The notes below the pieces were generated by a model, which worked only from the letters and a program-made list of their open reading frames with translations, did not search any database and was not told the origin of the DNA. 35,902 bases of DNA from Rhodobacterales bacterium (GTDB lineage: Bacteria; Pseudomonadota; Alphaproteobacteria; Rhodobacterales; Rhodobacteraceae): the NCBI GenBank assembly GCA_002746935.1, contig PDRW01000006.1, positions 1-35,902 on the forward strand, given 5' to 3'. The position numbers and the translations under genes are program-made. Positions 1-35,902 of this stretch are shown piece after piece. How positions within the stretch are numbered: position 1 is the stretch's first letter; each line of letters opens with the position of its first letter.

Positions 1-472
1 ACGGTACCATCGTCAAAGTTCACCGCGCCGGACAGGGCGCAAAAGGGGGACTCTCCGTCAAGCTACAGGTAAGTCGAAAGGTGGCTGGACGACAAAAATA
101 CCAGCGCTGACCGATGCGCTCGGGAACCTCGTGCGGTTCGTCCTGCTGCCGGGCAACCGCTACGATACTGTCGGCGTCGCGCCATTAATCCATGGTCTGT
201 CCTTCGATGCCCTGCTTGCGGACAAAGCCTTCGACAGCAATTGGACCATCGAAGAGATGAATATGCGCGGAGCAACCATCTGCATCTCGCAAAGACCGCA
301 GAGAAAGGAACCGCTGGCGATTGACGCAGAAATGTACAAATGGCGGCACCTGGTCGAGAATTTCTTCTGTGATCTGAAAGACTTCCACCGTATTGCCCTG
401 CGAAAAGACAAAACGGACCTCAGCTTCGCCGCAATCATCAACGCCGGCGCCGCTCTCGTCAACTCAAAGTGA
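1..472 (+). pseudogene. IS5-family transposase, C-terminal part, with a -1 frame change
   Basis: From base 3 the frame reads GTIVKVHRAGQGA. From about base 41 the family-like sequence continues in the other frame as KRGTLRQATGKSKGGWTTKI, then through LTDALGNLVRF to a stop at 470-472. The change of frame lies in the run GCAAAAGGGGG (39-49). IS427-type elements often encode transposase as two overlapping frames joined by programmed -1 frameshifting on A/G runs, so this may be functional and not a lesion. The downstream frame keeps the YKWRHLVENFFCDLK segment that carries the last acidic catalytic residue of the DDE triad (the E in VENFF). The N-terminus and the first Asp lie outside the window. 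I therefore cannot say whether the element is active. Confidence 0.75.
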
Positions 473-486
473 ATCTCAACAGACCC
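1..486 (+). mobile_element. Right end of an IS5-type insertion sequence (left part outside window)
   Basis: The segment holds the C-terminal part of a DDE transposase and ends with a terminal inverted repeat. The sequence around 471-486 reads, on the other strand, GGGTCTGTTGAGATTC, which resembles ends of the IS427 group of the IS5 family. The dinucleotide TA follows at 487-488 and could be the target duplication, but the left end is not visible, so this cannot be tested here. The element abuts the 3' end of the truncated ABC-transporter ATPase gene. The exact boundary could be off by one or two bases. Confidence 0.8.
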
Positions 487-972
487 TATGCCGGCAGCGA
501 CAGATCGGCGAGGTTGACGCGCCGTTCGAATGCCGCGCCATCCGCCCGGAACAGATGCGCCCGGGCGCCGTCGAACCCAAGCTCGGTGCCGGTGCCGACC
601 GCGATCGGCGCGGCACCGTCGACCTGGGCACAGATCGCTTGTCTGGTGGAGGTCACGCCGAGGATAATGCTGTGATTGCCCAGCCGCTCGACCACTTCCG
701 GCATCATCTCGAGCCGCGCCTCGCCCTTGCCGACGCGCAGATCGTCCGGCCGGATGCCCGGCACCAGCGCCTCGCCCTCGGCAGGCTTGCCGTCCACCGG
801 CAGCAGAGCCTCGGCGCCCGAAACCAGCTTCACCCGCACATCGTCGGGGCCGGACCCCAGACAGGTGGCGTCGAGGAAATTCATGTTCGGATTGCCGATG
901 AACCCGGCGACGAACCGGTTGACCGGCTTGTGGAACAGCTCCAGCGGCGAGCCCACCTGCTCGATCACGCCG
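486..972 (-). pseudogene. ugpC: Truncated sugar ABC transporter ATPase (C-terminal UgpC/MalK regulatory part)
   Basis: The reading frame carries the C-terminal third of a UgpC/MalK-type ATPase. It opens with VIEQVGSPLELFHKPVNRFV and then FIGNPNMNFL, the junction from the nucleotide-binding domain into the TOBE/OB-fold domain, and continues with PGIRPDDLRVG to a TAG stop. The whole ATP-binding domain (Walker A, signature, Walker B) is missing. Upstream of about 972 the sequence passes directly into a cutC remnant, so a deletion fused the two. The stop TAG lies exactly at the IS end: its G (486) probably belongs to the IS and its TA to the target, so the original C-terminus may have been slightly longer. 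The protein would have energised sugar import, plausibly of amino sugars given the genes next door. No permease or binding-protein genes remain in the window. Confidence 0.8.
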
Positions 973-984
973 CCTGATCCGCTC

Positions 985-1260
985 CACCGGCTGGCAGGGC
1001 GGCACCGGCAGCGAACAGGAGGCATGCAGCGCATCCACCCCGCAGGCCATCAGCCCACCCGCGGCTTCGGGGGTCACACCGCCTCCGGCCATGATCTCGA
1101 TCCGGCCCGCCGCCCGCGCCGCAGCGGCCACCAGCCCCGGCCCCGGCCCCGGAGTCAGCCCGCCAAGCGCGAGGCCCGAACAGAACTCCACGCGTGCGGT
1201 CCCCGCGCGCCGGGCGCTCGCCAGACCCTCTGCGCTGTCGACACAGATCTCCGGTGGCAT
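985..1260 (-). pseudogene. cutC: CutC-family protein remnant with internal and 3' deletions
   Basis: The N-terminal part MPPEICVDSAEG... followed by VEFCSGLALGGLTPGPG matches the start of the CutC barrel family. It then jumps from ...AAARAAG directly to RIEIMAGGGVTPEAAGGL and GVDALHAS, which in family members lie about a hundred residues further on, so an in-frame internal segment is lost. The C-terminal end after LHASCSLPVPPC is replaced by the ATPase remnant in another frame. The start ATG at 1258-1260 fits the usual family N-terminus. CutC proteins are annotated as copper homeostasis factors, but the biochemical role is disputed. Here the gene lies with amino-sugar genes and is not functional as a full barrel. 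The right border is clear; the left border is approximate. Confidence 0.75.
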
Positions 1261-1319
1261 CGGCTGCGGATGGCCGATTGGCCTTCCTGCGAAGGTTCTC
1301 CCGGTGAAATCACAGGCCC

Positions 1320-1459
1320 GGTCAACGACCGAACGGCCTGGACCTGTTGGGCGCATGCTCAACATGAATTCGGGATTCCGACATGAATTTTTGTTAAGCC
1401 AATATTTTTGCTCCGAAATCTTGTTTGACAAAAATACCTGAGGAAATAACTGTTGGCTC
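1320..1459 (+). promoter_or_regulatory. AT-rich divergent promoter/operator region of the amino-sugar operon
   Basis: This is a sharply AT-richer stretch in GC-rich DNA between the cutC remnant and the regulator gene. It holds two direct copies of ACATGAATT (1362-1370 and 1381-1389), two TTTTTG runs about 18 bases apart (near 1387 and 1405) and an inverted CAAAAAT (near 1429-1435). Such repeated boxes would suit an operator of the adjacent regulator. AGGAAA at 1441-1446 is the only ribosome-site-like sequence before the ATG at 1460, at a rather long distance. No exact promoter boxes can be assigned by eye. Confidence 0.45.
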
Positions 1460-2311
1460 ATGACTCAGGCTCCCGACCAGGATCTGATGACGCGCGTCCG
1501 GGCGACGGCTCCGGGCATGGCCCCCAAACTGCGCGCGATCGCCGAGTTCAGCCTTCGCGACACCGAACGTTTCATCCGCAACACGTCGCGCGAGATCTGC
1601 GCCGAGATCGGCTCGTCGGAACCCACTCTGGTGCGGTTCTGCCGCGCCTTCGGCTATTCGGGGCTGTCGGATTTCCGCATTGATCTGGCGCTGTCGCTCG
1701 CCCGCCAGCCACGCGCGCATGGCTTTGTCGAGCCCCTGCCCCGCGACCGCCGCCTTGCCAATCTCGACGCCAAGCGGCGGATCGCCGAACATGCGGTCAC
1801 CCTGCCCGGCCCCCATGACACGCTGCTGATCGACAACGGCTCCAGCGCCGAGTTCTTCGCCGCCGTCCTGCCGCCGGAGCCGAAACGCACGATCATGACC
1901 AACGGGCTGGTGGTGGCACAGAACGCCATGGAGCGCGGCCGCCACAGCGTCTGGCTCACCGGCGGGCGCATCCGGCCGCAGGCGCTGTCGCTCACCGGGC
2001 GTCAGGTGGAGACCGCACTGGCGGAGATGCGCTTCGGCACGGTCGAGGAAGGGCTCGGGTTTTCGACCTTCCGCGAGGACGAGGCCCATGTCACCCGCAC
2101 CATGGTCGAGGCCGCGGCCCGGGTGATCGTGCTCGCCGACCGCACCAGGTTTCGCCAATCCGCCCTGCACCGGATCTGCGGCTTCAGCGAGATCGACGAT
2201 CTCGTGACCGATCTGCCGCCCGACCATCCGGCGCTGCCGGGGCTGCGCGCCAGCGGGGTGCGGGTGGAGACCGTTTCGACCGCCCCCCGGAAACCCAGGG
2301 AAGACACATGA
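1460..2311 (+). CDS. Transcriptional regulator with RpiR-type HTH and DeoR-type sugar-binding domain
   Basis: This 283-residue protein probably represses the amino-sugar operon that it heads. Residues about 10-80 form an RpiR/HTH_6 DNA-binding domain, with the helix-turn-helix ICAEIGSSEPTLVRFCRAFG and the typical GYSGLSDFRIDLA tail. The remainder does not look like the SIS domain expected for RpiR proteins. It resembles the DeoR C-terminal effector domain: LIDNGSSAEFFAAVLP (the DeoR D-x-G-S/T-T motif), TIMTNGLVVAQNAM, WLTGGRI, LADRTRF and DDLVTDLPP in that order. It would then sense a phosphorylated sugar through an isomerase-like fold. The start at 1460 is preferred over the in-frame ATG at 1487 because the conserved N-terminal helix begins near residue 9. 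The gene overlaps the next one by ATGA. The function in amino-sugar control is inferred from position. Confidence 0.75.
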   Translation: MTQAPDQDLMTRVRATAPGMAPKLRAIAEFSLRDTERFIRNTSREICAEIGSSEPTLVRFCRAFGYSGLSDFRIDLALSLARQPRAHGFVEPLPRDRRLANLDAKRRIAEHAVTLPGPHDTLLIDNGSSAEFFAAVLPPEPKRTIMTNGLVVAQNAMERGRHSVWLTGGRIRPQALSLTGRQVETALAEMRFGTVEEGLGFSTFREDEAHVTRTMVEAAARVIVLADRTRFRQSALHRICGFSEIDDLVTDLPPDHPALPGLRASGVRVETVSTAPRKPREDT

Positions 2312-3384
2312 CCAGCCTGCCCGCCGGGCTCACCGAAAGCGCAACATGGGGCGAGATCCACGCCCAACCCCGGATCTGGCGCGACTGGGCGGCGCCGCTG
2401 GCCGCCGTGGCGGGCGACATCCGCGGCTGGATCGGGGCACGCAAGCCGCAGCAGATCTGGCTCTGCGGCGCCGGCACCTCGGCCTATGTGGGCGACGCGC
2501 TCGCCACCGGCGACGCCCGGCTTGCCCCCGTGCCCACCACCAGTCTGGTCTCCGCGCCGCAGGATTATATCGCCCGCCCGGGCCACGGGCTGGTGGTGCA
2601 GTTCGGCCGCTCCGGCGACAGTTCCGAAAGTGTCGCGGTGCTGGATCTGCTCGACAGGCACCGCCCGGAATGGGACCGGCTGCATGTCACCTGCAACCCG
2701 AACGGCGCGCTTGCGACACGGCCCGCCCCCGGCCCCGGCGAGGCAAGGGTTCTGGCGCTCCCCGAAGCGACCCATGACGCGGGCTTCGCGATGACCTCGA
2801 GCTTCTCGACCATGCTGCTCTCGGCGCTCGCCTGCCTGTCGGATTTCGACGCCGCGACCCGGCTGCCGAAGCTCGCCGACACCGCCGAGGCGCTGCTCGC
2901 CAACCCGGACGTGCTCGCGATCGCGCGGCCCGAACGGGCGATCTTCCTTGGCTCAGGGGCGCTCGCGGGGGCCGCGCGCGAAAGCGGGCTGAAGGTGCTG
3001 GAGCTCACCGCCGGCGCCACCATGACCTCCTGGGACACCGCGCTCGGCTTCCGCCACGGCCCCAAGGCCGCGGTGAACGGCGCCACCCATGTCTTCGTGC
3101 TGCTCAACCCCGATGCCCACACCCGCTGCTACGATGCCGACATCGCCGCCGAGATCCGCGCCCAGTTCCCCGAGACCCGGGTCACCACGCTCGGCCCCGG
3201 CGGCGATCTGCCGCTCGCGGTCACCGGCAATCCGCGCGCCGATGTGCCGCTCTATGTGCTGCTCGCCCAGCTTCTGGGGACGCGCTGGTCGGCGGAGCTC
3301 GGGCTCCATGTGGACGACCCGTTCCACGGCCGCAATCTCAGCCGCGTCGTCTCCGGCGTGACCTTCTACGATTACGAGGGCTAG
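2308..3384 (+). CDS. agaS: AgaS-like SIS-domain aminosugar-phosphate deaminase/isomerase
   Basis: The protein has 358 residues with two SIS phosphosugar-binding domains. The first (about 35-170) has GAGTSAYVGDALA, the phosphate-binding QFGRSGDSSESVAVLDL and HVTCNPNGALA. The second (about 200-335) has FLGSGALAGAARESGLKVLELTAG and GFRHGPKAAVNG. The N-terminal TWGEIHAQPRIW resembles the EI-x-QQP-x-W of AgaS. AgaS proteins deaminate and isomerise galactosamine-6-phosphate. In this operon the enzyme probably converts the product of NagA (glucosamine- or galactosamine-6-phosphate) to a ketose phosphate plus ammonia, taking the place of NagB, which is absent. It overlaps the regulator gene by four bases and is followed after three bases by the kinase gene, so translation is probably coupled. 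Which hexosamine is used cannot be decided from sequence alone. Confidence 0.75.
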   Translation: MTSLPAGLTESATWGEIHAQPRIWRDWAAPLAAVAGDIRGWIGARKPQQIWLCGAGTSAYVGDALATGDARLAPVPTTSLVSAPQDYIARPGHGLVVQFGRSGDSSESVAVLDLLDRHRPEWDRLHVTCNPNGALATRPAPGPGEARVLALPEATHDAGFAMTSSFSTMLLSALACLSDFDAATRLPKLADTAEALLANPDVLAIARPERAIFLGSGALAGAARESGLKVLELTAGATMTSWDTALGFRHGPKAAVNGATHVFVLLNPDAHTRCYDADIAAEIRAQFPETRVTTLGPGGDLPLAVTGNPRADVPLYVLLAQLLGTRWSAELGLHVDDPFHGRNLSRVVSGVTFYDYEG

Positions 3385-3387
3385 GCG

Positions 3388-4308
3388 ATGCTCTGCGGCG
3401 GCATCGACCTCGGCGGCACCAAGATCGAAGCGCGGCTGTTCGACGGCGCCGCCGCGCGCACCCTCGAGACCCGGCGGATCCCGACCCCGAAGCAGAGCTT
3501 CGAGGCGATGATGGCAGGGCTCGGCGAACAGCTCGACTGGCTCGAGGCCAGATCCCCCGGCCTGCCGGTGGGGGTGGCGCTCCCCGGGGTGACCGATCCG
3601 GTCACCCAAGAAAACTTCACCTCCAACATCCCCGCCACCGGCCATTCGGTGGGGCGGAGCCTTGCCGCCGCGCGCGGCCGCCCGATCCCGGTGGTCAACG
3701 ATTGCATGGCCTTCGCCTTCTCCGAGGCCCATGGCGGCGCGGGCGACGATTTCCATTCGGTGATGGGGCTGGTGCTCGGCACCGGGGTCGGCGGCGGCTT
3801 CTGCCTCGGCTCGGAACTGGCCTATCGCCACGCCGGGCTCGCGGTGGAGATCGGCCATGTGGGCATTTCCGCGCGGGCGCTGGCGCGTCACGGGCTGCCG
3901 CTGTGGTCCTGCGGCTGCGGCCGGGTCGCCTGCATGGAGACCTACGCCTCCGGCACCGGGCTGGCGCGGCTGGCGAAGTGGAAGCTCGGCGAAGACCTCA
4001 CCGGCGCCGAGCTCGCGGCGCATCCGCGCGCCGAAGAGGTGCTGGAGATCTGGGCCGACCTCACCGCCGATTGCCTTGACACCATCCAGTTGCTGCTCGA
4101 CCCTGACTGCATCGTGCTCGGCGGCGGCTTGTCGAACATGGCCGGAATCATCGAGCGTCTCGAAACCGCGTTCGGCGCCCTGAAGCTCGGCAATGTCCGC
4201 CTGCCGGCGCTGCGCATCGCCCGCCATGGCGACAGTTCCGGCGCCCGCGGCGCGGCGCTGGTGGCGCGGATGCAGGCCGAGCGGACAGATCGGAACAACG
4301 CCCCCTGA
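3388..4308 (+). CDS. nagK: ROK-family sugar kinase, probable N-acetylglucosamine kinase
   Basis: This is a 306-residue cytoplasmic kinase of the ROK family. The N-terminal phosphate-1 motif is GGIDLGGTKIEARLFD. The second ATP-binding motif is LVLGTGVGGGF, and EIGHVGIS contains the Glu-His pair of the ROK signature. WSCGCGRVACMETYASG carries the Cys-x-Cys...Cys zinc site. VVNDCMAFAFSEA has the catalytic Asp of the N-D motif. The length and the preserved motifs indicate an intact enzyme. Placed between the SIS enzyme and nagA, it most likely phosphorylates N-acetylhexosamine at O6, giving the substrate of NagA. That would suit entry through an ABC transporter, not a PTS. The gene starts three bases after the agaS stop. 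Confidence 0.75.
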   Translation: MLCGGIDLGGTKIEARLFDGAAARTLETRRIPTPKQSFEAMMAGLGEQLDWLEARSPGLPVGVALPGVTDPVTQENFTSNIPATGHSVGRSLAAARGRPIPVVNDCMAFAFSEAHGGAGDDFHSVMGLVLGTGVGGGFCLGSELAYRHAGLAVEIGHVGISARALARHGLPLWSCGCGRVACMETYASGTGLARLAKWKLGEDLTGAELAAHPRAEEVLEIWADLTADCLDTIQLLLDPDCIVLGGGLSNMAGIIERLETAFGALKLGNVRLPALRIARHGDSSGARGAALVARMQAERTDRNNAP

Positions 4309-4334
4309 AAGGGCCAAAAACAAGGAGACCCCCC

Positions 4335-5444
4335 ATGCTGTTGTGCCCCGACAAGATCTGGTCCGACGGTGAATTGCTCACCAATATGGCGGTGGAAACC
4401 GATGGCACCCGTGTCACCGCCCTGCGCCCGCGTGCGGCCGGCGACAGGGGCCACGATGAGGCCGCCGCCCCCTTCCTGCTGATGCCCGGCTGCACCGACA
4501 TCCAGGTCAATGGCGGCGGCGGGGTGATGCTCAATTCCGACCCCACCCCCGAAGGCTTGCGCCGCATCGCCGAGGCCCATGCCCGGCTCGGCAGCCGCTG
4601 GATCCTGCCCACGGTGATCACCGACCGCCCGGAGGTAACGCAGGCCGCGGCCGAGGCGGTGATGGCGCTCTGGCCCGACCCGAACATCCTCGGGCTGCAT
4701 ATCGAAGGCCCCCATATCGCCCCCGAACGCCGCGGCACCCATGACCCGGCGCTGATCCGCCCGCTCGACCGCGGCACCGTCGATCTCGTCGCCCGGCTGC
4801 GGGCGCAAGGCATCCCGGTGCTGCTCACCCTCGCCCCCGAACGCGCCGACCGTGCCCTGCTCGCCGAGCTCAAGGCCACGGGCTGCGTCATTTCCGCCGG
4901 CCATACGGCGGCGAACACCGCCGAGGTGAAACAGGGGCTGGCTGACGGGATCAGCTGTTTCACCCATCTTTACAATGCCATGCCGCCGATGACCTCGCGC
5001 GAACCCGGGCCGGTCGGGGTGGCGATCACTTCCGGCGCCCATGTGGGCATGATCGCCGACGGCATCCATGTGTCCTGGGAAATGGCGCGCATCGCCTGTG
5101 CCGCGCGGCCCCGGCCAAGGCGGCATTTCCTCGTCTCCGACGCCATGGCGACGGTGGGGGGGCCGGATCATTTCACCCTCTACGGCCAAAAGATCCACGT
5201 GAAGGACGGGGCGCTGGTCAATGCCGAAGGCTCGCTTGCGGGCGCCCATATCGACCTCGTCACCTCGCTCGCCAATGCCCATGTCCACATCGGCCTGCCG
5301 CTCGCCGAGGCGGTGGCGATGTGCACCGATGTGCCCCGCGACGTGCTCGGGCTGCCGCGCCAGACGATCGCCCCGGGCACGCCGCTCGCCGATCTGATCT
5401 GCCTCGATCAGCATCTCGCCCTCACGGAGATGCCCCATGGCTGA
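4335..5444 (+). CDS. nagA: N-acetylglucosamine-6-phosphate deacetylase
   Basis: NagA removes the acetyl group from GlcNAc-6-P in the cytoplasm. The 369-residue protein is of normal family length and has the amidohydrolase landmarks in order: PGCTDIQVNGGGGVML, the metal-ligand segment LGLHIEGPHIAPERRGTHD, SAGHTAANTAEV, CFTHLYNAMPPMTSREPG, MIADGIHVS and HFLVSDAMATVGG with the catalytic Asp. The C-terminal PGTPLADLICLD is typical of the small beta domain. A strong AAGGAG ribosome site sits at 4323-4328, seven bases before the ATG. The gene is third of the three metabolic genes, and its last bases overlap the start of the hexosaminidase pseudogene, as expected for one operon. Confidence 0.93.
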   Translation: MLLCPDKIWSDGELLTNMAVETDGTRVTALRPRAAGDRGHDEAAAPFLLMPGCTDIQVNGGGGVMLNSDPTPEGLRRIAEAHARLGSRWILPTVITDRPEVTQAAAEAVMALWPDPNILGLHIEGPHIAPERRGTHDPALIRPLDRGTVDLVARLRAQGIPVLLTLAPERADRALLAELKATGCVISAGHTAANTAEVKQGLADGISCFTHLYNAMPPMTSREPGPVGVAITSGAHVGMIADGIHVSWEMARIACAARPRPRRHFLVSDAMATVGGPDHFTLYGQKIHVKDGALVNAEGSLAGAHIDLVTSLANAHVHIGLPLAEAVAMCTDVPRDVLGLPRQTIAPGTPLADLICLDQHLALTEMPHG

Positions 5445-6230
5445 CCGGGCTGCGCCCCTGGCGGCGCTGCGCCTCGAACAACACTACCGCACGGATACCG
5501 GCGCCGAAAACGGCAGCTTCATCTTCCGCATCCACCACCTCGGCGGCGCCACGCTCACGCCGGAGAAGCTCTGCTGCGCGATCCGGTTTCCCCCCGCCGC
5601 CGACACCCTTGTGACCGGTGGCCGCCTGATCCGCCGCTTCGCCAACCATTTCCAGTTCGCGCCCCCAAGGGGCTCAGCCTCGCCCCCGGCGAGGTCTGGC
5701 AGCTGGAAATCCACAAGCTCGCGGTGCCGCCCACCTGCCGCAGCCAGGGGGTGGCGGCGGGCTGGATCGAGAGCCCGGAGGGCCTTTGCGGGATCGACAT
5801 AGGCGATCTGCACCCGCCCGGCGACGCCCGGCGCGGCGCCCCGAAGGACTGGCCCGAAGGCCGGCTTGAGTTGCCGCTTGGCCTCCTGCCCTGGCCCGCT
5901 TCGGTCGAGCTGGCCGAAACCGGCCCGGCGCCGCTGCTCTATCCGGCGTCCCCCGGGCTGAAACCGGAGATCGCCCGCATCGCGGCGCTGCACCGGCGCC
6001 TGTTCCCTACCGCGCCCGCGCCCTTCAGCCTCGACCCGGCGCCGGACGGGCGCGCCAGCGAGGCCACTGGCCCCACCGAAACGCTGCCCCCGGGCGGCCA
6101 CCGGCTCGACTTCGCCGGGACCATCACCCTCGCCCATGGCGATGCCGACGGGTTGCGCCACGGGCTCATTGCGCTCGCCCAGATGGCCCATGCCGCCCGC
6201 AGCGATCCCCGGTTCCGCTTCCCCGCGCCC
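5437..6230 (+). pseudogene. Beta-N-acetylhexosaminidase, frameshifted and 3'-truncated
   Basis: The first frame reads MADRAAPLAALRLEQHYRTD... to FANHFQFAPP. The match then continues one frame over as KGLSLAPGEVWQLEIHKLAV and further through GYRLD/HRLDFAGTITLAHGD-like and LIALAQMAHAARSDPRF. The break is at a run of five C (5662-5666); six C would restore one frame. Homology, judged from memory of the N-terminal domain of rhodobacterial GH20 proteins, stops near 6230, before the catalytic barrel with its Asp-Glu pair. The gene is therefore dead for two reasons, even if the frameshift were a sequencing error. The ATG at 5437 overlaps the nagA stop. The product would have released GlcNAc from chitooligosaccharides or glycans to feed the operon. 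Confidence 0.7.
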
Positions 6231-6249
6231 GGCGCGCCACGCCCACGCC

Positions 6250-6415
6250 CACACCCAGAGCGCTGCCGCTCAGCACGCCCACGCTCCAGAACCCGTGGCA
6301 GCCGTTTGAGGCCCAGGGCCGCCTGCACCTCGGGGATGCGCGGAAACCACGCCCCGCGAATGAGCGGCTGGAGAAAAAACGCCCAGCGTATACCGCGCAC
6401 ATCCTTCATCGCCAT
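6250..6415 (-). pseudogene. N-terminal remnant of an MFS transporter
   Basis: Reading leftward from an ATG at 6413-6415 the frame gives MAMKDVRGIRWAFFLQPLIR, then GAWFPRIPEVQAALGL. This resembles the first membrane helix and following loop of MFS sugar or drug transporters (WAFFLQ...W-x-PRIP-x-xQ-x-x-LGL). After about 6300 the similarity ends, and further left the strand is antisense to the hexosaminidase remnant. The two broken genes thus meet with both 3' ends missing, which points to a deletion or inversion junction near 6230-6300. The assignment rests on a short motif. Confidence 0.45.
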
Positions 6416-6584
6416 TGCCTGCGTTCCGCGACTCTTCCGGCGCAAAGGTTGCGCCTGCAACCGGATGGATTCCATTGGTTTTTCCGGGCCGGGCCAAACC
6501 GGCGGCGGCCCTCGCGGCGCTGAGGCAGCAGGGTTTCGGCGAGGGGCACGGCCCCGGCGGACCGGCTCACTGGCAGGGGGGCGG
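6416..6584. other. Noncoding stretch between MFS remnant and DUF2007 gene
   Basis: Together with the remnant to its left this makes about 350 bases without an intact gene. A + strand frame reads VFPGRAKPAAALAALRQQG... and stops at 6587 like a protein tail, but nothing upstream of it looks coding. I do not recognise it and see no RNA gene or terminator here. Confidence 0.4.
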
Positions 6585-6983
6585 CTAAATCGGCGCCGGC
6601 AGGTTGGTTTCGGCCTGCGGGGCCACCTCCGGCCGCCGGACATGCCGGACATAGAGCCCCGGACCGAAATGCGCCGGCACACCGAACAACAGGAACCCGA
6701 CCAGGACAAACCCCGACCAGAACGGGCGAAACCTGCGGCGCCCGCGATGCTCGACCATGGAGGTCAGCAGGTTCAGCGCGGCATCAATATCCCGCGCCCG
6801 CACCTGCACCCGCACCCCGCCAACCGCGACCGTATAATGCGGGACCATGCGGCACAGGGCCTGATCGCGCAGAAACACCTCAAGCCCGGCGGCTTCGAAA
6901 GCGGCGCAAATGCAACTGACCTCCCAGGTGCTGTAGGCGTAAGCGACTGTCGTCAGGGCGTTTTCATCGGTTTCAAGGTCCAT
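6585..6983 (-). CDS. DUF2007-domain protein with C-terminal membrane segment
   Basis: This 132-residue protein has two parts. Residues about 12-75 form a DUF2007 (putative signal transducing protein) domain, with AYAYSTWEVSCICAAFEAAG, LEVFLRDQALCRMVPHYTVA and GGVRVQVRARDIDAALNLL. DUF2007 has a ferredoxin-like alpha-beta fold of unknown biochemical role. Residues about 85-112 (FRPFWSGFVLVGFLLFGVPAHFG) look like one membrane helix behind an Arg-rich stretch, so the domain would face the cytoplasm. The gene lies downstream of lpdA on the same strand, separated by a 93-base gap with a hairpin, so it may be transcribed alone. It is annotated only by family, and no substrate can be proposed. Confidence 0.7.
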   Translation of the reverse strand: MDLETDENALTTVAYAYSTWEVSCICAAFEAAGLEVFLRDQALCRMVPHYTVAVGGVRVQVRARDIDAALNLLTSMVEHRGRRRFRPFWSGFVLVGFLLFGVPAHFGPGLYVRHVRRPEVAPQAETNLPAPI

Positions 6984-6994
6984 GGCTCGGGCAA

Positions 6995-7028
6995 GGCTCC
7001 TGTGTTTTCAACGCGTTGACAAGGAGCC
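6995..7028. promoter_or_regulatory. Hairpin between lpdA and the DUF2007 gene
   Basis: The arms GGCTCCT and AGGAGCC enclose a perfect 12-base palindrome TCAACGCGTTGA (7008-7019). It lies 12 bases upstream of the DUF2007 start and 49 bases beyond the lpdA stop. It could be an operator, a 5'-leader fold or a terminator without a T run. No function is proven. Confidence 0.35.
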
Positions 7029-7076
7029 CAGACCGACAGCCCCCGTACCTGACACACCCGATGTCCCCGGGCCGGT

Positions 7077-8471
7077 TCAGAAATGGATCGCCCGGCCCCA
7101 GGCGTCGAGCACGCTTTCGTGCATCATCTCGCTCAGCGTCGGATGCGGGAAGACCGTGTGCATCAGGTCTTCCTCGGTGGTCTCCAACTGGCGCCCGACC
7201 ACATAGCCCTGGATCAGTTCGGTGACCTCGGCGCCCACCATATGCGCTCCGAGCAACTCCCCGGTCCTGGCGTCAAACACCGTCTTCACCAGCCCTTCCG
7301 GCTCGCCCAGAGCGATCGCCTTGCCATTGCCGATGAACGGGAAGCGGCCGACCTTCACCTCGTGGCCCAACGCGCGCGCCTTCGCCTCGCTGTAGCCCAC
7401 CGACGCCACCTGCGGATGGCAATAGGTGCAGCCGGCGATGCTTTCGGGCCGCACCGGATGCGGTTTCAGCCCGGCGATCTTTTCGGCGACCATCACGCCT
7501 TCGTGGCTCGCCTTGTGCGCCAGCCACGGCGGGCCGGCGATGTCGCCGATGGCATAAAGCCCCTCGACCCCGGTGCGGCAGTATTCGTCCACCACCACAT
7601 GGGTCCGGTCGAGCTTCACCCCCAGCTCCTCGAGCCCCAGCCCCTCGACATTGCCGACGATCCCCACCGCCGAGATCACCGTGTCGAAACCCTGCTGCAC
7701 CAGTTTGCCGCCGGTCTCGATATGCGCGGTCACGCCGCCCTTTCCGCGGTCAAGCTGCTTCACCACGGATTTCTCCATGATCGTCATGCCCTGCTTGACG
7801 AACGCCTTCTTCGCGAAGGCGGAGATCTCTTCGTCCTCCACCGGCAACACCCGGTCGAGCACCTCAACCACCGTCACCTCGGCGCCCAGGGTATTGAAGA
7901 AGCTCGCAAATTCGATCCCGATGGCACCCGAGCCGATAACCAGAAGCTGCTTCGGCATCCGTGGCGGCATGAGCGCATGCTTGTAGCTCCAGACCAGATC
8001 GCCATCGGCCTCGAGCCCGGGCAATTCGCGCGCCCGCGCGCCGGTGGCGAGGATGATGTGCTTCGCCGTCAGCTCTTCGGTGCCTTTGGCCGTGGTCACC
8101 GCCACGCGGCCTTGCCCGGCGAGCCGCGCCTCGCCCATCACCACCTCGACCTTGTTCTTCTTCAACAGATGCCCGACCCCGCCGGACAGCTGTTTTGCCA
8201 CCCCGCGCGAGCGCGCGACCACCTTGTCGAGATCGTAGCCGATACCTTCGGCCGAGAGCCCGAACTCGCCCGCCCGGCTCATCAGGTGAAACACCTCCGC
8301 CGAGCGCAGCAGCGCCTTGGTGGGGATGCAGCCCCAGTTGAGGCAGATGCCACCGAGATGTTCGCGTTCGACCACGACGGTCTTCAGCCCCAGCTGCGCC
8401 GCCCGGATGGCCGCCACATAGCCCCCGGGGCCCGCGCCCACCACGATCACGTCACAGGTTGTTCCGGCCAT
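7077..8471 (-). CDS. lpdA: Dihydrolipoyl dehydrogenase (E3)
   Basis: This FAD- and NAD-dependent enzyme reoxidises the lipoyl groups of pyruvate, 2-oxoglutarate or glycine-cleavage complexes. The 464-residue protein has the FAD-binding VVGAGPGGYVAAIRAAQLG, the redox-active disulfide in GGICLNWGCIPTKAL (Cys-x4-Cys) and an NAD-binding VIGSGAIGIEFASFFN. It also has a second FAD contact YAIGDIAGPPWLAHKASHEG and the C-terminal HPHPTLSE-type His-Glu pair, seen as FPHPTLSEMMHES. I chose the ATG at 8469-8471 over one 13 codons upstream. It has an AGGGAGG site just before it, and the FAD motif then starts at residue 8. It stands alone here, without E1 or E2 genes, so the partner complex is not shown by context. 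Confidence 0.93.
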   Translation of the reverse strand: MAGTTCDVIVVGAGPGGYVAAIRAAQLGLKTVVVEREHLGGICLNWGCIPTKALLRSAEVFHLMSRAGEFGLSAEGIGYDLDKVVARSRGVAKQLSGGVGHLLKKNKVEVVMGEARLAGQGRVAVTTAKGTEELTAKHIILATGARARELPGLEADGDLVWSYKHALMPPRMPKQLLVIGSGAIGIEFASFFNTLGAEVTVVEVLDRVLPVEDEEISAFAKKAFVKQGMTIMEKSVVKQLDRGKGGVTAHIETGGKLVQQGFDTVISAVGIVGNVEGLGLEELGVKLDRTHVVVDEYCRTGVEGLYAIGDIAGPPWLAHKASHEGVMVAEKIAGLKPHPVRPESIAGCTYCHPQVASVGYSEAKARALGHEVKVGRFPFIGNGKAIALGEPEGLVKTVFDARTGELLGAHMVGAEVTELIQGYVVGRQLETTEEDLMHTVFPHPTLSEMMHESVLDAWGRAIHF

Positions 8472-8696
8472 TGGCGCCTCCCTTGGGAAAGTCGTCTGGT
8501 GGTAAACCATTTTCCGGGCGCGTTCAATCGTCGCGCTCGCGCGGCACCGCCCTCCGGCGGCGCTCCGGTGGCTCCGGTAGCTCCGGTGCGGTTTTGGTTG
8601 CCGCGTGCCGGGCGGGCTGGCAGACTTCCACCGTCCGGGTGCGCTTCCGCCGCCCGGCCCGCCCGATCCTCACCCCCGCCGCCACGGAGCCCCCGC
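8472..8696. other. Divergent intergenic region lpdA / DUF4153 gene
   Basis: The 225 bases must contain both promoters. The only visible structure is a short tandem repeat of GCTCCGGTG-like 9-mers (about 8562-8588, three copies). No terminator and no RNA gene are seen. Confidence 0.4.
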
Positions 8697-10499
8697 ATGA
8701 CCCGGCAAAGCCCCCCGCAAAGCCCGTCTCCCGCCAACCCCATCGCCCTGCGCCTCACCCTCGCCCTGCTCGGCGCCGCCGCCGGGATCGCGCTGTGGTG
8801 GCTGTTCGAAAGCCTGGATCCACTGCTCGACCACGACACCGCAGAGGCCCGCGCGATGCTGGCCGCGACGCTCTTTGCCAGCGGCTTCTTCGGCGTGACG
8901 CTGATCGCCACCGGGCCGCTGAGCCTCGCCCGGGCCGCCGCCGCGGCCGCCCTGCTCGCCGGTATCGCGGCGCTCCTGTTCACCTGGGCCAGCCTTCGGT
9001 TCGACAGCCCCGCCGCGGCGCTCGGCTGCACCCATTGCCTCGCCGCATGGGTCTTCCTGCTGGCCATCCCGACCCCCTTCGCGATCGTGGCGCTCACACC
9101 CGGCACCCGCTGGCACGATTACGAGGCGCTTTTTGCCCGGGCCTGGGAGATCGTCGTGCGCTACGCCGCGGCCCTGGTCTTCACCGGCGCCTTCTGGGCG
9201 GTGATGCTGCTGTCGGATCTGGTGCTGAAACTGGCCGGCATCTACGTGATCTTGCGGCTGATCGAGAATCCCGCGTTGACCTCGGCGCTGACCGGGCTGA
9301 TCCTCGGCCTCGGCCTTGGTGTGGTGCATGAGCAACGCGCGCGGATCTCGCCGGTGCTCCTGCTGAGGCTGTTCCGGCTGCTGTTGCCGCTGGTCTTCGC
9401 TGTCAGCCTGGTGTTCGTGCTCACGGCGGGGTCCAACGGTTTCGGCGGACTGCCGGCCAGACTTTCGGTGGCAAAAGCGCTGATGGCCATGGCCGCGGTC
9501 GCGGTGACGCTGATCACCGTCAGCATCGACCGGAACGACTCCGTGGCCGCCCGGGCCCCGGTGCTGGCATGGTCGGCGCGGCTGATGAGCCTGCTGGTGC
9601 CGGTGCTCGGCGCGCTGGCGCTCCGCGCGATCTGGATCAGGGTCGGGCAATACGGTCTCAGCCCGGTGCGCGTCGGCGCGCTCATCGGGGCCGGGGTCAC
9701 CCTTGCCTACGGGCTGGGCTACGGGGCGGCGGTGCTGCGCGGGGCCGGCTGGCGCGGCCGGATCCGGCGGATCAACGTGGCGCTGGCGCTGGCGATGGTG
9801 GCGCTCTTCGCGCTCGCGCTGACCCCGGTGCTTGACGCCCAGAGGCTCTCGGTGCGCTCGCAACTCGCGCGGCTGGAGGCCGGCGCCATCAAGCCTGACG
9901 AGCTCGATCTGTGGACGCTCAAGCATGACTGGGGCCGGCCCGGGCGCGAGGCGATCGCCGCCTTGCACGATCCGGCCCACCCGATGGCGGCGGCACTGGC
10001 CCCGCTGCTGACCCGGCTCGACGCCGCCAAATACCGCAGCGACTGGCGCGAAACCACGGTTATTTGGCGCGAACGGCACAACCATGCGGCGGACTACGCG
10101 GCGCTGCGCAGGCAGATCCCGGTGTTGCCCGCTGGCCAGAGCCTGCCCGAACGGCTGTCCGACGCCATGCCCATCGCGGTCGCGACACTGATCGGACACG
10201 TCACTGCGGGCTGTGCCCGCAAGACCCCGGCAGGCGCGCCGGGCTGCGTCGCGCTGCGGGGCCATTTTCGCCCCGGCCCGCATGAGGACGCGTTGCTGGT
10301 CTGGTGGACCGGGGATAGCGTCAAGATGCAGGGCATCAGCGCGGATGGATCATTTTACTATATGTCGCAGCTTTCTCCGGTCTCGGATACGGTCAAAGAT
10401 CCGGCCTTTATCGACGAAATCCTCGCCGGCGGCTTCACCCTCGCCCCGCCCGATTTCGACGCGCTCCACATCGGCGACCGGGCGTTCTGGCTGAGATGA
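8697..10499 (+). CDS. DUF4153-family polytopic membrane protein
   Basis: The 600-residue protein has about eleven hydrophobic helices in the first 390 residues, starting with LALLGAAAGIALWWLFESL. A soluble C-terminal part of about 210 residues follows and ends in DALHIGDRAFWLR. The pattern of paired helices, and the region where conserved family members carry WHDYEALFARAWEIVVRYAA, agree with DUF4153, a family of inner-membrane proteins of unknown function. A GGAG site sits a few bases before the ATG at 8697. The C-terminal segment has two Cys (TAGCARKTPAGAPGCVAL) that could form a periplasmic disulfide if this part is exported. No neighbour suggests a pathway. The far longer open frame that reaches back to 7083 is antisense to lpdA and not real. 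Confidence 0.75.
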   Translation: MTRQSPPQSPSPANPIALRLTLALLGAAAGIALWWLFESLDPLLDHDTAEARAMLAATLFASGFFGVTLIATGPLSLARAAAAAALLAGIAALLFTWASLRFDSPAAALGCTHCLAAWVFLLAIPTPFAIVALTPGTRWHDYEALFARAWEIVVRYAAALVFTGAFWAVMLLSDLVLKLAGIYVILRLIENPALTSALTGLILGLGLGVVHEQRARISPVLLLRLFRLLLPLVFAVSLVFVLTAGSNGFGGLPARLSVAKALMAMAAVAVTLITVSIDRNDSVAARAPVLAWSARLMSLLVPVLGALALRAIWIRVGQYGLSPVRVGALIGAGVTLAYGLGYGAAVLRGAGWRGRIRRINVALALAMVALFALALTPVLDAQRLSVRSQLARLEAGAIKPDELDLWTLKHDWGRPGREAIAALHDPAHPMAAALAPLLTRLDAAKYRSDWRETTVIWRERHNHAADYAALRRQIPVLPAGQSLPERLSDAMPIAVATLIGHVTAGCARKTPAGAPGCVALRGHFRPGPHEDALLVWWTGDSVKMQGISADGSFYYMSQLSPVSDTVKDPAFIDEILAGGFTLAPPDFDALHIGDRAFWLR

Positions 10500-10739
10500 G
10501 AGGGGGTGCGGTTTGGGGCTGTCGTGAACAACCGGCCCAAGACGGTGCCCGACGCCGCTGAGCAGCCGGCACCCTTAAGATCAGTGCCATGCGGGAGGAC
10601 ATGAGCCGACAGGCCGGAAACAGGCATGTTTCCCCGGGGTGATTCTCGCTGGGGCGATGCTGGTCATCGCCGCGGCGCCCTTTCGGTTTCGCCGCCCGCC
10701 TCTGCCCACATCAGGGGCCGCATCAGCTGCCCGCGCGTC
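10500..10739. other. Convergent intergenic region with possible hairpin
   Basis: The 240 bases lie between two gene 3' ends. GGTGCC and GGCACC (about 10543-10572) can pair around an inner GCTG/CAGC, which gives a hairpin without a T run that may stop transcription weakly. A GTG-started frame of 44 codons (10639-10773, MILAGAMLVIAAAPF...) has one hydrophobic stretch, but it overlaps the opposite gene's 3' end and has no clear ribosome site, so I do not call it. Confidence 0.35.
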
Positions 10740-11312
10740 TCAGCCCTGCATGGCTTGCAGAACCGACCGGTAGCCGCCCGCGGCGTTGAAGGCGTTTTCG
10801 TCGGCGGTATCGGGCCGTCCCAATGCCGCGTTCCGGTAGGGAAAGCGGCCGTAACGGCGGATCAGCTCGCGATGCGCCCGCGCATGAATCAGATTGTCGC
10901 GCCCGTTTTCCGGCATCCGCGTCAGCAACAGCCGCACGCAGCGGTCCTGATCGGTCTGGCTCTCGGAATGCATCAGCGGCAGATAGAAGAACTGCCGGGC
11001 AGGCTCGGGGATCTTCTCGTCCCAGCGCTTGTCGATGGCGCATTTCGCCGCCGCCAGCGCCGCCGGGTCGGTCGCATAGGCCCGGCTGCCGCCACGGAAC
11101 ATGTGGCGCGGGAACTGGTCGAGCAGGATCAGATAGGCCAGCACGCCGTCCGGGCCGGTGAGCCAGTGCGAACAGGCCCCGTGCTGCGCCTGCTCCCAGA
11201 CGTCCAGGAACCTTTCGCGGATCTCCCCGTCCAGCGCCCTGCCGCCGGCATACCACCTTTCCGGACCGACGTCATCGAGCCAGAATGTGAGGATTTCTTC
11301 CGGTTTCATCAT
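10740..11312 (-). CDS. DUF924-family protein
   Basis: This 190-residue soluble protein spans the whole DUF924 domain. It begins MMKPEEILTFWLDDVGPERW and continues with ...LDGEIRERFLDVWEQAQHG, LAYLILLDQFPRHMFRG, FYLPLMHSESQTDQDRCVRL and HRELIRRYGRFPYRNAALGR. Members form an all-helical, TPR-like fold with several conserved His, Asp and Arg residues. Their reaction is unknown. The ATG at 11310-11312 is preceded by AAGGGGAG at a good distance, which decides it over a start 14 codons upstream. It lies 110 bases downstream of the MFS gene's start region on the same strand but behind that gene's stop, so it reads independently or distally. Confidence 0.85.
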   Translation of the reverse strand: MMKPEEILTFWLDDVGPERWYAGGRALDGEIRERFLDVWEQAQHGACSHWLTGPDGVLAYLILLDQFPRHMFRGGSRAYATDPAALAAAKCAIDKRWDEKIPEPARQFFYLPLMHSESQTDQDRCVRLLLTRMPENGRDNLIHARAHRELIRRYGRFPYRNAALGRPDTADENAFNAAGGYRSVLQAMQG

Positions 11313-11422
11313 CTGCCGCTCCCCTTGCACGCCCTCACCAGAAGGGCATACCACGTCACAACAGGAAGGGTCGCAAAAGCCCCCGGCTTGCGCAACAGGT
11401 TTCGGGCCATTTGCGCCGGTGC

Positions 11423-12742
11423 TCAGCGATCTGTTGCCATTGTGGAAACACTCGCCCCGGAGTCGCCGTCATTGGCCGTTGTTTCCGCATGAGCGGTTTC
11501 CGCCGCCTCCTCAACCGCCTCCACATAGAGCTCCTGGGCCAGATCCATCGCCACCTGCGAGGCAGAAGGCAGCACCGGCGCATAGGACTGGGTCTCGTCC
11601 ACCGAAGGCGCCGGCCGGCGGAAGGTGCGCCAGATGCCGTAGAGCAGCAGCGCCCCGAAGGCGATGGTGAGATAGGCGAAGAACCCGTTCGGCCCCACCG
11701 CCTCCATTGCCCAGCCGGCGGCCAGCGGGCCACCGATGGCACCGAGCCCGTTGAGAAACACCAGCCCGGCCGAGGCCGCGGGCATGTCGTCGGTTTCGAG
11801 AAAATCGTTGGTATAGGCGATCAGCAGCGCATAAAGCGGGTTCGACATGCCACCGATCAGGAAGGCCGCGCCCAGAATTGCCGGATAGCCGGGAACGAGG
11901 AGCGGTCCGAGCGCCGCCGTGGCGCCGAGCCCCGAGGCCACGAGAATCAACGCCCGCCGGTCCATCCGGTCGGAGGCCCAGCCGATGGGGAATTGCAGCA
12001 CCATCCCGCCGGCATAGAAGGCGGCAATGAACAGCGAGATCTGCCCGACACTCAGCCCCGCCCGCGCCCCGTAGACCGCAGCCATGCCGAATTGCGCCGA
12101 AAACAGCAGCCCCATGACCAGCATTCCGACGAAGCCGAGCGGTGAAATCCCGTAGAGCCGGCCAAGCGTCATCCGCCGCGTCGTCCCGAAGGCCGGGGTT
12201 GGCGTGATCGACAGCAGGATCGGCGCGACCGCGAGCGACACCAGCACGCTCGGCAGGATGAACAGCACATAGCCCCCGGCATCGGCCGTCACCACCAGCG
12301 CCTGGGCGGCGATGATCCCGAGCATCTGCACCACGAGGTAGAGCGAGAGGGTCTGGCCGCGGGTTTCGTTGGTGGCGGCGTGGTTGAGCCAGCTTTCGGC
12401 GGTGACATAGACGCCGGAGAAGGCAAAGCCGATCGCCACGCGAAACAGCGTCCAGGCAATGGGATCGACCACCAGCGGGTAGAGAATCAGCACCGCGGAA
12501 ACAAAGCTCGCGAGCGCGGCGAAGACCCGCACATGGCCGACCCGGCGGATCAGCCCGGGGGTCATCCGGCTGCCGCCAAGAAAGCCTGCGAAATACCCGG
12601 ACATGACCACCGACATCTCGAAGGTCGAAAACCCTTCGAGCTCACCGCGAAGGCCAAGCAAGGTGCCCTGAATGCCGTTGCCCAGCATCAGCAGCAGCAC
12701 CCCGAAAAGCAGCGCCCAGGAATGTCGCAACGCGTCCAGCAT
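11423..12742 (-). CDS. MFS transporter (YcaD-like)
   Basis: The 439-residue protein has twelve predicted membrane helices. The first is SWALLFGVLLLMLGNGIQGT, and the sequence includes VAIGFAFSGVYVTAESWLNH and the loop ATNETRGQTLSLYLV typical of the YcaD group of the major facilitator superfamily. The second-half loop GWASDRMDRRALI is the MFS A-like motif. A 60-residue cytoplasmic tail rich in Glu, Ala and Thr follows the last helix. The substrate of YcaD proteins is unknown. The start ATG at 12740-12742 has only a weak ribosome site. The gene is upstream of the DUF924 gene on the same strand, with 110 bases between them. Confidence 0.82.
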   Translation of the reverse strand: MLDALRHSWALLFGVLLLMLGNGIQGTLLGLRGELEGFSTFEMSVVMSGYFAGFLGGSRMTPGLIRRVGHVRVFAALASFVSAVLILYPLVVDPIAWTLFRVAIGFAFSGVYVTAESWLNHAATNETRGQTLSLYLVVQMLGIIAAQALVVTADAGGYVLFILPSVLVSLAVAPILLSITPTPAFGTTRRMTLGRLYGISPLGFVGMLVMGLLFSAQFGMAAVYGARAGLSVGQISLFIAAFYAGGMVLQFPIGWASDRMDRRALILVASGLGATAALGPLLVPGYPAILGAAFLIGGMSNPLYALLIAYTNDFLETDDMPAASAGLVFLNGLGAIGGPLAAGWAMEAVGPNGFFAYLTIAFGALLLYGIWRTFRRPAPSVDETQSYAPVLPSASQVAMDLAQELYVEAVEEAAETAHAETTANDGDSGASVSTMATDR

Positions 12743-12892
12743 GGCGCCAATCTACAGATTTTCCGGACCCGGGCACGTCGGAAACGACCGGGCATGGCCG
12801 GTTTGCGGCGCCTGGCGGAGATCGCGTGAGACGGCGGGCCAGGTGTGGGCGGGGCGGGCGACGTGTGGGATGCGGAATGAGCGGGGTGAGGG

Positions 12893-13130
12893 GATGGTTG
12901 ACGAAACCTTAACGGTCTGCGCCCTGTGGCGCGAAGGGGCGTTTAACCTGCTGTTTTATATGAGCAAAAGTGCATTTTCATTAATCCGGTATTCCGGACT
13001 AATGAACTTTCCCGGCAAGCCGGAAATCCGCCCTGCGCCGGGCCTTCCCTCCGCAGCGGGCCGTCCGACCTCCTCTGCCCTCCGCGGCAGCTCCGGCCTT
13101 CTGCCCGCCACGCCGCGGCCCCCAGGGCCG
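12893..13130. repeat. Tandem intergenic element, copy 1
   Basis: This is the first unit of a 237-base tandem repeat. An 84-base core (12943-13026) is identical, base for base, to 13180-13263. The core is AT-rich inside GC-rich DNA. It holds a 13-base inverted repeat with one mismatch (12977-12989 and 12994-13006, loop TATT) and a second hairpin TTTC(C)CGGC-AA-GCCGGAAA (13008-13026). The flanks, including a CCTCCTCTGCCCTCCGC stretch near 13069, are similar but not identical to copy 2. Confidence 0.8.
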
Positions 13131-13360
13131 ACCATTGGCAAAACGTTAACGCCCTGTGCCCCCACGCGCGCAGAATCGCTTAACCTGCTGTTTTATATGA
13201 GCAAAAGTGCATTTTCATTAATCCGGTATTCCGGACTAATGAACTTTCCCGGCAAGCCGGAAAGCCACCCCGCACCGGGGCCTTCCCCCCGCAGCGGACC
13301 GTCCGGCCTCCTCTGCCCTCCGCAGCAGGTCCGGCCTTCTGCCGTCACCGCCCGGGAGAG
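13131..13360. repeat. Tandem intergenic element, copy 2
   Basis: The second unit is shifted by exactly 237 bases. The core at 13180-13263 carries the same inverted repeats (13214-13226 with 13231-13243, then 13245-13263). Each core is preceded by a TTAACG box about 30-40 bases upstream (near 12910 and 13145) and opens with TTAACC. It ends close to the 3' end of the XRE-cupin gene. The unit could be a small-RNA gene, a protein-binding site or a mobile repeat; the sequence alone does not decide. Confidence 0.8.
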
Positions 13361-13391
13361 CATGCGGCTCCGCCAAACGGCCGCCCGCGCT

Positions 13392-14015
13392 TTACAGCGC
13401 CGTCACCCAGAGGATCAGGGCATCTTCGGCGCTCACCGAGATCACGTTGTGCCCCATCGAGGCATCGTAATAGGCGCTGTCGCCGCGGCGCATCTCGATC
13501 GGCGCGTAGAACTCGGTGATCAGCCGCACCGCGCCGGTCAGCACATAGAGGAATTCCTCGCCGTCATGGCGCACCCAGCCATCGAACTCGTCAAAGCTGC
13601 GCGCCCGCACCCGCGCCCGGTAGGGCAGCATCGCCTTCCGGCTGAGGGCGCCCGCGAGCAGCTCGTGCTCGTAAGTCGCGGTCGGATGGGCCTCGCCCTC
13701 GCCCGCCCGGGTCACCGCCATGCGCCCGGACACACGGGTATCCTTCGGCGCGGTGAACAGCTGCGGCACCGAAATCTCCAGCCCGACCGCGAGCTTCTTC
13801 AGCGCCTCATAGGTCGGGCTCATCTGGCCGTTCTCGATCTTCGACAGCGTCGAGCGCGCCAGCCCCGCCTGGCCCGCCGCCTGTTCCAGCGTCAGTCCGC
13901 GTTCCTTGCGCAGGCCGCGCACCCGCGCGCCAAGGTCGAGCGGCTGCGGATCGGGTCCGGCGCGGCCGCTTTCACGGGCCAGGCGGATGAGGCTGGGCTG
14001 TGGTGTCTCGGTCAT
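13392..14015 (-). CDS. XRE-family regulator with C-terminal cupin domain
   Basis: This 207-residue protein has an N-terminal helix-turn-helix at about residues 30-88 (VRGLRKERGLTLEQAAGQAG, LARSTLSKIENGQMSPTYEA, LKKLAVGLEISVPQLF). A cupin_2 barrel follows at about 125-205, with GWVRHDGEEFLYVLTGAVRL and MRRGDSAYYDASMGHNV. Proteins with this layout bind a small ligand in the cupin and repress nearby metabolic or efflux genes. The ATG at 14013-14015 is chosen because the frame upstream of it has no HTH-family sequence. The gene is divergent from the MFS gene at 14119, with 103 bases between the starts, so it most likely controls that transporter and itself. Confidence 0.85.
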   Translation of the reverse strand: MTETPQPSLIRLARESGRAGPDPQPLDLGARVRGLRKERGLTLEQAAGQAGLARSTLSKIENGQMSPTYEALKKLAVGLEISVPQLFTAPKDTRVSGRMAVTRAGEGEAHPTATYEHELLAGALSRKAMLPYRARVRARSFDEFDGWVRHDGEEFLYVLTGAVRLITEFYAPIEMRRGDSAYYDASMGHNVISVSAEDALILWVTAL

Positions 14016-14118
14016 GGCCGGGATATACGCCGCCCGGCAGGACAAAGGCAAATGCCGCCCCGCCTGCCTCTGGTCAAGCCCGGGCAAAACCGGCATGACA
14101 TGGGCGAAAGGAAACCTC

Positions 14119-15348
14119 ATGCGCCTTGCCGCCCCGACACGTCCCCTGCCCCAGGCCGAACTGGTGGTGCTGCTGGCCGCGCTGATGTCGATGATGGCTT
14201 TCAGCATCGATTCGATCATGCCCGCGCTGCCCACGGTTGCGGGCGAATTCAGCCCCAACGCGCCGTCGCGGGCCCAGCTCACGATCTCGGCCTTCGTCTT
14301 CGGCACGGGGCTTGGCCAGTTGTTCATCGGCCCGTTTTCCGACAGTTACGGCCGCCGCCGGGCACTGGTGCTGGGCATCGGGCTGTTCATCGGCGGGGCG
14401 CTGGCGGCACGCGGGGCGGGCTCGCTCGATGCGCTGCTGGTCTTCCGGTTCGTTCAGGGGCTGGGCGCGGCGGCAAGCCGGATCGTCAGCCAGGCGCTGA
14501 TCCGCGATCTCTACGCGGGGCGCGAACAGGCCCGCCTCAGCAGCAAGGTGTTCACCTTCTTCGTGGTGGTGCCCGCAGTGGCGCCACTGATCGGGCAATG
14601 GGTCGTCCAGGCGACCGGCGGCTGGCGTGGATTGTTCACGGTCTATGCTGTTCTGGGCGCGGCGATCCTCGCCTGGTTCCTGGCCCGCCAGCCCGAAACC
14701 CTGGCGCCGGAACACCGCCGCGCCTTCCGGCTCGGGCCGGTTTTCGCCGCTCTGGGCGAGGTGCTGCGCACCCCGGTGACACGGCGCTACCTGTTCGTCT
14801 CCACGCTCGGCTTCGGCCAGTTGCTCGGCTATATCAACTCGGCCCAGCAGGTGTTTACCGACACGCTGCACGCGGGCGAGATCTTTCCGATCAGCTTCGC
14901 GGGTATCGCGCTTCTGTCGGGGGTGTCGGGCTTTCTCAATGCCCGGCTGGTGATGCGTTTCGGCATGCGGCCGATGGCGCGGGCGGCCTTTGGCAGCCAG
15001 GCGGTGATCGCGGCGCTGGTCTGGGCGGCCTGGCAATCGGGGCTGGTGGCGGGGCTCACGCCCGATGCGCAGCTGGTGCTGTTTCTCGCCTGGTCGGTGA
15101 GCCTGTTCTTCATGAACGGGCTTACCTTCGGCAATATCACCGCGCTGGCGATGGAACCGCTCGGCCATATCGCGGGCACGGCGGCGGCGGTGCTGGGGGC
15201 GCTGTCCTCGGCGCTGGCGGTCTGTATCGCCATCCCGCTCGGACAGGCGTTCGACGGCACCCCGCGGGCCCTGCTTCTGGGCGTGGCGCTCTGCTCGGCG
15301 CTGGCCTTCTGGCTGGTCCACCGCGACCGCAACCGGGCGCGCGGCTGA
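14119..15348 (+). CDS. Bcr/CflA-type MFS drug-resistance transporter
   Basis: The 409-residue inner-membrane protein has twelve helices. After the first helix it has FSIDSIMPALPTVAGEF, the Bcr/CflA pattern for the first periplasmic loop. GPFSDSYGRRRALVLGIGLF is the MFS A motif between helices 2 and 3, and FRFVQGLGAAASRIVSQALI is the helix-4 motif. The family exports drugs such as bicyclomycin, or small metabolites, by proton antiport. The ATG at 14119-14121 follows GAAAGGA at seven bases, which is better than an upstream in-frame ATG at 14098. It is divergent from the XRE-cupin gene, its likely regulator. The real substrate is unknown. Confidence 0.85.
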   Translation: MRLAAPTRPLPQAELVVLLAALMSMMAFSIDSIMPALPTVAGEFSPNAPSRAQLTISAFVFGTGLGQLFIGPFSDSYGRRRALVLGIGLFIGGALAARGAGSLDALLVFRFVQGLGAAASRIVSQALIRDLYAGREQARLSSKVFTFFVVVPAVAPLIGQWVVQATGGWRGLFTVYAVLGAAILAWFLARQPETLAPEHRRAFRLGPVFAALGEVLRTPVTRRYLFVSTLGFGQLLGYINSAQQVFTDTLHAGEIFPISFAGIALLSGVSGFLNARLVMRFGMRPMARAAFGSQAVIAALVWAAWQSGLVAGLTPDAQLVLFLAWSVSLFFMNGLTFGNITALAMEPLGHIAGTAAAVLGALSSALAVCIAIPLGQAFDGTPRALLLGVALCSALAFWLVHRDRNRARG

Positions 15349-15594
15349 GGGCGGGGCCGCGCTTGTCGCACAGCCTCAGACTTCGCATTCCGGCCGGGGC
15401 GTTATGGCGCCGGGGCGTTCCGGCGTCTGTTTTCGCATGGTGAGTTTCGCACGGTGAGGTTTCGCATGCGACGTGTCGCAGGGTAAAAGGGCAACACCCG
15501 TTGCCGCTCCTGATGAAAGCCCTGCACCCCGCGCCGCCGCAGCCCTGCCCTCCCCTGCCCGGCGCGGCAGCCCTTGAGCGCCTGTGCTACACCG
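15349..15594. other. Convergent intergenic region with degenerate TCGCA repeats
   Basis: Between two gene 3' ends, the pentamer TCGCA occurs six times within about 120 bases (15364-15482), three of them inside TTTCGCAYGGTGAG-like 15-mers at about 15430-15470. CGGGGCGTT also repeats near 15396 and 15410. No T-run terminator is seen. Confidence 0.4.
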
Positions 15595-16710
15595 CTATGC
15601 CTCGCGACCGGTGCGTTTCGCCGCCTGGACCTGCGCCGCGAGTTCCTCGAACGGATCGACCATGGCCTTCTCGGACACGTAGCCGTCGGGCTCGAAATCC
15701 GGCAGGTAGAGCCCCTGGGTCCATTCGTCAGGCAGCTTTTCGATCCATTCGTTGAGAAACCGGCTCACAGAAGCGGCGCGCAGGCGGACCTCCTCGGCCT
15801 TTTCGGGGTTGCGGGCCTTCAGCCGGTCATACCACTTGACGACCATTTCCTCGATCGCATCGGGACCGACAAGCGCCCAGACGGCAACCACAAACAGCAC
15901 CAGGAAGAACAGGAGCAACAGCGCTTCCGCGGTGAAAAACAGGAAAAACAGCACCAGCAAGACCAGCGCGGTTTTCCATTTGGCATCGGGACGGCGGAAA
16001 AAATTCCGGACCCGGTTCAGCCCCGATATGCCCAAGGCCTCGGCCTGCCTTTCGAGCGCCGCGAACCCGCGCCCGATGAGACTGGGAATCCAGCCGAAAA
16101 GCCGCCCCCCCAGGCCGCGCCGCGGCCCGGAGCCACCGCGGCCCCTGCGGCCGGGCTCCACGATCCGGTAGCCCGGATCGCGGGGCTGGCGGGCGCCCCG
16201 GCTGAAGATCCGTCCGATCATTCCGCGGCGGCGCGGCGCGGCGCCGCCGGGCTCGACCGTGCCGGTCTCCAGGATCTCGTAATCCGCGCCGGAGGCACCT
16301 CCTCCCCGGCTGAACACCCGCCCGAACATCCCGCGCAGACCCCCACCCCCGCCGGCCTCTTCCTCGTCGATCTTCACGATCCGGTAGCCGGGATCGTCGG
16401 TTTCGTCGGCCCAGCCCTCATCGCGGGAACCGTGGCTGTCCCATGGCGCGCCCGATGATTGCGCGTCGGTCCCGACAGGGCGCACAAGAACCGGCACCAG
16501 CTCAGATCCGCCGGTCTGCCCGCCGCCTGCACCGCGCTCGGGCCGCTCCCGGGCCGGTCCACGGCGCCGCAACGGCTTGGCGGGAATGGCTTCCGCCTGC
16601 TCTATCAGAGCCCTGACGTTTTCGAGGGTCGCATCGCCCCCGCCCGCCGTTTCCGACCTCATGTCCAGCGCCGCCTCCCCGACGGGCCGCCTGTGGAATT
16701 TCTTACCCAT
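15595..16710 (-). CDS. Membrane protein with three Tyr/Arg-Gly repeats, function unknown
   Basis: I do not recognise this 371-residue protein. It begins MGKKFHRRPVGEAALDMRSE with a short helical stretch (LENVRALIEQAEAIPAK), followed by a long, probably disordered Gly/Arg/Pro-rich region. Three repeats lie at about residues 100-215. Each has an acidic-tyrosine piece (DPGYRIVKIDEE, ADYEILETGTVE, DPGYRIVEPG) and a basic amphipathic piece (GMFGRVFSRG, GMIGRIFSRG, GLGGRLFGW). Two adjoining hydrophobic helices follow at about 243-282 and a charged C-terminal domain of about 87 residues (VVKWYDRLKARNPEKAEEV...). The ATG at 16708-16710 has AAGGTG upstream. A large inverted repeat lies 21-53 bases before the start. 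The protein may be a membrane-anchored scaffold, but that is only a guess from its layout. Confidence 0.7.
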   Translation of the reverse strand: MGKKFHRRPVGEAALDMRSETAGGGDATLENVRALIEQAEAIPAKPLRRRGPARERPERGAGGGQTGGSELVPVLVRPVGTDAQSSGAPWDSHGSRDEGWADETDDPGYRIVKIDEEEAGGGGGLRGMFGRVFSRGGGASGADYEILETGTVEPGGAAPRRRGMIGRIFSRGARQPRDPGYRIVEPGRRGRGGSGPRRGLGGRLFGWIPSLIGRGFAALERQAEALGISGLNRVRNFFRRPDAKWKTALVLLVLFFLFFTAEALLLLFFLVLFVVAVWALVGPDAIEEMVVKWYDRLKARNPEKAEEVRLRAASVSRFLNEWIEKLPDEWTQGLYLPDFEPDGYVSEKAMVDPFEELAAQVQAAKRTGREA

Positions 16711-16730
16711 CACACGCACCTTGCATCCGC

Positions 16731-16763
16731 CCCGGATTGCACGAGTTTGCGATGCAATCCGGG
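16731..16763. promoter_or_regulatory. Perfect 11-base inverted repeat upstream of the 371-aa gene
   Basis: CCCGGATTGCA (16731-16741) and TGCAATCCGGG (16753-16763) are exact inverted copies with an 11-base spacer. The position, 21-53 bases before the - strand start codon, suits a repressor operator or a 5'-leader hairpin. There is no T run, so it does not look like a terminator. Confidence 0.45.
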
Positions 16764-16910
16764 CCAGATAAAGGCAAGACGGGATTTTTTCAAACTTTAC
16801 CGGCCCTCCGGCCCGCTTTCGCGGCTCCAAAACCGCCTGGTCGTTTTCGCTTCGTGAAAAGTCCGCTCGTTCCGGCTTTTTTGGCCACGGACAATACCCA
16901 TTGCCCGTGA

Positions 16911-19271
<2,361 letters not shown>

Positions 19272-19300
19272 GGGCACCTTGCCGCTGAATGGACGATGGA

Positions 19301-19334
19301 GGCCCCGGGGGGTGATGTTCCCCCGGGGCCTTTT
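19301..19334 (+). terminator. Rho-independent terminator of eno
   Basis: GGCCCCGGGGG and CCCCCGGGGCC form a perfect 11-base stem around GTGATGTT, followed directly by TTTT. It begins 30 bases after the eno stop and is the clearest intrinsic terminator in the window. Confidence 0.9.
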
Positions 19335-19600
19335 CCGTTTGGAACACGGGCGGCGGCGCGGGGCTCCGCCCAATCCGCTTGAGGATTGGGTCAGGTATAG
19401 GTGAGGGGCTCTGCCCAATCCGCTTGAGGATTGGGCCAAGTATACGCCCCTCACGCTCCCCGGAGTATTTCGACCAGGAAAAAGGGGATGCGGGGGACTG
19501 GAGGGCGCGGGCGGAGAATTTGGCGAGGACTTCGGGCGGGAGCCTTTTCGCGCCCGGCGATCCCTGTCATGATCGGCGCGACCAACAGGGAGCCCGGATC
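19335..19600. repeat. Intergenic repeat cluster: two hairpin units and a GGAGTATTT motif
   Basis: A 40-base unit GGGGCTCYGCCCAATCCGCT... occurs at 19360-19399 and again at 19405-19444. Each contains CCCAATCC and GGATTGGG arms with loop GCTTGA. The second copy is enclosed by GTGAGGGGC (19401-19409) and its exact inverse GCCCCTCAC (19446-19454). Directly after it comes CCCCGGAGTATTTCGACCAG and then GAAAAAG (19458-19484). From memory, this association of a C/G hairpin with GGAGTATTT and an A-rich tail is frequent between genes in Rhodobacteraceae. No gene is visible in the 329 bases between eno and the next CDS. Confidence 0.7.
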
Positions 19601-20218
19601 ATGCGGTTTATCGCCTCGCTCAAACCGGCCGAGAAGGCCGTGGCCGGTTTTGTGGCCCTTTATCTCACGGTGTTCTCCGTGTGGTTCTTCTCGATCGGCA
19701 ACACTGAATTCATCATCTATATCGTCACCATGCTGGTGCTGGTGGCGCTGGTGGGGGCGACGTTGCGGGTGGCGGAATATCCGGCGGCGATGCTCTGGGC
19801 GCTGGCGGGCTGGGGGCTTCTGCATTGCGCGGGCGGCGGTGTGCCGGTCGGGGGCGAGGTGCTCTATGCGGTGCAGGTCTTGCCGGTGATCGGCGACGGC
19901 TCGACCGAAATGACGCTGCTCAAATACGACCAGATCGTGCACGGGCTGGGCTTCGGCATCACCGCCTGGGTGCTCTGGCATGTGCTGGTGCGCCATTACC
20001 CGGAGACGCGCCACAGCTGGACCGCCTATGCCTTCCCGGCGCTGGCGGCGATGGGACTCGGGTCGGTGAACGAGATCATCGAGTTTTCGGCGGTGGTGGC
20101 GGTGGAGGACACCGGCGTCGGCGGTTATGTCAACACCGCGCTGGATCTGTGTTTCAACGCCACCGGGGCGGTTCTGGCGATGGGTCTGGTCGGGCTCGGG
20201 GAGCGCGCCCGGGGCTGA
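19601..20218 (+). CDS. DUF2238/YjdF-like small polytopic membrane protein
   Basis: The 205-residue protein has about six hydrophobic helices. It starts with PAEKAVAGFVALYLTVFSVW and contains LWALAGWGLLHCAGGGVPV, the conserved KYDQIVHGLGFGITAWVLWH and GLGSVNEIIEFSAV, and NTALDLCFNATGAVLA at the end. The charged and polar residues inside helices (the His of LLHCAGG, the D and H of YDQIVHG, the NE of SVNEIIE) are the hallmarks of the DUF2238/YjdF family and suggest a metal or proton site. The function is unknown. A GGGAG site is about nine bases before the ATG. It stands alone, convergent with the RNase J gene. Confidence 0.75.
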   Translation: MRFIASLKPAEKAVAGFVALYLTVFSVWFFSIGNTEFIIYIVTMLVLVALVGATLRVAEYPAAMLWALAGWGLLHCAGGGVPVGGEVLYAVQVLPVIGDGSTEMTLLKYDQIVHGLGFGITAWVLWHVLVRHYPETRHSWTAYAFPALAAMGLGSVNEIIEFSAVVAVEDTGVGGYVNTALDLCFNATGAVLAMGLVGLGERARG

Positions 20219-20273
20219 GCGGGGTCTGTCTGCCCTGCCCTGCGCTTTGCACCCGCCGGGCCGGCCCGCGGGG

Positions 20274-21938
20274 TCAGGCTTCGAGACGGCTGACCACCAC
20301 GGTGACTTCCGGTCTGCGGCCGATCTCGCTCTGCGCGGTCTTGCGGGCGATGCGGCGCAGCTCGTCTTCGAGCTTGTCGTCATCGGCGAGGGTCTTGCGC
20401 CCGGCGCGCATCAGCAGCTGACCAAGGTCGGCTTCGAGCAGCTCCGCCAGCGGCACCCGGGAGCTGCCGGTCTCGGGCAGGCCCATGGTCTCGACCCAGG
20501 GGTCGCCGAGCGGCGCGTCGTCCTCAAGGATCACATGCACGATCACATGGCCGTTCAGCGCCAGCCGGATACGGTCGCGCACCACCCCGTCAAGCGCGCC
20601 GATGAGGATGTCGCCGTCGAGATAGATCCGGTCGGCCTCCACATGTTCGACCACATGCGGCTCCGGCCCGCTGAGATCGCAGACCGCGCCGTTGACCACC
20701 ACCATCGAGGCCCGTCCGCCCGTTTGCGCGAGTTTCGCGTGCTGGCGCAGATGCCGGTGTTCGCCATGCATCGGGATCACCATTTCGGGGTCGACGAGCG
20801 CATGCATGCGTTCGAGATCGGGGCGGTTGGCGTGGCCCGAGACGTGGTAGCGGTCGTCATCGGCGACCACCTCGATGCCCATTTCGGAATAGGCGTTGAG
20901 GATGCGGCCGATGGCGCGTTCGTTGCCGGGGATGGTTTTGGAGGAGAACAGGAAGGTGTCGCCCTCGGCCATGGAGAGGCCAAGATATTTGCCGCGCGAA
21001 AGCTGGGCGGAGGCGGCGCGGCGTTCGCCCTGGCTGCCGGTGACGATCAGCATCAGCCGTTCGCGGGGCAGATCGCGGGCGTCTTCCGGGGTCACGGTTC
21101 TCGGGAAATCCTCCACGATGCCGGTTTTCACCGCCGCCTCGATCATCCGCCGCATGGCGCGGCCGAGCAGGCAGACCGAACGCCCGGCGGCGCGGCCAGC
21201 CTCGGCGAGGGTCTTCACCCGGGCGACGTTGGAGGCGAAGGTGGTGGCGACCACCATATGCGGGGCACCGGCGACAAGCTCGGCGATCGGCCCGGCAAGC
21301 TCCGCCTCGGAGCGGCCGTCGCGGGGCGAAAACACATTGGTCGAGTCGCAGACCAGCGCTTTCACCTTGTCGCCGCAGGCCTCGCGCCAGAGCGCCGCGT
21401 CCCAGGGCTCGCCCACCACCGGATCCGCATCGAGCTTGAAATCGCCCGAATGCACCACCCGGCCGCCGGGGCTGTCGATCACCAGCCCTGCGCTTTCCGG
21501 GATCGAATGCGAGATCGGCAGGAAGGACACCCGGAAGGGCCCGGCCTCGACGGTTTCGGGCCAGGGGCGGACGATGTTGACCACGCCCGGATCCTGGCCC
21601 GCGTCTTCCATCTTGAGTTGCGCCAGATGGCCGGTGAAGGCGCGGGCATAGACCGGCGCCTGGAGCCGCGGCCAGAGGCGGCCGACGGCGCCCACATGGT
21701 CTTCATGGGCATGGGTGATGAAGATCGCTTCCAGCCGGTCGGCGTTTTCCTCGAGAAAACCGAGGTCGGGCATGATCAGGTTGACGCCGGGGGTGGTGTC
21801 CATGTCGGGGAAGGTCACGCCGATGTCGACGAGGATCAGCCGCTCCTTTCCGGGGGCGCCCCAGCCGTAGACATAGGCGTTCATCCCGATCTCGCCGGCG
21901 CCGCCGAGGGGGAGGTAGATCAGCCGTTGCTTGGTCAT
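20274..21938 (-). CDS. rnj: Ribonuclease J
   Basis: RNase J is a metallo-beta-lactamase/beta-CASP nuclease that processes and degrades rRNA and mRNA. The 554-residue protein starts MTKQRLIYLPLGGAGEIGMN and has the zinc motif FITHAHEDHVGAVG (His-x-His-x-Asp-His), ISHSIPESAGLVID and VVHSGDFKLD for further ligands. The beta-CASP part contains CDSTNVFSPRDGRSE, VTGSQGERRAASAQLSRG and HVSGHANRPDLERM, and VIPMHGEHRHLRQHAKLA follows. A C-terminal domain completes it. The ATG at 21936-21938 follows AAGGAA at seven bases; an in-frame start 23 codons upstream lies in spacer sequence. It is the last gene of the run nuoN-birA-coaX-rnj, 79 bases after coaX. Confidence 0.93.
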   Translation of the reverse strand: MTKQRLIYLPLGGAGEIGMNAYVYGWGAPGKERLILVDIGVTFPDMDTTPGVNLIMPDLGFLEENADRLEAIFITHAHEDHVGAVGRLWPRLQAPVYARAFTGHLAQLKMEDAGQDPGVVNIVRPWPETVEAGPFRVSFLPISHSIPESAGLVIDSPGGRVVHSGDFKLDADPVVGEPWDAALWREACGDKVKALVCDSTNVFSPRDGRSEAELAGPIAELVAGAPHMVVATTFASNVARVKTLAEAGRAAGRSVCLLGRAMRRMIEAAVKTGIVEDFPRTVTPEDARDLPRERLMLIVTGSQGERRAASAQLSRGKYLGLSMAEGDTFLFSSKTIPGNERAIGRILNAYSEMGIEVVADDDRYHVSGHANRPDLERMHALVDPEMVIPMHGEHRHLRQHAKLAQTGGRASMVVVNGAVCDLSGPEPHVVEHVEADRIYLDGDILIGALDGVVRDRIRLALNGHVIVHVILEDDAPLGDPWVETMGLPETGSSRVPLAELLEADLGQLLMRAGRKTLADDDKLEDELRRIARKTAQSEIGRRPEVTVVVSRLEA

Positions 21939-21982
21939 CGTGGTTCCTTGGGGTTGGAGGGCTTTGGGCCTGTTGCGGGGCG

Positions 21983-22008
21983 GGGGCCAGTCAAAGGGGC
22001 CAGTCAAA
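21983..22008. repeat. 13-base tandem repeat between coaX and rnj
   Basis: GGGGCCAGTCAAA occurs twice back to back in the short spacer just after the coaX stop. It looks like a replication-slippage duplication; no role is evident. Confidence 0.7.
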
Positions 22009-22017
22009 GGGGCCGGG

Positions 22018-22797
22018 TCAGGTGTTGCCCATCGCTTCGTTGTGCTCGAAAATCCGCACCAGACCGTGCATCGTCAATTCGTCGGCAAATTCGTCGAACA
22101 CCGCCGCATGGCTCTGGAACAGCGGCGCAAGGCCGCCGGTGCCGATCACCTTCATCTCGCGGCCGCGCTCTTCCTTGATCCGGGCCGAGATCTCCTTCAC
22201 CAGCCCGACATAGCCCCAGAAGATCCCCGATTGCATGCAGGCGACGGTGTTGGTGCCGATCACATGGTCGGGGTGGGTGATGTCCACATGGGGCAGCGCC
22301 GCGGCGGCCATATGCAGCGCTTCGAGCGAAAGGTTCACCCCCGGCGCGATCACCCCGCCGATATAGGCGCCGTCGTGGTCCACCACGTCGAAGGTGGTGG
22401 CGGTGCCGAAATCCACCACGATCAGATCGCCGCCGAAAAGGTCGTGGCCGGCCACGGTGTTGACCAGCCGGTCGGGGCCCACCTGCGTGCCCACATCGAC
22501 CCGGACGTCGATCGGCAGCAGGCAATCGGGCTTGCCCACCACCACCGGGCGCAGGCCGAAGAACCGGTCGGCAAAGACCCGCAGGTTGAACACCACCCGC
22601 GGCACGGTCGAGGAGATCACCACCCCGGTGATCTCGGGGCGGATGCCGTGGTGGCGGGTGAGCGTGTCCCACCAGACGAAATACTGATCGGCGGTGCGCT
22701 GGTGCTCGGTCGAGGTGCGTAGCGTGGCGAGAAACCGCGTCCCGTCCCAGATCGAGAAGACGGTGTTGGTGTTGCCGGTGTCGATGGCGAGCAGCAT
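22018..22797 (-). CDS. coaX: Type III pantothenate kinase
   Basis: CoaX phosphorylates pantothenate, the first step from vitamin B5 to coenzyme A, in the ASKHA fold. The 259-residue protein begins MLLAIDTGNTNTVFSIWDG, the phosphate-1 motif with its conserved Asp. GPDRLVNTVAGHDLFGGDLI and VVDFGTATTFDVVDHDGAYI (phosphate-2 and the second Asp), IGGVIAPGVNLSLEALH and VIGTGGLAPLF follow. Type III enzymes usually need a monovalent cation and are not inhibited by CoA. The ATG at 22795-22797 follows a GGAAC site and fixes the conserved N-terminus. It lies 55 bases downstream of birA on the same strand, a common order in this family. Confidence 0.95.
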   Translation of the reverse strand: MLLAIDTGNTNTVFSIWDGTRFLATLRTSTEHQRTADQYFVWWDTLTRHHGIRPEITGVVISSTVPRVVFNLRVFADRFFGLRPVVVGKPDCLLPIDVRVDVGTQVGPDRLVNTVAGHDLFGGDLIVVDFGTATTFDVVDHDGAYIGGVIAPGVNLSLEALHMAAAALPHVDITHPDHVIGTNTVACMQSGIFWGYVGLVKEISARIKEERGREMKVIGTGGLAPLFQSHAAVFDEFADELTMHGLVRIFEHNEAMGNT

Positions 22798-22852
22798 GGG
22801 CGGTTCCTGAGGTTGGCCAGGCGGGGGGCGCGTGCGGGGCGCTGGCACCGGC

Positions 22853-23596
22853 TTAGAAGAAGATGTCGCCCGCTGCAATGCGGCGTTGGCCCCGGGGGGT
22901 GGCGAGCAGCAGGTGACCTTGCGTGTCGACGTCGCGAAACACGCCGGTGATTTCCTCGCCCGGCAGCCGCGCGGTGATGGTCTCGCCGAGACGCGCGGCG
23001 CGGGCAAGCCAGGCGGCACGGATGGGCGCAAAGCCGAAGCCCGCGAATTGCGCCTCCCAATGGGCATAGGCCGGGGCGAGGGTTTCGAGAAAATCCTCCG
23101 GGGGGAGGCGCACCCCGGTCTCCCCGGCGAGCGACACCGGCTTCAGCGCCCCCGGCTCCACCGCCTCTGCCTCCGGGGCGCGGGCGAGGTTGACCCCGAT
23201 GCCGATCGCCAGCCCCGCCACCTGCCCGCCCGCGATCAGGCTTTCGAGCAGGATGCCCGCGAGCTTGCCGCCGTGGAGCAGCACGTCATTGGGCCATTTG
23301 AGGGCGAAGGCCTCGGGGCGGCCGGAGAGCGCGGCACAGGCGTCGAACAGCGCCAGCGCGGCGACGAAGCTCCGGAGCGCCGCGGTTTCCGGGGTCACGC
23401 CCGGCAGCACCAAAGTGGCGGCGAAATTGCCCGGCGGGTTGACCCAGGCCCGCCCCCGGCGGCCGCGCGCGGCGGTCTGGGCGGCGGCGGTGATCCATGT
23501 GGGGCCGGCGAAATCGGGCAGACGGCGGGCGGCCTCGTCGAGCGTCGAGCCCACGGTGCCAAGGGGCAGATGCCCGTATCCGCGCGGCCAGGTCAT
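22853..23596 (-). CDS. birA: Biotin-[acetyl-CoA-carboxylase] ligase (catalytic domain only)
   Basis: BirA activates biotin with ATP and attaches it to the biotin carboxyl carrier protein of acetyl-CoA carboxylase and similar enzymes. The 247-residue protein has the core motifs GHLPLGTVGSTLDEA, the biotinyl-AMP loop TAARGRRGRAWVNPPGNFAA (GRRGR-x-W), FALKWPNDVLLHGGKLAGIL and GLAIGIGVNLA. A small C-terminal SH3-like domain follows, with GVFRDVDTQGHLLLATPRG. It has no N-terminal helix-turn-helix, so unlike the E. coli enzyme it cannot be a repressor. It starts 108 bases after nuoN on the same strand; the spacer contains a 20-base palindrome. Confidence 0.93.
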   Translation of the reverse strand: MTWPRGYGHLPLGTVGSTLDEAARRLPDFAGPTWITAAAQTAARGRRGRAWVNPPGNFAATLVLPGVTPETAALRSFVAALALFDACAALSGRPEAFALKWPNDVLLHGGKLAGILLESLIAGGQVAGLAIGIGVNLARAPEAEAVEPGALKPVSLAGETGVRLPPEDFLETLAPAYAHWEAQFAGFGFAPIRAAWLARAARLGETITARLPGEEITGVFRDVDTQGHLLLATPRGQRRIAAGDIFF

Positions 23597-23612
23597 GGGC
23601 CGAAGCCGCCCG

Positions 23613-23632
23613 CGGCGCGCCTTGCAAGGCGC
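23613..23632. promoter_or_regulatory. Perfect 20-base palindrome between nuoN and birA
   Basis: GCGCGCCTTGCAAGGCGCGC is fully self-complementary and lies 17 bases before the birA start and 72 bases beyond the nuoN stop. It can form an 8-base stem with loop TGCA. No T run follows, so it may be an attenuating or processing hairpin separating nuo from birA, or a dimer-binding site. Confidence 0.4.
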
Positions 23633-23704
23633 GCGGCTGTGCCGCCGGGAAAGGCCCCTGCCCTGCCCGGCCCCCCGGGCCCGGTTGCCAGATCGGTTGA
23701 CAGC

Positions 23705-25144
23705 TCAGTTGACAAGAGCCGCCGCCGCATTGGCCGCCGCACCCTCGACCCCGAACATGTTGAACAGGCCGAGCAGCATCACCGTGGCCGAACCCACCAG
23801 CATCACCCAGGCCGCCGGGCTCATATGGGTCTCGACCACGCCTTCGCTCTCGCCGAAATACATGAAATAGACGACCCGCAAGTAGTAGAAGGCGCCGATC
23901 ACGCTGGCGATCACCCCGGCGATGGCGAGCCATGTCATCCCCGCCTGAACCGCCGCGTTCAGCACCGCGAATTTGGCGAAGAAGCCGAGCATCGGCGGCA
24001 CGCCCGCGAGCGAGAACAGCAGCACCAGCATCGCCAGCGCCTTGACCGGCTCGGCCGAGGCATATTGGTTCAGCGCCGCGATCTCGGTCACCGGCTTGCC
24101 GTCGCGTTCCATGGCCATGATGAAGGCGAAGGTGCCGATGTTCATCGCCAGATAGACCGCCATGTAGATCAGCATCGCCTGCACCCCATAGGCGCTGCCC
24201 GCCGCAAGCCCCACGAGCGCGAAGCCCATATGCGAGATCGAGGAATAGGCCATCAGCCGCTTGATATTGGCCTGCCCGATCCCGGCAATGGCGCCGAGGA
24301 ACATGCTGAGCAGTGCCATGAGCGCCACGATCTGGCTCCAGTCGCCCACCGCACCGCCGAAAGCGTCGAACATCACCCGGGCAAACAGCCCCATGGCCGC
24401 GAGTTTCGGCGCGGTGGCGAAGAAGGCGGTGACCGGGGTCGGCGCGCCTTCATAGACGTCGGGGGTCCACATGTGGAACGGCACCGCCGAGACCTTGAAG
24501 GCCAGACCCGCGGCCACGAAGGTGAGGCCGAAGAGCAGCCCCATGGGCAGATGGCCGTCGGTTGCGGCGGTCACCAGCCCCTCGAACCGGGTGGTGCCGG
24601 AATAGCCATAGGCGAGCGAGGCGCCGTAGAGCAGCAGCCCCGACGACAGCGCGCCGAGCAGGAAATATTTCATCCCCGCCTCGGTGGATTTCTCGCTGTC
24701 GCGGTTCATCGCCGCCACCACGTAGAGCGAGAGCGATTGCAGCTCGAGGCCGAGATAGAGGGTCATCAGATCGCCGGCGGCGACCATCACCATCATCCCC
24801 ACCGTGGCCAGCGCGATCAGCACCGGATATTCGAACCGGTCGAGCCCGCGGCGCCTCAGCGTGTCCTGGCCCGAGACCAGCACCGCCGCCGCCGCCAGCA
24901 GGATGCCGGTCTGGGCGAAGCGGGCGAAGGCATCATCGGCGAGGAGCCCGCCGAAACCGCCCATGGGCACGCCCGGGCGCGAGGCCACCAGCAGCGCCAG
25001 CGCCAGCATCACCGCCGCGGTCACCCAGGTGGCGAGCGCGGTGAACCTGTCCTTGCCGGAATAGACCGCCGCCAGCAGCGCGCCCATCGCATAGAGGGCG
25101 AGCAGCAGCTCCGGCAGGATCACTTGCAGATCGAAGGAGGTCAT
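23705..25144 (-). CDS. nuoN: NADH-quinone oxidoreductase subunit N
   Basis: NuoN is one of the three antiporter-like membrane subunits that pump protons in complex I. The 479-residue protein has about fourteen helices. It includes [20 protein letters not shown] with the key Glu of helix 5, [40 protein letters not shown]-type sequence with the pump-channel Lys and His, and [20 protein letters not shown] with another conserved Lys. The ATG at 25142-25144 follows AGAGGA, and the preceding nuoM stop is 11 bases away. It is the last gene of the nuo operon; birA, coaX and rnj follow on the same strand. Confidence 0.95.
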
Positions 25145-25155
25145 CTGTTGTCCTC

Positions 25156-26703
25156 TCAATGCACGGCCGGGAGGGCGCCTGCGTCAAACGCGGGCGCGGG
25201 TCCGGCGGCCTGATACTGGTCGATGAGCGCGGTCACCGACGGGCCGATGATGTCGGTGACAAGGGCCGGATAGACGCCGAGCAGCAGGGTCATTACCACC
25301 AGCGGCGCGAACATTGCCTTTTCGCGGGCGTCCATGTCGGAAATCGTCTTCAGGCTTTCCTTGATGAGTTCGCCCAGCGCCACCCGGCGGTAGAGCCAGA
25401 GCGCGTAAGCCGCCGACAGGATCACGCCCGAAGCCGCCACCGCGGCGATCCAGGTATTGGCCCGGAACATGCCCACAAGGGTGAGAAACTCGCCGACGAA
25501 GCCGGAGGTGCCCGGCAGGCCCACATTGGCCATGGTGAAGAACAGGAAGATCAGCGCGTAAGCCGGCATCCGGTTCACCAGCCCGCCATAAGCGTCGATC
25601 TCGCGGGTGTGCATCCGGTCGTAGACCACGCCGACGCAGAGAAACAGCGCGCCGGAGATGAAGCCGTGGCTGATCATCTGGAAGATCGCGCCGTCCACCC
25701 CCTGCTGGTTGGCGGCGAAGATCCCGGCGGTCACATAGCCCATATGGGCGACCGAGGAATAGGCGATGAGCTTCTTCATGTCGGATTGCGCCAGCGCCAC
25801 CAGCGAGGCGTAGACGATGGCGATCACCGAAAGGGCGAGGATGAAGTCGGTCATCACATGGCTGCCCACCGGGAACATCGGCAGGGAGAAGCGCAGGAAA
25901 CCGTAGCCGCCCATCTTCAGGAGCACCGCGGCCAGGATCACCGAACCCGCCGTCGGCGCCTGCACATGGGCGTCGGGCAGCCAGGTGTGCACCGGCCACA
26001 TCGGCATCTTCACCGCGAAGGAGGCGAAGAAGGCGAGGAACAGCAGCGTCTGCGCGCCGCCGACCACCTGGATGCCCAGCAGCGGGACGCTCTCGGAGGC
26101 AAACTCATGCGACATCAGCTGCACGATGTCGGTCGTGCCCGCCTCGGTCGCCATGTAGATCATTGCCACCAGCATCAGCACCGAGCCGAGGAAGGTGTAG
26201 AGGAAGAACTTGAACGCCGCGTAGATCCGTTCCTTGCCGCCCCAGATGCCGATGATCAGGAACATCGGGATCAGCCCGGCCTCGAAGAACAGGTAGAACA
26301 GCACCAGATCGAGCGCGGTGAACACCCCGATCATCAGGCTTTCGAGCAGCAGGAAGGCGATCATGTATTCCTTGACCCGGGTCTGGACCCCCCAGGTCGA
26401 GGCGATGGTGATCGGCATCAGCGCGGTGGTGAGCATCACGAACAGAACCGAGATCCCGTCGACCCCCATCTTGTAGGTGAAGCCGAGGATCCACTGCTTT
26501 TCCTCGACCATCTGGAAGCCGGTGTCGGCCGGGTCGAAGCGCAGCAGCACCACCAGCGACATCAGGAAGGTGGCCGTGGTGGCCGCGAGTGCCAGCCATT
26601 TGGCGTTGGTGCGCGCCGCCTCGTCGTCGCCGCGCAGGAACGCCGCGAGGATGAGCGCCGCCACCAGCGGCAGGAAGGTGATGATGGTAAGCAGGTTGTC
26701 CAT
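25156..26703 (-). CDS. nuoM: NADH-quinone oxidoreductase subunit M
   Basis: This second antiporter-like proton pump of complex I has 515 residues. It starts [20 protein letters not shown] and contains [20 protein letters not shown] with the helix-5 Glu, [16 protein letters not shown] and [21 protein letters not shown] with the channel Lys. [20 protein letters not shown], the NuoM discontinuous-helix region, is also present. The ATG at 26701-26703 shares its A with the nuoL stop (TGATG), so the two are translationally coupled. A longer upstream frame is antisense-type composition and has no NuoM sequence. All motifs are intact. Confidence 0.95.
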
Positions 26704-28862
26704 CAGTTCGCCCCTCCGGTGAGCGCCATGATCGTGAGCAGCGCGACGACGCCGAGCACCATCGCGAAGGCATAGGTGAAGACGAAGCCCGATTGCAGCC
26801 GCACCGCGGCCCGGGTGAACCACGGAACGATGCCGAGGGCGAGCCCGTTGATCGCCCCGTCGATCACCCGCCCGTCGCCCTGTTTCCACAGGAAGCGGCC
26901 GAGCGATTTCGCGGCATTGACGAACAACACGTCATAGAGCCGGTCGAAATACCAGGCGTTGAGCAGGAAGACATGCAGCGGCCGCAGGCTGCGGGCGAGC
27001 CTGGCCGGGGTTTTCGGGCTCAGGATGTAGAACCACCAGGCGACAGCGAAACCGGTGAGCATCGCGACGAAGGGCGAGAGCTTCACCCATTTGGGCGCGT
27101 GGTGGGCCGCGTCGAGCGTATGGTTGTCCGGATGCATGAAGATCGCGCCTTCCGGGGCGTGGGCGGTGGCGGCGTGGGCGGTGGCGGTGGCGTGGGTGTC
27201 TGCGTGACCCTCGGCCTCGGTGCCCTCCTCCGCATGTTCTGTCACCGGGGCCGCGTGGCCGTCGGTGCCGGTATCCGCGTGACCCGCCTCCTGCCCCGCT
27301 TCATGACCCGCATCATGGGCCACCTCCGCATGATGCGCCGGAATGCCGAAGAAGGTGTTGACCCGCTCATGCGACCCGAAGAAGGCGCCGTAGAACATCA
27401 TGCCGGAAAACACCGCGCCGAGCGCCAGCACCCCGAGCGGCACCAGCATCACCTGCGGGCTTTCGTGGGCATGCTCATGGGTGTGCTTGTCGCCCCGGGG
27501 CCTGCCCCAGAAGGTGAGGAACATCAGCCGCCAGGAATAGAAGCTGGTGAACAGCGCCGCCACCACCAGCGCCCAGAAGGCCAGCCCGCCATTTGTCCCG
27601 GCCCAGGCGCTCTCGATGATCGCGTCCTTCGACAGGAACCCGGCGAAGCCGATGGTGGTGAGCGGAATGCCCACCCCGGTGATCGCCAGCGTGCCGATCA
27701 GCATGATCCAGAAGGTGAAGGGAAATGCCTTCCGCAGCCCGCCGTAATTGCGCATGTCCTGCTCGTGGTGCATCCCGTGGATCACCGAGCCCGCGCCGAG
27801 AAACAGCATCGCCTTGAAGAAGGCATGGGTGAGCAGGTGGAACATCGCCACCGAATAGACCCCCACACCGGCGGCCACGAACATGTAGCCGAGCTGCGAC
27901 ATGGTGGAATAGGCGATCACCCGTTTGATGTCGGTCTGCACGAGGCCGATGGTCGCGGCCACAAAGGCCGAGGCGGCGCCGATGAACACCACCATGGAAA
28001 GCGCCGCCGGGGCGTATTCGAACAGCGGCGACATCCGGCAGACGAGAAACACCCCCGCGGTCACCATGGTGGCGGCGTGGATCAGCGCCGACACCGGGGT
28101 CGGGCCTTCCATCGCGTCCGGCAGCCAGGTGTGCAGGAAGAGCTGCGCCGATTTGCCCATGGCGCCGATGAACAGCAGAACCGCGAGCAGGTTGGCGGCG
28201 TTCCAGTCGGTCCAGAGGAAATGCAGATTGGTCTCCGCCAGCCCGGGGGCGGCGGCGAAAATATCGTCAAACGCAACCGAATCGGTCAGGAAGAACAGCC
28301 CCGCAATGCCCAGCGCAAAGCCGAAATCCCCCACCCGGTTGACCACGAAGGCCTTGATCGCCGCGGCATTGGCCGAGGGTTTCTTGTAGTAGAAGCCGAT
28401 CAGCAGATAGGAGGCGAGGCCCACCCCCTCCCAGCCGAAGAACATCTGCACGAGGTTGTCGGCCGTTACCAGCATCAGCATCGCGAAGGTGAACAGCGAC
28501 AGATAGGCGAAGAACCGCGGCCGGTAGCTTTCGGGCTCGAATTGCGGGTCATGCGCCATGTAGCCGATGGAATAGAGATGCACGAGGGCCGAAATCGTGG
28601 TGACCACGATCAGCATGATCGCCGTCAGCCGGTCGAGGCGGATCGCCCAGTCCGCCTGAAGGCTGCCGCTGTCGATCCAGCGCAGGATCTGGATATGCTC
28701 CGTGCCCTCCGGCAGCCACAGGAAGGTGACCCAGCTCAGAAGCGCCGACAGAAACAACAGCCCGGTGGTGAGATACTGGGCGTTGCGGTCGCCGATCGCG
28801 CGATGGCCGAAGCCCGCGATGAGCGCGCCGACGAGCGGGGCGAAGAGGATGATCTGAAGCAT
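26703..28862 (-). CDS. nuoL: NADH-quinone oxidoreductase subunit L with a His-rich insert
   Basis: NuoL is the distal proton pump, and its C-terminal amphipathic helix runs along the other antiporter-like subunits. The 719-residue protein includes [20 protein letters not shown] with the conserved Glu, [36 protein letters not shown] with the channel Lys/His region and [20 protein letters not shown]. It is longer than the E. coli subunit (about 610). Much of the excess is a low-complexity insert at about residues 500-590, made of His, Ala, Glu, Gly, Thr and Asp ([20 protein letters not shown] and so on), lying between two hydrophobic regions. Its codons form GCGTGGGCGGTGGCGGTGG-like runs at about 27160-27200. 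The gene starts four bases after the nuoK stop. Confidence 0.95.
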
Positions 28863-28866
28863 GGGA

Positions 28867-29172
28867 TCAGCCTTTCAACACGTTGACGTCTTCCACCGCG
28901 ATGGAGCCACGGGTGCGGAAGAAGCTCACCAGGATCGCAAGGCCGATGGCGGCCTCCGCCGCGGCCACGGTGAGCACGAAGAGGGTGAAGATCTGCCCGG
29001 TGAGGTCCCCGAGAAAGGCCGAAAACGCCACCAGATTGATGTTCACCGCGAGCAGCATCAGCTCGATCGACATCAGCAGCACGATCACGTTCTTGCGGTT
29101 CAGAAAGAGCCCGAAGACACCGATGACGAACAGCGCCGACGCGAGCCCCAGGTAATGTTCAAGTCCGATCAT
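28867..29172 (-). CDS. nuoK: NADH-quinone oxidoreductase subunit K
   Basis: NuoK is the MrpC/ND4L-like small membrane subunit. The 101-residue protein has three helices: [40 protein letters not shown] with the conserved Glu in helix 2, and [20 protein letters not shown] with the second membrane Glu, both needed for proton coupling. The ATG at 29170-29172 follows GGGGGA. A spacer of 129 bases separates it from nuoJ, unusually wide for this operon; it contains direct repeats but no gene. Confidence 0.95.
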
Positions 29173-29301
29173 GTCGTCCCCCAGTCGTCTCTTGTGTCGT
29201 CTCTTCGCGTCCACTGGCCCCGCGTCCACTGACCCGCGTCGCCGCCCTTCGCCTTTGCCGGCCTGCAAGTGTTGCACCTGCAACCATCGGCGCCGGCCCG
29301 G
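29173..29301. other. Unusually wide spacer between nuoJ and nuoK
   Basis: CGCGTCCACTGRCCC occurs twice at about 29206-29234 and TCGTCTCTT twice at about 29183-29204. TGCAA-GTG-TTGCA forms a small inverted repeat at about 29265. Other nuo junctions here are 0-12 bases or overlapping, apart from the 73-base gap before the CMD gene. No gene or clear terminator is present. Confidence 0.5.
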
Positions 29302-29907
29302 TCACAGCCCCTGCCCCGGCTTCACATCGACCATGCGGATCGCCGCCTTCGGGTCGCGGTGCATCTGCGCCACCACGTCCTGACGCTTCACATCCTTGCG
29401 GTGGCGCACCGTCAGCACGATGGCGCCGATCATCGCCACCAGCAGCACCAGCCCCGAAAGCTGGAACAACAGCAGGTATTCTGTATAGACCACCCGGCCG
29501 ATCTCGACCGTATTGGGCACCTCGCCCACCACCGGCGCGGCCAGCATCCCGACGCCGTCGGCGGTGATCCAGCTGCCGAAGATCAGCCCAAGCTCCACCA
29601 GCAACACCACGCCGATCAGCAGCCCCACCGGCAGATATTGCGCCATGCCCGCCTTCATCTCGGCAAAATCCACGTCGAGCATCATCACCACGAACAGAAA
29701 CAGCACCGCCACCGCGCCCACATAGACGATCATCAGCAGCATGGCGATGAACTCGGCACCGAGCAGCACGAACAGCCCGGTGGCGGCGATGAAGGCGGTG
29801 ATCAGCCAGAGCACCGAATGCACCGGGTTGCGGCTCACCACGGTAAACAGCCCGCCGGTCAGCAGCACCAGCGCAAGGACGTAGAATGTGAAACCGGCGA
29901 CGGTCAT
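29302..29907 (-). CDS. nuoJ: NADH-quinone oxidoreductase subunit J
   Basis: NuoJ (ND6) is a membrane subunit whose third helix carries the pi-bulge linked to quinone-proton coupling. The 201-residue protein has five helices: [60 protein letters not shown] (the conserved helix 3), [20 protein letters not shown], and [20 protein letters not shown] hydrophilic tail with [20 protein letters not shown] follows. The start ATG overlaps the stop of the CMD-like gene by four bases (ATGA, 29904-29907), so it depends on that gene for translation. Confidence 0.95.
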
Positions 29908-30314
29908 TCGTCCCCCTCCTCGTTGAGTTCGTCGAAGACTTCGCGGGCGATCGCGAGCGCCCGGTTCATCGCCGGAAGCCCGCCGAGCATCGACACCTGC
30001 CAGATGGTCTCGGCGATTTCCTGTTCGGACGCCCCCGCCTCGCGCGCATGGCGCAGGGTCAGCGCGATCTGCGGCTGCGCCGTGGCCCCCGCCGCCACCA
30101 GCCCGGCCAGCGTGACCAGCAGCCGGGTCCTGGCGTCGAGCCCGTCGGGGTTGAAGGCATTGCCCAACACCGCGTCGAGCCAGTCCTTGGGCATGGTCGG
30201 AAACAGACGGTCGAACCCCTCCGGTGCGAACTCGGCCAGCGCCGGATTCATGGCGCGGGCCATCGCCGCGCCCTGTTCGAGCATCCGGGCATAGGTCTTC
30301 GCGAAATCATTCAT
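29904..30314 (-). CDS. Carboxymuconolactone decarboxylase/AhpD-like protein inside the nuo operon
   Basis: The 136-residue protein has the CMD-family core at about residues 40-120: [60 protein letters not shown], and [20 protein letters not shown]. The Cys-x2-Cys of AhpD-type peroxidase partners is absent, so a thiol peroxidase role is unlikely. The architecture is closer to gamma-carboxymuconolactone decarboxylase, but the aromatic pathway is not nearby. It sits between nuoI and nuoJ and overlaps nuoJ by ATGA, so it is co-translated with complex I subunits. Rhodobacter and Paracoccus nuo operons are known to hold extra genes, and this may be one of them. Its function in or beside complex I is unknown. 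Confidence 0.8.
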
Positions 30315-30387
30315 GGCGCAGCCCTCCCCGGCGCCCGGGCGCCCCCCGTTCCGGCCCCGACGGCCGGTCTGTTTCTCCACAACCGGC

Positions 30388-30879
30388 TCATCGGTAAGGC
30401 GCGTCCAGTTCGATGTTGCGGGCGATCTCGGCTTCCCAGCGTTCGCCATTGTCGAGCAGCCTGGCCTTGTCGTAGAACAGCTCCTCGCGGGTCTCGGTGG
30501 CATATTCGAAATTCGGCCCCTCGACGATCGCATCCACCGGGCAGGCCTCCTGACAGAAGCCGCAATAGATGCATTTCGTCATGTCGATGTCGTAGCGGGT
30601 GGTGCGGCGCGACCCGTCTTCGCGCGGCTCGGCGTCGATGGTGATCGCCTGGGCCGGGCAGATCGCCTCGCAGAGCTTGCAGGCGATGCAGCGTTCCTCG
30701 CCGTTGGGGTAGCGCCTGAGCGCATGTTCACCGCGGAAGCGCGGGCTGAGCGGGCCCTTTTCGTAAGGGTAGTTCACCGTGAACTTCGGCTTGAAGAAAT
30801 ACTTCAGCCCCAGTTTGAAGCCGACGACGAAGTCCCACAGGACGAAATACCTGGCGGCGCGAACGTAGTCGAAAGCCAT
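30388..30879 (-). CDS. nuoI: NADH-quinone oxidoreductase subunit I (2x[4Fe-4S])
   Basis: NuoI carries clusters N6a and N6b, which pass electrons towards N2 and quinone. The 163-residue protein has an amphipathic N-terminus ([20 protein letters not shown]). Two Cys-rich motifs follow: [20 protein letters not shown] and [20 protein letters not shown], each with C-x2-C-x2-C-x3-[24 protein letters not shown] completes the family pattern. It starts three bases after the nuoH stop. A 73-base gap separates it from the CMD-like gene. Confidence 0.96.
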
Positions 30880-30882
30880 GGA

Positions 30883-31920
30883 TCAGCCCCCCGTGGTCCA
30901 GCGCGCATAGGTGCCCCAGAACGCGCCATATTGTGCAAAGAAGGCCACCAGAACGACCCAGGCGAGCGACAGGGGCAGGAACACCTTCCAGCCGATGCGC
31001 ATGAGTTGGTCGTAGCGGTAGCGCGGGACGATGGATTTGGTCATCATGAAGACGAACCAGAAGACCGCCATCTTGAGGAACAGCCACAGGATGCCGTCGG
31101 GCAGCCAGGTGACCGGCGACAGCCAGCCGCCGAAGAACAGGATCGAGATCAGCGCGGTCATCAGCGTGATCGCCACATATTCGCCGATCATGTAGAGCAG
31201 GAAGGGGGTGGAGGAATATTCCACCTGATAGCCCGCCACCAGCTCCGATTCCGCCTCCGGCAGGTCGAAGGGCGGGCGGTTGGTCTCGGCGTGCGCCGAG
31301 ATGATGAACAGGAACACCATCGGGAAATGCGGGATCCAGTACCATGACAGCGCCCCATGGCCCGCTTGCGCGTGAACGATGTCGGTGAGGTTCATCGAGC
31401 CGGTCGAGAGGATCACCCCGATGATGATGAGGCCGAGCGAAACCTCGTAGGAAATCATCTGCGCCGCCGAGCGCAGCGCGCCGAGGAAGGGGTATTTCGA
31501 GTTCGACGCCCAGCCGCCCATGATCACCCCGTAGACCTCGAGCGAGGAGACCGCGAAGATGAACAGGATGGCGACGTTGATGTCGGCCAGCACCCAGCCG
31601 TCGTTGAACGGCACCACCGACCACGCCACCATCGCCAGCACCAGCGAGGTCATCGGCGCGAGGAAATAGACGAACTTGTCCGCCCCCGCCGGCACGACGA
31701 TCTCTTTCAGCACATATTTGATGAAATCGGCAAAGCTCTGCAAAAGGCCAAAGGCCCCGACCACGTTCGGCCCCTTGCGCAGCTGCACCGCCGCCCAGAC
31801 CTTGCGGTCGGCCCAGAGGATGAAGGCCAGCGCCACCAGCAGCGGCACGACGATCAGCAGCACCTGCCCCGCGGTCAGCAGGACGATCCCGAGATTGGTA
31901 GTGGTGAAGAATTCATACAT
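30883..31920 (-). CDS. nuoH: NADH-quinone oxidoreductase subunit H
   Basis: NuoH (ND1) forms the quinone chamber at the junction of membrane and peripheral arms. The 345-residue protein has about eight helices. [20 protein letters not shown] (the conserved loop), [20 protein letters not shown], the acidic loop [20 protein letters not shown] and [20 protein letters not shown] lie in the expected order; the Glu/Asp residues of the third motif define the entry of the proton pathway. It starts 10 bases after the lipoprotein gene's stop. Confidence 0.96.
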
Positions 31921-31930
31921 CGCATGGGCC

Positions 31931-32329
31931 TCAGATCGTCGGTATCCCGTTTTCCTTGCAGGCCGCCACGGTGACTTCCGCGTCGATGGTCCGCAAGCCC
32001 TCCGGCAGCGCTTCGGAGATCATGTAGACAGAATTCCCCGTCCAGCGCCGCCCCTGTCTCCTGGTGGCGGTGCGCAGATGCCGCGCAAAGCCATAGCCGC
32101 GGATCAGCGCATATTGCGCCGCCGCGCATTCGCTGTAGGCCACCACATCCTGCGGGCCCCGCGCGCCTTCGATCCCGACATGGAACTGCACCAGATCGGT
32201 GTCGAGCACCTGGGTGTCGATGCCCAGATAGTCGGGCGCGGGGGCCTCGTCCGCGCCGGGGGCGTTGCCCGCACAGCCCGCCAGCACCAGCGCCAGAACG
32301 GCGGCGATATGGATCGGACGCAGCCGCAC
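31931..32329 (-). CDS. Putative lipoprotein between nuoG and nuoH
   Basis: The 132-residue protein begins at a GTG (32327-32329) whose G is shared with the TAG stop of the preceding small gene, so re-initiation is likely. A second in-frame GTG at 32338 is possible. The N-terminus [19 protein letters not shown] is a lipoprotein signal peptide with lipobox LAGC, which predicts a lipid-anchored protein facing the periplasm. The mature part has [40 protein letters not shown], and [20 protein letters not shown]; the two later Cys could form a disulfide. I recall uncharacterised proteins of this kind beside nuoH in related bacteria, but no function. Its place suggests a link to complex I assembly or membrane context. 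Confidence 0.75.
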
Positions 32330-32496
32330 TATTCGCACCCCAGGGTCGGCTTGCGGAACCCGTCCACGATCCACTGATCGCCCGATTTCACCGCCGTCAG
32401 CGTATAGGCGCAGGTCTGCGAACAGGGCATGCAGGCGGTGCTGGTGATCCCGCCCTTGACGCCCCGGGCCCGGGTCATGTCTTTGCCTTTCATCAT
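32329..32496 (-). CDS. 55-residue Cys-rich small protein between nuoG and nuoH
   Basis: The frame starts at the ATG 32494-32496, which overlaps the nuoG stop (ATGA), and ends with TAG overlapping the GTG of the lipoprotein gene. It is therefore locked between its neighbours by coupling at both ends. The sequence contains [20 protein letters not shown] and ends [11 protein letters not shown], with Cys at 22, 25, 29 and 54. The C-x2-C-x3-C arrangement could bind metal or form disulfides. There is no signal peptide or membrane helix. A longer frame running upstream is only the shadow of nuoG. The function is unknown. Confidence 0.65.
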
Positions 32497-34520
32497 TCCG
32501 CCGCGATCCTCCCCGCCTTGCGCTCCGCTGCGAGGGCGGAGAGGTCGGCCATCAATGCGCTTGCCCGCGCAATCGGGTTGGTGAGATAGAAATCCCTGAT
32601 GGCATTGCGGAAATCTGCCTTTGCCGGGGGTTTCACGGGAAGCGGCGCCCAAGGGTTTTCCGCCAGTTTGTCAATCTGCTGGAGATGCGGCACGGCGGTG
32701 AACATCGCCGAACGCAGGGCGGAATGGGTGTCCCAGCTCTGGGTCGCGCCAAGCTCGGCGCTGAGCGCGCGCAGGATCGCCCAGGATTCCTTCGCCTCGC
32801 CCGGCGGGAAAGCGGCGCGCAGCGCCAGTTGTGGCCGGCCTTCGGTATTGACGAAAATGCCGGTCTCTTCGGTATAGGCGGCGGCGGGCAGGATCACATC
32901 CGCCCGGTGCGCGCCGCGGTCGCCGTGGGAGCCGAGATAGATCACCCTGGGCCCCGCGGCAATCTCGATCTCGTCGGCGCCGAGGTTGAAGATCACATCC
33001 GCCCCATCGGTGGCCGCCGCCAGCCCGCCTTCGGTGGTCGCGCCCACGTCCATCGCCCCCACCCGGCCCGCGGCGGTGTGCAGCACCATGAATTTCGAGT
33101 TGGACGTCTCCGCGAGCCGCATCGCCAGCGCCAGCACCGCCTCGCCATCGGCCTCGCTGATCGCGCCCTGGCCGATGATCACCAGACTGTCGGGCACCGG
33201 GCTGTCGGGCACCGGGGCCGCGCCCTCGACCAGATCCTCGAGCGCCGCGCGTCCGGTGCCGAGATGGGTATAATCGTAAGTCAGATCAACGGCTTCGCCG
33301 ACCAGCGCGATCTCCGCCCCGCCCGCCCAGGCCTTGCGGATGCGCGCGTTCAGCACCGGGGCTTCGTCGCGCGGGTTGGTGCCGATGAGCCGGATCACCT
33401 GCGCGCTGTCGATGTCTTCGATCCGCGCGGTGCCGACATAGGCCGAGCGGTTGCCCGCGGGCAGTTTCGCGCCATCGACCCGGCATTCGACCCGGCCACC
33501 CTGCCCTTCGATCAGCTGCTTGAGCGAAAACGCCGCCTCGGCCGAGGCAAGATCGCCCACCAGCCCGGCGAGCTTCTTCGCGCCCCTGATCGCTTTGGCC
33601 GCGGCCGTCAGAGCCTCCGCCCAGCTCACCGGCTGAAGCCGCCCGTCCTTGCGCAGATAGGGCCGGTCGAGCCGTTGGCGGCGCAGCCCGTCCCAGACGA
33701 AACGGGTCTTGTCGGAGATCCATTCCTCGTTCACCGCGTCATGGTTGCGCGGCAGGATCCGCATCACCTCGCGGCCCCTGGTGTCGACCCGGATGTTGGC
33801 GCCCAGCGCGTCCATCACGTCGATGGTTTCGGTCTTGGTGAGCTCCCAGGGCCGCGCGGTGAAGGCATAGGGCTTCGAGGTCAGCGCGCCCACCGGGCAG
33901 AGGTCGATGATATTGCCCTGAAGGTTCGAATTCAGCGTCTGGCCCAGATAGGAGGTGATCTCCGCATCCTCGCCCCGGCCGGTCTGGCCCATCTGGGTGA
34001 TCCCCGCCACCTCGGTGGTAAAACGCACGCAGCGGGTGCAGGAGATGCAGCGGGTCATGGTGGTGGCGACCAGCGGCCCGAGGTCGAGATTGTCGCAGGC
34101 CCGCTTGGGTTCGCGGAACCGGCTCATGTCGACGCCGTAAGCCATCGCCTGATCCTGAAGGTCGCATTCGCCGCCCTGATCGCAGATCGGGCAGTCGAGC
34201 GGGTGGTTGATGAGCATGAATTCCATCACCCCTTCGCGGGCCTTCTTCACCATCGGCGAATTGGTCCTGACCACCGGCGGCTGGCCCTCCGGCCCGGGCC
34301 TGAGATCGCGCACCTGCATGGCGCAGGAGGCGGCGGGTTTCGGCGGACCGCCCACCACCTCGACAAGGCACATGCGGCAATTGCCGGCGATCGACAGCCG
34401 CTCGTGATAGCAGAAGCGCGGCACCTCGATACCCGCCACTTCCGCCGCCTGAAGGATGGTCATGGCGCCATCCACCTCGAGCTCCATGCCGTCGATGACG
34501 ATTTTCTTCGCCTCGCCCAT
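32493..34520 (-). CDS. nuoG: NADH-quinone oxidoreductase subunit G
   Basis: NuoG is the large iron-sulfur subunit of the peripheral arm. The 675-residue protein has a ferredoxin-like N-terminal domain starting [20 protein letters not shown], with the [2Fe-2S] ligands C37, C48, C51 and C66. Then come [18 protein letters not shown] (His-Cys-rich [4Fe-4S] motif) and [18 protein letters not shown] with [15 protein letters not shown] for the second [4Fe-4S] site. A molybdopterin-like domain without cofactor residues follows. It is shorter than the E. coli subunit (about 900) and closer to the Paracoccus type. The ATG at 34520 is one base after the stop of the small membrane protein gene, preceded by GGGAAGG. 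Partial copies of its N-terminus recur upstream (see the A-type frames). Confidence 0.95.
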
Positions 34521-34521
34521 G

Positions 34522-34908
34522 TCAAACCTTCCCGTCTTGCGGCGCTGCGCCGGTGGACTTCCGTCTCGTGGTTATGAGCCCGTCGATGGGCCAGCGTTTG
34601 ACGGTGAGCCAGATCATCAGCAGAAAAGTCACCAGAGAAGCAGGCCCAAACAACAGGGAACTGAGCCCACGCATCCAGCGCCATCCGGCATTGTTCTCGT
34701 CGAGAAACAGAGCCGCCTCAACGTCGAAAAACCGGATCAGCAGCACCGAGGCACTCAGCACCATCACCATCGCCAGCACCCAGAGCCATGCCAGCGCCGT
34801 TTTGTCATGGAGCGTGCGCTTGTAAATTGTGGGCAGACAGACGGCCACCACAGACAAGGACACGCAGGCGAATGAACCGAAAAGCAATACCATGGGGACC
34901 GCAATCAC
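34522..34908 (-). CDS. Small membrane protein B1 directly upstream of nuoG
   Basis: The 128-residue protein has three hydrophobic segments: [40 protein letters not shown], and [19 protein letters not shown]. The common tail [20 protein letters not shown] then PQDGKV follows. It starts at a GTG (34906-34908) that overlaps the stop of A1 (GTGA). An ATG five codons later is the alternative. Its last codons contain the GGGAAGG that serves nuoG one base beyond its stop. It is clearly related to B3 (similar length, same WLW...AxVMxxSxSVxLIxFF and [10 protein letters not shown] patterns). I do not recognise a named family. Given its position it may be one of the unassigned reading frames of rhodobacterial nuo operons. 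Confidence 0.75.
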
Positions 34909-35066
34909 AACTCAGTCCGGCCGGCCCTGGCAGCCCGGTTCCGGCCTTCGATTTCACCGCGCAGCGCCTGCACCGCAATGCCCGCTGCTTGCACCTGACG
35001 GATGGTCATGGCGCCAGCTGCCTTGATCTCCATGCCATCGATGACGATCTTCTTCACCTCGCTCAT
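34905..35066 (-). CDS. A1: 53-residue NuoG-N-terminus-like frame
   Basis: It begins [20 protein letters not shown] then TIRQVQAAGIAV, aligning with [20 protein letters not shown] and [13 protein letters not shown] of NuoG. The rest (QALRGEIEGRNRAARAGRTE) lacks the cluster-binding Cys residues, and a stop overlaps the next start. The ribosome site and one-base spacing to the upstream B2 stop are the same as at nuoG. It could be translated as a free peptide, act only as a coupling device, or be a decaying duplicate. The intact frame and diverged sequence make pure recent debris less likely. Confidence 0.55.
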   Translation of the reverse strand: MSEVKKIVIDGMEIKAAGAMTIRQVQAAGIAVQALRGEIEGRNRAARAGRTEL

Positions 35067-35067
35067 G

Positions 35068-35211
35068 TCAACCCTTCCCGTCTTGCGGGGCTGCGCCCGC
35101 CCTATACCGTCGCGCCTCGATGCGCCTGTCTATGGGCCAGCGTTTGGCCACCAGCCCGAACACCACGCTCAGGTAAATACCGAACCTGCCCAATAACACA
35201 AAACCAATCAT
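35068..35211 (-). CDS. B2: 47-residue single-helix membrane peptide
   Basis: This is a shortened relative of B1 and B3. MIGFVLLGRFGIYLSVVFGL matches only their last membrane segment. The shared tail VAKRWPIDRRIEARRYRAGA then APQDGKG follows. Its ATG overlaps the A2 stop (ATGA), and its stop is one base from the A1 start. The 3' part is identical in DNA to the partial B4 at the window end. It is too small for normal gene calls, but it is open, has a proper start context by coupling, and carries the family tail. Confidence 0.55.
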   Translation of the reverse strand: MIGFVLLGRFGIYLSVVFGLVAKRWPIDRRIEARRYRAGAAPQDGKG

Positions 35212-35291
35212 GGCTCACTCCGCCCCGATCCGCCCGGCCCCGGCCGTCCGACTTCCCTGCCGTCGATGACGATCTTCTTCACCTGGCTCAT
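35208..35291 (-). CDS. A2: 27-residue NuoG-N-terminus-like frame
   Basis: It reads MSQVKKIVIDGREVGRPGPG then GSGRSEP and stops. Only the first eleven or twelve residues match NuoG. The remainder is Gly/Pro/Arg-rich spacer. The start has the same GGGAAGG-TGA-N-ATG context after B3, and the stop overlaps the B2 start. It is a minimal translational linker between B3 and B2 if it is used at all. Confidence 0.45.
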   Translation of the reverse strand: MSQVKKIVIDGREVGRPGPGGSGRSEP

Positions 35292-35292
35292 C

Positions 35293-35667
35293 TCAACCCT
35301 TCCCGTCCTGCGGCGCTGCGCCGGTGGACGTCCGTTTCGTTGCCCTGAGCCCGTCGATGGGCCAGCGTTTGGCCGCGAACCAGATCGTCAGCAGAAAAGT
35401 CACCAGAGAAGCGGGTCCAAGCATCAGGAAACCGAACGCACCTAACCAGCGCCATCCCGGATTGCGGTCGTAGAGGGGCAAAACCTGCTCGTGGCCGAAA
35501 AACGTGATCAGGTGCACCGAGACACTCACCGCCATCACGATCGCCAGCCCCCAGAGCCATGCCACCACCATATTCCCGTGGCCCGCGCGCCGATACAACA
35601 CGGCAAGGCAGACAGCCACCACGGACATCGACACGCAGGCGAACATACCGAGGAAGGGTGCGATCAT
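35293..35667 (-). CDS. Small membrane protein B3
   Basis: This 124-residue homolog of B1 has three hydrophobic segments: MIAPFLGMFACVSMSVVAVC, MVVAWLWGLAIVMAVSVSVH and [20 protein letters not shown]. The tail [20 protein letters not shown] then APQDGKG follows. The loop between helices 2 and 3 (GHEQVLPLYDRNPGWRWLGA) corresponds to [20 protein letters not shown] in B1. The strong conservation of the last 60 residues and weaker match before suggests selection or recent conversion on the C-terminal half. It starts three bases after the A3 stop. The function is unknown. Confidence 0.7.
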   Translation of the reverse strand: MIAPFLGMFACVSMSVVAVCLAVLYRRAGHGNMVVAWLWGLAIVMAVSVSVHLITFFGHEQVLPLYDRNPGWRWLGAFGFLMLGPASLVTFLLTIWFAAKRWPIDGLRATKRTSTGAAPQDGKG

Positions 35668-35670
35668 GGC

Positions 35671-35820
35671 TCATTCCACCGCAACCCGGCAGGCCCTGGC
35701 GGCGCGGATCCGGTGTCCGATCCCGCCGCACAGCACCGATACCCCGATGCCCGCCAGTTCCACCGCCCGGAGGGTCATGGCGCCATCCGGCCCGATCTCC
35801 CTTTTCTTCACCTCGCTCAT
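35671..35820 (-). CDS. A3: 49-residue NuoG-N-terminus-like frame
   Basis: It reads MSEVKKREIGPDGAMTLRAV, then ELAGIGVSVLCGGIGHRIRA and ARACRVAVE. Alignment with NuoG extends to about NuoG residue 54: GAMT-x-x-x-x-E-x-AGI-x-V is shared, VLCGG stands where NuoG has RFCYH (cluster ligand C37), and ARACRVAVE stands where it has [10 protein letters not shown] (C48, C51). So this is a two-residue-shorter, cluster-incompetent copy of the first ferredoxin strand-helix region. The start context is as for nuoG. B3 begins three bases after its stop. Confidence 0.5.
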   Translation of the reverse strand: MSEVKKREIGPDGAMTLRAVELAGIGVSVLCGGIGHRIRAARACRVAVE

Positions 35821-35821
35821 G

Positions 35822-35902
35822 TCAACCCTTCCCGTCTTGCGGGGCTGCGCCCGCCCTATACCGTCGCGCCTCGATGCGCCTGTCTATGGGCCAGCGTTTG
35901 GC
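35822..35902 (-). CDS. B4: partial small membrane protein at the window edge
   Basis: Only the last 26 residues are inside the window: AKRWPIDRRIEARRYRAGAA then PQDGKG and TGA. The DNA is identical to the end of B2, which suggests another short B-type gene, but its N-terminus lies outside. Its stop is one base from the A3 start. Confidence 0.6.
   Translation of the reverse strand, partial: AKRWPIDRRIEARRYRAGAAPQDGKG

What the first reader, a model, noticed from the sequence alone, without database searches (positions are those of the whole stretch)
34521..35902. Alternating array of NuoG-start peptides and small membrane proteins upstream of nuoG
Seen: at least three short frames (49, 27 and 53 codons) begin like NuoG (MSEVKK/MSQVKKIVIDG), alternate with B-type membrane frames, and all stop within or just before the next B start (GTGA and ATGA overlaps, or 3 bases). 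All four B-to-A/nuoG junctions keep GGGAAGG, TGA, one base, ATG. Known: rhodobacterial nuo operons contain extra unassigned frames. Inference: repeated unequal crossing-over amplified the nuoG start plus its upstream gene, and the frames were kept open, either as a translation-coupling cascade that sets NuoG synthesis or as accessory complex I peptides.
Basis: partly seen in the sequence, partly recalled or inferred. Interest (0 to 1): 0.88.

Follow-up and report, generated by a model that had tools for sequence, protein, structure and literature searches.

The report
Duplicated nuoF–nuoG gene junction array
In one bacterium related to Sinisalibacter, the boundary between two genes of its main respiratory enzyme appears to have been copied several times, leaving a chain of small reading frames, two of them fusions of the start of one enzyme subunit to the end of the other, through which ribosomes might pass on their way to the next real gene.

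Summary
The array is real. On the minus strand it reads Btail–A1–B1–A2–B2–A3–B3–nuoG, with spacings +1,+3,+1,−4,+1,−4,+1. The window is a whole contig and the array runs off its end; another contig (C29) ends in nuoF plus a further B frame, so the array fills the nuoF–nuoG gap. The unit is nuoF-tail + B + nuoG-head; A2 and B2 are internally deleted. The "conserved" GGGAAGG/TGA/ATG is nuoG's initiation region, whose AAGGTTTGAnATG form also precedes nuoG in two relatives. B is an orphan, matched only in its own genome among 394. B1/B3 dN/dS is 0.86; frame-keeping is only weakly better than chance. Most likely: a lineage-specific duplication whose frames are passengers that remain translatable so ribosomes still reach nuoG. 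An accessory-subunit role is not supported; the coupling cascade is untested and its geometry largely inherited by copying.

The parts
35822..35902 (-). Btail: C-terminal 26 codons of a B frame, cut by the contig end
   Evidence: its 110-nt block is 95% identical to the one spanning the B2-A3 junction
35671..35820 (-). A1: 49-codon NuoG(1-36)::NuoF(tail) chimera with in-frame deletions
35293..35667 (-). B1: 124-codon frame, three hydrophobic stretches
35208..35291 (-). A2: 27-codon frame; nuoG head joined by internal deletion to nuoF tail, tail out of the NuoF frame, stop overlaps B2 start (ATGA)
35068..35211 (-). B2: 47-codon frame, internally deleted B whose start matches B0 on contig C29
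34905..35066 (-). A3: 53-codon NuoG::NuoF chimera; stop overlaps the GTG of B3
34522..34908 (-). B3: 128-codon frame directly before nuoG
32493..34520 (-). nuoG, 675 codons, start 1 nt after the B3 stop
   Evidence: TIGR01973 641 bits
35131..35902 (-). approximate first copy of the ~771-nt higher-order repeat (Btail-A1-B1-A2 head)
   Evidence: families D3 and D4, spacings 771 and 769; outer limits are my estimate
34360..35130 (-). approximate second copy of the ~771-nt higher-order repeat (B2 tail-A3-B3-nuoG head)
   Evidence: outer limits are my estimate

Best explanation
SHOWN by sequence: head-to-tail copies of a unit nuoF-tail + B + nuoG-head lie between nuoF and nuoG; A1 and A3 share one join of nuoG codon ~36 to nuoF codon ~409, where both genes carry CTTC in the same codon phase; A2 and B2 are internally deleted copies. 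INFERRED history: one tandem duplication of the nuoF|B|nuoG boundary made a 55-residue NuoG::NuoF micro-frame between two B genes, followed by a ~771-nt higher-order duplication, deletions and divergence (the one-B ancestor was not seen in the genomes searched). INFERRED function: the frames are mostly passengers at protein level. Because each unit carries nuoF's stop/B-start junction and nuoG's own ribosome-binding site, translation can run from nuoF through each small frame by termination-reinitiation or fresh initiation and still arrive at nuoG. Selection, if any, acts on keeping that passage open (avoiding polarity on nuoG and the genes after it), not on the peptides.
For: Breakpoint scan: chimera score 172 against 110 (all nuoG) or 121 (all nuoF) for A1, and 214 against 155/114 for A3, with coinciding breakpoints. 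C29 carries nuoF TGA-gcc-ATG-B0, the same junction as A1-B1. AAGGTTTGAnATG also precedes nuoG in L089 and L067. Spacings are +1 to +3 or -4 throughout; published tests find coupling efficient only at overlaps or very short gaps, with 15 nt of upstream gene sufficient (PMC10666635, passages read). B1/B3 dN/dS is 0.86. B1/B3 dS of 0.30 is below the 0.42-0.57 to four congeners in nuoF/nuoG. No promoter-like site found, and one terminator-like site against 1.0 expected.
Against: No expression data. Frame-keeping is only marginally non-random (six indels counted by eye, independence assumed) and openness against substitution is not significant. B0-B1 dN/dS of 0.46 (0.24-0.80) points to some past or present constraint on B. 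Junction conservation against the rest of B is weak (9 of 79 versus 45 of 201 differences, p=0.043, stretches chosen by me after seeing the alignment). B0-B1 dS of 1.07 exceeds the genus-level nuo dS and is unexplained.
Confidence: 0.55

Rival explanations
1. Pure neutral decay of a tandem duplication: no frame is maintained, and the open frames reflect high G+C and youth of the array; nuoG starts independently from its own ribosome-binding site.
For: B1/B3 differences even over codon positions, dN/dS 0.86; P(open) 0.43-0.46 per branch under neutral substitution; long open frames also occur on the opposite strand, e.g. 186 codons at 34788-35348; A2 lost the NuoF frame; two of three frames end in coupling range at each A-to-B junction anyway.
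Against: 5 of 6 indels counted by eye keep frame (p=0.018); each frame ends within -4..+3 of the next start; GC3 of 0.72-0.79 in B keeps coding-like periodicity.
Confidence: 0.27
2. B is a functional small membrane protein (for example an accessory complex I or assembly factor) amplified for dosage, with A frames as by-products.
For: Three hydrophobic stretches in B1 and in B3; B0-B1 dN/dS 0.46; the nuoF-nuoG gap of relatives holds other small genes, e.g. DUF3291, DUF5333, MAPEG.
Against: Matched only in its own genome among 394 family genomes (at most ten first-look candidates scored in each), nothing in Pfam or NCBIfam above cut-off; two congeners have a bare 3-nt nuoF-nuoG gap; B2 lost most of the protein; B1-B3 dN/dS near 1; all-helical model of low confidence (pLDDT 59.7).
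Confidence: 0.13
3. Assembly artefact: strain variants or misjoined reads at a repeat.
For: The array ends at contig ends on both sides; draft of 94 contigs, 83.9% complete.
Against: Most copies differ by about 20-25%, with in-frame indels and a shared chimeric breakpoint, which misassembly of one locus does not create; the nuoF and nuoG ends both carry array parts.
Confidence: 0.05

Closest known systems
Tandem duplication with a join-point gene fusion (gene duplication/amplification in bacteria; general knowledge, recalled)
   Same: Head-to-tail copies of one segment with a novel junction fusing the 5' part of one gene to the 3' part of another; later copy-number change possible by unequal recombination.
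   Different: Unit is a gene boundary of under 1 kb, not whole genes; most copies are old enough to be 75-80% identical; fusion frames stay open inside a core operon.
Translational coupling by termination-reinitiation (PMC10666635, passages; PMC6728339, abstract start)
   Same: Overlaps of 4 nt or gaps of 1-3 nt between consecutive frames.
   Different: A chain of at least six small frames of doubtful function between two subunit genes; no experimental test.
Extra unassigned genes inside rhodobacterial nuo operons (recalled for Rhodobacter capsulatus/Paracoccus; interval genes seen here include DUF3291, DUF5333, MAPEG)
   Same: Same nuoF-nuoG position; in at least 43 of 78 distinct intervals an ORF of 20+ codons ends -8..+10 nt from the nuoG start.
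   Different: In 77 intervals over 20 nt none shows a repeated nuoG head at E 1e-3; L088 and L104 show a weak internal repeat of another kind. Among frames of the fetched loci the B profile's only hit below E 0.01 was the rejected L008 frame.

Membership tests
Tandem duplication with join-point fusion | Head-to-tail repeated units | tested here: met
Tandem duplication with join-point fusion | Novel junction joining downstream gene's 5' part to upstream gene's 3' part | tested here: met
   A1 and A3, coinciding breakpoint
Tandem duplication with join-point fusion | Single-copy state in relatives | tested here: inconclusive
   The four congeners with a visible interval (G001, G002, G004, G005) lack the array but also lack B, so the one-B ancestor is not seen
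Translationally coupled frames | Stop and next start overlapping or within about 10 nt | tested here: met
   +1,+3,+1,-4,+1,-4,+1
Translationally coupled frames | Downstream translation depends on upstream translation | not testable with these tools
   needs reporter or ribosome profiling
Complex I accessory subunit | Conserved in relatives with the operon | tested here: not met
   B matched in 1 of 394 family genomes, its own
Complex I accessory subunit | Purifying selection on the protein | tested here: inconclusive
   B1-B3 0.86 (0.52-1.46); B0-B1 0.46 (0.24-0.80); B0-B3 0.58 (0.26-1.04)

The most novel reading that the evidence does not exclude
The array is a functional translation relay: each unit adds termination-reinitiation steps, so copy number sets how many ribosomes that finish nuoF reach nuoG, tuning subunit ratio by expansion and contraction of a repeat. 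The double stops at each A-to-B junction (two of three frames end within range) make the relay tolerant of frameshifts, as A2 shows.
Probability: 0.12. Interest if true: 0.72.

Novelty: new variant of a known kind. Interest (0 to 1): 0.4.

Why it matters
It catches an operon in the act of making new small frames: a gene boundary is copied, fusion micro-frames arise, and each copy brings its own stop, ribosome-binding site and start. If translation really passes through the frames, repeat number would be a simple evolvable dial on subunit stoichiometry of respiratory complex I. If not, it is a clear example of how coupling-like geometry and 'conserved' junctions can arise by copying alone, a caution for small-protein annotation.

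Tried and rejected
A relative of B in G012 (L008, E=2.4e-4; profile E=2e-4) was rejected: the hit lies in a different frame of a long open gene (I would call that gene Tex-like from recall, no family search was made), and the profile search did not list G012 as a match. The hit C91:30557–30592 (query 1130–1168, 85%) was fetched but not looked at further; treated as chance. The nuoG-head pattern scan matched 187 of 394 genomes and I saw no row with two matches, but in the own genome it finds only one of the four heads, so it says little. The 40-residue NuoG-head search matched 193 of 198 genomes; many rows show 2 and a few 3 matches, whose second hits were not examined, the match list was cut, and it reports only 2 of the 4 heads in the own genome, so it does not exclude similar arrays elsewhere. 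The structure of B1 (given without its first residue, four-row alignment) was too uncertain (pLDDT 59.7) for a fold search. PHROGs, PADLOC, the PDB, plasmid and phage collections were not searched. Seven paper searches (open-licence PubMed Central only) listed nothing that by title or abstract start describes such an array; of the listed papers only passages of PMC10666635 were read, PMC6728339 was seen as an abstract start, and the rhodobacterial extra-frame literature is recalled. One search stopped with an error after its main results; its A-frame comparisons were redone with alignments set by hand, its B2–Btail and B1–Btail comparisons were not. The six indels were counted by eye from the DNA alignments; the A3 tail was left out as ambiguous.

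Full report
What is there. The window is the whole of contig C2 of a draft genome (2.81 Mb, 94 contigs, 83.9% complete). At its right end, on the minus strand, seven short frames precede nuoG: Btail, A1, B1, A2, B2, A3, B3. Repeat analysis finds four copies of a 110-nt block around the B-to-A/nuoG junction (80, 80 and 95% identity to the reference copy) and repeats spaced 771 and 769 nt; self-BLAST finds a 666-nt match at 77% identity, E=4e-149.

Beyond the window. A search of the own genome finds 99 nt at 96% identity near the end of contig C29. C29 carries nuoF, then TGA-gcc-ATG and a further B frame (B0) open to the contig end. So nuoF lies upstream, the array fills the nuoF–nuoG interval, and the assembly broke inside it. 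How much is missing between C29 and C2 is unknown.

What the A frames are. A1 and A3 start like NuoG and end like NuoF: A1 ends HRIRAARACRVAVE and A3 ends [13 protein letters not shown], against NuoF DRIRAARAGRIAAE. A breakpoint scan puts the switch at nuoG codon 35–37 and nuoF codon 408–409 in both, with chimera scores far above either parent alone (172 against 110 and 121; 214 against 155 and 114). Both genes carry CTTC there in the same codon phase (read from the sequence printed). An ancestral in-frame chimera of 36+19 residues would explain the lengths: A1 lost six codons, A3 two (inference). A2 is a further internal deletion whose tail is no longer in the NuoF frame. B2 joins a B0-like start to a Btail-like end. 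The amplified unit is thus nuoF-tail + B + nuoG-head.

Why the junctions look designed. A1–B1 keeps the nuoF–B0 spacing TGA-gcc-ATG. The B-to-A junction is nuoG's own initiation region: AAGGTTTGA plus one base precedes nuoG in the congener record L089 (GACGAGAAGGTTTGAGATG) and in Maritimibacter fusiformis L067 (GTCGAGAAGGTTTGAAATG), the only 2 of 78 distinct loci with a stop codon exactly one base before the nuoG start. Spacings are +1,+3,+1,−4,+1,−4,+1, in the range where coupling is efficient in the published tests (PMC10666635, passages read). But at B1, B2 and B3 two of three frames would end in range anyway, so the geometry is mostly inherited and tolerant rather than evidence of selection at each step.

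Selection. B1–B3: dS 0.30, dN 0.26, ratio 0.86 (bootstrap 0.52–1.46), differences by codon position 30/26/28. B0–B1: ratio 0.46 (0.24–0.80); B0–B3: 0.58 (0.26–1.04). A heads are too short to judge (ratios 0.46–1.13 on 26–32 codons). Under neutral substitution B1 or B3 would stay open in 43–46% of trials for half the observed changes and 25–27% for all of them (with an assumed G+C target of 0.66 and transition weight 2). Five of six indels counted by eye keep frame (p=0.018 if independent). The junction is a little more conserved than another stretch of B (9 of 79 against 45 of 201 differences, p=0.043, stretches chosen after the fact). B frames keep a coding-like GC3 of 0.72–0.79, below nuoF/nuoG/nuoH at 0.86–0.90. 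Overall: weak evidence for keeping frames, little for keeping protein sequence in B1/B3.

Relatives. Of seven genomes held for the genus, the own one included, six have a NuoF-like match (G003 none, G006 only a 39% one), and four congeners show the nuoF–nuoG interval: 3 nt in G001 and G004 (the G004 stretch L016 is contained in L044, Sinisalibacter aestuarii), 501 nt with a 142-codon gene in G002, 509 nt with a DUF3291 gene in G005. The G005 insert ends in a copy of the nuoF tail (GGCGGCGGAGTAAGAC, read), a second case of a nuoF-tail repeat at this site in the genus. In all, 80 intervals were measured: 4 from congeners and 76 of the 80 genome-contig loci, themselves the best 80 of 556 relatives in a capped scan; four loci (L055, L063, L065, L098) showed no nuoG start and drop out. 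They are 78 distinct records. Lengths run from 3 to 3209 nt. In the 77 over 20 nt only L088 and L104 show an internal repeat at E 1e-3, neither a nuoG head; in L088 the repeated piece resembles a stretch of nuoF 47–112 nt before its stop (69%), which I did not follow up. That test would miss repeats as short as the G005 tail. B is not found in the other 393 of 394 family genomes at E≤0.001 (at most ten first-look candidates scored in each); in a single-sequence search of 60 genomes including the own, only the own and the rejected G012 matched. B1–B3 dS is lower than dS to congeners in nuoF/nuoG (0.42–0.57), which fits a lineage-specific array, with the caution that nuo genes and B may have different synonymous rates; B0–B1 dS of 1.07 is higher than that range and is unexplained (older duplication or a faster rate).

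Mechanism. Shown: head-to-tail copies of the gene boundary, one shared chimeric join, internal deletions. Inferred: ribosomes can pass through the frames and reach nuoG, and constraint, if any, is on that passage. No promoter-like site was found in the array and one terminator-like site against 1.0 expected. Rivals are neutral decay, a functional B, and artefact; the last is disfavoured by the divergence between copies.

Novelty. The ingredients (join-point duplication, translational coupling, extra genes at nuoF–nuoG) are known; the combination, NuoG::NuoF micro-frames alternating with orphan membrane-type frames, did not show in the listings of the paper searches. I rate it a new variant of a known kind of moderate interest.

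Noticed in passing
window 12898-13352: Two tandem copies of a ~237-nt segment (85-88% identical) between a minus-strand transporter-like frame and a minus-strand regulator-like frame (named by look, no family search).
   Followed up: partly
window 19355-19444: Two adjacent 45-nt repeats (89%) containing a palindrome-like CCAATCCGCTTGAGGATTGG.
   Followed up: no
L024 (congener G005), nuoF-nuoG interval: A DUF3291 gene inserted between nuoF and nuoG ends in a copy of the nuoF tail followed by the TAAGAC-ATG nuoG junction of two congeners, as if the insertion carried or duplicated that boundary.
   Followed up: partly
80 measured nuoF-nuoG intervals: The gap varies from 3 to 3209 nt and carries changing small genes (DUF3291, DUF5333, MAPEG and lipoprotein-like frames by look; six proteins tested): it looks like a hot spot for gene insertion inside a core operon.
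   Followed up: partly
L104, nuoF-nuoG interval: Two adjacent DUF3291-like frames in one interval (60% identical over 129 nt; named by likeness).
   Followed up: no
L088, nuoF-nuoG interval: A stretch at 500-568 of the interval resembles nuoF 47-112 nt before its stop (69% over 71 columns, E=2e-4).
   Followed up: no
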